Source: an uncultured SAR86 cluster bacterium (GTDB lineage Bacteria; Pseudomonadota; Gammaproteobacteria; Magnimaribacterales; AG-339-G14). Taken from it: a stretch of DNA of 64,000 nt. The notes beneath the pieces were generated by a model. It saw only the letters and a list, made by a program, of their open reading frames with translations. It ran no database searches and had not been told where the DNA came from. The stretch spans positions 92,593 through 156,592 of the forward strand of contig CACIUX010000003.1 in assembly GCA_902589965.1 (NCBI GenBank), read 5' to 3'. Positions 1 through 64,000 of this stretch are shown piece by piece; the first letter of the stretch is position 1; every line of letters begins with the position of its first letter. A program made the translations under genes and the position numbers.

Positions 1-477
1 AGCTAAGACCATATGAGAAGTTTTATTCAGTCTAAAAAATTTTTTTACTCTGCCGTAAGCAGAAAATCTTGGACCCGGTAAAACAGGATCAATCAAAAAT
101 AATTTTGAAATTTCTGAGAACTCTGTTGAAAGCTTTAACGCAATAATTGCTCCCATTGAATGGCCAGAAAAATATAATTCTTTTGAAGAAAATTTTTGAA
201 CAAATTCGTTTGCGTCTTCAACAAGTGAATTCCATGTAGAAAGTTTTCCAGGATCTGCATTTGCTGAAGATAATCCATGCCCTCTTTGATCTAAAGAAAT
301 TATTTTGAAATTGTCTCCTAATTTTTTTGATAGATTGCTTAGAAATTTATTGTAAGTCTCTGCATTGAAACCAGTAGCATGAAAGAAAAAGATCAATTTT
401 TCAGCTGCTTGACTTCCATGGACCAGATAGGAAAAATTTTCTCCTTTTGAATTCGTGTAGACTTCCCTAGTAAACAT
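1..477 (-). CDS. alpha/beta hydrolase (partial, runs off left edge)
   Basis: Not in the ORF track because its stop lies outside the window. Reverse-complement translation from ATG at 477 is open to base 1: MFTREVYTNSKGENFSYLVHG...SLDQRGHGLSSAN...LYFSGHSMGAIIALK, with the GHSMG nucleophile elbow. Confidence 0.85.
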   Translation of the reverse strand, partial: MFTREVYTNSKGENFSYLVHGSQAAEKLIFFFHATGFNAETYNKFLSNLSKKLGDNFKIISLDQRGHGLSSANADPGKLSTWNSLVEDANEFVQKFSSKELYFSGHSMGAIIALKLSTEFSEISKLFLIDPVLPGPRFSAYGRVKKFFRLNKTSHMVLA

Positions 478-485
478 TTTTTAAA

Positions 486-1103
486 GTGAATTGGATTAAA
501 AATTTTAATAATCATATAGGTTTCCTTGATTTTTCTGAAGCAGAAAGACTTTATGAATTAGCATCAGATGCCTCAAAAAAAGGTCCTTGCATTGAAATTG
601 GAACTTATTGTGGAAAATCTTCTTTGGTTATTGCTGAAGCCTGTGCAGCTAATGATACTTATTTAATGACAGTCGATCATCATATAGGCTCAGAAGAGCA
701 CCAACCTGGCGAAGAATATTTCGATAAAAATTTTTATGACGAAAGACTTCATAAATTTAATACTTATCCTGTTTTTAGGTCTTACATTGAGAATTTTCCT
801 TACAAAGAATCTATATTGCCTGCAGTAGGTGATTCAAAAGAAGTAAGTTCAATATGGCCAAAAAATTATGAGATAGGTCTTCTCTTCATTGATGGAAGTC
901 ACAGCAAAAAATCAGCCTTTTCAGATTTTAAAGCTTGGAGTGATTTCATTTGTAAAGATGGTTATTTGCTCATTCATGATGTTTTTCCTGATCCTAATGA
1001 TGGAGGAAGGCCACCCTATGAATTATTTGAGTACGTAAAGGAAACAAATCAATATAAATTCATAGAGCTTTATAAAACTTTAGGGATATTAAAAAAAATT
1101 TAA
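486..1103 (+). CDS. class I SAM-dependent methyltransferase (Methyltransf_24-like)
   Basis: IEIGTYCGKSSLVIAEA motif I and LLFIDGSHSKKSAFSDFKAW; GTG start. Confidence 0.75.
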   Translation: MNWIKNFNNHIGFLDFSEAERLYELASDASKKGPCIEIGTYCGKSSLVIAEACAANDTYLMTVDHHIGSEEHQPGEEYFDKNFYDERLHKFNTYPVFRSYIENFPYKESILPAVGDSKEVSSIWPKNYEIGLLFIDGSHSKKSAFSDFKAWSDFICKDGYLLIHDVFPDPNDGGRPPYELFEYVKETNQYKFIELYKTLGILKKI

Positions 1104-1104
1104 A

Positions 1105-2100
1105 CTACAACTTCTTAAAAAAGTCACCTGCCGAAGTAAATTTATTTAATGCATTCGCAGCCAGAATATAAGCTGCTGCAGTCCAAGTAGGTTTTTCAAT
1201 TGGCCAATATTTCCCATCATCAAAAACATAACCCATCCAGAAAATGTTGTCTTTGGGATCTTTTAATTCGCTTACTTTTTCAAAGAGATCCTTAGCTTTT
1301 TTGGTTTCATCTATTTTATTTAGCGTTATTATTAATTCAGATGTTTCAGCTACAGTTATCCAAGGTTTGTCGCTTACGCATCTACAGCCAAACTCCTCAT
1401 TAATAAATATGTTCCATTTGGAATTAATTTTTTTTAGAGCCTCAGATTCATTATAAATTCCTGCTAAAATTGGATAATACCAATCCATACTATATCTTTC
1501 TTTTGAATCCCAATTCCTATCGAATCTAGATGTATTGTTTAAAAATACCTTTCTTAGAGCTGTAAGTGAACTTTCTATTTGATTAGAGTTTTGGCCTAAC
1601 AAATCAAAAATTTTTTTATAAGCTTTCAAGCTCATAAAGATTGATGAGTTTCCAGTTTTTAAGGCATCATCTAGCCATTTCCCATTTTCCATAGCCCAGG
1701 AGAATTCTCCGAAATCAGTTTGCGCTGAAAGAGTAAACTTCAGAGACTTTTTAAGAGTTGGAAGCAGGTTTTCTAAGAAATTTAAATCTCCATAGCTCTC
1801 ATAATTATGAAGTGCCCCAATTGCAATATACGAGGAGAAGTTCGATTCTTTTCTAGAAGAAATATTTTTGTTGGCTTGATACTCTGAATACCATGATCCA
1901 TCATTCTCTTGATGATCAATAAGCCACTGGAAGCCTAGCAAAGATCTTTCCTTTTCTCCAAAAACATCCAAAGCCATACAGCATTCAATATGGTCCCAAG
2001 GATCAAGGATTTTATCTTTCTCCGAAGGAATTCCTCCCGATTCATCTTGACTCTCGGCAATGTACTGCGAAAGGTGATTTAACTCAGATAAAGATTTCAA
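1105..2100 (-). CDS. prenyltransferase/squalene-cyclase-like alpha-alpha toroid protein
   Basis: QW-like repeat WLIDHQENDGSWYSEYQ and DPWDHIECCMAL; toroid-type helical repeats. Confidence 0.6.
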   Translation of the reverse strand: MKSLSELNHLSQYIAESQDESGGIPSEKDKILDPWDHIECCMALDVFGEKERSLLGFQWLIDHQENDGSWYSEYQANKNISSRKESNFSSYIAIGALHNYESYGDLNFLENLLPTLKKSLKFTLSAQTDFGEFSWAMENGKWLDDALKTGNSSIFMSLKAYKKIFDLLGQNSNQIESSLTALRKVFLNNTSRFDRNWDSKERYSMDWYYPILAGIYNESEALKKINSKWNIFINEEFGCRCVSDKPWITVAETSELIITLNKIDETKKAKDLFEKVSELKDPKDNIFWMGYVFDDGKYWPIEKPTWTAAAYILAANALNKFTSAGDFFKKL

Positions 2101-2109
2101 AGCTAGATT

Positions 2110-2814
2110 CTAATTTTTCTCAAAATAAATAACTGTGCTTTTACCAATCAAAGGTTGCAATATTTTTTCTAGAAGTCTTGTGATGAAAGGTTTTTTCATC
2201 ATATCCCACACTAGAAAGTCATGATATTTATTCACTAGGTATGAATTGTCTTGGTTCTTCCAAAATAAGCATTTTAACCACCAATACGGACTATGAAGAG
2301 CATGTTCACGATGTTTCTCAATGAATTTACAGTTCCTTTTCTCAATCATTTTTCTTAGCTGCTTGTATTTAAAAATCCTTACATGTCCACCTGGTGTTAA
2401 TTGATAATCTTTACTCAGAGACCAACAGACCCATTCCGGAAAGAAAGAAGGAACACTCACAGCAATTTTACCTTTTTGCTTGGTGACTCTGATAATTTCA
2501 TCAACTGCACAATCAACCTCTGGAATATGCTCTAGCACCTCTGAGCAAATCAAGTAATCGAAAGTCTCATCGGCAAAAGGGAGTTTTGTGGCATCAGTGC
2601 ATCCAAAACTGCAACTTTTACTGTCAGATTGTTCATCAAATTGTGGAAAATTATTCACAGCTTTCTGAACATCCTTTAGATTTAAGTCAAAACCATAAAC
2701 GTCTAAATTCGAATGCATGTATACACCAAAACAATGCCGACCTTCTCCGCAACCTAGGTCAAGAACTTTTGCATTATCTACAAGATTAAGTTTTTGAATA
2801 TTTATTGTTTGCAT
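2110..2814 (-). CDS. class I SAM-dependent methyltransferase (Methyltransf_11-like)
   Basis: VLDLGCGEGRHCFGV, DATKLPFADETFDYLICSEVLEHI. Confidence 0.85.
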   Translation of the reverse strand: MQTINIQKLNLVDNAKVLDLGCGEGRHCFGVYMHSNLDVYGFDLNLKDVQKAVNNFPQFDEQSDSKSCSFGCTDATKLPFADETFDYLICSEVLEHIPEVDCAVDEIIRVTKQKGKIAVSVPSFFPEWVCWSLSKDYQLTPGGHVRIFKYKQLRKMIEKRNCKFIEKHREHALHSPYWWLKCLFWKNQDNSYLVNKYHDFLVWDMMKKPFITRLLEKILQPLIGKSTVIYFEKN

Positions 2815-4045
2815 GATTCTCTATAACTTGATAATAAATATTTTCTAGTTTTAAAGCAGCATTGTGCCAAGTAAATTTATCTTTAACTCTCGAGATACCT
2901 TTGGCCACAATATTTTTTCTTAAATCTTCATAAGAAAATAATTCATTTACAGCTTCAACGATAGCATTTTCATCTCCAGGAACAATAACCTTTCCTGCTT
3001 CTCCAATGATTTCCTTTAAAGATCCGCCATCAGATACCACTGCGGGAACTCCACAAGCCATTGCTTCTGCAGCAGCAAAACCAAAACCTTCATACAAGGA
3101 AGGAATAACTACTATATGAGATGAACAATATTGCTCTCTTAATTCTGAGTGAGATAAATCTGATACAAAATTGATATCATCTTTAAGATCTAAACTATTT
3201 ATAAGTCTTTCTGTATGTCCTTCCTCTCTAATTTTTCCTAAAACACTCAATTTAGCCTTTGGATAATTTTTTTTGATTTTTGGAAAAGCTTTGATCATGA
3301 AATCCAAACCTTTCATCGGTACGTCAGAGCTTGCTATAGATAATATTTTGTAATCCTCATAAGGCTTTTCAGAAGGATAAAAAAAACTTAAATCTATGCC
3401 GTTGTGAACAACTTCAATACTTGCTTCTTTCAATGAGAAATCCATAACAACATCTTTCCTAGATGATTCAGAGGGAACAACAATTTTTTTTAATTTTTTT
3501 GCTACCTTTATTTGAGTTGGAATAAATGAGTGCCATCTTTTTATTAAGAGTTTTAAAAAAAAATCATTTGTACTTTTAAGTTGAAATTCTAAGTCTTTCG
3601 TAATTGGGTGATGGATAGTAGTCACCAAAGGAAGTTTCTGCTGAAGAGAAATAAGTTCTTTACATAGAGTTTGATTGTCATGGATTACATCAAATTGGCC
3701 AGCATTTTCTTCAATAAATTTCTCCAGCCTCGGACCAAAAGTATGTGGCTCAGGAAAACCACCTGTGTTTGCGCTGATCCATTCCTTCAAGTTGTTTAAA
3801 GATAATAATTCTGAGAATTTAACATCAAGAAACTTATTTTTTTTTGAAAATAAGTCTAGGCTGGGTATTTTAACTAGTTTGATATTTTTTCTTATTTCCG
3901 GATAAGGAGGACCAGAAATGACAGTAACCTCATGACCAAGATTCGATAGAGCTCTACTTAGATAGTTTATGTAAATACCTTGACCTCCTGAAGAAGGATT
4001 ACCTCTATATGTAATCAAGCCGATTTTTAATTTTTTCTTATTCAA
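2786..4045 (-). CDS. glycosyltransferase family 4
   Basis: GGQGIYINYLSRALSNLGHEVTVISG; VVIPSLYEGFGFAAAEAMACGVPAVVSDGGSLKEIIG. Confidence 0.88.
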   Translation of the reverse strand: MNKKKLKIGLITYRGNPSSGGQGIYINYLSRALSNLGHEVTVISGPPYPEIRKNIKLVKIPSLDLFSKKNKFLDVKFSELLSLNNLKEWISANTGGFPEPHTFGPRLEKFIEENAGQFDVIHDNQTLCKELISLQQKLPLVTTIHHPITKDLEFQLKSTNDFFLKLLIKRWHSFIPTQIKVAKKLKKIVVPSESSRKDVVMDFSLKEASIEVVHNGIDLSFFYPSEKPYEDYKILSIASSDVPMKGLDFMIKAFPKIKKNYPKAKLSVLGKIREEGHTERLINSLDLKDDINFVSDLSHSELREQYCSSHIVVIPSLYEGFGFAAAEAMACGVPAVVSDGGSLKEIIGEAGKVIVPGDENAIVEAVNELFSYEDLRKNIVAKGISRVKDKFTWHNAALKLENIYYQVIENHANNKYSKT

Positions 4046-4994
4046 AACTCTCTTCTTTAAGCATTTCGATAATTAGAGAAGGATATATTTCGGTCATTTC
4101 AGATTTCTTGATCACTCTTTGATGCTCAAAAACGGGCCCTACTTTTGAAGGATCCGTAGGTCCAAATAAAAAAATTCCAGATAGTCCTAATCCGGCGCAT
4201 ATATGAGTTAGACCTGTATCAACTCCTATAAAAAATGAACACTTATCAAACTCTTCTTTGATCTCATGAAAATTATCAGTTTCCAGCTTAAAGGTTCTAG
4301 AATTAGTTTTACTTATTTCATTAAAGTAATTTAATTGATTCTCTCCATGCACAGGTATACAAATATCTATATTGAAATTGTTTAAGTGATCGGCTAATTT
4401 TTTCCAATAAGTTAAGGGATATTCTTTATTTCTCTTGCTAGATCCGTGAATGAAAATAATCTTATTTTTTTTATCTGAGCCTTCATGCTTAAATCCATAA
4501 TCATATTCTTTATCCAACTCATAATTTAAACTTTCAGCTGCTAACTTTTTCATTCTCATTACAGCATGTTCCTCCTTATTTACATTTATTCCTTTGTCGT
4601 ATAGAAATGTTAAAAGCCCTTCTTTTGCTGATCTAAAGTTATATCCCATAAAATTTTTGGAACTAGAAATTTTTTTGATTTTTGATCCTATGATTTGAGT
4701 TCTCATCAATCCTTGAAAATCAATTACAAAGTCATAAGTTATATTTTTAAATAATTCATTTATTTCTTCATTCAAATTGTTAAGTCTTTTCACAAAAGAT
4801 TGATTTTTTGTTTCTCTTAATGATATTGAAAAGAAATTGTCGATAGACTGATTTAATTTTGCTGTACTGAGAAATGTGCCATCAACAAGAAAATCTACTC
4901 TAGATTCAGGGTAATTTTTTTTTATGTCTTCTATGGCTGGAAAAGAATGGATTATATCTCCTAGGGAAGATGTTTTTATTATCAGGATATTCAA
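4038..4994 (-). CDS. glycosyltransferase family 9 (heptosyltransferase-like)
   Basis: MNILIIKTSSLGDIIHSFPAIEDIKK; FIGVDTGLTHICAGLGLSGIFLFGPTDPSKVGP. Confidence 0.85.
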   Translation of the reverse strand: MNILIIKTSSLGDIIHSFPAIEDIKKNYPESRVDFLVDGTFLSTAKLNQSIDNFFSISLRETKNQSFVKRLNNLNEEINELFKNITYDFVIDFQGLMRTQIIGSKIKKISSSKNFMGYNFRSAKEGLLTFLYDKGINVNKEEHAVMRMKKLAAESLNYELDKEYDYGFKHEGSDKKNKIIFIHGSSKRNKEYPLTYWKKLADHLNNFNIDICIPVHGENQLNYFNEISKTNSRTFKLETDNFHEIKEEFDKCSFFIGVDTGLTHICAGLGLSGIFLFGPTDPSKVGPVFEHQRVIKKSEMTEIYPSLIIEMLKEESFE

Positions 4995-5929
4995 TTATTA
5001 GAAATATTAGTCAACCATTCAGGGAATAAAATGTTCTCCCCTCTTACATGGTTGGAGTATTTTGATTGAAGAATCTTGGTAATAGGTCCTCTTTGACCGT
5101 TTGATATTTTATTTTTATCAACATATGTAATTGGTAATACCTCTGCTGCAGTTCCTGTAAAAAAAAGTTCATCTGCCTGAAAAACCTCTTCTGGAGAGAT
5201 ATTCTTTTCAATGACATCAATTTTTTCATTCTTAGCTAAATCAATGATACTCTTTCTTGTTATACCATTAAGTGAAGCTTCAACATCAGGAGTGAATATT
5301 TTCCCGTTTTTCACCATGAAAAAATTTTCTCCAGAACCTTCAGCAACGTTGCCATCTGTATCTAACATTAATGCTTCATCAAAGCCTGATTCAAGAGCTT
5401 CATTAAGAGCAACAATAGAATTAACGTAGTTTCCGTTAACTTTTGATCTCGAAACTTTATTTCCTCTTTGTCTTGTATAACTAGATAATTTTACTCTGAT
5501 TCCTTGCTCGTAAAGCTCTGGAGAAAGGTAGCTTGGCCAGTACCAAGCAGCGACAATACAATGAACTTTAAGATTATCAGCCCTGAGTCCCAAGCCTTCA
5601 GAACCATAAAAACACATTGGCCTTATATAAGCTTCCTCTAATTTATTTCTTTTTACGACTTCTATTTGGGCTTTATTTATTTCGTCTTTCGAATAAGGAA
5701 TTTTTAATTTAACTGTTTCTGCAGATTCAAAGAGGCGATCTGTGTGGTCTTTAAGACGAAAAATCGTTGGTCCTTGCGTGGTAGAATAAGCTCTAACACC
5801 TTCAAATACACCTAATCCGTAATGAAGAGTATGAGTTAAAACATGAACTTTGGCATCTTTCCAGTCAACATATTGGCCGTCAAACCATACAACGCCATCT
5901 ATATTATCGAGGCCTTTTGAAGTATCCAT
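4991..5929 (-). CDS. ilvE: branched-chain amino acid aminotransferase
   Basis: Class IV aminotransferase: HTLHYGLGVFEGVRAY, EALMLDTDGNVAEGSGENFF, ELFFTGTAAEVLPI. Confidence 0.92.
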   Translation of the reverse strand: MDTSKGLDNIDGVVWFDGQYVDWKDAKVHVLTHTLHYGLGVFEGVRAYSTTQGPTIFRLKDHTDRLFESAETVKLKIPYSKDEINKAQIEVVKRNKLEEAYIRPMCFYGSEGLGLRADNLKVHCIVAAWYWPSYLSPELYEQGIRVKLSSYTRQRGNKVSRSKVNGNYVNSIVALNEALESGFDEALMLDTDGNVAEGSGENFFMVKNGKIFTPDVEASLNGITRKSIIDLAKNEKIDVIEKNISPEEVFQADELFFTGTAAEVLPITYVDKNKISNGQRGPITKILQSKYSNHVRGENILFPEWLTNISNN

Positions 5930-5946
5930 ATCTAAATTTGAACTAA

Positions 5947-7326
5947 ATGAAAATTAATCAAAATATTTTTAGAGCATATGATATCAGAGGTATTGCATCT
6001 GAGGACCTGAGCGATGAATTTGTTTCGTCATTGGGATCATCTTTGAGTCATAAAATTAAAAAATTAGGTTTAAAACAAGTTGCTGTAGCACGCGATGGAA
6101 GATTGTCTGGAGAAAGAATTTGCACTGCCTTAGTTAAATCATTCCAAGATAATGGCATAAACGTGATAAATGTGGGTATGGTGCCCTCACCTTTACTTTA
6201 TTTTGCGGTTGAGAAATTCAATACTGAGAATGGAGTCATGATCACAGGAAGCCACAACCCCAAAGAATACAATGGTTTTAAAATAATTTTGGGTGGCAAA
6301 ACTATTTTTGGACAAGAAATTCAAGAAATTAAAAATGACATACTACAAGGTACATTCTCAAATAAAATCAAGAAAGGTAATTTAGAAGAGATAGACATTT
6401 TGGATGACTATATTAATGAGCTTAGAAACAATATCTCATTAAAAAGACCCATGAAAATTTGTCTTGATTGTGGAAATGGAGTTGGGGGAGTAATTGCGCC
6501 ACAAGCATTTAAAGCAATTGGTTGTGAAGTTATAGAACTTTTTAGCGAAGTTGATGGAAATTTTCCAAATCATCACCCCGATCCTAGTAATCCTAAGAAT
6601 CTTGAAGACTTGCAGAGCGAGATAAAAGAATCAAATGCTGATGTTGGTATAGCCCTAGATGGTGATGCAGATAGAGTTGGAGTTGTTGATAGCTCAGGGA
6701 AAGTTATCTACCCAGATATTCAAATGATTCTCTATGCAGGTCAAGTTTTAAAGAAAAATAAGAACGCGACAATTATTTTTGACGTTAAATGTTCTAACGT
6801 GCTAAGAAATTTCATTGAAGAAAACTCTGGCATAGCTTACATGTCAAAAACTGGCCACTCCTTCATAAAGAAAAATCTTTTTGAAAAGAATGCTCTTTTA
6901 GCAGGAGAAATGAGTGGGCATATTTTCTTTAAAGACAGATGGTTCGGTTTCGACGATGCAATTTATGCTGGAAGTAGGATGCTAGAAATTTTGTCTGAAA
7001 AAGAACAAAGTTCATCAGAAATTTTTTCTGAACTGCCTCAAAATTTATCGACTCCAGAGATAAATATATCTGTTTCAGATAAAAACAAGTTTTCAATAGT
7101 AAGTAAACTAATAGATATACTGGAGAAGGAAAATGGAGAAATTAGTTCCTTAGATGGAATCAGAATAGATAAAGATTCTTGCTGGGGTCTCATTAGAGCA
7201 TCAAATACTTCTCCAAACTTAGTTTTGAGATTTGAAGGAAATTCACCTAAAGATTTGGATGACATAAAAAATGTATTTAAAAATGCTATTTCAAAAGTAG
7301 ATAATAAGATCAAAACAAATTTTTAA
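5947..7326 (+). CDS. algC: phosphomannomutase/phosphoglucomutase
   Basis: FRAYDIRGIA, MITGSHNPKEYNGFK, ALDGDADRVGVVD; followed by argB and slmA as in pseudomonads. Confidence 0.9.
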   Translation: MKINQNIFRAYDIRGIASEDLSDEFVSSLGSSLSHKIKKLGLKQVAVARDGRLSGERICTALVKSFQDNGINVINVGMVPSPLLYFAVEKFNTENGVMITGSHNPKEYNGFKIILGGKTIFGQEIQEIKNDILQGTFSNKIKKGNLEEIDILDDYINELRNNISLKRPMKICLDCGNGVGGVIAPQAFKAIGCEVIELFSEVDGNFPNHHPDPSNPKNLEDLQSEIKESNADVGIALDGDADRVGVVDSSGKVIYPDIQMILYAGQVLKKNKNATIIFDVKCSNVLRNFIEENSGIAYMSKTGHSFIKKNLFEKNALLAGEMSGHIFFKDRWFGFDDAIYAGSRMLEILSEKEQSSSEIFSELPQNLSTPEINISVSDKNKFSIVSKLIDILEKENGEISSLDGIRIDKDSCWGLIRASNTSPNLVLRFEGNSPKDLDDIKNVFKNAISKVDNKIKTNF

Positions 7327-8177
7327 TGATCAAAGATAGTAAATCAGCAGAATCACTGGCAAAAATTCTTAGTGAGGCTCTACCTTACATACAAAAGTTT
7401 TCTGGGAAGATAGTAGTCATTAAGTACGGTGGCAGCGCTATGAAAGAAAACAAATTAAGGCAAAATTTTGCTAGAGATATTGCTTTGATGAGACAAATTG
7501 GAATATTTCCTGTTCTTGTTCATGGAGGCGGACCACAAATTGAAGAAAATTTGAAGAAGAGCAGTATAAAAAGTGTTTTTATTGATGGTCTTAGAAAAAC
7601 AGATGAAAATTCAATAAAAATTATTGTTAAAACGCTAAGAGAAGTAAACGGAGATATTGCTGAACTGATCAAAACTTGGGGAGCAAGAACAAAAACATTC
7701 AATGACGTTAGAGAGAGTATTCTTATCTGTAAAAAAATTAAAACAAAGATGGATCTTGGCTTTGTGGGAGATATTACAAAAGTTGATGGTAATTTGATCA
7801 GAAAAAATATTTTTAATGGAAAAATTCCTGTAATTGCTCCAATTGGCAGGGATAGATTTGGAATGCATTACAATATTAATGCTGATCATGTGGCTTGCAA
7901 GGTTGCTGAAAAATTAAAAGCTGAAAAAATAATTATGATGACGGATGTGAAAGGAGTGTTGACTAATAAAGGGAAGAAAATATCTGAAATGAATATCAAA
8001 AAAGCCAAAAAAATAGCTAAAACCATTAAAGGAGGAATGCTTCCTAAACTCTCATCTGCGATAAAAAGTCTAGAAAGCGGCGTGAAAAGTGCTCATATCG
8101 TCGATGGAAGAGTGCCGCATGCAGTTTTAGTTGAGATACTTACGGACAAAGGTGTTGGAACTTGGATAACCAAATAG
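7326..8177 (+). CDS. argB: acetylglutamate kinase
   Basis: VVIKYGGSAMK, LVHGGGPQIEENLKK, GGMLPKLSSAIKSLESGVKSAHIVDGR. Confidence 0.95.
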   Translation: MIKDSKSAESLAKILSEALPYIQKFSGKIVVIKYGGSAMKENKLRQNFARDIALMRQIGIFPVLVHGGGPQIEENLKKSSIKSVFIDGLRKTDENSIKIIVKTLREVNGDIAELIKTWGARTKTFNDVRESILICKKIKTKMDLGFVGDITKVDGNLIRKNIFNGKIPVIAPIGRDRFGMHYNINADHVACKVAEKLKAEKIIMMTDVKGVLTNKGKKISEMNIKKAKKIAKTIKGGMLPKLSSAIKSLESGVKSAHIVDGRVPHAVLVEILTDKGVGTWITK

Positions 8178-8178
8178 G

Positions 8179-8763
8179 ATGACTGAAACTCTGACAAATA
8201 GACAAATTAATATTATGCAAACTTTAGTTTCCATGCTTGAAAGTAAAGAGCCAATAAAAATTACTACTGCTGAATTAGCAAAACGTTGTGAGATAACTGA
8301 AGCTGCCATCTATAAACATTTTCCAAGTAAAAGAAAAATATATGAAGGCTTGGTTGATTTTTGTGAGGAAAATATATTTCCAAGAATATCATCCATCAAA
8401 AAAGAAGTTTCCAGTCCGGAGACTCCCTTTAATATTTGTACTTTGATATTAGCATTTTGTGAGAAGAACAAAGGTATTTGTAAAATTTTGACTAGAGAAG
8501 TACTAACCCCAGATGAAATAAAAATTGAAGAAAAAGTAAATCATTTATTTGAAAGATTCGAGCTTGAGATAAAGCTTGCCTTCCAAAATTACGAACAATC
8601 TAGCAAGGCAAAATTCAACTTAACTCCAACTGATTCAGCTGGATTGGTCATTTCTATTCTAGAGGGAAAGATTCAAAGCTTTGTAAGATCAAATTTTAAA
8701 AGAAAAGTATTGGAAGAATGGAATGAATATTCTTCAAAATTAATGCTGACAATTTATAAGTAA
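8179..8763 (+). CDS. slmA: nucleoid occlusion factor SlmA (TetR family)
   Basis: TetR HTH ITTAELAKRCEITEAAIYKHFPSKRKIYEGL; end-to-end resemblance to SlmA (INLFERxE, FVRSNFK); follows argB. Confidence 0.8.
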   Translation: MTETLTNRQINIMQTLVSMLESKEPIKITTAELAKRCEITEAAIYKHFPSKRKIYEGLVDFCEENIFPRISSIKKEVSSPETPFNICTLILAFCEKNKGICKILTREVLTPDEIKIEEKVNHLFERFELEIKLAFQNYEQSSKAKFNLTPTDSAGLVISILEGKIQSFVRSNFKRKVLEEWNEYSSKLMLTIYK

Positions 8764-8768
8764 TTTAT

Positions 8769-11165
8769 TTAATTTATAAGAAAATCAAAGAAGATATTCT
8801 TTTCATCCGGCCTGGCAATTTCTCCAGTGCTTTTGTTCAATCTGGCTGCAGATAAATTCTTAGGCCTTGGTTGCGTTCCTTTATCGATATTGTTCTCAAC
8901 CTCGGAGACATAATTCATCCAAATAGGTAAAGCAGTTGTACTTCCGAACTCTCTCTCCCCTAGTGGCTTAGGTTGATCATATCCAAACCAAACTGTTGCT
9001 AAGAAGCTATTATTAAATCCTGTAAACCAAGTGCTCTCAGCATCATTAGTTGTTCCAGTTTTTCCTGCAAAATCATCTCTGGATAATTTCTTTATATTGC
9101 TTGCTGTTCCTCTTTTTGCCGCTTCTATCAAAATGTCATTAATTACGTATGTGATTCTAGGATCAATAATTTCTTCTTCATTATTTTCTTCATTGTATCC
9201 ATTCCATAATCTTGAGGTTCTTAAATCTAAAGTTTTAGTTTTTGAGAAATCTAATACTTCTGAACTAGGAAGAACGACTTTTTCAATGTAATAAGGCTCT
9301 ATAGATTTTCCTCCGTTAGCAATGATAGAAAAGGCTTTTGCATTTTGTAAAGGAGTAGAACTATAAGATCCCAGAGCCAGAGACAAATCATTCGGAATTT
9401 CATCTTCTTGGAATCCATATTTCTGAACATGGCTTCTTACTTTGTCGATACCTAATTCCTGGAGAAGTCTCACTGAAACTATGTTTCTTGACTGAACCAA
9501 TGCCTCTCTCAATCTTGTTGGTCCATAGAATCTACCGGATGAATTTTTTGGGCGCCAGACATCTTCTAAATTGTCATCTTCAAAAACTATGGGTGCATCG
9601 AGGATTATTGAGGATGGGTTATAACCATTTTCAAAAGCAGCACTATATAAAAAAGGTTTAAAGTTTGAACCAAGCTGAGGTTTTGCTTGAAAAACTCGAT
9701 TGTAGTTACTTGAATAAAAATCATATCCGCCAACTAAAGCCAAGATCTTTCCATCCTTTGGATCAAGACTCACGATGCATGATTGAATCTCTGGATATTG
9801 GGAGAATTCCACTTTTTCGCTACTTCCATTCATCCAAACGAGATCTCCAGGAGAGAAGAAATCTGAAAATTCCTGAACTTCTCTATCTATTCTATTTTCA
9901 TCTATTTTTGGTCTAATCTTCGTAATCAGGTCTTCTTTAAAAATTCTTATGAGCTCTAAATTAGAATTGATAAGAAATACAACTTGATCTTCTACTGAAA
10001 GAAATATGGCAGGGACAAAATCTTTGTATTTTGGGAGTGACTCATATAGAGATTCAATCAACCTGAAAGGATGCTCATCGGTTTTTTCTATTCCATACTC
10101 ATCAGAAAAATCTATGTCTTGATAAAAAAATTGATAGAACACTTCGGACTTATTAAGAAATTTATTTGGGATCAAATTTTCATAGTTCTTTGGCTTTCTA
10201 AATCCATGTCTACTCTCATAACTCTCTATTCCAGTTTTGAGAGCTTTGTTGGCAGAAAGTTGATGCTGTGAATTTATTGTTGAATAAACTTCATAGCCAT
10301 CTTTATATACTCCCTTTCCGTAGTTACTAACCATGTATTTTCTAATTTCTTCTGCCAAATGACCGGCTTCCACCTCAGGTTTGATTCCATAATTATCTGC
10401 TGTAAGAGGTTCAGATACATTTACCTCATAATCGCTTTCTGAGATGTATCCGAGATCTTTCATTCGTTTAAGTATCCAATTTCTTCTATTCAATGCTCTT
10501 CTTTTATTTGCCAGTGGATTCACCTCTGATGGTCTTTGCGTTGAAGCAGCAATCATTGCAAATTGAGCTATAGATAAATCTTGAAGAGGCTTTCCATAAT
10601 AAATTGAGGAGGCCGCAACAATGCCATAAGCTCTGTTTCCTAAAAAAACTTTATTTACATAAAGTTCAAATATCTCCTCTTTTGTTAAGAAGACTTCAAG
10701 CATAAAGGCCGTATAAATTTCCTTTAACTTTCTTTTGTAGGTTTTTTCTTGGGTAAGCAAATAATTTCTTGCAACTTGCATTGTCAAAGTTCCACCACCG
10801 CTGCCTTTTTCTCCCGTAATTATCAACTCACTTAGTGCTCTAGCAAGAGCAGTAAAATCGATACCCGTATGAGAGAAAAATTCATCGTCTTCAGCTGCAA
10901 GATATGCATTAACTAGTCCCTCAGGTATGTTTTCAAAAATAATTTTAGTTCTATGGATTTCCCCAAACTCAGAAATAAGTTTTCCATCGCTAGTGTAAAT
11001 TTTTAATGGAATTTGTAATTCTGCTTTATCAAGGTCACTAATTTTAGGTAATTCAGGATAAAGATATATGTAAACTCCAAGCGCCATTTGAAATGGCAAA
11101 AGAACAGTAATTAAAGATATTAGAAATATCTTTGATCTTAATAAAGCCCTAAAAAAATTTTTCAT
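8769..11165 (-). CDS. mrcA: penicillin-binding protein 1A
   Basis: Transglycosylase EDDEFFSHTGID and GGGTLTMQVARNYLL; transpeptidase SNFKP, SRN, KTGTTNDAESTWFTGF. Confidence 0.95.
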   Translation of the reverse strand: MKNFFRALLRSKIFLISLITVLLPFQMALGVYIYLYPELPKISDLDKAELQIPLKIYTSDGKLISEFGEIHRTKIIFENIPEGLVNAYLAAEDDEFFSHTGIDFTALARALSELIITGEKGSGGGTLTMQVARNYLLTQEKTYKRKLKEIYTAFMLEVFLTKEEIFELYVNKVFLGNRAYGIVAASSIYYGKPLQDLSIAQFAMIAASTQRPSEVNPLANKRRALNRRNWILKRMKDLGYISESDYEVNVSEPLTADNYGIKPEVEAGHLAEEIRKYMVSNYGKGVYKDGYEVYSTINSQHQLSANKALKTGIESYESRHGFRKPKNYENLIPNKFLNKSEVFYQFFYQDIDFSDEYGIEKTDEHPFRLIESLYESLPKYKDFVPAIFLSVEDQVVFLINSNLELIRIFKEDLITKIRPKIDENRIDREVQEFSDFFSPGDLVWMNGSSEKVEFSQYPEIQSCIVSLDPKDGKILALVGGYDFYSSNYNRVFQAKPQLGSNFKPFLYSAAFENGYNPSSIILDAPIVFEDDNLEDVWRPKNSSGRFYGPTRLREALVQSRNIVSVRLLQELGIDKVRSHVQKYGFQEDEIPNDLSLALGSYSSTPLQNAKAFSIIANGGKSIEPYYIEKVVLPSSEVLDFSKTKTLDLRTSRLWNGYNEENNEEEIIDPRITYVINDILIEAAKRGTASNIKKLSRDDFAGKTGTTNDAESTWFTGFNNSFLATVWFGYDQPKPLGEREFGSTTALPIWMNYVSEVENNIDKGTQPRPKNLSAARLNKSTGEIARPDEKNIFFDFLIN

Positions 11166-11201
11166 TTTCTAAAAGATAATTCTAATAGATATAATGAGTA
11201 G

Positions 11202-11708
11202 ATGAACATCTTTCTTGTTGGACCCATGGGATCTGGAAAATCAAGCTTGGGAAAGAAACTGGCTAAAAGTTTAGATAAAAAATTTATTGATACAGACAAA
11301 GAAATTGAGAAAAAAGAAAACAAAACTATTAATGAGATTTTTGAAAATGAAGGTGAGAAATATTTTAGAGAAAAAGAGAGAGAGTTTTTAATAAATATCC
11401 CAAATAACTTAAATATTGTTATTGCAACTGGCGGAGGTATCGTTACTGATCAGGAAAATCGTGAGAAATTAAAAGAAAATAGAGTTATTTTCTTAAATGC
11501 CTCAGTTGAAAGACAGAGCAAAAGAACGTCTAGATCGGATAAAAGGCCTCTCTTAAAAAACGTAGACAGGTTAAAAAAACTCAGAGAACTCTACGATCAA
11601 AGGTTAGAGTTTTATAAAGAAGTTTCAAATTTTGAAATTAATGTAGATAAATATAAAAACAAAGATATTCTCATGAAAATTATTGAAGAACTAAATGAAA
11701 ACAATTAA
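11202..11708 (+). CDS. aroK: shikimate kinase
   Basis: LVGPMGSGKSSLGKKLA, FIDTDKEIE, ATGGGIV, RPLL. Confidence 0.95.
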   Translation: MNIFLVGPMGSGKSSLGKKLAKSLDKKFIDTDKEIEKKENKTINEIFENEGEKYFREKEREFLINIPNNLNIVIATGGGIVTDQENREKLKENRVIFLNASVERQSKRTSRSDKRPLLKNVDRLKKLRELYDQRLEFYKEVSNFEINVDKYKNKDILMKIIEELNENN

Positions 11709-12783
11709 ACAATTAAAAGTAAGCACACCTAGTTCAAATTATTCCATTTATTTTGGTAATGATTTTATTAATAGCTTTCCCTTAAAAAAAATATCCAGTT
11801 CAAAAGAAATTTTTTTTATTTTTGACTCAAAACTTCCTGATTTATCAATCAGAAAAGTTAAGAACTTCATAAGGAAATCAAAGCCGAGTAAATTTGAATC
11901 CTTTAGATTCATGGCAAATGAAAAAAATAAATCTTTAGAGACCTCTCAAAAAATTATAGAAAAATTAATTGATTTAAAATTCTCAAGAGATTCATTGATT
12001 GTTTCTTTTGGTGGCGGCATAACTACAGATCTCGCAGGTTTTGTAGCTTCTGTATATCTTCGCGGAATTGAAGTTATGCATATTCCTACTACTCTTCTTG
12101 CCCAGGTCGATGCTTCTGTGGGGGGTAAAACAGGTGTTAACAGTAAAAAATTTAAAAATATGATTGGAGCATTCAAGCAACCTGAAGCAGTATTGATTGA
12201 TACATATTTTCTTAAATCGCTGAGCAAGAGGCATTTAGCAGCAGGTTACTCAGAAATAATTAAACATGCGTTGATTAAAGATAAATATCTTTTTTCAAAA
12301 TTAGATAACTTTGATCAGAATATTGAAAAGAAAGTAAACATTGCAGAGTTATCAAACCTTATTAAGACATCAACAAAAATTAAGGCAAATATTGTTGAGC
12401 AAGACGAAAGAGAGAAATCAGTTAGAGCTTATCTCAACTTTGGTCATACTTTCGCACATGCCATAGAAAGCGTTCAATCTTTTAATGGATTAAATCATGG
12501 CGAAGCAGTTGGCGTTGGAATGGTTTGTGCAGCTAAATTATCTCTATTGTTAGGCAAAATAAATTCACAAGAGTTTGATAAAATTAAGTCCTTAATTAAA
12601 AAATTCAACCTTCCCACAAAACTTCCTGCTAATTGTGCACCTGCAAGAATTCTTAAAGCCATGCAATCGGATAAAAAAAGTAAAGACACAACTTTAAGAT
12701 TCATTATTTTAGATGGAATAGGAAAGGCTAAAATAGTTGAAAACGTTGACAGAGAGAAAATCTTAAATAGCTTAAAAATATAA
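11695..12783 (+). CDS. aroB: 3-dehydroquinate synthase
   Basis: SFGGGITTDLAGFVASVYLRGIEVMHIPTTLLAQVDASVGGKTGVN; NFGHTFAHAIE. Confidence 0.96.
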   Translation: MKTIKQLKVSTPSSNYSIYFGNDFINSFPLKKISSSKEIFFIFDSKLPDLSIRKVKNFIRKSKPSKFESFRFMANEKNKSLETSQKIIEKLIDLKFSRDSLIVSFGGGITTDLAGFVASVYLRGIEVMHIPTTLLAQVDASVGGKTGVNSKKFKNMIGAFKQPEAVLIDTYFLKSLSKRHLAAGYSEIIKHALIKDKYLFSKLDNFDQNIEKKVNIAELSNLIKTSTKIKANIVEQDEREKSVRAYLNFGHTFAHAIESVQSFNGLNHGEAVGVGMVCAAKLSLLLGKINSQEFDKIKSLIKKFNLPTKLPANCAPARILKAMQSDKKSKDTTLRFIILDGIGKAKIVENVDREKILNSLKI

Positions 12784-12814
12784 AAAATATTTCTCTTATA
12801 ACATAGAATAAAAA

Positions 12815-12844
12815 TTGGTCTTTTTTATTATTTTTTGGTATAAA
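12815..12844 (+). promoter_or_regulatory. candidate sigma70 promoter for gltBD
   Basis: TTGGTC (12815-12820), 18-bp spacer, TATAAA (12839-12844); would give a leader of about 135 nt. Confidence 0.4.
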
Positions 12845-12863
12845 TAATTAAGTAAGAAATTGA

Positions 12864-12972
12864 CATTCTTCCCTGAGATCTTGGGCTTAAGATCAATCGT
12901 TCATCCCTATTTAGGGACGGAAGTAGGTAAAAAATCAAACCGAAGGAACGCATCTTTCTATGAGGAAGGATG
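12864..12972 (+). promoter_or_regulatory. glnA-type glutamine riboswitch candidate in the gltB leader (core about 12893-12953)
   Basis: Core ATCGTTCATCCCTATTTAGGGACGGAAGTAGGTAAAAAATCAAACCGAAGGAACGCAT matches the glnA RNA signature as I remember it (CGTTCA..CCC-loop-GGGACGGAAGTAGG..CCGAAGGAACGC). P1 is CGTTC/GAACG, P2 is CCCT/AGGG, P3 is GGT/ACC. An outer 9-bp stem pairs 12864-12872 with 12964-12972. Confidence 0.82.
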
Positions 12973-12985
12973 AAGCATTGACTCG

Positions 12986-15900
12986 ATGGTAAAAGGTATA
13001 AATAAAAAATTAATAGAGCGTCCAAAAAAGAAAGGACTTTATGATCCAGCTAGCGAGAAGGATTCTTGTGGCGTTGGCCTAGTTGCCAACATAAAGGGAA
13101 TACCTTCAAGAGAAATCATGGATGATGCCTACCTTATCAACTCTAGAATGGATCACAGAGGAGGATGTGGTTTTGAAGAAAACACAGGAGATGGAGCTGG
13201 CATTCTTCTAGCTTTGCCGCATTCTTTTTTTCAAGATCAGGCAAAAAAAATAAATATTAATCTTCCTGATTTTGGTTCTTATGCTGTAGGTAATATTTTT
13301 CTGCCACAGGATCAAAAAGAAAGATCTTTTTGTAAAAAAATTGTTGAACAAACTATTCAATCAGAAGGACAGAAATTTTTAGGTTGGAGAAAAGTTCCTA
13401 TTAATCCTAAAAAGGCAGACGTTGGACCTGCTGCTAGAGATTGTCAGCCTGAGATAGAACAAGTTTTCGTTCAAAAATCGATCAAACTTGATCAGGAAGC
13501 TTTTGAGAGAAAACTTTACCTAATTAGAAAAATTTTCACTAAACGACTTAGATACCAAGAAAATTTGAGTCAAGCCTCTTTGTTTTATGCCTGCACTCTT
13601 TCATCGAGACTGATTGCTTACAAAGGCATGCTTACCCCAGCTCAGCTTTTCCCTTTTTTCCCAGATCTTGAAAATAAAAAATTCGAAACTCATTTGGCAA
13701 TGGTTCACTCGAGATTCAGTACGAACACCTTCCCTTCTTGGGATAGAGCTCAACCCAACAGATATATGTGTCATAACGGCGAAATAAACACTTTAAAAGG
13801 AAACATGAATCAAATGTATTCTCGACAAGGTCTTGCGAGAAGTGACTATTTCGGTTCAAAAATTAATAAATTATTCCCCATAACGGAACCAGACTGCTCT
13901 GATTCAGGTTCATTCGATAATGTTCTTGAGCTGCTAATAATGTCAGGAAGAGAACTACCTGAGGCTGCCATGATGATGATTCCTGAAGCCTGGCAAAATG
14001 ATAATGAAATGAGCCCAGCAAAAAAAGCCTTTTATGAGTACTCATCATCATTTATGGAACCTTGGGATGGTCCTGCATCTATAGTTTTCACAGATGGAAA
14101 TTATGTTGGAGCCGTTTTAGATAGAAATGGACTCAGACCAAGTAGATTTTATGTAACTGATGACGACAAAGTCATCATGGCTTCAGAGGTAGGAGTTCTT
14201 CCGGTTGATCAAGCAAAGGTTTTATCAAAAGGAAGACTTCAGCCAGGAAAAATGTTTCTTATTGATTTTGAGGAAGGCAGGATGATTCCAGATGAAGAAA
14301 TCAAAAAAAGGGTCTCAAAAAAACTTCCTTATAAAGATTGGGTAAAAAATCAAATTATAGATATCCAAGATCTAAAAACATCCAAAACAAAATATAAAAC
14401 AGACGATCTAATCTCAAGGATGCAGTCTTTCGGTTACACCACTGAAACACTTGAGTTCATGTTGCTACCCCTTGTAACTGAGTTGAGAGATCCTCTTGGA
14501 TCTATGGGAAATGATGCTGCTTTAGCATGTTTATCTGATAAACCCAGAATGATTTATGACTACTTCAAGCAACTTTTTGCTCAGATTACTAATCCAGCAA
14601 TCGACTCAATAAGAGAGGAAGTAATCATGTCTCTTGAATGCCTAATAGGCCCAGAGAGTAATTTGCTCGAATCTTTAGAAGAAAATGCACATCGATTAAG
14701 ATTGAAGCATCCTATTCTTTCAAATGAAGAACTAATTAGTATAAAGAATAACAAAGATTATGGTTGGACTACTAAGACTATCGATATTACATACGAAAGA
14801 GGTAGTGGAGCCTCAGGTCTAAAGAAAGCTCTAAAAAGAATCTGCACTGAATCAGAGGACGCAATAAAGCAAGGATATTCTTTTGTACTTTTATCTGACA
14901 GAAATCTGTCAAAAAGTAGAGTTGCTACAAGTTCATTGCTTGCTTGTTCTTCCGTCCATCACCATTTAGTTAGAAAAGAAAAAAGAACACAATTAGGACT
15001 AATTATTGAGTCTGGCGAAGCCAGAGAGGTTCATCATCACTGCCTTCTTATCGGATATGGGGCTGATGCAATAAATCCCTATCTAGCTTTTGAAGTCTTG
15101 GAGAAATCTTTAAAAGATCAAATACTCCAAGATAAAAAATTGAGAAATACCTCAGATTTAGTTACTGCCTATAAAAAAGGAGTTGCTAAGGGTATGTTGA
15201 AGGTCATGGCCAAAATGGGAATATCTACACTTCAATCTTATAAAGGTGCTCAAATTTTTGAAGCGGTTGGTTTAGCTGATGAAATAATTGATTTTTGTTT
15301 TCCGGGGACTACTAGCAGAGTACAAGGAGTAGATTTTGAAGTTTTAGCTGAAGAAATAGAGAGAAGACATGCAATAGGTTTTCCTGAATACGATCAAAAT
15401 AAAGTATCTGTACTTCCTAATCCTGGAGATTTTCATTGGCGTAACGGCGGTGATTCACACATGTGGGATCCAAAATCGATTTCCTCTTTACAATTAGCCT
15501 CTCAAGCAAATGACGAGAGTAAATATTGGGAATTCTCAAATCATGCAAATGAACAGACCACCAAAAACAGTACTTTGAGAGGCCTGATGAAATTCAAATA
15601 TCCTAGAAAGGGGATTCCTTTGGATCAAGTTGAATCTGAAAAAGAAATTGTAAAAAGGTTTGCAACCGGAGCAATGTCACTAGGCTCTATTTCTACAGAA
15701 GCTCATGAATCGCTTGCATTAGCAATGAATGAACTAGGAGGTAAATCAAATACTGGTGAAGGAGGAGAGGATCCTATTAGATTTAAACCATTAAAAGATG
15801 GAAGATCTAAAAGATCAGCAATAAAACAAGTAGCCTCTGGAAGGTTTGGTGTAACTATGTGGTACCTGACTAACTCTGACGAACTTCAGATAAAGATTGC

Positions 15901-17545
15901 TCAAGGTGCAAAGCCTGGAGAAGGTGGTGAACTTCCTGGAAAAAAAGTTGATCAATATATAGCAAAGATAAGACATTCCACGCCAGGCGTTGGACTAATA
16001 AGTCCTCCTCCTCATCATGATATCTACTCTATTGAGGACATAGCTCAATTAATACACGATCTTAAGAATGCTAACAGGAAAGCTAGAATAAGTGTGAAGC
16101 TGGTCTCTGAAATTGGAGTTGGAACTATTGCAGCTGGAGTAGTAAAAGCGAAAACAGATCATCTGGTCATTGCTGGTCACGATGGAGGAACAGGAGCCTC
16201 TCCATTAACATCGATAAAGCATGCAGGCCTTCCCTGGGAGCTTGGAATTGCTGAAACACACCAAACTTTGGTGATGAATAATTTAAGATCCAGAGTGGTT
16301 CTCCAAACAGATGGCCAGTTAAAGACTGGAAGAGATGTTGCTATAGCAGCAATCTTAGGTGCCGAGGAGTTTGGTTTCTCAACAGCGCCACTGGTTACTT
16401 TGGGATGCATTATGATGAGAAAGTGTCATTTAAATACTTGCCCCGTTGGAATTGCTACTCAAGATAAAGATCTAAGAGAAAAATTTAAAGGTAAGCCAGA
16501 AAATGTTGTTAATTATCTTTTTATGGTTGCAAAAGAGCTAAGAATGATAATGGCGAAGTTAGGAATCAAAAATCTCAATGACTTGATAGGAAGAGTTGAT
16601 CTTCTCGAATTAGATAATGCTATCAATCATTGGAAAAAAGATGGCATTGATTTATCAAATCTTCTTACTCCTGCTGAAAAAGTATTTAAAAATACTGATG
16701 TATTTAAAACTCAAGATCAAAACCACAATCTAGAAAAATCACTTGACCTCAAGCTGCTTAAAAAGATTAAGCCATCAATATTAAGTAGGGAGAAAATTTT
16801 AATAAATCAGAAAATTGGGAACACAAACAGAGTCTTTGGCACCATTATATCTAACGAGATCTCTAAAATCTGGGAAAACAAAGGATTGCCTGAGGATACA
16901 ATTCACATGAAATTAAATGGGTCTGCAGGACAAAGTCTTGGAGCTTGGACTTGCAAAGGCATGACCATTGAGCTTGAAGGGGATGCGAATGACTATGTTG
17001 GTAAAGGACTTTCAGGTGGAAAAATAATCATCTATCCAGATAAGAAAAGTAAATTTGTAGCAGAGGATAATATTATTCTTGGAAATGTTGCGCTTTATGG
17101 AGCTACAGGAGGGGAAGCATATTTCAGAGGGATAGCCGCAGAGAGATTTTGCGTAAGAAACAGTGGGGCTAAGGTTGTAGTAGAAGGTATCGGAGATCAC
17201 GGATGCGAATACATGACCGGTGGTGTGGCAGTGATTCTTGGAGATACAGGCAGAAACTTCGGTGCCGGAATGAGTGGAGGAGTTGCATACGTTTATGATT
17301 CTAAAAACTCATTCAAAAGAAAATGCAACACCAGCACTTTTGAGTTAGAAAAATTAGAAAATGAGAATGATCTCAAAGAGCTTAAGCAACTAATAAAAAA
17401 TCATAAGAAATTTACTGGTTCAGCTGTAGCGACTAGAATCCTAAAAGATTGGAACAATTCAATACTAAAATTCGTAAAAGTAATGCCTACTGATTACAAA
17501 AGAGTCATGATGGAATTAAATGAAACAAAACTTAAAGTGAGTTGA
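12986..17545 (+). CDS. gltB: glutamate synthase (NADPH) large subunit
   Basis: DSCGVGLVANIKG (Ntn Cys after propeptide); GEGGEDPIRF, AKPGEGGELPGKKV; GXGXG C-terminal repeats. Confidence 0.97.
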   Translation: MVKGINKKLIERPKKKGLYDPASEKDSCGVGLVANIKGIPSREIMDDAYLINSRMDHRGGCGFEENTGDGAGILLALPHSFFQDQAKKININLPDFGSYAVGNIFLPQDQKERSFCKKIVEQTIQSEGQKFLGWRKVPINPKKADVGPAARDCQPEIEQVFVQKSIKLDQEAFERKLYLIRKIFTKRLRYQENLSQASLFYACTLSSRLIAYKGMLTPAQLFPFFPDLENKKFETHLAMVHSRFSTNTFPSWDRAQPNRYMCHNGEINTLKGNMNQMYSRQGLARSDYFGSKINKLFPITEPDCSDSGSFDNVLELLIMSGRELPEAAMMMIPEAWQNDNEMSPAKKAFYEYSSSFMEPWDGPASIVFTDGNYVGAVLDRNGLRPSRFYVTDDDKVIMASEVGVLPVDQAKVLSKGRLQPGKMFLIDFEEGRMIPDEEIKKRVSKKLPYKDWVKNQIIDIQDLKTSKTKYKTDDLISRMQSFGYTTETLEFMLLPLVTELRDPLGSMGNDAALACLSDKPRMIYDYFKQLFAQITNPAIDSIREEVIMSLECLIGPESNLLESLEENAHRLRLKHPILSNEELISIKNNKDYGWTTKTIDITYERGSGASGLKKALKRICTESEDAIKQGYSFVLLSDRNLSKSRVATSSLLACSSVHHHLVRKEKRTQLGLIIESGEAREVHHHCLLIGYGADAINPYLAFEVLEKSLKDQILQDKKLRNTSDLVTAYKKGVAKGMLKVMAKMGISTLQSYKGAQIFEAVGLADEIIDFCFPGTTSRVQGVDFEVLAEEIERRHAIGFPEYDQNKVSVLPNPGDFHWRNGGDSHMWDPKSISSLQLASQANDESKYWEFSNHANEQTTKNSTLRGLMKFKYPRKGIPLDQVESEKEIVKRFATGAMSLGSISTEAHESLALAMNELGGKSNTGEGGEDPIRFKPLKDGRSKRSAIKQVASGRFGVTMWYLTNSDELQIKIAQGAKPGEGGELPGKKVDQYIAKIRHSTPGVGLISPPPHHDIYSIEDIAQLIHDLKNANRKARISVKLVSEIGVGTIAAGVVKAKTDHLVIAGHDGGTGASPLTSIKHAGLPWELGIAETHQTLVMNNLRSRVVLQTDGQLKTGRDVAIAAILGAEEFGFSTAPLVTLGCIMMRKCHLNTCPVGIATQDKDLREKFKGKPENVVNYLFMVAKELRMIMAKLGIKNLNDLIGRVDLLELDNAINHWKKDGIDLSNLLTPAEKVFKNTDVFKTQDQNHNLEKSLDLKLLKKIKPSILSREKILINQKIGNTNRVFGTIISNEISKIWENKGLPEDTIHMKLNGSAGQSLGAWTCKGMTIELEGDANDYVGKGLSGGKIIIYPDKKSKFVAEDNIILGNVALYGATGGEAYFRGIAAERFCVRNSGAKVVVEGIGDHGCEYMTGGVAVILGDTGRNFGAGMSGGVAYVYDSKNSFKRKCNTSTFELEKLENENDLKELKQLIKNHKKFTGSAVATRILKDWNNSILKFVKVMPTDYKRVMMELNETKLKVS

Positions 17546-17546
17546 A

Positions 17547-18992
17547 ATGGGAAAAGTAACTGGCTTTAAAGAATTCTCTCGAGAAGTTGAGCCTTACAGG
17601 CCAGCAAAATCTAGGGTTTTGGACTTCAAAGAAATATACACTGATCATGACGATAAGCTCCTTAATACTCAAGCGGCTAGGTGTATGAATTGTGGTGTTC
17701 CCTTCTGTCAATCAGGTGAAGGCTGTCCTGTATACAATTTAATTCCTGAGTGGAATGATTTGGTCTACAACGAGCAGTGGGAAGATGCATTTGATAGGCT
17801 TTTCAAAACAAATAATTTTCCAGAAGTCACTGGAAGAGTCTGCCCAGCAGTCTGCGAAGGAGCATGCGTTTTAGGTATAACTGAAACTCCTGTTGCCATT
17901 AAAAATCTAGAATTTGCAATCGCTGATAAAGGAATAAAATCTGGATGGCTTAAGCCTAAGGTTCCGGAGGTCAGGACCAATAGAAAAATAGCTATAGTCG
18001 GATCAGGACCTGCTGGTCTTTCAGCAGCTCAACAACTAAATAGCGTTGGCCATTCTGTTGAAGTCTACGAAAGATCTGACCGCATTGGTGGATTAATGAT
18101 GTATGGAATTCCGAATATGAAACTCGATAAATCAATACTAGATATGAGAATTGAGATTATGGAAAAGGAAGGAATAATTTTTCACACAAATACTGATATT
18201 GGTGCTCCGAATTCACCCTCTCTTGAAAACCTTATCAACGAGAATGATTCTGTTCTTTTAACCACTGGAGCTACTAAACCCAGAGATCTAGGCATCCCTG
18301 GCAGAGAAGGAGATGGTGTTCACTTTGCTATGGAATTTCTTGGCAAAAACACTAAAAGTCTATTAGACAGCAAACTCAAAAATAATAACTTTATCTCTGC
18401 TCAGGATAAGAACGTAATCGTCATTGGTGGAGGAGATACAGGAAACGATTGTCTCGGTACATCATTAAGACACAAGTGCAAAAGTCTTCTTAATTTTGAA
18501 ATAATGCCTGAGTTGCCCAGAGATAGAGCAGATAACAATCCTTGGCCTCTTTTTCCTAGAATACACAAAGTTGATTATGGTCATGAAGAATCAATCGAGG
18601 TATTAGGAAAAGATCCCAGGGAATATTCAATCTCTGGAAAAGAATTTTTAAGAGATGAGTCTGGAAAGTTAATAGGAATCAAAACAGTAATGGTTGATTC
18701 AGCTTTTAAAGAAATAAAAGGAACTGAAAAAACTTGGAAAGCAGATCTTATTCTTCTAGCGATGGGTTTTCTTGGACCAGAAAACTATATAAATCAAGAA
18801 GTAGATATAGATCTTGATGAAAGATCTAATTTTAAGGCAGATCATAATATCCATAAAACCTCACATCCAAAAGTTTTTGCTGCCGGGGATTGTAGAAGAG
18901 GCCAATCACTTGTTGTTTGGGCAATAAATGAGGGAAGAGCCGCTGCTCGAGAAATTGATAAAGAATTAATGGGCTCTACTGCTCTTATTTAG
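17547..18992 (+). CDS. gltD: glutamate synthase small subunit
   Basis: [50 protein letters not shown]. Confidence 0.96.
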
Positions 18993-19872
18993 AGTAATCT
19001 GAGTCTATCTTTCTCATCAATCCTTCTTGGATAGCTGAAGCTACCAATACTCCATCCTGTGTATAAACACTTCCTCTGTTGAAACCTTTTGCATTACTTG
19101 CGCTAGGGCTATCTGTTACATATAACAACCATTCGTCCGCTCTGAAAGGTCTATGAAACCACATGGCATGGTCAATACTCGCAGCCATTACTTTTCTGTT
19201 CATGCCTCCCCAACCAATACCATGCGGAAGTTGTGCTGTACTGAGCAAACCAAAATCTGATGCGTATGCCAATATATTTTGGTGGACAAGAATATCATCT
19301 GGAAGGTTTCCATTTGCCTTCATCCACGTATGTTTATAAGGAGGTTTTTTTTCACTATTTAGTGGATTGAATTGCTCAACTGTTCTTAATTCAATTGCTT
19401 TCTCTCTAAGAAATCCATCTCTATACTCTTCAGGGATTTGATCCATCATTGACTCTCTTAATTCCCTTTCACTTTTGAGCTCTTCAGGCCCAGGAACATC
19501 AGGCATGTCGAATTGATGTTCGAAGCCGCCCTCGTCCTTTTGAAAAGAAACAGACATATTAAAGATTGCCTCACCGTTTTGAATTGCATCAACTGTTCTT
19601 GTTGTAAAACTTCCTCCATCTCTTATTCTTACTACTTGATAAACAATGGGGATGTCTATTCTTCCTGGTCTCAAAAAATAAGCATGAAAAGAATGCGCGT
19701 ATCTTTCCTCTTCAATGGTGTTATAAGCTGCACTTAAGGCTTGGCCTAAAACTTGACCGCCGAAGACTCTGCCCCATGCAGTTTTTTCGCATTCACCTCT
19801 GTAAAGGTTTTCTTCTAATTTTTCTAGATTAAGTGTTTGAACTAAATCATCTAAACTTTTTTGTGACGACAT
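18985..19872 (-). CDS. tesB: acyl-CoA thioesterase II
   Basis: [48 protein letters not shown]. Confidence 0.92.
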
Positions 19873-20657
19873 TAATTTTCCTCAATTGTGTGATCAACTT
19901 CAGTCCCAGGAGTTTTTATAGAAGTCTTACCAACTACTTTTGCTGGAACACCAGCAACTGTCATGTGCTCTGGAACATCTTCTAGAACCACGCTTCCAGC
20001 AGCTATTTTTGCACCCTCGCCGATTTCAACATTTCCTAAGATTTTAGCTCCTGAACTTATTAAGACTCCCTTCCTTACTTTGGGGTGTCTATCCCCTACC
20101 TCTTTTCCTGTTCCACCAAGAGTAACTCCCTGGAATATAGAAACATCATCCTCAATCACTGAAGTTTCTCCAATCACTATTCCAGTAGCATGATCGAGCA
20201 TTATTCCTTTTCCAATAGTAGCTGCAGGATGAATATCTACGCCATAAACCTGCGAGGTTCTGCTTTGTAGAAAATAAGATAAAAGAGTTTCTTCTTTCCA
20301 ATGATAATTAGATGCCCTGTAGGCCTGCAAAGCTGAGAATCCTTTTGAAAATAAGAATGTCTCCAAAATGGTATTTGTTGCGGGATCTCTGGAAATAACT
20401 GCATTAAGATCTTTTTCAATAGCTTTTGAAACATCTTTGGTATTAAGAGCTTGCAAAATACTTGGAAATAATTTTTTTTCAGAAAAAGACCATGCCTGAG
20501 ATAAATCTCTGGATAATTTTAGGCTAATGGAAGAAATAAAATCATCATTAGATAAAACCAAAGACTCCAAAAAGTCTTTATAATCTTCATTGGATTTAAT
20601 ATAGTCCTCAGCCTCAGATTGAAGCTTTGTCCATATATTGTTATCTACGGCATTCAT
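19872..20657 (-). CDS. cysE: serine O-acetyltransferase
   Basis: GVDIHPAATIGKGIMLDHATGIVIGETSVIEDDVSIFQGVTLGGTGK; left-handed beta-helix hexapeptides. Confidence 0.94.
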   Translation of the reverse strand: MNAVDNNIWTKLQSEAEDYIKSNEDYKDFLESLVLSNDDFISSISLKLSRDLSQAWSFSEKKLFPSILQALNTKDVSKAIEKDLNAVISRDPATNTILETFLFSKGFSALQAYRASNYHWKEETLLSYFLQSRTSQVYGVDIHPAATIGKGIMLDHATGIVIGETSVIEDDVSIFQGVTLGGTGKEVGDRHPKVRKGVLISSGAKILGNVEIGEGAKIAAGSVVLEDVPEHMTVAGVPAKVVGKTSIKTPGTEVDHTIEEN

Positions 20658-20751
20658 AAAAAAACAGAAGTCTAGACGAAGTTAACAAAAAGTCATAGCT
20701 ATATATTTGAAGTTTTAGGGTATAAAGGATAATAATTTATAAAAGAATAAT

Positions 20752-21738
20752 ATGACAATTTCAACTTCCCAAAATCTAAGCGCTACTCCAGATATTAAGG
20801 TCAGCGTTGGAAATACCTTTGGCTTTGACTCTAATCTAGAAGTACCAGCCTTTTCTGAACCAAGTGAATACGTACCTGCTCTTGATCCCGACTATTGTTT
20901 TGACAAAGAGACAACCCTCTCCATTCTTGCAGGATTTTCGCATAATCGTCGAGTAATGATTCAAGGTTTGCATGGTTCTGGTAAATCAACTCACATTGAA
21001 CAAGTCGCTTCAAGATTAAATTGGCCTTGTGTGAGGATTAACCTAGATAGTCATATCAGTAGATTAGACTTGCTGGGCAAAGATGCAATTGTTATCGAAG
21101 ATGGAAAGCAATTAACAAAGTTTGTGGAAGGTATACTGCCATGGGCAATACAGAATTCGGTTGCCTTAGTATTTGATGAGTATGATGCGGGAAGACCGGA
21201 TGTAATGTTTGTCATTCAAAGAGTTCTTGAAGCTGAAGGAAAATTAACCTTGTTAGATCAAAATAGGGTTTTGACGCCTAATCCGTATTTTAGATTATTT
21301 GCAACAGCAAACACCGTAGGTTTGGGAGATAGTACTGGCCTTTATCATGGGACACAGCAGATAAATCAGGGACAAATGGATAGATGGCAAATCGTGTCAG
21401 TTTTAAACTATTTAGATGAGGAGCTTGAGCAAAAGGTTATTCTTTCAAAAGTAAAAGATCTAGATAACAAAGAAGGAAAAGAAACTGTTCTAAATATGAT
21501 TAGACTTGCCAACTTAACAAGAAAAGGCTTTGAGAGTGGAGATATATCAACATTAATGTCGCCTAGAACAGTCATTAGTTGGGCAGAAAATTATTCTATT
21601 TTTGAGGATTTGGTTAAATCATTCGAGCTGAGTTTTCTCAACAAGTCAGATGAAACTGAAAGACCAATCATTTCAGAATATTTTCAGAGATGTTTTGGTG
21701 CTGAAACCAATAGTTCCATAAGTTCTGAATCCAATTAA
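20752..21738 (+). CDS. cobS: CobS-like cobaltochelatase AAA+ subunit
   Basis: MIQGLHGSGKSTHIEQVASRLNWPCVRINLDSHISRLDLLGKDAIV; DEYDAGRPDVMFVIQRVLE; FATANTVGLGDSTGLYHGTQQINQGQMDRW. Confidence 0.9.
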   Translation: MTISTSQNLSATPDIKVSVGNTFGFDSNLEVPAFSEPSEYVPALDPDYCFDKETTLSILAGFSHNRRVMIQGLHGSGKSTHIEQVASRLNWPCVRINLDSHISRLDLLGKDAIVIEDGKQLTKFVEGILPWAIQNSVALVFDEYDAGRPDVMFVIQRVLEAEGKLTLLDQNRVLTPNPYFRLFATANTVGLGDSTGLYHGTQQINQGQMDRWQIVSVLNYLDEELEQKVILSKVKDLDNKEGKETVLNMIRLANLTRKGFESGDISTLMSPRTVISWAENYSIFEDLVKSFELSFLNKSDETERPIISEYFQRCFGAETNSSISSESN

Positions 21739-21741
21739 ATT

Positions 21742-23487
21742 TTGTTAGAGAAATCTGATAAACAAACCATAAAGGATGCGCTTGCAGCTTCGGCTAAAGC
21801 TATTTCTGAAGATACAGAATTAAATGTAAATTTTGGAATAGAGAACCTTAGACAAAGCTCTTTGCCAGAACCACTTCAACCCGTTAAAAACTTTAATGAT
21901 CTGAGGGCAAAATCTGATCAAGTGGCTCTTATAAATAAATATTCAAGTGATAATTTATTCACACATAGAGATGCAAAAGTAAATGAAATCATCAAGGACT
22001 TAGACCTTACTAGAGTCGAGCTACTGGGCTCAAAAAAATTTCTAGGAGTTTCAAAAAACCTTGAATTTCTTTTTCAGAAAAATATTAATTCTTTAGATGC
22101 TAATGAAGACTCTTCTTCTGTAGCTATCTCGCATTGGTTGAGATCTGAACTTCTCGGACAAGAATTAGGACGTCCTGATTCAAAAAAATTTGAAGATCTT
22201 TATGAAAAACTTATTTCTTTTCAAGAGAAATACCTAGGGCAATTGGAAGAGTCTTTAGAAAGTTCGTTGGACTTTTCCAAAGTCATCTTTTCTTTACTAA
22301 AAGATCTTGAGATTAGCGTGGATGAGCAACAGCCTGAAGAAGAAAATGATGAGAAGAATGAAGAAGAAAATGAAGATGAGTCCAGCGAAGAAGAAAATCA
22401 GGAAGAGGAAGAAGAAACTGACTCAGATGATGGGCAAAGTGACGAGCAAGATACTTCTATAGAGGATGAAGAAATGGATATCGAAGAGGGAGAAGTAGAT
22501 GCTGATGAAGATTCATGGATTGAAAATAGATCAAAATTAGAAGAACTTCTTAAAAAAGTTGGGGAACAAGAATACAAAGTTTACACGAAAGATTTTGATG
22601 AAGAAGTTAAAGCGGAGGAGTTATGCGACTCTGAAGAATTAGCTAGATTAAGAGGAAGATTGGATCAATTAATGGAATCCAGTAAAAATGCCATAGCGAA
22701 ATTAGCTAATAGACTGCAAAGATTATTATTAGCTCAACAGAATAGATCTTGGGAATTTGATAAGGAGGAAGGTCAGCTAGATCCAAGCAAACTTCACAAA
22801 ATTATCGTAGATCCTTTCACCCCACTGAGTTTTAAAATTGAAAAGGACTCAGAGTTTAAAGATACTCTTGTTTCTATTTTGGTTGATAGCTCTGGATCTA
22901 TGAGAGGAAGATCAATGACTACTGCAGCAATCTGTGCAGATATCATTGGCAGCACTCTTGATCGATGCAATATAAAAACAGAGATTCTTGGATTTACAAC
23001 TAAACACTGGAAAGGTGGAGACTCCAGAAAGTTATGGTTAGAGCAAGGCAAAATCCCTAATCCAGGGCGCTTAAATGACTTGAGACACATAATCTTCAAA
23101 CCTGCAGATCAAGCTTGGAGACGGGGACGAAAAAATCTAGGACTGATGCTAAGAGAGGGACTTTTAAAAGAAAATGTAGATGGAGAAGCATTGATGTGGG
23201 CTCAAAACAGACTAAATAAAAGACCTGAGCAAAGAAAAATATTAATGGTTATTTCAGATGGAGCCCCTGTTGATGACAGTACGCTTTCGACAAACTCTAC
23301 CAATTATCTTGATACTCATCTACGAGATGTTATAAAAAAAGTAGAAACCGCATCTGAAACAGAGCTTATTGCGATCGGTATCGGACATGATGTTACAAGA
23401 TACTATAAAAAAGCAGTCACCATTCACAGAGCAGAAGAGTTAGGAGGTGCTATGCTTGATCAATTAACCTCACTGTTTGAAACCTGA
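21742..23487 (+). CDS. cobT: CobT-like cobaltochelatase VWA subunit
   Basis: Acidic linker (E/D-rich) followed by [43 protein letters not shown] start; immediately after cobS. Confidence 0.9.
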
Positions 23488-23544
23488 TTAAATTGACCCT
23501 CGGCATTCAAAATGCTTTAATAAATTTTTAAAAAAGGTACACAT

Positions 23545-24696
23545 ATGGAAATTGTTAAAAGAAACGGACCACCAGAAGATTTAATATATTTTGATGATGA
23601 ATTGCCTCTTGAAGAGAAGCATGTTGAAGATGTTATAGAAATCTTTAATACCCCTTTAACCGGAGCATACAACTGGGATTACACAGTAGCAGAAAATAGA
23701 ATTAAAAGACTTTATGAATTAGGTAAAGAACTAAATTGGAACGGTTCTATTGATTTAGATTGGAGTTACAATCATCCTAAAGATAAGCCTTTAGTTGGTG
23801 GAGAATTGTTCGAACCACCTCATGAACAATTAGATGCTTGGAAAAATCTATCTGATGAAGAAAAAATAGAATTTGATAGACACGAAACAGCTGAACTCCT
23901 ATGTCAGTTTTTGCATGGAGAACAGGGTGCGTTATTAGTTGCCTCACAAATTGCAAGTTGTGCACCAACATACAATGCAAAACTTTATGCTGCTTCACAA
24001 ACTTTTGATGAAGCAAGACACGTTGAAGTTTTCAACAGATATCTTCAGGAAAAAATAGGTTTCCATTATCCTGTTAATGCAAACTTAAAAGCTTTGCTTG
24101 ATAAAATTTTGACTGATGAAAGATGGGACCTTAAGTTTATTGGTATGCAAGTAATTATTGAAGGTCTTGCCTTGGCCGCATTTACTAACTTAAAACTAGA
24201 TACTAATTGCGTACTTCTGAAACAACTACTTCATTATGTAATCAGAGATGAAGCCAGACATGTCACCTTCGGGATTAATTATCTAGAAGAATATATAAAA
24301 ACTTTAAGTCCAGAAGAAGTAGAAGACAGAGCACAGTTTGCATACGAAGCATGTGTCATTTCAAGAGATAGAATTATTAACACCACTGCTATGCAGAAAT
24401 TTTTGAAAATGTCTCCTGAGGAAGCTAGGCAATTTACTTTAGAATCAGGAGCCATGGAAACTTTTAGAAACTTCTTATTCTCAAGAGTCATGCCTAATTT
24501 ATCAAAAATTGGTCTTTTAACAGACTCCATCAGACCAAAATATGAAGAATTAGGTTTACTTGAATATGAAAATGCTCCCAGTGATTTTGAAATTGATTGG
24601 GCTGAGATAACAAAACCCCTCGAAAGCTCAGAGCAAATCGTCAAAGAATCAAATGAGCAGGCTAAGGCTGTAGCAGAAATGCTAAACCAAGCTTAA
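23545..24696 (+). CDS. ferritin-like diiron-carboxylate protein
   Basis: Paired iron-ligand motifs HGEQGA...DEARHVEVF and VIIEGLALAA...RDEARHVTFG on a long helical fold. Confidence 0.75.
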   Translation: MEIVKRNGPPEDLIYFDDELPLEEKHVEDVIEIFNTPLTGAYNWDYTVAENRIKRLYELGKELNWNGSIDLDWSYNHPKDKPLVGGELFEPPHEQLDAWKNLSDEEKIEFDRHETAELLCQFLHGEQGALLVASQIASCAPTYNAKLYAASQTFDEARHVEVFNRYLQEKIGFHYPVNANLKALLDKILTDERWDLKFIGMQVIIEGLALAAFTNLKLDTNCVLLKQLLHYVIRDEARHVTFGINYLEEYIKTLSPEEVEDRAQFAYEACVISRDRIINTTAMQKFLKMSPEEARQFTLESGAMETFRNFLFSRVMPNLSKIGLLTDSIRPKYEELGLLEYENAPSDFEIDWAEITKPLESSEQIVKESNEQAKAVAEMLNQA

Positions 24697-24699
24697 GTT

Positions 24700-27102
24700 T
24701 TATTTAATTTTTAATCTTAAATAGAAAGTCAGGTTAGCCTGACTTTCTGCTTTTATGTTATTGAGATTCTCAACAATAAATAATTTAAGTCCGAATTCGG
24801 AAAAATCATTGATTGGAGATGAATAATTTGCTGAAAAAACTCTTTCTCTATGTGCAGGCGCCAAGTTAACTTTCACTGTACCCACCGTGGAATTACCAAA
24901 ATAGTCTCTTCCAGATATAAATTTAAGGTCAGCTGTACCTTTTTCTATGGATAAAGGAACTAAATAGTCCAATCTAAAACGATCTTTTTTATTGAAAATA
25001 TCTTTACCAAGAATGCTTAGGTTTGTTGATGTAAGAAATGATGAATCCGATCTAATATTGATAAAAGAGAAATTTTCATAAGGTTCAGCCTTCATGCCCG
25101 TCAATGATATAAAAGCTGAGAAATTCTCATTAATAAAAAAATCTGAATCGATAGTTAATATTGAAGAATAGGAATTTTTTGAAGAACTTTGTCCATTTAA
25201 AAACATCATCCCAAGATAAGAAGAATCTTCCTCAAGGCGTCCCAACTTGATGGATGTTTTATTATTTTTTGAGAAAATATTTAACTGAGTTGAAAAATAC
25301 TTCGAATAAGCCTTATCTTGATCAGTCCAGGGGTTCCAACCCTGGAAACCTTTGGAAAAACTAAAACCGTAACCAAATCTTTTGTCTTTGAATGAGTATT
25401 TTATGCTTGGCCCATTGGATACAAAATTTTTAATTGGATCGTAAGAAGTACTTAGTGATGAAAAATAATTTTTCTGATTTAAAGATAAATTAAAAGAATT
25501 ATTGGGATCTAAAGAAAGAGCATAAGAAAAACCACTTTTCTGAGTAGTTTGATTAGATAAAAAATCATAATTCTCTATTGAGGAAAATATCTGTAAATAT
25601 TCATTTCCTGATGTAGGTAATTGCGAGTTGGGAAATCTTGGTAAATAGCTATTCTCTGGATTATTATTTCTTACAAGTTGACTTGCATTAATTGAAAAGG
25701 GGGCTCCAAGCTCGTCAAAATAAGTTAAGAATAGTTTATCGCCTAAGTTATTTAGACTTCCAAATAATGGCGAACTCAAAAAAATGTTGGCCTGAGAAAA
25801 AGTGGTTACTTGGTTTGTTATGGGAGAAATAAAATAGGTTTGTCCAATCGGTTCTATAGCTTTTTTTAAATCAAGAAGACCTTGACCGTAAATATCAGAA
25901 TTTGAGTAAACTCCTTCTTTATTTGCTGTAACATAAATACGTTGAAGTATTTCTTGCCCAGTCAATTGACCCCTAAATTTTTCTGTTAATAATGCTACTG
26001 CACCGCTGACGAAAGGAGCTGCAAAAGAAGTTCCTGAACCTGTTCCATAGTTATCATTTTCAGGATATTCAGTCGTAACATAGGCCCCGGTAATATTCTC
26101 GCCCGGAGCAGCAACACAAAAATCTTTTGCTAAGCCACAACGATTAGAGTGATCTGCAATTAGACCTTCTTCATTAAGTGAAACAACCGCAACAGAGGTA
26201 TCCTGGAGCTCTTCGATAAAATAGACCATTCCTGGAAAAATTTCTGGACTGGAGTTATCAACTTGTTGTTCTGAATATCCTCCTGCATTGCCTGCACTCC
26301 ATACAAAAATAGTTTTATTAATTTTATTCTGTTGCGCAATGGTTTCTATTACAGTAGGAAAAGATGCTCTAACTGCAGACTCCTCATAATCTGCAATGTT
26401 TCCTTGCATTCCATAACTATTATTCACTGCTGTAACATATCTAGATGTAAAGTCTTTATAAAAAGAGGCATATGCCTGATCAAGACCACTGTAATCCTCT
26501 GCATTTTCTTCAGTAACTTCTACAGGTTCATAATCTTCATCAGGTTCTGCAAGAGGGATGGCAATAAAATGAATTTGGGCATTATAGGCAACTCCCTGAA
26601 TATCATTAGGATTATTGCTTTCATCTCTATCTCCTGCTGCAATTGATGCAACAAAAGTTCCATGAGTTTTATCATCCGCTGTGGGTGCTCTATACCCCGA
26701 AAAATTTGAATAATCTAAAACACTATCAGTTGTAATTTTGTTCTGCGAATCAAGCTCGACATGATTTGTTTCAATTCCACTATCCATTATTCCAATGGTT
26801 GTTCCAGCACCAGAAAGATTATTTGCATATGGCTCTGCAGCATTAATCATGGCAAGCCCGTATTGATTTATATACTCAACTGAACCTTTAAATTTTGTCA
26901 TCAACTCTACGTAAGATGCAGTTGAGTCTGAACTACTAGAGTCTTGAGAAGATTGTCTTTGACTTGAATTTGATTGAGAGTTCTGAGGAGGAACGTCATT
27001 GTTTGGAGAAGAAGGCTGTGTTGAACCACCCTTCCCTCCGCCACCACAGTTAGCCAATGCGATTGCAAAAAAACAAATTGTAATAATTTGCTTAAAATTC
27101 TT
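24700..27102 (-). CDS. S8 (subtilisin-like) serine protease lipoprotein with C-terminal beta-barrel-like domain
   Basis: Triad motifs IGIMDSGIE, HGTFVASIAAG, GTGSGTSFAAPFVSGAVALL; lipobox ALANC; aromatic, alternating C-terminus. Internal MKNFKQI start preferred over the track start at 27132. Confidence 0.85.
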   Translation of the reverse strand, partial: KNFKQIITICFFAIALANCGGGGKGGSTQPSSPNNDVPPQNSQSNSSQRQSSQDSSSSDSTASYVELMTKFKGSVEYINQYGLAMINAAEPYANNLSGAGTTIGIMDSGIETNHVELDSQNKITTDSVLDYSNFSGYRAPTADDKTHGTFVASIAAGDRDESNNPNDIQGVAYNAQIHFIAIPLAEPDEDYEPVEVTEENAEDYSGLDQAYASFYKDFTSRYVTAVNNSYGMQGNIADYEESAVRASFPTVIETIAQQNKINKTIFVWSAGNAGGYSEQQVDNSSPEIFPGMVYFIEELQDTSVAVVSLNEEGLIADHSNRCGLAKDFCVAAPGENITGAYVTTEYPENDNYGTGSGTSFAAPFVSGAVALLTEKFRGQLTGQEILQRIYVTANKEGVYSNSDIYGQGLLDLKKAIEPIGQTYFISPITNQVTTFSQANIFLSSPLFGSLNNLGDKLFLTYFDELGAPFSINASQLVRNNNPENSYLPRFPNSQLPTSGNEYLQIFSSIENYDFLSNQTTQKSGFSYALSLDPNNSFNLSLNQKNYFSSLSTSYDPIKNFVSNGPSIKYSFKDKRFGYGFSFSKGFQGWNPWTDQDKAYSKYFSTQLNIFSKNNKTSIKLGRLEEDSSYLGMMFLNGQSSSKNSYSSILTIDSDFFINENFSAFISLTGMKAEPYENFSFINIRSDSSFLTSTNLSILGKDIFNKKDRFRLDYLVPLSIEKGTADLKFISGRDYFGNSTVGTVKVNLAPAHRERVFSANYSSPINDFSEFGLKLFIVENLNNIKAESQANLTFYLRLKIK

Positions 27103-27131
27103 CATGTATGATGTAAACAAAAAAAAGTTCA

Positions 27132-27929
27132 ATGAAGGTAGGAATTGATTTTGGTATTAGTTTCACAGATTTATCTATTCTAGATGAATCTGAACCAAAG
27201 TTTATATCTTTCGATTCTAAAAAGTTATCAGTTTCTAATATTTCAAAACAAATTCATAAACTAGTTAATTTTGATGATGTCGAATTCATAGGCGTGACAG
27301 GGGGAAAGCACTATGATTTACCTTCAAAGATTGATGGAATTGAGTTATCGCATGCAAATGAAATAGATGCCATCAGTAAAGGTACAAATTATTTGGCTAA
27401 AAATGATAAAAAAAAGTTAATTATCAGCTCCGGATCTGGTACGGCATTCGTCTTAAGTGACGGAAATATGATATCTCATGCAGGGGGAACAGGCGTTGGA
27501 GGAGGAACTATAGTTGGTTTGTGTAATCTAATTAATGATGAAAATAATCCTGATGTAATCAATAAACTTGCGAATCGAGGTAAGGTAGAAAAGGTAGATT
27601 TATTACTTAATGAAGTTGTATCAGGACCAATAGGCGAATTACCCAAAGATGCAACCGCTGTAAATTTTGGAAAAGTAAGATATAAAAATAAATCAACTAA
27701 AGCAGACAAAGCAGCTGCAATAATGAATTTAGTCGGACAAACTGTTGCGAGAATGGCTTCTGCAACTGCAGTAGCATTCAACTGCGAGAATGTTTACGTA
27801 GTTGGGAGAACGCCTCAATATGATTTATACAAGAGCGTTCTAAAAAGGTGGATTTCTTTTGCTGGATTATCGGCCGATTTTCCAAAGAACGGAGAGTTTG
27901 CAAGCTCTTTAGGGACTCTTATTGATTAA
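27132..27929 (+). CDS. coaW: type II pantothenate kinase-like protein
   Basis: MKVGIDFGISFTDL, FIGVTGGK, ISSGSGTAFVLSDG, GGTGVGGGTIVGLCNLI, LPKDATAVNFGKV match the type II PanK pattern. Confidence 0.82.
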   Translation: MKVGIDFGISFTDLSILDESEPKFISFDSKKLSVSNISKQIHKLVNFDDVEFIGVTGGKHYDLPSKIDGIELSHANEIDAISKGTNYLAKNDKKKLIISSGSGTAFVLSDGNMISHAGGTGVGGGTIVGLCNLINDENNPDVINKLANRGKVEKVDLLLNEVVSGPIGELPKDATAVNFGKVRYKNKSTKADKAAAIMNLVGQTVARMASATAVAFNCENVYVVGRTPQYDLYKSVLKRWISFAGLSADFPKNGEFASSLGTLID

Positions 27930-29537
27930 AGAATTATCTCTTATGGATCTAAATTCATTGTTTTGATACCAATTAGGGAATTCTCTCGAATTTGCTAAAT
28001 CCTTTGTCATTGAATAGAAGATATCTATATCTTCGGCTATCCCATCATAATTCCAATCTTCGTATACTTCATCTGCTACCTGATGATAGAGATTACTAGT
28101 GTATTCTGTTGCAAACTTCATGCCTTTTTCCAAGCCTCCATCAACAAGGTCGTACCCCGGATCTGCATACAAAACAGGAATTCCTTTTTTTGCAAAACTT
28201 ATGTGATCTGATCGATAGAAAAATCCCTTTTCAGGGAACAAATCTGGCGTAATAACTTTTGAATATTTTTTTAGATGTCTTTTGAGAATATCTTCTAATT
28301 CAGAGGCTCCATAGCCAATAACTAACATATCTTTTGTTTTACCAATTGCGGGTATCCCATCAAAATTCATTCCTGCAACAATTTGAGAATAATCAAATGG
28401 AAAATTCTCAGCAAAATACGCTGAACCTAACAATCCTGATTCTTCAGCAGTTAAACCAAGAAACATAACAGACCTTTCTGTATCTTCATTTTTTAATCTT
28501 TCAGCTACGCTCATAATCAAGGCAGTTCCGGTAGCATTATCAACGGCTCCATTATAAATTTGGTCACCATCTAAGGAGGAATCCTTACCTAGGTGATCCC
28601 AATGAGCCATCAACATTATGAATTCATCAGGATAAGTCTTGCCTCTTTTTATGCCCACTACATTATGAGAATTTGAATATTTAATTTGATTGTTAATTTT
28701 TGCACTGACCTGAAAACCTTCCAGCTCGATGGCTTTAAAATCTCTCTTCAAAGCAGCGCTTTTCATTTCTTCGTAGGAAGATCCAATAAGAGAGAAAATT
28801 TTCTCTGAAGTTTCATTGGTAATCCATCCTTCAATCTTTGCTCTATGGACATTTTTTGATTTTGAATATAAGTCCAATTGAGGCCCTGTATTACTTGTCT
28901 CTACAACGTTCCATCCGTATGCAGCGGGAGCAGTTTCATGAATGATGAGCATTCCTGTAGCTCCTTTTTTAGCAACTTCTTCAAATTTATAGGTCCATCT
29001 ACCATAGTAGGTCATGGCTTTTCCTTTAAATATATTTTCATTTTCCAGCTCAAAACCTGGATCATTAATTAAAGCTACAACTACTTTTCCCCTTAAATCG
29101 ACTCCTTCGTAGTCATTCCAATCGTATTCAGGAGCATCAACACCGTAGCCTATAAAAACCATTTTTTGATTTTTTAGTTCAACTTCATTGACTTGCCGTT
29201 TTGTCCAAAAAACATAATCAGTTCCAAAGTCTATATCTAACTTCTCATCATTATAAGAAATAGAAAAAGTAGATGAATTTTTAAGTGTAATTTCAGTTAA
29301 TTTGACATCGCTAAGATAACTGCCATTCAGACCTTCAAGACCAAATTCTGAAAACTTTTCCGATATAAAGTTCTTAGTTTTAATTCCTCCTGGTGTACCC
29401 GGAGCTCTGCCCTCAAAATCATCTGAAGATAATGTTTTTACGTAATCTATGAAGTTATCCATATATTCCGTAGAAACAGATGGAACATGATTGCAAGAAA
29501 ATAAGAAAAGGAAAATAAGTAATGAAAAGGTTCTCAT
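27909..29537 (-). CDS. M28 family metallopeptidase (lipoprotein)
   Basis: Lipobox LFLFSC; LMAHWDHLG, GAVDNATGTALIM, FLGLTAEESGLLGS, RSDHISFAKKGIP. Confidence 0.92.
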   Translation of the reverse strand: MRTFSLLIFLFLFSCNHVPSVSTEYMDNFIDYVKTLSSDDFEGRAPGTPGGIKTKNFISEKFSEFGLEGLNGSYLSDVKLTEITLKNSSTFSISYNDEKLDIDFGTDYVFWTKRQVNEVELKNQKMVFIGYGVDAPEYDWNDYEGVDLRGKVVVALINDPGFELENENIFKGKAMTYYGRWTYKFEEVAKKGATGMLIIHETAPAAYGWNVVETSNTGPQLDLYSKSKNVHRAKIEGWITNETSEKIFSLIGSSYEEMKSAALKRDFKAIELEGFQVSAKINNQIKYSNSHNVVGIKRGKTYPDEFIMLMAHWDHLGKDSSLDGDQIYNGAVDNATGTALIMSVAERLKNEDTERSVMFLGLTAEESGLLGSAYFAENFPFDYSQIVAGMNFDGIPAIGKTKDMLVIGYGASELEDILKRHLKKYSKVITPDLFPEKGFFYRSDHISFAKKGIPVLYADPGYDLVDGGLEKGMKFATEYTSNLYHQVADEVYEDWNYDGIAEDIDIFYSMTKDLANSREFPNWYQNNEFRSIRDNSLINKSP

Positions 29538-29557
29538 GTTGAGAATATAAACGAAAA

Positions 29558-29673
29558 GCTCGACGATGTCCTACTCTCGCGTAACAAAAGCTACACTACC
29601 ATCGGCGCTAAGTGGTTTCACTTCTGAGTTCGGAATGGAATCAGGTGGGACACACTTGCTATTGTCATCGAGC
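29558..29673 (-). rRNA. rrf: 5S ribosomal RNA
   Basis: Terminal stem GCTCGATG/CATCGTCGAGC; conserved CCCACCTGATTCCATTCCGAACTCAGAAGTGAAA. Confidence 0.95.
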
Positions 29674-29749
29674 AAAATTCGTTTTTTTCGTATTGAATTC
29701 CAAATTTTCTGGCTTAGTTTAGAAAAATTTCTAAATAACTAAAAATATA

Positions 29750-32655
<2,906 letters not shown>

Positions 32656-32723
32656 ATATATTTTTAATTACTTAAAAATTATGAAAGTTTTCTGATTACT
32701 AAGCGCCAGAATTTGCCATTAGC

Positions 32724-32834
32724 ATTCTGAGATAAATCTCAGAATATTACTTGGTGAATTATCAAAAAATTTTGATAAAACAATCAACAATTGATAACAA
32801 AAATTGTTGATCATGAATGAATAAATTCATTCAT
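32724..32834. repeat. four consecutive perfect inverted repeats in the 16S-23S spacer
   Basis: ATTCTGAGA-TAAA-TCTCAGAAT (32724-32745); TATCAAAA-AA-TTTTGATA (32760-32777); ATCAACAATT-GATAACAAA-AATTGTTGAT (32783-32811); ATGAATGAA-TAAA-TTCATTCAT (32813-32834). Confidence 0.9.
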
Positions 32835-32953
32835 ATTTTGGAATTACAATACTTTTAAAGAACTCTTAAGATCTGAATAGTGTCGATTTAGCGATCTATA
32901 GAAAATTCAAGTAATTCGAACGGACACTCACAATATTAAGTCGTGTATATATT

Positions 32954-34487
<1,534 letters not shown>

Positions 34488-34733
34488 AAATGGACGCTCA
34501 ATAAATGAACATCAATTACGAGTGTGAGTTGTCGTGTAACAACTCATCAAATGAAGTTTTAAAAAACTTCTAAAAAAATTGCACGAACCTTAATATCTAA
34601 GGCAAGTGCCCGCACGAATTACTTGAATAAACTGTAAAAAAACACCCCTGCAAATGCGCAAAAAAAAAAGGATTTTTGGCGTTCGGGACGGTCAGTATAC
34701 ATTTGTTTAAAAAAAAACAAAGTACTATTTTTT

Positions 34734-35948
34734 TTAACTTACCAGCTTGATTCTTATATGCTTTCTTTTACCTATTTGGAAGTAATTTTCTTCTCCCAAA
34801 TTTATCAAAAGATCAGGATTTTCAACTTTTATTTTGTTCATTTTAATCCCAGATTGTTTTATCAATCTTCTACACTCTGACTTACTTTGAATGAATTTAT
34901 TGCCTAAATCCTTATGAGTAAGAAGTTCAACGATTGAAATCCCTGAGGTTTCATTTATTTCAAAAACAGGTACTTCATTAGGTTCTAACTTACTACTGAA
35001 GACATTTGTGAATGCTTTTTCGGCATTCTCTGATGTTTTCTTGTCATAAAACCTTTCAACAATTTCTGTGGCAAGTTTCTTTTTAAAGATCATAGGATTA
35101 TCTCCATTTTTGACCTGATCTTTAAATAAATCTATCTCATCATTAGATCTGAAGCTGAGTAAATCAAAATATCTCCACATAAGATCATCAGATATGGACA
35201 TAATTTTCCCAAACATTTCATTTGGTTTGTCATTTAAAGCTATGTAGTTATTGAGAGATTTAGACATCTTTTTAACACCATCTAATCCTTCTAATAAAGG
35301 AACGGTAATAATTACTTGCTCATTCTGTCCGTAATATTTCTGAACTTCTCTACCGACTAGAAGATTAAACTTTTGATCAGTTCCTCCTAATTCAATGTCA
35401 GCTTCTAGAGCATAGGAGTCATATCCTTGAACGAGTGGGTATAAAAATTCATGCAAAGAAATCGGTTTATTATTTTCATATCTTTTTTTAAAGTCATCTC
35501 TTTCTAGCATTCTCGCAACAGTCATTATCGAGGAGAGTTTTATAAATTCATCAGGTTTCATTTTTGTAAACCAGGATGAATTAAATTTAATTTTAGTTTT
35601 CTTTTTATCAAGAATTTTAAAAACTTGATCAGCGTAAGTTTTCGAATTCTCTGCTAATTTCTTTTCATCGATATTTGGTCTAGTCTCGTTGACTCCTGAG
35701 GGATCACCAATTAAGCCAGTAAAGTCTCCTATTAAAAATATTACCGTATGCCCTAAATCCTGAAATGCTTTGAGTTTGTTTATAAGTACCGTATGCCCTA
35801 AATGCAGGTCTGCTGAGGTAGGATCAAATCCAGCCTTGACTGTGAGTTTTTTTTTAGATGTTAAGAGTTTCTTAAAAGCATCTTCAGGTATGATTTCATC
35901 AGAACCTCTTTTGATAATTTCAAGAGCTTGTTTAGTATCTTTATCCAT
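34734..35948 (-). CDS. tyrS: tyrosyl-tRNA synthetase
   Basis: [21 protein letters not shown] (HxGH class), [11 protein letters not shown] (KMSKS), C-terminal S4 domain. Confidence 0.96.
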
Positions 35949-36013
35949 GATCTGTGTTTATGATAATTTAGATCAACCTTATTTACCTATTTTTTTAATT
36001 TAAAATTCAATTA

Positions 36014-37333
36014 ATGCTTAGTTTTTTCAAAGAAATTCGAATTTATTTAGGAATCATATTCTTCTTAATAGGTTCTTTAATAGCTCTGATGTACTTTTCA
36101 TTACCAAAAGGATTAGAGGAATTTTCTTTATCTTTACCTGCTGATGAAGAAATAAAATATGAGCGAGAAACAATAAAATTAGGGCAACAAGATGCAAATG
36201 GAGTCATTAAGACAGATAACAAAAAGGTATACAAGCAGATAAAAGTTAAAAGTCAGGATAATTTAATAAAGATTCTAAGAAACGAAAATATTCCAGATAG
36301 GTTTATCCAAGCCTTAGTAAGAGCAAAAGGTTCAGAAAGAATGGCCAGAATCAAAGAAGGAGACTTTGTAGAAATTGTTCATGATTTTTTAATGAATCCA
36401 GCATCAATTTCAGTGACATCAAATTTTATGGATGGATACGAGGCAATCTTCAAAAATGGTTTATTTAAAATATCTAAGTTTTCAAGAATTCTTGATAAAG
36501 AAGAAATCTATCATTCAGCAACGATTGAGGATTCACTGTTTATGTCCGGGAAAAAAAGCAATATTCCTGAAAGTATAATTATGGATTTAGCTTACATATT
36601 TGGCTGGGACATTGATTTTATTTATGACATAAGATCTGGAGATAGTTTTGAGCTTATATATGAGCAACTTTATTGGAAAGGCAACAAAGTAAGAAACGGG
36701 GACATAATTTCTGCTAATTTTTATAGGGGTGAAAATAAATTCAGTGCTGTTCGATATTTTCAAGATGGCAAAAAGGACTATTTTTCACAAGAAGGAAATA
36801 ACTTAAAAAAGGCATTCTTGAGATCTCCCGTAGAATTTAGTTATGTGAGCTCAAAATATAACTTGAATAGAAAACATCCTATTTTGAATACCATAAGAGC
36901 TCATACTGGTGTTGACTATGCTGCGACAACTGGCACACCAGTCAGAGCTACTGGTGAAGGAACTGTAATCTTTCGAGCAAATAAGGGCGGATATGGAAGA
37001 TTAATTGAGATAAGGCATTTTAATGAATACACAACTAGATATGCTCATTTGTCAGGATATGCCAAAGGTCTTCAAGTTGGCTCTAAAGTTGATCAGGGAG
37101 ACATTATTGGTTATGTGGGTAAGTCTGGTCTAGCAACTGGACCCCATCTTCATTATGAATTCCGAGTAAATGGGATGCATACAGACCCCTTGAGAGTTAA
37201 ATTCCCAAATGCCAAGCCTATCGAATCAGAAAATAAAGAAGATTTTAGGAATTTTGCTTTAGCTCTTGATTTGAAAATGAACACACTTAAAAAAAAGCTT
37301 TTTAGTTCAAATGAAGAAAAAATTGAAGAGTAA
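36014..37333 (+). CDS. mepM: M23 family metallopeptidase (murein endopeptidase, MepM-like)
   Basis: AHTGVDYAATTGTPVRATGEGTV, YGRLIEIRH, TRYAHLSGYAKGLQVGSKVDQGDIIGYVGKSGLATGPHLHYEFRVNG. Confidence 0.9.
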   Translation: MLSFFKEIRIYLGIIFFLIGSLIALMYFSLPKGLEEFSLSLPADEEIKYERETIKLGQQDANGVIKTDNKKVYKQIKVKSQDNLIKILRNENIPDRFIQALVRAKGSERMARIKEGDFVEIVHDFLMNPASISVTSNFMDGYEAIFKNGLFKISKFSRILDKEEIYHSATIEDSLFMSGKKSNIPESIIMDLAYIFGWDIDFIYDIRSGDSFELIYEQLYWKGNKVRNGDIISANFYRGENKFSAVRYFQDGKKDYFSQEGNNLKKAFLRSPVEFSYVSSKYNLNRKHPILNTIRAHTGVDYAATTGTPVRATGEGTVIFRANKGGYGRLIEIRHFNEYTTRYAHLSGYAKGLQVGSKVDQGDIIGYVGKSGLATGPHLHYEFRVNGMHTDPLRVKFPNAKPIESENKEDFRNFALALDLKMNTLKKKLFSSNEEKIEE

Positions 37334-38435
37334 CTTGTTCATCGGAGTCCTGTCTGGGACGAGTGCAGATTCAATAGATGCAGGGTTATTCAAAATTGAT
37401 AAAAAGATATCTTTTTTAAACTTTGCTTCCACCAAATACGATGGAAAACTTAAAGATGCGATCTTAGATATATCAAGAAATAAGAAACTTCCTTCTAAAG
37501 GGGTTCTGAAAGATATTGATAATAAGGTAGGAGAAATTTCAGCCAAGACAATAAATAAGCTCATTAAAAAAACCCCTTTCAAGGCTAGTGAAATTTGTGC
37601 AATTGGATCTCACGGACAAACTCTTATGCATAAAAGACAAGGAAGGAAAACATTTTCTCTTCAAGTAGGAGACCCATTTTTAATAGGAAGAGAAACAAAT
37701 ATAACCACCGTATCTAACTTCAGACAGGCCAATATAAAAAATGGAGGTCAAGGAGCACCTTTAACTCCATCCTTTCATAAGGAGTTTTTTAAATCTTCTA
37801 CCGAAGACAGGCTCATCATAAACATAGGTGGAATCTCAAACATGACATTCCTTCCAAAAAAAGGGAACTCCTTTGGATGGGATTGTGGTCCAGGCAACTG
37901 TATGATTGACAATTTTATTCAAAAAAATTCTAAAAAAAAATATCAATTTGATAAGAATGGTCAATTGGCTGCCAAGGGAGACATTTATCCATACGAAATT
38001 GAAATTGACAAATATTTAAAATCAAAATTATTTCAGTTTGAGCTGCCAAATAGCTTTTCAATTGAAAATTTTGATTTAGAAAAATTCCAAATAAAACTTA
38101 GAAAAGCTTCTTCTGCTGATCAAGCAGCCTGCCTTACAGAGATAACCGCTAGATCAATCTTTAAAAGCATCGAAAATTTTTGTCCAATCAAAAAAGCTTC
38201 TGTTTACCTCTGTGGTGGCGGAGCAGAAAATAAGTTTCTGGTATCAAGATTAAAGATACTTCTTGGATCGTCGTTTCCAATAAAAAATATAAATACTTTG
38301 GGACTTAAGCCAAAATATATTGAAGCTGCAACTTTTGCTTGGTTGGCAAAAAAAAGGCTTTCTGGGGAAAAAATATACTTAAAGATTTCAACGGGCGCCA
38401 AACCTAGCTTATTAGGCGAGATTAACAAAAATTAA
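37311..38435 (+). CDS. anmK: anhydro-N-acetylmuramic acid kinase
   Basis: GVLSGTSADSIDAGLF, IGSHGQTLMH, RLIINIGGISNMTFLP, FGWDCGPGNCMIDNFI. Confidence 0.94.
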   Translation: MKKKLKSNLFIGVLSGTSADSIDAGLFKIDKKISFLNFASTKYDGKLKDAILDISRNKKLPSKGVLKDIDNKVGEISAKTINKLIKKTPFKASEICAIGSHGQTLMHKRQGRKTFSLQVGDPFLIGRETNITTVSNFRQANIKNGGQGAPLTPSFHKEFFKSSTEDRLIINIGGISNMTFLPKKGNSFGWDCGPGNCMIDNFIQKNSKKKYQFDKNGQLAAKGDIYPYEIEIDKYLKSKLFQFELPNSFSIENFDLEKFQIKLRKASSADQAACLTEITARSIFKSIENFCPIKKASVYLCGGGAENKFLVSRLKILLGSSFPIKNINTLGLKPKYIEAATFAWLAKKRLSGEKIYLKISTGAKPSLLGEINKN

Positions 38436-38785
38436 ATTGAAAAGGATGCTCCGCAACCGCATTGAGTTGCAGCATTTGGATTATCAACAACAAATTTTGC
38501 TCCCTCAAGATTCTGTACATAATCTATAGTAGATCCAAATACATATTGCATACTTAGAGGATCTACGACAACGTCTGCACCATCAAAATCTACAATAGTG
38601 TCCTCATCATCTTTTTGATGATCAAATTTGAATCCATATTGGAAACCTGAACAGCCACCACCAGTAACAAAAACTCTTAACATAAGAGATTTATTTGATT
38701 CTTCTTCTCTCAGTGAGAGAATTTTTGAAATTGCATTTTCTGTTAAGAAAATTTCTTTGGGTTTAAATTTTTCTATCATTATCAA
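38432..38785 (-). CDS. erpA: iron-sulfur cluster insertion protein ErpA
   Basis: A-type carrier: VTGGGCSGFQYGF and C-terminal CGCGASFSI. Confidence 0.94.
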   Translation of the reverse strand: MIMIEKFKPKEIFLTENAISKILSLREEESNKSLMLRVFVTGGGCSGFQYGFKFDHQKDDEDTIVDFDGADVVVDPLSMQYVFGSTIDYVQNLEGAKFVVDNPNAATQCGCGASFSI

Positions 38786-39798
38786 TATTTTAGCGAATGA
38801 AACTCATCTATGTCATGCATAAGATTAAAACACTGAACTGCTTGACTTGCTGCACCTTTAAGTAGGTTGTCTAAGGCAGCATTTATGATTAATTTATTGC
38901 TGCTTATTTTGGCACTAACGGCAATTTCGCAAGTTGGCATCCCGCTTATATTTGTTATTTCAGGTACTGTACCTTTTTTTAAAACTTTTACTAGTTTTTC
39001 ATCGACATAGTAATCTTCGTAAATTTTTTGGAAATCTTTGTTTATATCTTCAGGTTCAACATATGCTGTTATGTACTCCCCTCTGAAGTGAGGGAGTAAG
39101 TGGGGAACAAACGAAACATTAAATTTCTCATCCATGATTTTGTCTGCATAATATTTGATCTCATCCTCATGCCTGTGAAAATCGGGAGAGTAAACTTTAA
39201 AGTTATCTTTCATCGACTCTGCGAGGCCCCCTTCAGATTTTGCTTTTCCAGCTCCACTGTAGCCAGATTTAGCATCTATGATGATATCGTTACTTTTTAG
39301 CTGGCTCATGATGGGCATTAGTGACAAGAGACTTGCAGTTGGATAGCAACCTGGCACCGCAACTAAGTGAGATATTTTTATGTCGTCCCTGAAAAGTTCT
39401 GGCAAACCATAGATGCTCTCCTTCAAATTTATAGGATCTTTATGATCAGTATCATAATTTTTCTTCCATCTATCTGCATCATTGAATCTAAAATCAGCTG
39501 ATAAATCGATAATTTTGACTCCTGCAGATAATATCTTTGAAACATACTGCATTGAAAAACCGTGAGGAGTACAAAAGAAGATGGCATCAATATTAGAAAA
39601 AGACGCTTTATCGATATCTGAAATAATCAAGGCTTCATCTTTCTTTTTGACAGAAGATGATTCCTCCAGCCTCTCTCCGATACTTGATGATGCATATACA
39701 GATACAATTTCTACATGCTCATGTGCATCCAGAATTTTTTTTAATTCCCTTCCAGAGTATCCCGTGACTCCTGCTATGGCGATTTTAATTTTTTTCAT
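38782..39798 (-). CDS. argC: N-acetyl-gamma-glutamyl-phosphate reductase
   Basis: IAGVTGYSGRELKKIL, VAVPGCYPTASLLSLMP, SGYSGAGK. Confidence 0.96.
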   Translation of the reverse strand: MKKIKIAIAGVTGYSGRELKKILDAHEHVEIVSVYASSSIGERLEESSSVKKKDEALIISDIDKASFSNIDAIFFCTPHGFSMQYVSKILSAGVKIIDLSADFRFNDADRWKKNYDTDHKDPINLKESIYGLPELFRDDIKISHLVAVPGCYPTASLLSLMPIMSQLKSNDIIIDAKSGYSGAGKAKSEGGLAESMKDNFKVYSPDFHRHEDEIKYYADKIMDEKFNVSFVPHLLPHFRGEYITAYVEPEDINKDFQKIYEDYYVDEKLVKVLKKGTVPEITNISGMPTCEIAVSAKISSNKLIINAALDNLLKGAASQAVQCFNLMHDIDEFHSLKY

Positions 39799-39834
39799 TG
39801 TCTATATTTAAAAACGGCTTGGAATTATACTTAA

Positions 39835-40596
39835 TTGAAAACAAAAAACATGAAAAAGAAAATTTTAATTATAGGGGGACATGATCCAAGCGGAGGGGCT
39901 GGAGTGATGATGGATGCTAATATCTGTCGCCTTAATGAATGTCATCCACTGACTTTAATAACCAGTGAAACTGTCCAAAATTCACAGAAATCTAAAGATA
40001 ATTTTCCTGCAACTGAGAAAGTATTTAAAAAACAATTAGATTTCATTCTTGATGATATAAAACCAGATGCAATCAAAATTGGCCTGATTGGTAGCTATGA
40101 GATTGCTCGAGTAATAAAGAATTTTCTAGTAAAAACAAAAATGCCTGTTGTGATAGATCCTGTAATTGGGCCAACATCTGGGAAATCTTTTTTAAATAAA
40201 AAAGCTATTGAATTTATGAGAGATGAATTGTTACCTCTAGCTAGTATCGTAACTCCTAATGAAGATGAACTTCTCAGATTAAGTAATAAAAATAATATAG
40301 AAAATTCAATCAAGTTCTTTTATGAATTAGGGATTAAAAATACTTTAGTCACTGGCAAAATTAAAAATAACAAGATTGTGAATTATTTATTTAGCGATGG
40401 ATCTGATCCACTTCAATTTAAGAATCATCTTTTAAAAGGAAATTTTCATGGAACGGGATGTATGCTCTCATCTTTGTTAACTATTTTTTTAGCAAAGAAA
40501 TTCTCTGTTGTAGACTCTTGTGAAAAGGCAAGCAATCAAACTTCCTCATACTTGAAACTTTTCAAGAAAATTGGAAGGGGTCAAAAATTGTTATGA
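39835..40596 (+). CDS. thiD: hydroxymethylpyrimidine/phosphomethylpyrimidine kinase
   Basis: IIGGHDPSGGAGVMMDANIC, VIDPVIGPTSGKSFL, NFHGTGCMLSSLLT. Confidence 0.93.
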   Translation: MKTKNMKKKILIIGGHDPSGGAGVMMDANICRLNECHPLTLITSETVQNSQKSKDNFPATEKVFKKQLDFILDDIKPDAIKIGLIGSYEIARVIKNFLVKTKMPVVIDPVIGPTSGKSFLNKKAIEFMRDELLPLASIVTPNEDELLRLSNKNNIENSIKFFYELGIKNTLVTGKIKNNKIVNYLFSDGSDPLQFKNHLLKGNFHGTGCMLSSLLTIFLAKKFSVVDSCEKASNQTSSYLKLFKKIGRGQKLL

Positions 40597-41237
40597 AAGG
40601 CATTTACGCAATTACTCCAGATGATATTGAAGAAAATGAATTGATAGAAAAGTCACTAGAATTGATAGAGGCAAAAATTAATTATCTCCAAATCAGAAGA
40701 AAGGCTGATACATTAGATCAGATATATTCTGTGGCTAGTAAGATAGTAAAATTCACAAAAAATCATAGCTGTAAATTGATAATTAATGATCACATAGAGA
40801 TTGCAAAAGATTTAAATGCTGATGGCGTCCACTTAGGGATGGAAGATTATGAGAACTTCCTTAAAAAACCTGATGATCAAAAAAAAGCATTTAGCTCATA
40901 TTTTAGAGAAAAAGTCATAGGTCTTTCTTGCAAAAATAATCTAGGTCTCGTGAAAAATCCCCCTGTCGATTTATTTGACTGGGATTATTTAGCTGTTGGC
41001 TCAATGTTTAGAACAACAACTAAGACTGATACTGTTTTAGTGAATGCTAATCAAAGATCTCTTTTGATAAAGAATTCTTCTAAGCCTTTAATTGCGATTG
41101 GAGGAATTGATGAAAAAAATATAGGAGTACTTTTAAAGGATAATTATAATTTTTTTGCAATTTCAAAATTTCTTTTTAATAATGATTCACCTTCAAGAGC
41201 TTTAAAGAAAATAAAAAAAATTATTAAAGGAAGTTAA
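40593..41237 (+). CDS. thiE: thiamine phosphate synthase
   Basis: YLQIRRKA, LIINDHIEIAKDLNADGVHLGMED, PLIAIGGIDEKNI. Confidence 0.92.
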   Translation: MKGIYAITPDDIEENELIEKSLELIEAKINYLQIRRKADTLDQIYSVASKIVKFTKNHSCKLIINDHIEIAKDLNADGVHLGMEDYENFLKKPDDQKKAFSSYFREKVIGLSCKNNLGLVKNPPVDLFDWDYLAVGSMFRTTTKTDTVLVNANQRSLLIKNSSKPLIAIGGIDEKNIGVLLKDNYNFFAISKFLFNNDSPSRALKKIKKIIKGS

Positions 41238-42242
41238 ATGGCTAAATTTGATCTCATTGGACTTGGAAATGCCCTAGTTGATAGTGAATTTCACGTAACT
41301 GATTCTTTTCTAAAGAAAAAAGGTTTTGAAAAAGGGACTATGCATTTAGTTGATTCCGACGAACAAACTAATTTATTAAATAGTTTAGAAAAAGAGTATG
41401 GAAAACCCAGTTTAGCTTGTGGAGGATCTGCAACTAATACTATTTTTGCTGCATCGATTTTAGGATCATCCTGCAGCTATATATGTAAGGTAGGAAATGA
41501 CAAGAATGGTAATTTTTATTTAGACGATCTCTCTGATGCAGGAGTGAATATAGATCACTCAGTTATGTTAGATTCAAATATAAATTCTGGAACTTGCACT
41601 GTCATGGTAAGTCCAGATGCCGAAAGAACAATGAGTACCTGCTTAGGAATAAGCTCTGATTTGTCTGCCACAGATGTAGCTGACGAGATATTTAGTGATA
41701 GCAGATTAATATATTTGGAAGGGTATATGATGAGTGGAGATGATTCTTATGATGCTTGCATGGAAGCAATAAAATTGGCAAAAAGTAAAAATGTTCAAAT
41801 TGCTTTCACTTTATCAGATCCAAACATAGTGTCAGCATTCAAGGAAAGGATGCTAAATGTTTTGAATTCCAAAGTTGATGTTTTATTTTGCAACGATGAA
41901 GAAGCAAAAGTAATAACTGATTTAGAAAACCTTGAGCATGCAATAAAGAAACTCGGAGAATATTCAAAAAAAGTTTTCGTAACTCTTGGCTCCAAAGGAG
42001 CCATGATCCTTGAAAATAGTGATATTGAATATGTTGAAGGATACAAAGTGGATCCAATAGATACAAATGGAGCTGGAGATATGTTTGCTGGTGCCGTTTT
42101 AAATCGATTGCTTGGGGGATCTTCAAATGCAGAAGCTGCGAAATTTGGATGTTTTTTAGCTTCAAGAGGCGTAACCGTTTTTGGTCCTAGGCTGCAAAGA
42201 GAAGACTATTTAAAGTACCAAAAAGAATTCAATTCACTATAA
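41238..42242 (+). CDS. PfkB-family carbohydrate/adenosine kinase
   Basis: GLGNALVDSEF, CGGSATNTIFAASILGS, DTNGAGDMFAGAVLNRLLGG. Confidence 0.9.
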   Translation: MAKFDLIGLGNALVDSEFHVTDSFLKKKGFEKGTMHLVDSDEQTNLLNSLEKEYGKPSLACGGSATNTIFAASILGSSCSYICKVGNDKNGNFYLDDLSDAGVNIDHSVMLDSNINSGTCTVMVSPDAERTMSTCLGISSDLSATDVADEIFSDSRLIYLEGYMMSGDDSYDACMEAIKLAKSKNVQIAFTLSDPNIVSAFKERMLNVLNSKVDVLFCNDEEAKVITDLENLEHAIKKLGEYSKKVFVTLGSKGAMILENSDIEYVEGYKVDPIDTNGAGDMFAGAVLNRLLGGSSNAEAAKFGCFLASRGVTVFGPRLQREDYLKYQKEFNSL

Positions 42243-42300
42243 AAAAAACTAGTAAATTAAAGTTTCTTTTGCTATCTTGCACAACCTAAATTTCTAATTG

Positions 42301-42939
42301 ATGGCTACAGCAAAAAAAACAAAATCGAAACCAAAAGCTTCCTCAAAGAAAGTTCCTGCAAAAGCAAAGTCATCAACTAAAGCAGCAAAGGCAGTAAAAA
42401 AATCAGTTAAAAAAACCACTTTAAGAAAGGCTCCCGCAAAGAGGGCTGCAAAAAAATCAACTACAAAGAAAGCTGCCAAAAAAACAGCTCCTAAAAAATC
42501 TAATGTAGATATTTCTGATTTTTCAAATTTTTCTAGCACCTTTCAGCCTTACAAATCGAAAAAAAATGAAAAATATATGAATGCTAATCAAAAAAAGCAT
42601 TTTGAAAATATTTTACAAGCATGGAAAAATGCCCTTCACGAAGAGCAAGAAAAAACCGAAAATTTAATTCAGACTGATCAAGGTAATTTTCCTGATTCTG
42701 TAGATAGAGCATCTAAAGAAGAGGAATTCATGCTTGAACTACGAAAAAGAGACAGAGAAAGAAAACTTATTTCAAAAATTGAACAGTCTATGAAGGATCT
42801 ATCAGATAATTTTTATGGCTTCTGTGAAACTTGCGGTATTGAGATAGGAATTAAAAGACTTGAAGCAAGGCCCACTGCAACACAATGCATTGATTGTAAA
42901 ACAATCGAAGAGATTAAAGAAAAGCAACAATACGGATAA
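42301..42939 (+). CDS. dksA: RNA polymerase-binding DksA/TraR family protein with Lys/Ala-rich N-terminal extension
   Basis: C-terminal [36 protein letters not shown] zinc finger. The N-terminus has about 70 residues of K/A/S/T/P-rich sequence. Confidence 0.9.
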
Positions 42940-42941
42940 AA

Positions 42942-43406
42942 ATGCCATATGGATCTGATCAGGTCTACCTAGTTACAGGCAGTAATTCTGGCAATTCACA
43001 AAAATACCTAAAAAAAGCTGTTTTTCTTATCGAGAGGATTAAAAACACAAAAATAATTACTACTTCGTCAATCTATCAATCAAAAAGTTACGGTCCAATT
43101 AAACAAAAGGATTATTTAAATCAGGCCATCCATATTGAAACAAAGTTAAATCCTTTTGAATTACTCGATCAGGTCTTATCTATAGAAGATAATTTAGGTC
43201 GAGTTAGAGAAGAAAGATGGGGGCCAAGAATAATCGATATAGATATTGTTTTTTATGGCAATGAAGAAATCTCAACTCCCAATCTCACAATTCCTCATTA
43301 TGATTGGAAAAATAGAGATTTTTTTATTGCATGCTTAGATGAAATAAGTTGCCCTTTCGTTGAGGGGAATGGTTTATCATTGAAAAAAGTAAAAAAGCTA
43401 GTTTGA
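42942..43406 (+). CDS. folK: 2-amino-4-hydroxy-6-hydroxymethyldihydropteridine pyrophosphokinase
   Basis: [35 protein letters not shown]. Confidence 0.93.
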
Positions 43407-45343
43407 AAATGTCAGATAAGATCTTTCCAGTCCCAAAGGAATCAAATCTTGTTCCGCTTATTTCTGAGGAGAAATACAGTGAACTTTATAGACTCTCCAT
43501 AGATAACCCAAAAGAATTTTGGGGTGAGCAAGCTCTATCTAGGTTAAATTGGATAAAGCCTTTTGATGATGTGCTTTCCACAAATATGGAAAAAGCCGAG
43601 TTTGAGTGGTTTTCTAATGGAAAGTTAAATGCTTGCTTTAATTGCGTTGACAAACATCTTGAAAATAATGGCAATGACATCGCTTTCATTTGGGAAAGTG
43701 ACGACGGCAGCATATCTAAAAAAATTACTTACAAAAAATTATATGAAGAGGTATGTAGATTATCTAATTTACTTAAATCAAGAGGAATAAAAAAAGGAGA
43801 TAGGGTGTGTATTTACATGCCCATGATTTTGGAGGCTACTTATTCAATGCTGGCCTGCGCAAGAATTGGTGCGGTACATTCAGTAGTTTTTGGAGGATTT
43901 TCTGTTGAATCATTGAAAGACAGAATTCTTGATTCTGATTGCCAAACGATAATTACTGCAAATGAAGGATTAAGAGGAGGTAAAAAAGTTCCTCTAAAAA
44001 ACAATGTGGACTCCGCAGTAGAACAATGTCCTAATGTTCACACTGTTATAGTTGTTAAAAATACAGATACAGAAATTAATATAAATCCTGAGATTGATGT
44101 TGCCTACTCTGATGTAATTTCAAATTTTGAACCTCACTGTGAATGTGAGCCAGTGGATTCTGAAGATCCACTTTTTATTCTCTACACGTCTGGTTCAACC
44201 GGAAAACCAAAAGGGGTCTTGCATACAACTGCTGGATACCTTCTCTCTTCTGGAATAACGCACGAACTTGTATTCAATTATAAAAAAGACAAGGTTTATT
44301 GGTGCACAGCGGACGTAGGTTGGATAACCGGTCATACTTATATTGTTTATGGCCCTCTGATGAACTGTGCTACCTCAGTTATTTTCGAGGGAGTCCCAAC
44401 TTATCCAGATTATTCAAGATTTTGGAATATTGTGGATAAATATAAGGTAAATATTTTTTATACAGCTCCAACAGCGATAAGAGCATTAATGGCTCAAGGT
44501 GATGAGCCTGTAAAAAAAACTGATAGGGGATCTTTAGAAGTATTAGGAACCGTAGGAGAACCAATAAATCCAGAAGCTTGGGAATGGTATTTTAATGTGG
44601 TGGGTAATAGTCAATGTCCAATTGTCGACACCTGGTGGCAAACAGAAACTGGAGCAATGATGATAACTGGCCTAGCAGCTTTAACATGTCAGAAACCTGG
44701 CAGTGCTTCAAAGCCATTTCTTGGAGTAAATCCTGTGCTTCTGGATGAAAATGGCAAAGAAATATCTGGAGCAGGTTCAGGTAATTTAGCCATCAAAGAT
44801 CCATGGCCCTCTCAAATCAGATCAGTGTATGGAGATCATCAAAGATGCATTGATACATATTTTAAAACTTACCCTGGATATTATTTTACTGGGGATGGGG
44901 CTAAAAGAGATGAAGATGGATATTTTTGGATAACAGGAAGGGTTGATGATGTTTTAAATGTCTCAGGACATAGGCTTGGCACCGCTGAAATAGAAAGTGC
45001 ATTAGTCTTGCATGAGCAGGTCGCAGAAGCTGCTGTTGTTGGATATGAACATGAAATAAAAGGGCAAGGAATTTACTGTTACGTCACCCTAATGGTAGGT
45101 TCGTTTGGTGAAGACTCTCTTAAGAAAGAATTACTGGATTTGGTAGCTAAAGAGATTGGTGCCATCGCTAAACCAGACATTATTCAATTTTCTCTTGACT
45201 TGCCTAAAACGAGGTCAGGAAAAATTATGCGAAGAATTTTGAGAAAAATTGCTGCAAATGAGATCTACGATCTTGGAGATACTACAACCCTTGCTGATCC
45301 TAGTGTAGTTGACCATTTGATCAACAATCGATTAAATAAATAG
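43403..45343 (+). CDS. acs: acetyl-CoA synthetase
   Basis: [74 protein letters not shown]. Confidence 0.97.
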
Positions 45344-45345
45344 AT

Positions 45346-45987
45346 ATGTTTTTTATAGATAGATCCAAAAAAATCCTAATGGTGAATGAGCACGATTCTC
45401 TCCCGGGGAGGATTGATGAAATGCAATTTAATGAAAGTCACTTTGTAAATAACTCATCAATGAAAGGACCCTTTCCTGAAGGTATGTCTGAGGTATTTCT
45501 TGGGATGGGCTGCTTCTGGGGAGCTGAGAGGCTTTTTTGGAACACAGTAGGAGTTTATGTCACTTCGGTTGGTTATGCAGGAGGCTTTACGCCTAACCCT
45601 CTTTATGAGGAAGTTTGTAGTGGCCTAACCGGACATACTGAGGTTGTGCATGTGGTGTTTGATCCCAAAACTATCTCCTTGCAAGAAATACTAAAGATTT
45701 TTTGGGAGGGTCATGACCCTACTCAAGGGATGAGACAAGGCAATGACATGGGAACACAATATCGATCTGCAATTTATTACTCAGATGAAACCTTATTGGA
45801 TCAAATCAAAAAAAGTGAAGTGAATTACAGCGAAGCACTAAAAAAAGAAGGATATCCTGAAATCACGACTGAAATTCTTCCATTAAAAGATTACTTTTAT
45901 GCTGAGGATTATCATCAACAATACCTTGCGAAAAACCCAAACGGTTATTGTGGTATTGGGGGCTGCGGAGTAAGACTTCCGGATTAA
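45346..45987 (+). CDS. msrA: peptide methionine sulfoxide reductase MsrA
   Basis: MGCFWGAERLFW, CSGLTGHTEVV, HDPTQGMRQGNDMGTQYRSAIYY. Confidence 0.96.
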   Translation: MFFIDRSKKILMVNEHDSLPGRIDEMQFNESHFVNNSSMKGPFPEGMSEVFLGMGCFWGAERLFWNTVGVYVTSVGYAGGFTPNPLYEEVCSGLTGHTEVVHVVFDPKTISLQEILKIFWEGHDPTQGMRQGNDMGTQYRSAIYYSDETLLDQIKKSEVNYSEALKKEGYPEITTEILPLKDYFYAEDYHQQYLAKNPNGYCGIGGCGVRLPD

Positions 45988-45989
45988 AG

Positions 45990-46829
45990 TTAGCCCCAGA
46001 TATAAATATCTTTATCTTTAGTTACTTTTTCTTCTTCTATCAACTTTATTAAGTGGGCCTCTAGAGAAGATTTTGCTATGCCATGCAAGTGACTTCCAAC
46101 ATCATCATAAACTTTTGGCAAAAGTTCATCTATCGTGCATCGATTTAACTCAGTTATTGCATCAACTACTTTTTTCTCTCTAAACATCCTATGGCTTACT
46201 ATCCAGTCAACAACAGCGTTAGCATCTCGCATGGTTTCACCATGCCCAGGCGCTATGGTTTCGATACCAAGTGCTTTCAGCTTTTCTAAAGAATCAATGT
46301 ATTCCCTCATGTTTCCATCGGGAGGAGAAATTACGACCGTTGATCCCTCCATGATGTGATCTCCAGTAAATAACATTTTCTCTTCTTCTAAGAAAAAACA
46401 AATATGATTGGAGGCATGGCCGGGAGTATGAATGGCAATCAAAGTATGATCGACTTCTTTGATCTCATCTCCTTCTGAAAGTTCTTTGTTTGGTTTAAAA
46501 GTTCTATCTTGATGCTTCGGATACTTGGCATACATACCCATCACTGGAGCCGCAGTCCTTTGGTGAAGTAATTTTGCTCCAGGGGAGTGATCTGGATGCG
46601 TGTGTGTCACAAGAATCTGGGAAATATCCTCTCCACAAACTTTTACAATATCTTTGATATGTTCTTCAATGGCTGGTCCGGGATCGATGACTGTGAAATT
46701 TTCTTTACCGACTATATAAGTATTTGTTCCGGGTCCTGTAAAGACACTTGCGTTGCCTGCAGTTAATCTTTTTACTAATGGTGATAGCTCAGTGATCTTC
46801 ATAACCTTCATCTCCTGGCAAAAGTCCAA
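45990..46829 (-). CDS. MBL-fold metallohydrolase (LACTB2-like)
   Basis: VTHTHPDHSPGAKLL, HTPGHASNHICFFLEEEKMLFTGDHIM. Confidence 0.88.
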   Translation of the reverse strand: MDFCQEMKVMKITELSPLVKRLTAGNASVFTGPGTNTYIVGKENFTVIDPGPAIEEHIKDIVKVCGEDISQILVTHTHPDHSPGAKLLHQRTAAPVMGMYAKYPKHQDRTFKPNKELSEGDEIKEVDHTLIAIHTPGHASNHICFFLEEEKMLFTGDHIMEGSTVVISPPDGNMREYIDSLEKLKALGIETIAPGHGETMRDANAVVDWIVSHRMFREKKVVDAITELNRCTIDELLPKVYDDVGSHLHGIAKSSLEAHLIKLIEEEKVTKDKDIYIWG

Positions 46830-47649
46830 CTAGCTTTCCATCTTCCATGAAAAATTTTGGAAGTATGGAGGGAGACTTTTGGTGATTATTTTTAGATTTA
46901 TCATCTAGAAGATCCTCAGTTGTTGAAAATCCTGAAATAGCTTCAAGATTTTTTATTGTTGGCATGATAATCGGAAAAGTTCCTTCTGAACCTTTTGTTA
47001 GTGCTTCCTCTGGAGTAATCCAAGTGCTCTTAACTCCCTCGCCACCATCGTGTTCTGCTTTTTGATGTTCCGGTGAAAGCGCGACAAAAAATCTAGTGTC
47101 GTACCTACGTTTTTCCATTTTTGGGGTAATCCAATGAGACAAAAATCCTAGATGATCCGTGGCAAGAGTCAGATTAAATTCTTCGCAAAGTTCATTTAAA
47201 ACATGCTCTCCGTTATTTAACTTATCACGATAAGAATCAAGAATTTTTTGTTGCTCGCTATCTGGATTGAACAATATCTTGTCTTCGGTATAGGCTAAAA
47301 GAACTCCGCATTCTTCGAAGCATTCTCTGATGCAAGCCACCCAATAACCTAAACCTGAGGATTCTATACCTAAGATTTCAGAAGCTTTTTGATCGTTCAG
47401 TCCTCCACATTTATCGTACAGCGACTCTTGGTAGTCTTCTTGATCTAACTTACCGCCTGGAAAAACCCAAGCGCCGCCAAAATTTGTTTTGGCTGCTCTT
47501 TGTATCATAAAAACCTCTGGAGTGGTTTTCCCATCTCTAACCAATAAAACTGTAGCAGCGGGCACTGGGGTTGCAGCCTCTTGATTTGGATCAGCAATGC
47601 TGTGATTTATTTTATATTGATGCTCTTTATTCGAATCTTTATCGGACAT
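46789..47649 (-). CDS. NUDIX hydrolase
   Basis: GGAWVFPGGKLDQEDY...IRECFEECGVLLAY (Nudix box). Confidence 0.88.
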   Translation of the reverse strand: MSDKDSNKEHQYKINHSIADPNQEAATPVPAATVLLVRDGKTTPEVFMIQRAAKTNFGGAWVFPGGKLDQEDYQESLYDKCGGLNDQKASEILGIESSGLGYWVACIRECFEECGVLLAYTEDKILFNPDSEQQKILDSYRDKLNNGEHVLNELCEEFNLTLATDHLGFLSHWITPKMEKRRYDTRFFVALSPEHQKAEHDGGEGVKSTWITPEEALTKGSEGTFPIIMPTIKNLEAISGFSTTEDLLDDKSKNNHQKSPSILPKFFMEDGKLVGLLPGDEGYEDH

Positions 47650-47713
47650 TGACTAAAATTATTTTTGAAAAGAAATAGAATAACACTATATTTACAAACA
47701 TCTAATTGAAAAA

Positions 47714-48541
47714 ATGGAAAATACAGTAAGGTCAATAATAAAAAAGCTAAAAAGAATTCCGGATGCTAATAAACATTCTTTCGGACATGTCTTAGTTGTC
47801 GCCGGAAACATAGGATTTGGTGGAGCAGGAATTCTTTCATCCACGGCAGCTATATCTTGTGGCGCAGGATTAGTTAGTCTGGCCACTAGATCAGAGAACG
47901 TGACTGCAGCCTTAAGCTATTGTCCAGAGGTAATGGCAAAACCAGTAAACTCAGGTCAAGATTTGGATGAACATTTACTTAAACCTAGCATGCTTTGTGT
48001 AGGACCAGGGCTTGGAACCAATGCTTGGTCCGAGCAAGTTCTTTATAAATCTTTGCATGCTGCCAAAAAAAGGAATTTGCCCATTTTGATTGATGCAGAT
48101 GGATTGAACCTAATACCTAAGATCTTAGACTTCAAGATTCCCAGAAAGAACTTAATCATCACTCCTCATGAGGGAGAGGCAGCCAGGCTATTAAAAGCTA
48201 ATAAAATTAGCAGTCAAAAAAATAGACAGATTATGGCAAAAAAATTATTTGATCTATATCCAGGCACTGTTGTATTAAAAGGCAAAGAAACAATTGTTTA
48301 TGATGGAGGCTCTTTTTCAGTTTGCCCGGCTGGCAATCCAGGAATGGCTGTTGGCGGTATGGGAGATGTCTTAAGCGGCATGATTTCAGGCTATTTAGCA
48401 CAGGGACTCTCTTCTAAGGAAGCATCTATTTTGGGCGTTTTTCACCACGCGGTTGCTTGTGATAGCCTGCAAGAGAATTATGGTCAAAGATCTCTTAGAC
48501 CAAGTATTCTTCTAGATCATCTTGTTGATTTAGAGTTCTAA
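47714..48541 (+). CDS. nnrD: ADP-dependent NAD(P)H-hydrate dehydratase (stand-alone)
   Basis: HSFGHVLVVAGNIGFGGAGILSSTAAISCGAGLV, LIDADGLNLIP, NPGMAVGGMGDVLSGMISGYLAQG. Confidence 0.92.
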   Translation: MENTVRSIIKKLKRIPDANKHSFGHVLVVAGNIGFGGAGILSSTAAISCGAGLVSLATRSENVTAALSYCPEVMAKPVNSGQDLDEHLLKPSMLCVGPGLGTNAWSEQVLYKSLHAAKKRNLPILIDADGLNLIPKILDFKIPRKNLIITPHEGEAARLLKANKISSQKNRQIMAKKLFDLYPGTVVLKGKETIVYDGGSFSVCPAGNPGMAVGGMGDVLSGMISGYLAQGLSSKEASILGVFHHAVACDSLQENYGQRSLRPSILLDHLVDLEF

Positions 48542-48565
48542 GTGAGAAAAATATTAATATAGACA

Positions 48566-49003
48566 TTGGAAGAATTAATCGGCGAAAAGGAAACTGAGGA
48601 TAAAGCAAAAAATTTTACCTCTTTAATTAAAGGATTTAAAAATTCCCTTCTTATAAACTTGATAGGAAATTTGGGAGCAGGGAAAACAACTTTTGTAAGA
48701 GGATTAATTCAAGAGCTTGGCTTTGAAGAATTTGTAAAAAGTCCAACCTTTACAATAGTAGAGTCATACGAATCTGATAATTTAAAAGTTTTTCATTTTG
48801 ATTTATACCGAATTGAAGACGATAAAGAACTTCAAGCTATTGGCGTGGAAGATTATTTAACCGAAGAAAATGCTATCATCTTGGTTGAATGGCCAGAAAA
48901 ATCAAAGAGATATTTTAATGATCCTGATTATATTATTGAGTTAAATCATTGCGACAATGATGAAAAGAGGCTGATCAATATCATAAAGGATCCACGTCAA
49001 TAG
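48566..49003 (+). CDS. tsaE: tRNA threonylcarbamoyladenosine biosynthesis ATPase TsaE
   Basis: LIGNLGAGKTTFVRGLIQELGF, SPTFTIVESY, HFDLYRIED, LVEWPEK; TTG start. Confidence 0.92.
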   Translation: MEELIGEKETEDKAKNFTSLIKGFKNSLLINLIGNLGAGKTTFVRGLIQELGFEEFVKSPTFTIVESYESDNLKVFHFDLYRIEDDKELQAIGVEDYLTEENAIILVEWPEKSKRYFNDPDYIIELNHCDNDEKRLINIIKDPRQ

Positions 49004-51143
49004 ATAATCTAACTTTGTTGCCAATAATCTTGTGGTTTTCTAATACTCTATTGAGAGAGTTGTGTAGCAGAGTTCTGCTTTTACTTTTTGCTGAAATTTG
49101 CCACCTGAAGATGTTTTTTCTTTTTTCAATGATGCATGGCTGAGGTCCAATCACATCAATGTGAGGATTTACAAACATGCTTCTAATTTTATTTAATTCC
49201 TCTTTGCAAGAGATATAAGAAGTTGATTCTGTTATTAGATTTATGGAATGATAAAAAGGAGGAAGCTTATTTTGATTTCTGTCTTGAAGAAGATTTTCTG
49301 CAAGAATCTCGTAACTAGAATCGACGACCTTTTCAAGGCTTGGATGCTCAGGCACAAAAGTTTGAATCAATACCTTTCCAGACTTGTTGCCTCTGCCTGA
49401 TCTGCCCGATACTTGTGTGATTAGTTGATTCATTCTTTCTGTTGCTCTGAAGTCAAGACTGTAGAGACTGAAATCTCCGTCTAAAATAACTACCAAGGTG
49501 ATATCTGGGAGGTGATGACCTTTGGCAAGAATCTGCGTGCCAACTAGAATCATAGGTTCCCCTTTTAACGGTTGAGCTAGCAAAGTATTCAGATCTTTTT
49601 TATATGAAATATCGCTATCTATTCTTAAGATGGGGAAATCAGGAAAAATAGTTCTTAAAGACTCCTCTAATTTTTCGGTTCCTGCCCCATAAAAAGATAG
49701 TTCGTTGTTTGGACAAACTTTGCATTCTTGGAAGTAATTTTCAGCATATCCACAATGATGACAAGAGTATTTATTGGTTTGTTTGTGATAGACCATTCTA
49801 ACCTCACAATTTGGACAATTAGGTGACCACCCACATGACTCGCAAACAACCACAGGTGAATAACCTCTTCTATTTTGAAAGATCATCACTTGATTTCCAC
49901 TGGTAAGTTCTTTCTTAATTTCAGCTATCGTATTTGTAGCTAGCCCTGAAATAATTTCTTTACCTCGAAGATCAATTAACTCGAGTTTTGGCTTACTGGC
50001 TTCACTTACTCTTTCCTCAAGTTTATTCAAAGCATATTTTTTTAGTTTTGCATTATTGAACGACTCAAGGCTTGGGGTTGCAGATGCTAAAACGACAGGA
50101 CAATCATGTAACTTCGCTTTATAAATTGCTGTGTCTCTGGCTGAATAACAAGGCATCTCATTTTGTTTATATGAAGAGTCATGCTCTTCATCAATAATAA
50201 CGAGCCCTAAATCAGGAGTTGAAGTAAAAATAGAAGATCTTGTGCCTAGGATAATTTTTGCACTTGATGACTGAATTGACTTCCAAGATCTTTGTCTATC
50301 TTTGTTAGACAAGGAAGAATGCATTGTGACTACCTTATTTCCAAATCTACTTTTAAGTGATTTTTCTAAAGATCCGGTCAAGCCAATCTCGGGAACCAAA
50401 ACCGCAACTTGTTTATGATTTTCTAATACATCTCTAACAATGTGCATGTACGTTTCAGTCTTACCACTTCCAGTTACGCCGAATAAAAGATGCACCTTAA
50501 AAGATCCTAAAGATTCTTTGAAAGACTCATAGGCTGCCTTTTGCTCGTTGTTTAGTTCAAGAGAGTTTTCTGTAGTTTCGTATTGAATTTCTTCTTTATA
50601 TTTGATTTTCTTTTTAGAAATAAGCTCTTTCTTTATAAGCTCTCTCAGAATTCTCGAGTCATATGAAATACTCTTCAAGCCATGACGTGTGGCTGTTTTT
50701 TCTTTTCTGAAATAAGACAACATTTCAAGTTGCTTAGGAGATTTTTTTAATAGATCTTCGCTGTAAAATTCTCCTTTTTGAGTAAGCTCAAAAATCTCTT
50801 GCTCATCCGGAATTTCAATCTCCTTTCTCATTGAAGGAGGGAAGAAAAGCTTAGCCACCTCTCCTATTGGAGTTTTATAGTAATTTGATAGCCATGAAAT
50901 TAACTCAATATCTTTTTTGTTTAGTAATTCCTTATCATCTAAAACAGAATCAATAGACTTTAGATCCTTTTGAAAATTAGGTTTTGTAGATGAAGAAATC
51001 ACAACTCCAATTAAAGATCTTGAACCAAAAGAAACCTTTACTCTGGTTCCAGGGAGAATTTGGTTTTTACTGAGATATGAAAAACTGCTCCTTACAGGTA
51101 CTGGAACAGCTACTTCTACAACATTGTATTCAGAATCTTTCAT
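48981..51143 (-). CDS. priA: primosomal protein N' (PriA helicase)
   Basis: LLFGVTGSGKTETYMHIV, IIDEEHDSSYKQ, Cys-rich zinc motifs CESCGWSPNCPNCEVRMVYH, GTQILAKGHHLPDITLV. Confidence 0.96.
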   Translation of the reverse strand: MKDSEYNVVEVAVPVPVRSSFSYLSKNQILPGTRVKVSFGSRSLIGVVISSSTKPNFQKDLKSIDSVLDDKELLNKKDIELISWLSNYYKTPIGEVAKLFFPPSMRKEIEIPDEQEIFELTQKGEFYSEDLLKKSPKQLEMLSYFRKEKTATRHGLKSISYDSRILRELIKKELISKKKIKYKEEIQYETTENSLELNNEQKAAYESFKESLGSFKVHLLFGVTGSGKTETYMHIVRDVLENHKQVAVLVPEIGLTGSLEKSLKSRFGNKVVTMHSSLSNKDRQRSWKSIQSSSAKIILGTRSSIFTSTPDLGLVIIDEEHDSSYKQNEMPCYSARDTAIYKAKLHDCPVVLASATPSLESFNNAKLKKYALNKLEERVSEASKPKLELIDLRGKEIISGLATNTIAEIKKELTSGNQVMIFQNRRGYSPVVVCESCGWSPNCPNCEVRMVYHKQTNKYSCHHCGYAENYFQECKVCPNNELSFYGAGTEKLEESLRTIFPDFPILRIDSDISYKKDLNTLLAQPLKGEPMILVGTQILAKGHHLPDITLVVILDGDFSLYSLDFRATERMNQLITQVSGRSGRGNKSGKVLIQTFVPEHPSLEKVVDSSYEILAENLLQDRNQNKLPPFYHSINLITESTSYISCKEELNKIRSMFVNPHIDVIGPQPCIIEKRKNIFRWQISAKSKSRTLLHNSLNRVLENHKIIGNKVRLSIDVDPL

Positions 51144-51203
51144 GTGTTGATAATAAAAACTTCTCTGGTATCATGCCGTCACTAAATTTATTAAGCAAAC
51201 AAA

Positions 51204-51599
51204 TTGAAAAGAGACATTCATCCAGAATACAGAGAAGTACTTTTTCATGATACAAGTGTAGATCAGTACTTTCTTATTCCTTCGACCATTCAAACGGATC
51301 AAACAAAAGAATGGGAAGGAAAATCTTATCCCTATTGTCCGCTTGATATATCTTCTGCTTCTCATCCATTTTATACAGGTAAGCATAAATTAGTTGATAC
51401 AGGTGGAAGAGTTGATAAATTCAATAAAAGATTCAGAAAACCTTCATCTAAAGCTAAATCAGAGGAATCTCCTATAGTTGAAGAGGCAGCAGCTGAGACT
51501 CCTGTAGTTGAAGAAGCAGCAGTTGAGACTCCTGTAGTTGAAGAGGCAGCAGTTGAGACTCCTGTAGTTGAGGAAGCAGCAGAAGAACCCAAGTCTTAA
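51204..51599 (+). CDS. rpmE2: 50S ribosomal protein L31 type B with repetitive acidic C-terminal tail
   Basis: [32 protein letters not shown]...[25 protein letters not shown], then a repetitive tail. Confidence 0.93.
51477..51596 (+). repeat. 4 x 30-bp in-frame tandem repeat in the rpmE2 3' end
   Basis: Units gttgaagaggcagcagctgagactcctgta / gttgaagaagcagcagttgagactcctgta / gttgaagaggcagcagttgagactcctgta / gttgaggaagcagcagaagaacccaagtct (last degenerate). Confidence 0.95.
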
Positions 51600-51642
51600 T
51601 TAAAATTTATAAATCAATTACTTTGATAATTCATCTCGTTAC

Positions 51643-53430
51643 ATGAATTCGGAAAATATTAGAAATATTGCAATTATTGCTCATGTTGATCATGGAAAAA
51701 CTACACTCGTAGACAAGCTTCTAGAGCAATCTGGAACCTTAGATAGAAAGGATTTAGGGTCAGAGAGGCTGATGGATTCTTTCGATCAAGAGAAGGAAAG
51801 AGGCATCACTATACTTGCCAAAAATACTGCTATTAATTGGAAAGATTACAAAATAAATATTGTAGATACTCCAGGTCATGCTGATTTTGGTGGAGAAGTG
51901 GAAAGAATTCTAACCATGGTTGATTCAGTTCTACTTTTAGTAGATGCTGTTGACGGACCAATGCCTCAAACAAGATTTGTTACTGAAAAGGCTTTTGAAC
52001 AAGGTCTGAATCCAATATTGCTGATTAATAAAATTGATAGAGATGGTGCAAGGCCAGATTGGGTATTAGATCAGGTTTTTGATTTATTCGATCGTCTAGG
52101 CGGTAATGATGAACAAATGGATTTCGATGTTATTTATACATCTGCTTTAAATGGAGTTGCTGGATTAGAGCCTGATGAGATAAAAGAAGATATGTCTCCT
52201 TTACTGGACTTAATAATTAAAAAAGTCCCTCCTCCAAAAGTTGATGTAAGTAAGCCTTTTCAAATGCAAATCAGTGCATTAGATAGTAATGAATATGTTG
52301 GAGTAATTGGCATTGGAAGAATTAAAGCTGGAAAAATTAAACCCAATGATCCAGTAGTTATTGTTGATTCAGATAAAGAAGAAAGGAAAGGTAAAGTTCT
52401 ACAAGTGATGAGTCACAGAGGCCTAGAAAGAATTGAGGTATCCGAGGCAGATGCAGGAGATATTGTTTGCGTTTCAGGAATTGAGAAACTCTTCATCTCA
52501 GATACTTTATGCTCACCTGAAAATATATCTTCACTTCCTCCTCTAAAAGTAGATGAGCCAACCGTAAGCATGACTTTTCAAGTAAATGATTCTCCATTTG
52601 CTGGTCAAGATGGAAAATTTGTTACGTCAAGGAACATAAAAGAACGATTAGAACAAGAATTACTTAGTAATGTTGCATTAAGGGTTAAACAAGGAGACTC
52701 GCCTGATAAATTTATTGTATCCGGCAGAGGAGAACTTCATTTATCAGTTCTCATAGAAAGCATGAGAAGAGATGGATTTGAGCTTGGAGTTTCCAAGCCT
52801 GAAGTTATTCAAAAAGAAATTAATGGCGAAATCCATGAGCCTTATGAACAAGTGGTGATCGATATTGAAGAGGAGTTTCAAGGATCGATCATGGAAGAGA
52901 TGGGTCTAAGAAAAGCAGAATTAAGAGATATGGTTCCGGATGGCAAGGGAAGATTAAAACTAGAATTTTTGGCTCCCTCGAGAGGTACTATTGGTTTTAG
53001 GTCTCAATTTTTAACTTTAACAAGTGGGACCGGGATTTTTACAAGCGTATTTGAAAAATACGACAAAGCGAAAACAAGTGAACTTAAGAATAGACAAAAT
53101 GGTGTCTTAGTTTCCATGGCGGCTGGAAAAACACTTGCCTATTCATTATTTAATCTGCAAAACAGGGGAAAATTATTTGTTGGTCATGGTACAGATGTAT
53201 ACAAAGGACAAATTGTAGGTTTGCATTCTAGAGATAATGATCTGCCAGTGAATCCTACAAAAGCAAAACAATTGACAAATATAAGAGCAGCGGGAACGGA
53301 TGAAAATTTAATTCTAACCCCACATATAAATCATTCCTTAGAGCAAGCATTGGAGTTTATTGAAGAAGATGAGCTAGTGGAGGTTACTCCAAGCCATCTT
53401 AGGCTGAGAAAAAAAGAATTTACCTTCTAA
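51643..53430 (+). CDS. typA: ribosome-associated GTPase TypA/BipA
   Basis: NIAIIAHVDHGKTTLVDKLLEQSG, DTPGHADFGGEVERIL, C-terminal TypA domain GVLVSMAAGKTLAYSLFNLQNRGKLFVGHGTDVYKGQIVG. Confidence 0.97.
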   Translation: MNSENIRNIAIIAHVDHGKTTLVDKLLEQSGTLDRKDLGSERLMDSFDQEKERGITILAKNTAINWKDYKINIVDTPGHADFGGEVERILTMVDSVLLLVDAVDGPMPQTRFVTEKAFEQGLNPILLINKIDRDGARPDWVLDQVFDLFDRLGGNDEQMDFDVIYTSALNGVAGLEPDEIKEDMSPLLDLIIKKVPPPKVDVSKPFQMQISALDSNEYVGVIGIGRIKAGKIKPNDPVVIVDSDKEERKGKVLQVMSHRGLERIEVSEADAGDIVCVSGIEKLFISDTLCSPENISSLPPLKVDEPTVSMTFQVNDSPFAGQDGKFVTSRNIKERLEQELLSNVALRVKQGDSPDKFIVSGRGELHLSVLIESMRRDGFELGVSKPEVIQKEINGEIHEPYEQVVIDIEEEFQGSIMEEMGLRKAELRDMVPDGKGRLKLEFLAPSRGTIGFRSQFLTLTSGTGIFTSVFEKYDKAKTSELKNRQNGVLVSMAAGKTLAYSLFNLQNRGKLFVGHGTDVYKGQIVGLHSRDNDLPVNPTKAKQLTNIRAAGTDENLILTPHINHSLEQALEFIEEDELVEVTPSHLRLRKKEFTF

Positions 53431-53435
53431 GCTAA

Positions 53436-53981
53436 CTATAAGCCAGAGGATCCAAAACCTTTGTCTCCTCTCTCTGACGATGAAAACTCTTTCACGATAG
53501 AAAAATTAGGATTCATAACCGGCAAGAAAACCATTTGAGCAATTCTTGCCCCAGGCTCAACTGTGAACGTTTCATCAGATCTATTCCATAAAGAAACCAT
53601 GATCTCTCCTTGATAATCCGAATCAATTAATCCAACCAAGTTACCTAAAACTATACCGTGCTTATGACCTAAACCAGATCTTGGAAGAATAAAAGCAGCA
53701 TAATCAGGATTATCTATATGAATACTAAAGCCGGTAGGCACTAATGCGGAGTCGTTTGGATTGATAAAAAAGTCTTCTTCAATGCATGCACATAGATCCA
53801 AGCCTGCAGAACCAGCAGTCTGAAAGGTGGGCAATGGAAATTCTTTACCTAACCTTTCATTAAGAATCTTAAATTTTACATTTAACGGTAAATTAGATTC
53901 CTTTTGATTTTTACCTGTGAAAGTTTTAATGATGTCAGGCAAAAGAAAGCCTAAAATTCTGACCAATAACCATCTAATCAC
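53436..53981 (-). CDS. dut: dUTP diphosphatase
   Basis: [68 protein letters not shown]-terminal extension. Confidence 0.94.
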
Positions 53982-55177
53982 TTTAAATTATCGGATATAT
54001 ATTTGATTATTTCTCTTGAAACTTTCTCTTTCGTGGATTTATTGATTTTCCTTGAATTTTTTTCCGAGATTAAATGCACTTCGTTATCATCGGAATCAAA
54101 TCCAATCTCAGCATTTGAAACATCGTTTGCAATGATCAGATCAAGTTCTTTTTCAGAAAGTTTGAGTTTAGCGTTATCAAGAACATTCTCAGTTTCAGCA
54201 GCAAACCCAATTACCTTCTTATTTGGATGAGCTTTTTTAACGCTCGCCACAATGTCAGGATTTTCTTCTAAAAGAATGTTGTTTGCATCGAGTATCTGTT
54301 GTTTTTTGATTTTTTGATTCGAAGGATGAGATGGCTTGATGTCACAAACTGCAGCGGTTGCAATGAAAATATCTATCTCATCTATCATTTCATTTACTTT
54401 GTCATACATTTGTTTTGCAGTTTCAACATCATGTCTGAATATTCTTTCAGGAGTGGGTAGATTGACTGGCCCGGATATCAAACTAACAAAAGCGCCTTCA
54501 TCACAGGCTGCTTCAGCTAAAGCAAAACCCATTTTCCCTGAACTACGATTTGATATGAATCTAACAGGATCAATCATCTCACGTGTTGGTCCTGCAGTAA
54601 TAAGGATTTTTTTTCCCGCCAATAGGCCTTTACTAAAGTTCAATGAAACTTGTTGAATTATATCCGACGGCTCTGTCATTCTTCCTGGGCCGGTGTCACC
54701 ACAAGCTTGGGTTCCAATATCTGGGCCAATAAAAATAAAGTTTTTTTCTGCAAGAGTGGATATATTGTTTTGTGTCGCCCCATCTCTCCACATTGCCTGA
54801 TTCATTGCAGGAGCAACAAAAATTGGTGCATCAGTAGATAGAGCAACCGCACTAAGAAGATCGTCGCCTCTACCTAGGGCTAGTTTAGCAATTGAGTCGG
54901 CTGTGCATGGCGCTATGACAATAATATCTGACCACCTAGCCAATTCTATATGTCCCATTGCAGCTTCAGCTCCAGGATCAAGAAGATCAGAATGAATTGG
55001 GTTGCCCGAAAGAGCCTGCATAGTTAAAGGTGTAATAAATTCCTGAGCGGATTTAGTCATCAAGACCCTCACGTCTGATCCAGAGTTTTTGAATAACCTA
55101 ACTAATTCAGCAGATTTGTAGGCAGCAATGCCACCAGTCACGCACAAGAGAACCCTTTTATTTATTAGCTGATCCAT
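53978..55177 (-). CDS. coaBC: bifunctional phosphopantothenoylcysteine decarboxylase/synthetase
   Basis: [61 protein letters not shown]. Confidence 0.97.
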
Positions 55178-55260
55178 AATGCGAAATATAACTTAGATAG
55201 GTTTTCATAACCATTAGTTTCTGGTATAAATCGTGCTTCAGATTTATAAAAAATATAGTT

Positions 55261-55497
55261 ATGTCAAAAGTTTGTCAGGTAACAGGTAAAAAGCCAATGG
55301 CAGGAAACAATGTTTCCAAGGCATTAAACAGAACGAAAAGAAGGTTTTTGCCCAATCTTAATCAACATAAATTTTGGGTTGAATCTGAAAATAAATACGT
55401 TTCTCTATCTGTTTCTGCAAAAGGGATGAGAATTATTGATAAGAAAGGAATTGATCAAGTTTTAAAAGATATTAGATCAAGAGGAGAAAAAATATGA
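55261..55497 (+). CDS. rpmB: 50S ribosomal protein L28
   Basis: [39 protein letters not shown]. Confidence 0.97.
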
Positions 55498-55649
55498 GAG
55501 AAAAAATTAAGTTAGTCTCTTCTGCCGGAACAGGACACTTTTACACTACGGATAAAAATAAAACTTCAACTCCAGATAAGATTGAAATGATGAAGTTTGA
55601 TCCAAAAATTAGAAAAAGAGTTATCTACAAAGAAGAAAAAATTAAATAG
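55494..55649 (+). CDS. rpmG: 50S ribosomal protein L33
   Basis: 51 aa, missed by the ORF track: [51 protein letters not shown]; overlaps the rpmB stop by 4 nt. Confidence 0.96.
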
Positions 55650-56266
55650 TGACTATTTCAGGCTTATACCTAGCCTCTAAATCTCCCCGAAGAAAAAATA
55701 TCCTTAATCAATTGATGGTTGATTTCGAAGTTCTTGAAATTGACGTTGATGAAGATGAGATTCAAAACGAGGGTCCTCAAGAATATCTAGACCGAATAGT
55801 TAAATCTAAAGTCACAGCGGCTGGAAATAAAATACTGCAAGAGAATTTAACTCTTAAGCCTTTTTTAGTGGCCGATACGGTGGTTAGTCATAAAAATAAA
55901 ATTTTTGGAAAACCAACTTCCAAAGATCATGCTCATAGAATGTTGAAAGAATTATCCGGAACCACTCATACCGTAACAACAGGAATAGCTTTAGGTCATA
56001 TTTCTGAATTAAAAGAAATAGAGTTTGTTCAGAATCATTCACACACAGTTGTAGAAATGAAATCTCTATCCGCAAAGGAGATCGAGAGATATGTTTTAAC
56101 TGAAGAACCAATGGACAAGGCTGGTGGTTATGGCATTCAGGGATTAGGTGCTTCCTTTGTTAAAGGTATTGGTGGTTGTTTCTTCAATGTTGTTGGTTTA
56201 CCAATTCAAGAAACCTGCCTACTTTTAGATGACTTAAATATCTCCTATTGGTCAAACAAAGATTAA
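55649..56266 (+). CDS. Maf family nucleotide pyrophosphatase
   Basis: LYLASKSPRRKNILNQL, LVADTVVSHKNKIFGKP, GGYGIQGLGASFVKGIGGCFFNVVGLP; GTG start. Confidence 0.92.
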   Translation: MTISGLYLASKSPRRKNILNQLMVDFEVLEIDVDEDEIQNEGPQEYLDRIVKSKVTAAGNKILQENLTLKPFLVADTVVSHKNKIFGKPTSKDHAHRMLKELSGTTHTVTTGIALGHISELKEIEFVQNHSHTVVEMKSLSAKEIERYVLTEEPMDKAGGYGIQGLGASFVKGIGGCFFNVVGLPIQETCLLLDDLNISYWSNKD

Positions 56267-56286
56267 ATTTTTATTGATATGATGCC

Positions 56287-57822
56287 TTGATGGTGATCAT
56301 AAAATCATTTACCGCGACTTTAATCGGTGGACTCTTGGTTCTTTCTTTTGAACCATTTGATTTATGGTACCTAAGTCCATTTTTTTTGGCAGGTTTGTGG
56401 AGACTGCTAGTTCTTGAGTCACCCAAAAATACTTTTGTAATAAGTTTTTTCTTTGGCTTGAGCCTTTGGGTGCTTGGAGCTGGTTGGGTTGAAAACAGTA
56501 TAGTTAATTACGGAGGAGCTTCTAAGCTCGCTGCTTATACTTTTGTTTTTTTGATCGCATCTTTTTTGAGCCTTTTTCAAGCAACAAGTTTCTTTTTCAT
56601 GAGTTTATTTCGTCTTAATGATCACTACAGGTTGATTCTAGCGTTTCCTGTATTTTATGTTTTCGGTGAATATTTAAGAGAATTTTTGTTCACAGGATTG
56701 CCTTGGTTATATGTTGGATATTCTAGCTTAAATAATTTTTTCCTTAATGGTTATATTCCAGTCATAGGTGTATTTGGAATGTCATTTTTAATATGTCTGT
56801 TTGCAAGTCTTCTGAGCTCCATGATCTTTTTTCAAAAATTAAGAAAATCACATTTATTTTTGAGTTTGGTCTTTATGAGTATGTTTGCTCTCAACGCAAC
56901 TTGGTTATCAACTAAATCTTGGACAGAGAAGACTTCTAGTTTTCAGGCAATTATTGTTCAACCTAATATCGATGTTCTTGAAAAGTGGAGTCGAGATGGT
57001 CAGGTAAAATCTAGAAACTATTTTTCTAAGGTATTTTTTGATGAGCTTATCGGTAACGAAAACTCACAAGAAAAAATTATATTTTTTTGGCCAGAAGTAT
57101 CTTTGCCAGGGTTATTTTCTAGATTTGAAATTTTTTTAAAAGGTTTATCAGGCACCTTAAAACTAGCAAACGCAGGTGCAGTAGTCGGGATGCTTGATGA
57201 AAAAAAGGATGAAGGTTATGTGAATTCTTTAAAAGGTATAGGCATTTTACAAGGGAATTACGAAAAGAAACGTCTTGTTCCTTTTGGGGAATATCTACCT
57301 ATGGGTAATCTATCAGGTTATTTATTTAATCTCTTTCAATTAGATAGGCCTAATATTGTCAAAGGAGATAATAACTCTTTCATTTCTGGAGATGGTCTCA
57401 GAATAGGAAGCAGTATTTGTTATGAGATTGCTTATCAAGATGATGTAGCTTTTCAAGCAAAAAATTCGGATATGATATTTTCAGCAAGTAACGATAACTG
57501 GTTCGGAACCACCATAGGTCCACATCAGCATCTTCAGATTGCCAGATATCGAGCTGCAGAAAATCAAAAGCCCCTCTTGCGTAGTACTTCCACCGGTATA
57601 TCAGCTGCAATAAATTTTCGCGGACAAGTTATTGAACAAATTCCTACATTCGTAAACTTTAATAATAAAAATGAGTCATATGATGGTCAGATTTTGAAAG
57701 TTAAAATCAACGCAAGAAGTGGCTCAACGCCATATAACGAGAATGGAAAATATCCATTTCTTTATTTAATTTTATTTATTTTTATTGCCCAAATTTTAAG
57801 AAGGTTTATATTTGATAAATGA
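56287..57822 (+). CDS. lnt: apolipoprotein N-acyltransferase
   Basis: Multi-pass N-terminus followed by a nitrilase domain: FFWPEVSLPG, RLVPFGEYLP, GSSICYEIAY, SNDNWFGTTIGPHQHLQIARYRAAENQKPLLRSTSTGISA. Confidence 0.93.
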   Translation: MMVIIKSFTATLIGGLLVLSFEPFDLWYLSPFFLAGLWRLLVLESPKNTFVISFFFGLSLWVLGAGWVENSIVNYGGASKLAAYTFVFLIASFLSLFQATSFFFMSLFRLNDHYRLILAFPVFYVFGEYLREFLFTGLPWLYVGYSSLNNFFLNGYIPVIGVFGMSFLICLFASLLSSMIFFQKLRKSHLFLSLVFMSMFALNATWLSTKSWTEKTSSFQAIIVQPNIDVLEKWSRDGQVKSRNYFSKVFFDELIGNENSQEKIIFFWPEVSLPGLFSRFEIFLKGLSGTLKLANAGAVVGMLDEKKDEGYVNSLKGIGILQGNYEKKRLVPFGEYLPMGNLSGYLFNLFQLDRPNIVKGDNNSFISGDGLRIGSSICYEIAYQDDVAFQAKNSDMIFSASNDNWFGTTIGPHQHLQIARYRAAENQKPLLRSTSTGISAAINFRGQVIEQIPTFVNFNNKNESYDGQILKVKINARSGSTPYNENGKYPFLYLILFIFIAQILRRFIFDK

Positions 57823-58400
57823 GAATTGTTTCATTGATATCAGTATTTTTGTTATTTTCTTGTTCGACCATGTTGCTAGATAAAAAAAAATATAACTATG
57901 AGGAACTTCAAAATGAAAGGTCTTTTATACATATCGACCTAAACGAGCAAAAATTATATTATCAAGATGGTAATCGAGTTATCGACTTTCCTATCTCATC
58001 ATCCAGCTATGGTATTGGCAGCGAAGAAAATTCCTTCAAGACCCCCCTCGGACTTCACGAAATATCTGAAAAAATAGGAAACGATCTACCTTTGGGGGCT
58101 GTGATGAAAGGTAGAGTTTGGAATCAGGAAATCATTGAACCGATTATTGAAGATATCGACATTGAAGAGGACGTTATTACTTCAAGAATTATGTGGCTTG
58201 ATGGCTTAGAACCAGGGAAAAACAAAGGATCCGGGATAGATTCGAAAGCTAGATACATCTACATTCATGGAACTGCAGAGGAAGGACTCATTGGAAAACC
58301 TGCTTCGTTGGGTTGCATCCGAATGATTAATAAGGATGTAATAAGGTTATTTGATTTGGTAGAGGTAGGAACCAAGGTATTGATTTATTCCCAATCGTAA
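57819..58400 (+). CDS. L,D-transpeptidase (YkuD) lipoprotein
   Basis: Lipobox LLFSC; YIYIHGTAEEGLIGKPASLGCIRMINKDVIRLFD. Confidence 0.92.
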   Translation: MRIVSLISVFLLFSCSTMLLDKKKYNYEELQNERSFIHIDLNEQKLYYQDGNRVIDFPISSSSYGIGSEENSFKTPLGLHEISEKIGNDLPLGAVMKGRVWNQEIIEPIIEDIDIEEDVITSRIMWLDGLEPGKNKGSGIDSKARYIYIHGTAEEGLIGKPASLGCIRMINKDVIRLFDLVEVGTKVLIYSQS

Positions 58401-58413
58401 CCAAATATAAATT

Positions 58414-58947
58414 ATGAAAATCTTATCTTTATTGTTTCTTTTTGCCTCGTCACTGGTGTTTGCTGACGATTCTTCATGTAAAAACCTGCTTGATCACGAC
58501 GTTCGTATATTAGCTTCATCAGATTCCGAAAACCTCTGCGCATACAACGATAAAGTCATTATGGCGGTCAATGTTGCTAGCTCGTGTGGATTCACCTATC
58601 AATACGAAGGCTTAGAGAAAATTTACGATAAATATAAACAGAAGGGTTTCATTGTCTTAGGATTCCCCTCTAGAGATTTTTTATATCAAGAATTTAAAGA
58701 TGAAGATAAAACAAAGGAATTTTGTAAGACAACTTACGACGTTTCTTTTCCTTTGTTCGCAACCTCTAAGGTAAGAGGTGACAGAGCAAACTCATTTTAC
58801 AAAAATCTCGCTAAAAATTCTGGAGAAGAACCTTCTTGGAATTTCAGTAAATATTTGATTTCTAAAAACGGTGATATAGAGCTAATACCTCATACAACTA
58901 ATCCTGATTCTCCAGAGGTGATGAAAAAAATAGAAGCTCTTCTCTAA
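58414..58947 (+). CDS. exported glutathione peroxidase-like thiol peroxidase
   Basis: Signal peptide MKILSLLFLFASSLVFA; MAVNVASSCGFTYQYEGLEKIY, GFPSRDF, WNFSKYLISKNGD. Confidence 0.9.
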   Translation: MKILSLLFLFASSLVFADDSSCKNLLDHDVRILASSDSENLCAYNDKVIMAVNVASSCGFTYQYEGLEKIYDKYKQKGFIVLGFPSRDFLYQEFKDEDKTKEFCKTTYDVSFPLFATSKVRGDRANSFYKNLAKNSGEEPSWNFSKYLISKNGDIELIPHTTNPDSPEVMKKIEALL

Positions 58948-59618
58948 TCTATTACTTCTACACCGTTTTGTGTTGCTACTACAACCTTGGTAGCTGTCTT
59001 CTGGGCAAAGATTCCGTTCTCAACTACTCCTGGGATTCTGTTTAATCTAATTTCTAATTCATAGGGAACAGCGTAATCCAAATTTAATACATCTAGTATT
59101 TGGTTTCCCTGATCAGTGACAAATCCTGTTCTGTAGGTTGGCTTCCCTCCTAGCTTAACTATTTCTCTCGCAACAAAGCTTCGTGCGTATTCCAAAACCT
59201 CGATTGCTAGCGGAAAAGCGCCAAGCCTATTTACTTTTTTTGATTCATCCACAATACAAATAAATTCTCTTGCAGAGTAAGCTATTATTTTTTCTCTAGT
59301 AAGAGCTCCGCCTCCGCCTTTTATAAGCTGCTTCTTATCATCATACTCATCAGCTCCATCAACATATATATCTGGCCCACCGACATCGTTTAGCAACGAA
59401 ACTTCAATGCCTTTCTGTTCAAGAAGTTTTGAGCTTCTTTCAGAGCTTGAAACCGCTGCTTTAAAGACAGGATTTTTCTCAGCTAACATTTCGATAAATA
59501 AATCAACAGTAGAGCCTGTCCCAATACCGATGATTGAGTCCTCGTAAAGTTTTGGCAATATAATATCCAGTGCTTTTGCAGCAGACTGGCGCTTTAAGTT
59601 TTCTTGATCAGAGCTCAT
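58944..59618 (-). CDS. rpiA: ribose-5-phosphate isomerase A
   Basis: IGIGTGSTVDLFI, DVGGPDIYVDGADEYDDKKQLIKGGGGALTREKI. Internal start MSSDQENLK at 59618 chosen; the track start at 59705 overlaps ilvA. Confidence 0.94.
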   Translation of the reverse strand: MSSDQENLKRQSAAKALDIILPKLYEDSIIGIGTGSTVDLFIEMLAEKNPVFKAAVSSSERSSKLLEQKGIEVSLLNDVGGPDIYVDGADEYDDKKQLIKGGGGALTREKIIAYSAREFICIVDESKKVNRLGAFPLAIEVLEYARSFVAREIVKLGGKPTYRTGFVTDQGNQILDVLNLDYAVPYELEIRLNRIPGVVENGIFAQKTATKVVVATQNGVEVID

Positions 59619-59670
59619 TGAAGTGCTTTTACTATGATTAACAGTATAATACAGCGCTTTTAAGGGATTC

Positions 59671-61194
59671 ATGACTAAAAAGAGACAGATCATAGAGAAA
59701 ATCATTTCATCTAAAGTGTATGATATTGCTCAAGTTACTCCGATAGACAAGGCTAGTAACTTATCTAAGTCTTTAAAAAATAATATTTTTCTAAAGAGAG
59801 AAGATCTGCAACCTACTCACTCTTTTAAAGTAAGAGGCTCGTATAACAAAATTGAGCATCTTTACAGAAAAAAGAATGTTCAACATGTAGTGACTGCATC
59901 GGCAGGCAATCATGCTCAAGGTGTGGCCTTAGCAGCAAAACATTTAAAAATTAAAGCTACAATTTTTATGCCCCTTACAACTCCTAAAATAAAAGTTAAT
60001 TCTGTAAAAATGTTAGGAGCTAAAGTTAAGCTGACAGGAAATAATTTTGATGAAAGTGCATTGGCTGCTAGCAAATACTGCGGTCAATACAATTTAGATT
60101 TTATTCATCCATTTGATGATGAGCTGGTGATCGCCGGACAAGGTACCGTTGGCTTAGAAATTGCAAATCAATTTACCGATAACATCTATGCAGTTTTTAT
60201 AGGCTCCGGCGGAGGTGGTCTTGTTTCTGGAGTGGGTGAATATTTAAAATCTATAAGGCCCGATATAAAAATAATAGCTGTCGAATCAGAAGACTCTGCC
60301 GCTCTACATCAAACCCTAAATTCTGGGAAAAGAATTAAACTTAAAGAAGTTGGTTTATTTGCTGATGGAACAGCAGCAAAACAAATAGGCAAGAAGAACT
60401 ATCCTATTATCAAAGACGTTGTTGATTACTCAATGACAGTAAACATAGATGAGATCTGCTCGGCAGTTAAAGATACTTTTATCGAAACAAGAACCATACC
60501 TGAGCCATCAGGAGCACTGGCTCTTGCTGGATTGAAAAAATATGTCTCCAGATATGGATTAAAAAAGAAAAACTTAATTGCAATTTATTGTGGCTCAAAC
60601 CTTAACTTTGAGATGCTTGCCCCAATCGTAGATAGGTCTAGCATGGGCGAACAAAAAGAGATTTTCTTAGGAGTTCAGATTCCAGAGGTGCAAGGAAGTT
60701 TTATAAAACTTTGCTCAGCTATCGGAAATAAAAACATCACTGAATTCAGTTACAGAATGGATGATTCCTCAACTGCAAAAGTATTTTTAGGTCTTGAATT
60801 AGAATCAAAGCAAAAAAAAGAATGGTCTATAAAGTCTCTCAAGAAGAAATTTTCTGTTATTGATTTATCTGAAGATGAAGTCTCTAAAGTTCATTTAAGG
60901 CATATGTCAGGTGGAAGAGGACCAGCTTTTAATGGAGAAGAATACGAGGAAATATATATGGTTGATTTCCCAGAAAAACCCGGAGCACTCCTATTTTTCT
61001 TGGAGTCTCTTGGAAATCAATGGAACATTTCTCTCTTCCATTACAAAAATCAAGGAGCTTTGTATGGTGGAGCCTTAATTGGTTTTAAGGTTAAAAAGAA
61101 CTCTAAGAAAAAATTAGAGCAGAAATTAATTTCCATAGGATTTCCGTTCACTAATCAAACTTCCAGCAAAGCTTATCAAGCGTTTTTAAAATAA
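59671..61194 (+). CDS. ilvA: threonine ammonia-lyase, biosynthetic
   Basis: LKREDLQPTHSFKVRGSYNKI, ASAGNHAQGVALAAKHL, GSGGGGLVSGVG; two C-terminal ACT-like regions. Confidence 0.96.
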   Translation: MTKKRQIIEKIISSKVYDIAQVTPIDKASNLSKSLKNNIFLKREDLQPTHSFKVRGSYNKIEHLYRKKNVQHVVTASAGNHAQGVALAAKHLKIKATIFMPLTTPKIKVNSVKMLGAKVKLTGNNFDESALAASKYCGQYNLDFIHPFDDELVIAGQGTVGLEIANQFTDNIYAVFIGSGGGGLVSGVGEYLKSIRPDIKIIAVESEDSAALHQTLNSGKRIKLKEVGLFADGTAAKQIGKKNYPIIKDVVDYSMTVNIDEICSAVKDTFIETRTIPEPSGALALAGLKKYVSRYGLKKKNLIAIYCGSNLNFEMLAPIVDRSSMGEQKEIFLGVQIPEVQGSFIKLCSAIGNKNITEFSYRMDDSSTAKVFLGLELESKQKKEWSIKSLKKKFSVIDLSEDEVSKVHLRHMSGGRGPAFNGEEYEEIYMVDFPEKPGALLFFLESLGNQWNISLFHYKNQGALYGGALIGFKVKKNSKKKLEQKLISIGFPFTNQTSSKAYQAFLK

Positions 61195-61195
61195 T

Positions 61196-61729
61196 TCAGT
61201 CCGACACTATAATTTGATCGAATTTCATATCGAATTCTTGTTCATCAAATTTAATTCTCTGATATTTATAAGCGATTCCAATTTTGATAATTTTTTTATT
61301 TAAGTTTTCAACGTATCTATCATAAAAACCTCCTCCTCTTCCCAGTCTTTTATAGGATTCAGAAAATCCAACCATTGGAATCAAAATTGCTTCAAAAGAG
61401 GCTTTCTTTTCTTCGATAAATTCTGGCTCACTAATTCCTAAAGGATTTATTTTGTACTCGGTAGCAGAATCTACTGGGCAGAAATCAAGCTGGTTTTTGA
61501 GGAGATTAACTCTTGGTAGAAAAACTTCCGTTCCTTTTTCAATAAGCAGTTTATTTAGTTCTTTTGTAGGAAATTCATCTGAAAGAGACGCATAACTGGC
61601 TATTGAATTGTACTTACCAAAATATTCTATTGCTCTGCTGAACAAAATTTTTGTTTCTTTTTCCTTTTCGGAATGATTTTGGATAGAAAATCTTCTTTTA
61701 ATTTCAGACCTTGCATCCGTTTTGTTCAT
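61196..61729 (-). CDS. 5-formyltetrahydrofolate cyclo-ligase
   Basis: FLPRVNLLKNQLDFCPV, ILIPMVGFSESYKRLGRGGGFYDRYVE. Internal start MNKTDARSEIK chosen because the track start lies inside the 6S RNA. Confidence 0.92.
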   Translation of the reverse strand: MNKTDARSEIKRRFSIQNHSEKEKETKILFSRAIEYFGKYNSIASYASLSDEFPTKELNKLLIEKGTEVFLPRVNLLKNQLDFCPVDSATEYKINPLGISEPEFIEEKKASFEAILIPMVGFSESYKRLGRGGGFYDRYVENLNKKIIKIGIAYKYQRIKFDEQEFDMKFDQIIVSD

Positions 61730-61734
61730 TAAGG

Positions 61735-61906
61735 AAGTTTCCCAGATTACCGTTAACAAAACTAGACCTGAACCGTGAAGTTCAGGGCGGGAAAATCACC
61801 CGCTATCAGGCTGCCCTTAGGGCGCTCAACAAGCAAGGTATCAAGTCCCTTGATTTAATTTATCGGCTCGAGGTTTATTTTGTATATCGAATAACCCAGG
61901 AAACAA
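61735..61906 (-). ncRNA. ssrS: 6S RNA
   Basis: Minus strand GTTTCCTGGGTTATTCG...CTCGAGCCGATA...CCTGAACTTCACGGTTCAGG...GGTAATCTGGGAAAC. Has a closing stem GTTTCC/GGAAAC, the CCGATA motif shared with E. coli 6S, the zapA-ssrS-5FCL gene order, and a TATAAT at 61916-61911 (minus strand) 7 nt before the inferred start. Confidence 0.9.
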
Positions 61907-61925
61907 AGAAATTATAGTTCCAATA

Positions 61926-62303
61926 TTAGAGCTTTGAAAGCTCTGATATTTCTGAGACTAACTTAAAGTTCAGATCTTCGCCATCTTCGTCTTGAAGATC
62001 TGGATCCTCAGTTTGACTGATCTCTGGTTCTTTCGTGATATCTTCTTTTGGAGATTCTGATTGGTCTATGCTTTCAATGACCTCAGCTCCTTGAGACTGA
62101 AGCTTTACTAAATCAGAGGAGATATCCAATGCAGCTAGTACTGAAATTCTCTCCATGGGGAGAGTTTTTAATTTTCTTTTGGTTGATTTAATTTTTTTAT
62201 CGAGTTTCTCGGCTGCTTCCAATAAATGAGGTTGTTCTTCAACTGGACATTGAAGCTTATATTCTAAGCCACCAATTCTTATTGAGATAATTTCTTCTTC
62301 CAT
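61926..62303 (-). CDS. zapA: cell division protein ZapA
   Basis: EEIISIRIGGLEYKLQCPVEEQPHLLEAAEKLDKKI; sits next to ssrS. Confidence 0.88.
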   Translation of the reverse strand: MEEEIISIRIGGLEYKLQCPVEEQPHLLEAAEKLDKKIKSTKRKLKTLPMERISVLAALDISSDLVKLQSQGAEVIESIDQSESPKEDITKEPEISQTEDPDLQDEDGEDLNFKLVSEISELSKL

Positions 62304-62305
62304 AG

Positions 62306-62494
62306 TTATAGATTATCCACTTTATCTATTAAATTCTCTATATTTTCTAACGCTTCATCCATGCCTTTTTTTAATTTAATGTTTTCAGATTTAAGCTTTT
62401 TATTTTTCTTTCTTAAATCTTGATTCGCTTCCCTAAGTTTTTTTGACATTTCTAGAAGTTCTTTTATGTTTTCTTCAAGAGAAGCTTTTGACAT
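62306..62494 (-). CDS. small coiled-coil protein (TIGR02449/ZapB-like)
   Basis: 62 aa, continuous heptad-like Lys/Leu/Asn pattern, directly upstream of zapA. Confidence 0.6.
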   Translation of the reverse strand: MSKASLEENIKELLEMSKKLREANQDLRKKNKKLKSENIKLKKGMDEALENIENLIDKVDNL

Positions 62495-62523
62495 TTGATT
62501 ATTTTAACATTCTGCATATAAAA

Positions 62524-62561
62524 AAAAGCACCCTTTGAAAAATCTTAGGGTGCTTTTTTTA
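62524..62561. terminator. bidirectional intrinsic terminator between katG and the zapA operon
   Basis: aaaaagcaccctttgaaaaatcttagggtgcttttttt: AGCACCCT/AGGGTGCT stem with A/T tracts on both sides. Confidence 0.88.
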
Positions 62562-62569
62562 CTATCAGA

Positions 62570-64000
62570 TTAGAACAAGTCGTTATTCATTACCTTGTTC
62601 CATGCCTTTATGAAATCTTTGGTAAATTTCTCAGATGAATCGTCTTGAGCATACACTTCGACGTAAGCTCTTAACTGAGAGTTTGAACCAAACACTAGAT
62701 CAGCTCTTGAAGCAGTCCTAGCTTTTTCACCAGAGACTCTATCAAAAGCTTCGTAAGAATTACCGGTTCCGTTAGGTTTCCACTGAACTCTCATATCCAA
62801 GAGTGTTTTAAAGTATTCATTAGATAAAGTATCAGAGTTCTCTGATACCAATCCATAATCACTAGCAGTTATACCTAAAGATCTCATCCCGCCAAGAAGA
62901 ACTGTCATCTCCGGAGCAGTAATACCCAACAGCTGAGCTTTATCAAGCATCATCTCTTCAGCACTTACATCTAGTCCAGAACGATGATAATTTCTAAATG
63001 CATCTGAGAGAGGCTCTAAGTATGCAAAAGATTCTTCATCAGTTTGATCTTGAGAAGCATCACCTCTTCCGGGTGAAAAAGGAACTTCTGAACCAGAAGC
63101 TTTTTCAATTGCTAAGTTTCCACCAAGAACAATGATATCTGCCATGGATACTCCAGTATCTTTGGAGACTCCTTCGTAAGCTGAAAGAACTTTTGAAAGT
63201 TGTTCTGGTTTATTAACTTCCCAATCTTTTTGAGGAGCTAATCTCAATCTCGCACCATTAGCTCCACCTCTAAGATCTGATCCTCTGTAGGTAAAGGCAC
63301 TTGCCCAAGCAGTTTCAGTCATTTCCTGGATACTTAAACCAAGATCGTCAATCTTACTTTTCACAGCAGATACATCGTAATCAGAATTTCCAGCAGGAAC
63401 TGGATCTTGCCATATGAGGTCTTCTTCAGGCACTTCAGGGCCTATGTAATTTGCCTTCGGACCCATATCTCTGTGGAGCAACTTGAACCATGCTTTTGCG
63501 AAAGCATCTGCAAATTCATCAGGATTTTCATGGAAATGCTTTGAGATCTTGTTGTACTCAGGATCTTCTCTTAAAGCAATATCAGTTGTTGCCATAATTG
63601 TGGGTTCTTTTATTGAAGGGTCATGAGCACTTGGCGCCATGTCTTCTTCTGCTTGGTCTACTGCGTACCATTGATGCGCACCAGCAGGACTTTTGCCGAG
63701 CTTCCATTCGTATTTAAAAAGTAAATCGAAGTAGCCGTTATCCCATTTAATTGGATTTGTTGTCCACGCTCCCTCAAGACCACTGGTAATTGAGTCAGCT
63801 CCAAGACCTGATCCATATTTATTGGTCCAACCGAGACCCATCTGTTCGATTGGTGCTCCTTCTGGCTCAGCTTCGACTAATTCAGCATCACCAGCACCAT
63901 GACATTTACCAAAAGTATGGCCTCCAGCGACAAGAGCAACTGTCTCGTAATCATTCATAGCCATTCGGCCAAATGTTTCTCTGATATCGTGAGCACTAGC
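62570..64000 (-). CDS. katG: catalase-peroxidase KatG (partial, N-terminus beyond right edge)
   Basis: [37 protein letters not shown] reads open through 64000 in frame with the listed ORF; C-terminal KatG domain [26 protein letters not shown]. Confidence 0.95.

What the first reader, a model, noticed from the sequence alone, without database searches (positions are those of the whole stretch)
12864..12985. Glutamine (glnA-type) riboswitch candidate controlling gltBD in a gammaproteobacterium
The 12893-12953 segment contains the glnA RNA core (CGTTCATCCCTATTTAGGGACGGAAGTAGG...CCGAAGGAACG) with P1, P2 and P3 all formable. From memory, glnA RNAs are best known from cyanobacteria, cyanophage and marine metagenomes; one driving glutamate synthase in this lineage would replace or supplement Ntr-type nitrogen control. 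Glutamine is the GltB substrate, so an ON-type response is logical. The assignment rests on motif recognition, not on a covariance-model score.
Basis: partly seen in the sequence, partly recalled or inferred. Interest (0 to 1): 0.85.

Follow-up and report, generated by a model that had tools for sequence, protein, structure and literature searches.

The report
Glutamine riboswitch controlling glutamate synthase (SAR86)
An abundant ocean bacterium (SAR86) carries a glutamine-sensing RNA switch, a type described mainly from cyanobacteria and their viruses, in front of its glutamate-synthase genes; the switch class is known, but its host and the loss of the usual protein regulator in the same bacterial genus are noteworthy.

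Summary
Window 12896-12954 (+) matches Rfam RF01739 (type-I glutamine riboswitch aptamer) end to end at 68.5 bits (cut-off 35; E 4e-13 for the whole window), 31 nt upstream of gltB-gltD. Every ligand-contact nucleotide known from the crystal structure is present. All seven same-genus genomes with an intact gltB 5' end carry it. P2 and P3 show many compensatory changes across 56 SAR86 aptamers; P1 never varies there.

The host belongs to the SAR86 order: 96 of 204 genomes of the order carry RF01739, but almost no other Pseudomonadota do. Most likely mechanism: a translational switch in which glutamine recruits C12951, which otherwise closes a hairpin hiding the Shine-Dalgarno sequence. 'ON' is inferred from tested cyanobacterial relatives; my folding does not settle the direction.

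In this genus NtrC has lost its sigma-54-interaction domain and sigma-54 is absent, while sister genera keep full NtrC and a different gltB leader.

The class and its link to glutamate synthase were already described from environmental DNA: a new member of a known kind. Two side findings outside the window are more novel: a glutamine riboswitch with a domain nested in P3, and tandem mini-pseudoknots.

The parts
12836..12845 (+). probable extended -10 promoter (TGGTATAAAT); transcription start expected near 12851
   Evidence: read from the sequence; kept in all 7 same-genus leaders; the simple sigma-70 scan did not call it, so tentative
12864..12872 (+). upstream segment CAUUCUUCC, able to pair with the Shine-Dalgarno region 12964-12972 in the predicted ligand-free fold
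   Evidence: MFE folds of the 7 same-genus leaders; prediction only
12877..12894 (+). short hairpin just 5' of the aptamer (GAUCUU/AAGAUC), function unknown
   Evidence: stem invariant in 7 leaders; no covariation available
12896..12954 (+). type-I glutamine riboswitch aptamer, RF01739 (P1 12898-12902/12946-12950; P2 12904-12908/12913-12917; P3 12926-12928/12939-12941; E-loop 12922-12925/12942-12944)
   Evidence: cmscan 68.5 bits, full length; covariation in P2 and P3
12919..12920 (+). G22 and G23 of the published structure: side-chain stacking, and the G23-C60 linchpin pair
   Evidence: position by position against the crystal sequence in PMC5393176 and contacts in PMC6698751 and PMC11477058
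12949..12951 (+). C58, G59 and C60: ligand contacts; C60 (12951) is also the first base of the SD-hiding hairpin
   Evidence: same mapping; hairpin from folding
12951..12972 (+). expression platform: 9-bp hairpin 12951-12959/12964-12972 hiding the SD-like AGGAAGG (12963-12969)
   Evidence: formed in aptamer-constrained folds of all 7 gltB leaders; same layout in 6 short-peptide leaders of other SAR86 families
12942..12958 (+). alternative helix GAAGGA/UCUUUC (12942-12947/12953-12958), mutually exclusive with P1
   Evidence: in the ligand-free MFE fold of all 7 same-genus leaders; prediction only
12986..17545 (+). gltB, large subunit of glutamate synthase (1519 aa)
   Evidence: ORF, Pfam, present in 34 of 40 family genomes
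17547..18992 (+). gltD, small subunit of glutamate synthase (481 aa)
   Evidence: ORF, Pfam Pyr_redox_2 and Fer4_20; starts 1 base after the gltB stop

Best explanation
This is a type-I glutamine riboswitch that sets translation of gltBD in a SAR86 bacterium. Without glutamine, C12951 and the following AUCUUUCU close a hairpin over the Shine-Dalgarno sequence, or the leader takes a fold without P1, and gltB is poorly translated. L-glutamine settles in the major groove of P1 and recruits G12920 (G23) to pair with C12951 (C60). That stabilises P1 and removes the closing C-G pair of the SD hairpin, which favours translation. Glutamate synthase is thus made when its substrate is plentiful. Shown here: the aptamer, its ligand-contact bases, its conserved place before gltB, and the shared use of C12951. 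Inferred: glutamine binding by this RNA, the translational level, and the ON direction.
For: RF01739 at 68.5 bits, full length. All contact bases C1, G2, G22, G23, C58, G59 and C60 present. Same place in 7/7 testable same-genus genomes. P2/P3 compensatory changes. An unrelated lineage, G504, has separate RF01739 elements before gltB and before gltD. No terminator-like site, so translation is the likelier level. Blocking C60, as the G23-C60 pair would, lowers the stability of the downstream fold by about 2.5-3.2 kcal/mol in 13 of 13 leaders. Tested type-I and type-II glutamine riboswitches activate on glutamine (PMC6316151).
Against: No binding or expression data. The predicted Shine-Dalgarno accessibility hardly changes between ligand-free and aptamer states (about 0.005-0.15 against 0.09-0.16), so folding does not establish the direction. 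The SD-like AGGAAGG lies 14-16 nt from the AUG, further than usual. P1 shows no covariation inside SAR86.
Confidence: 0.62

Rival explanations
1. Same glutamine aptamer, but an OFF switch: glutamine-stabilised P1 frees UCUUUC (12953-12958) from GAAGGA, and UCUUUC then pairs with the Shine-Dalgarno sequence and shuts gltB off.
For: The GAAGGA/UCUUUC helix and the UCUUUC/SD hairpin are mutually exclusive partners in the predicted folds of all 7 leaders. In other SAR86 families the aptamers precede glutamine synthetase and a porin-amtB operon, where repression by glutamine would make sense.
Against: Both tested glutamine riboswitch types are ON switches (PMC6316151). In the predicted ligand-free state the SD is still paired, with the upstream segment 12864-12872. 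The ligand-induced G23-C60 pair takes the closing base away from the SD hairpin.
Confidence: 0.25
2. The aptamer acts on transcription elongation or mRNA stability rather than on translation initiation.
For: The SD-like sequence is unusually far from the AUG (14-16 nt).
Against: No terminator-like site in 12700-13100. The conserved downstream hairpin contains the SD-like sequence in every leader.
Confidence: 0.1
3. A degenerate or decoy aptamer with no present function.
For: No functional data in SAR86.
Against: Loop lengths and P2/P3 sequences vary while every pairing and every ligand-contact base is kept in 7/7 genus genomes and across the order.
Confidence: 0.03

Closest known systems
Type-I glutamine riboswitch (glnA RNA, Rfam RF01739)
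   Same: Full-length match, same three-way junction, E-loop, same ligand-contact bases, conserved 3' tail GCAUC; glutamate synthase is among the 2010 gene associations (PMC2864571).
   Different: Host is a SAR86 gammaproteobacterium. [quoted passage not shown]
Synechocystis gifB glutamine riboswitch (controls IF17)
   Same: Type-I aptamer in a 5'UTR; activates on glutamine.
   Different: Controls a glutamine-synthetase inactivating factor, not glutamate synthase.
Type-II glutamine riboswitch (Downstream-peptide, RF01704)
   Same: Shares the CGUUCA...P2...CGG half and the ligand pocket.
   Different: Pseudoknot instead of a three-way junction; the window scores only 18.9 bits against a cut-off of 33.
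Phage-borne glutamine riboswitches (OM43 phage Melnitz, Pelagibacter phage Mosig)
   Same: glnA-type aptamers in viruses of streamlined marine bacteria (PMC9004378).
   Different: Melnitz's lies at its tmRNA gene and its OM43 host has none; here the aptamer is on the bacterial chromosome before gltB.

Membership tests
RF01739 type-I glutamine riboswitch | covariance-model score above the curated cut-off | tested here: met
   68.5 against 35 bits, positions 1-53 of 53
RF01739 type-I glutamine riboswitch | P1, P2 and P3 paired, with compensatory changes in relatives | tested here: met
   P2 pairs 1-4 and P3 pairs 1-3 100% paired with 2-4 pair types in 56 distinct aptamers; P1 invariant in 129 but differs by a double change from the crystal sequence (CGUUG/CAACG in PMC5393176)
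RF01739 type-I glutamine riboswitch | ligand-contact bases C1, G2, G22, G23, C58, G59, C60 | tested here: met
   12898, 12899, 12919, 12920, 12949, 12950, 12951, mapped on the published structure
RF01739 type-I glutamine riboswitch | lies in the 5' leader of a nitrogen-assimilation gene | tested here: met
   31 nt upstream of gltB
RF01739 type-I glutamine riboswitch | binds L-glutamine selectively and changes expression | not testable with these tools
   needs in-line probing or ITC and a reporter
RF01704 type-II glutamine riboswitch | covariance-model score above the curated cut-off; pseudoknot | tested here: not met
   18.9 against 33 bits, only the shared 5' hairpin aligned

The most novel reading that the evidence does not exclude
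In this SAR86 genus nitrogen control has shifted from sigma-54/NtrC transcription to RNA glutamine sensing. It would use the canonical switch on gltBD plus a second glutamine riboswitch in the glnK-amtB-DUF4278 locus (own genome, L209). The P3 of that second switch carries a conserved, covarying, roughly 70-nt nested junction that may sense a second ligand (a two-input riboswitch). No Rfam family describes the nested domain.
Probability: 0.2. Interest if true: 0.8.

Novelty: new member of a known kind. Interest (0 to 1): 0.5.

Why it matters
SAR86 is among the most abundant surface-ocean bacteria. The glutamine riboswitch has been treated as a cyanobacterial device, with its glutamine-synthetase, PII and ammonium-transporter associations left hanging on anonymous environmental DNA. 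These data place glutamate-synthase, glutamine-synthetase and porin-amtB associations in SAR86 chromosomes. They also give a testable case in which a streamlined genome gutted the NtrC/sigma-54 system while an RNA sensor sits on the key assimilation operon.

Tried and rejected
Glutamine-II/Downstream-peptide: rejected. Intrinsic terminator: none found. A leader ORF starting at ATG 12960: rejected, the ATG is absent in the other same-genus leaders. Start at AUU 12977: set aside, not in frame in the sister species. Folding to decide ON or OFF: inconclusive; the 'up antiSD' figure printed used a wrong start coordinate and is ignored in favour of the structures. First pseudoknot pattern search had one N too many and found nothing; corrected. 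tblastn of a viral DUF4278 protein in named phages: no match. gltB relatives in viral contigs: none. Laying the whole genome in the Python box was not available. Papers naming glutamine riboswitches in SAR86: none found in the held library, which lacks most subscription papers; the 2018 gifB riboswitch paper is not held, and the 2015 crystal-structure paper was read only through later papers that describe it.

Full report
Observation. The whole-window Rfam scan returns five families; one is RF01739, Glutamine riboswitch aptamer, at 12896-12954 on the + strand, 68.5 bits against a gathering score of 35, full length. A focused scan gives the same hit and shows that the sister model Glutamine-II aligns only to the shared first hairpin at 18.9 bits, below its cut-off. 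The aptamer ends 31 nt before the ATG of gltB (12986-17545), which gltD (17547-18992) follows directly.

Ligand pocket. Published structures number the bound aptamer C1 to G61. Glutamine contacts the C1-G59 pair, the G2-C58 pair and G22, and G23 inserts to pair with C60 (PMC6698751, PMC11477058, PMC5393176). In the window these are C12898, G12899, G12919, G12920, C12949, G12950 and C12951: all present. P1 in the window (CGUUC/GAACG) differs from the crystal P1 (CGUUG/CAACG) by a double, pair-keeping change.

Conservation. In the window's genus every genome with an intact gltB 5' end (7 of 7) has the element in front of gltB; the other two lack that part of the assembly. Over 56 distinct SAR86 aptamers the first four P2 pairs and first three P3 pairs are always standard and use 2-4 pair types each. 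P1 is invariant in 129 distinct aptamers even when the search does not require it, so SAR86 sequences alone neither support nor weaken P1. These counts were made on aptamers collected with the family model or with sequence patterns, which favours well-formed copies.

Host and distribution. RF01739 is found in 96 of 204 genomes of the order and 13 of 22 genera, 82 genomes above the cut-off, often in tandem. In an even sample of the class only 4 of 387 genomes have it: three from this order and one other, G504. In an even sample of the phylum only the window's own genome does (1 of 399). G504, a 1.1-Mb non-SAR86 genome, has one aptamer before gltB and another before the separately located gltD, independent support for the link with glutamate synthase. 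In other SAR86 families the aptamers precede glutamine synthetases (type II-like and type I), short basic peptides, a porin next to amtB, TonB-dependent receptors and another ORF; apart from the DUF4278 and short-peptide cases these downstream genes were named from their sequence by eye, not by a family search.

Expression platform. Directly after P1 the bases C12951-U12959 pair with 12964-12972 over the SD-like AGGAAGG. The same layout (GCAUCUUU...AGGAGAUG) occurs in six short-peptide leaders of other families. Withholding C60 from this hairpin, as the ligand-induced G23-C60 pair would, costs about 2.5-3.2 kcal/mol in all 13 leaders. That is a direct physical link between ligand binding and the ribosome-binding site, and it favours an ON switch like the tested cyanobacterial ones (PMC6316151). 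But folding of the full leader predicts a competing ligand-free state (12864-12872 with the SD; 12942-12947 with 12953-12958) and an SD that stays mostly paired in both states. The direction is therefore an inference. No terminator-like site exists.

Ntr context. The genome keeps two PII genes, a type-II-like glutamine synthetase, and ntrB-ntrC next to it. In the window's genus NtrC is a 256-aa receiver plus Fis-type HTH, with the whole sigma-54-interaction AAA+ domain missing in frame (7 genomes match only the two ends of the profile; three were read in full). 29 genomes of the three sister genera score above the NtrC cut-off at full length, about 465 aa. No complete sigma-54 exists in the family; only ~80-aa RpoN-box fragments remain in two sister genera, in the examined case next to a probable lptB. 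The sister genus g4 has GAFKGA instead of GAFTGA in the one NtrC read. So decay of sigma-54-dependent Ntr control and the riboswitch on gltB go together, but this is one genus against three, an association and not a demonstration, and I did not establish the order of events.

Sister genera. Their gltB leaders lack the aptamer. Instead they hold one to three 24-nt H-type pseudoknot units in which a 4-nt loop pairs with 4 nt after an A-run; UCAC/GUGA, GUCC/GGAC, CUCC/GGAG and UAAC/GUUA all occur across the order. Units occur at 44 per Mb in fetched loci against 9 per Mb in a Markov control (loci were partly chosen for this), the core pattern is present in 25 genomes of those genera and absent from the window's genus, and there is no Rfam match at E<0.5. 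In other families the units sit next to glutamine aptamers at glutamine synthetase and porin-amtB leaders.

Second riboswitch of the same genome. At G000:C11 (L209/L090), downstream of glnK-amtB, a variant aptamer precedes a 53-aa DUF4278-like protein (24.0 bits, just under the cut-off of 25.3; relatives exceed it). Its P3 carries a conserved domain (GAAAACC-UC[P4]GG-YNAGCAAGUACC[P5]GGGAACGAGACCGAA) with covarying P3 and P4. Complete elements of this kind score 40-43 bits. A pattern for the domain finds 37 genome stretches, nearly all SAR86, and 20 viral contigs, of which those examined carry phage head and packaging genes of a T4-like kind. In cyanobacteria glutamine riboswitches also mostly precede DUF4278 genes (PMC6316151).

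Comparison with the known. Weinberg et al. 2010 listed glutamate synthase and tandem copies among glnA RNAs from 'Cyanobacteria, marine' (PMC2864571). The element in the window is thus a new member of a known kind. New to the papers I could read are the assignment to SAR86, the coincidence with a gutted NtrC, and the two side motifs.

Noticed in passing
own genome L209 (G000:C11), element L090 minus strand, about G000:C11:26055-26190; relatives L037-L057, L091-L095; viral L147-L166: A second glutamine riboswitch, with a ~70-nt conserved and covarying junction domain nested in P3, precedes a DUF4278-like protein downstream of glnK-amtB; present in the examined genera of the family and in marine phage contigs; the nested domain has no Rfam family.
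   Followed up: partly
gltB leaders of sister genera L067-L089; also L002, L012, L016, L017, L018, L020, L028, L103, L210: Tandem 24-nt H-type pseudoknot units with compensatory loop/tail changes upstream of gltB, glutamine synthetase and porin-amtB; no Rfam match; candidate new nitrogen-related RNA motif.
   Followed up: partly
L202:3388-4158(-) own genome; L204, L208; compare L205, L206, L207: NtrC reduced to a receiver plus Fis HTH (256 aa) by in-frame loss of the AAA+ domain in the genus; sister genus g4 has GAFKGA instead of GAFTGA in the genome read.
   Followed up: yes
L215:1856-2092(+), G006: sigma-54 survives only as a ~78-aa RpoN-box (DNA-binding) ORF after a probable lptB in sister genera.
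   Followed up: partly
L098-L100, L104, L105, L107-L109: In other SAR86 families tandem glutamine aptamers precede 45-57-aa basic peptides with no Pfam family at the gathering cut-off; possible analogues of cyanobacterial glutamine-synthetase inactivating factors (speculative).
   Followed up: no
L003-L005, L009, L014, L018, L029, L096, L097, L101, L102: A conserved GUUAAAC...GAGUUUAAC...CCUGCAGA...UGCA segment follows the last aptamer in the glutamine synthetase, TonB-receptor and porin leaders; probably their expression platform.
   Followed up: no
window 61735-61905 (-): 6S RNA, 51.7 bits, just above its cut-off.
   Followed up: no
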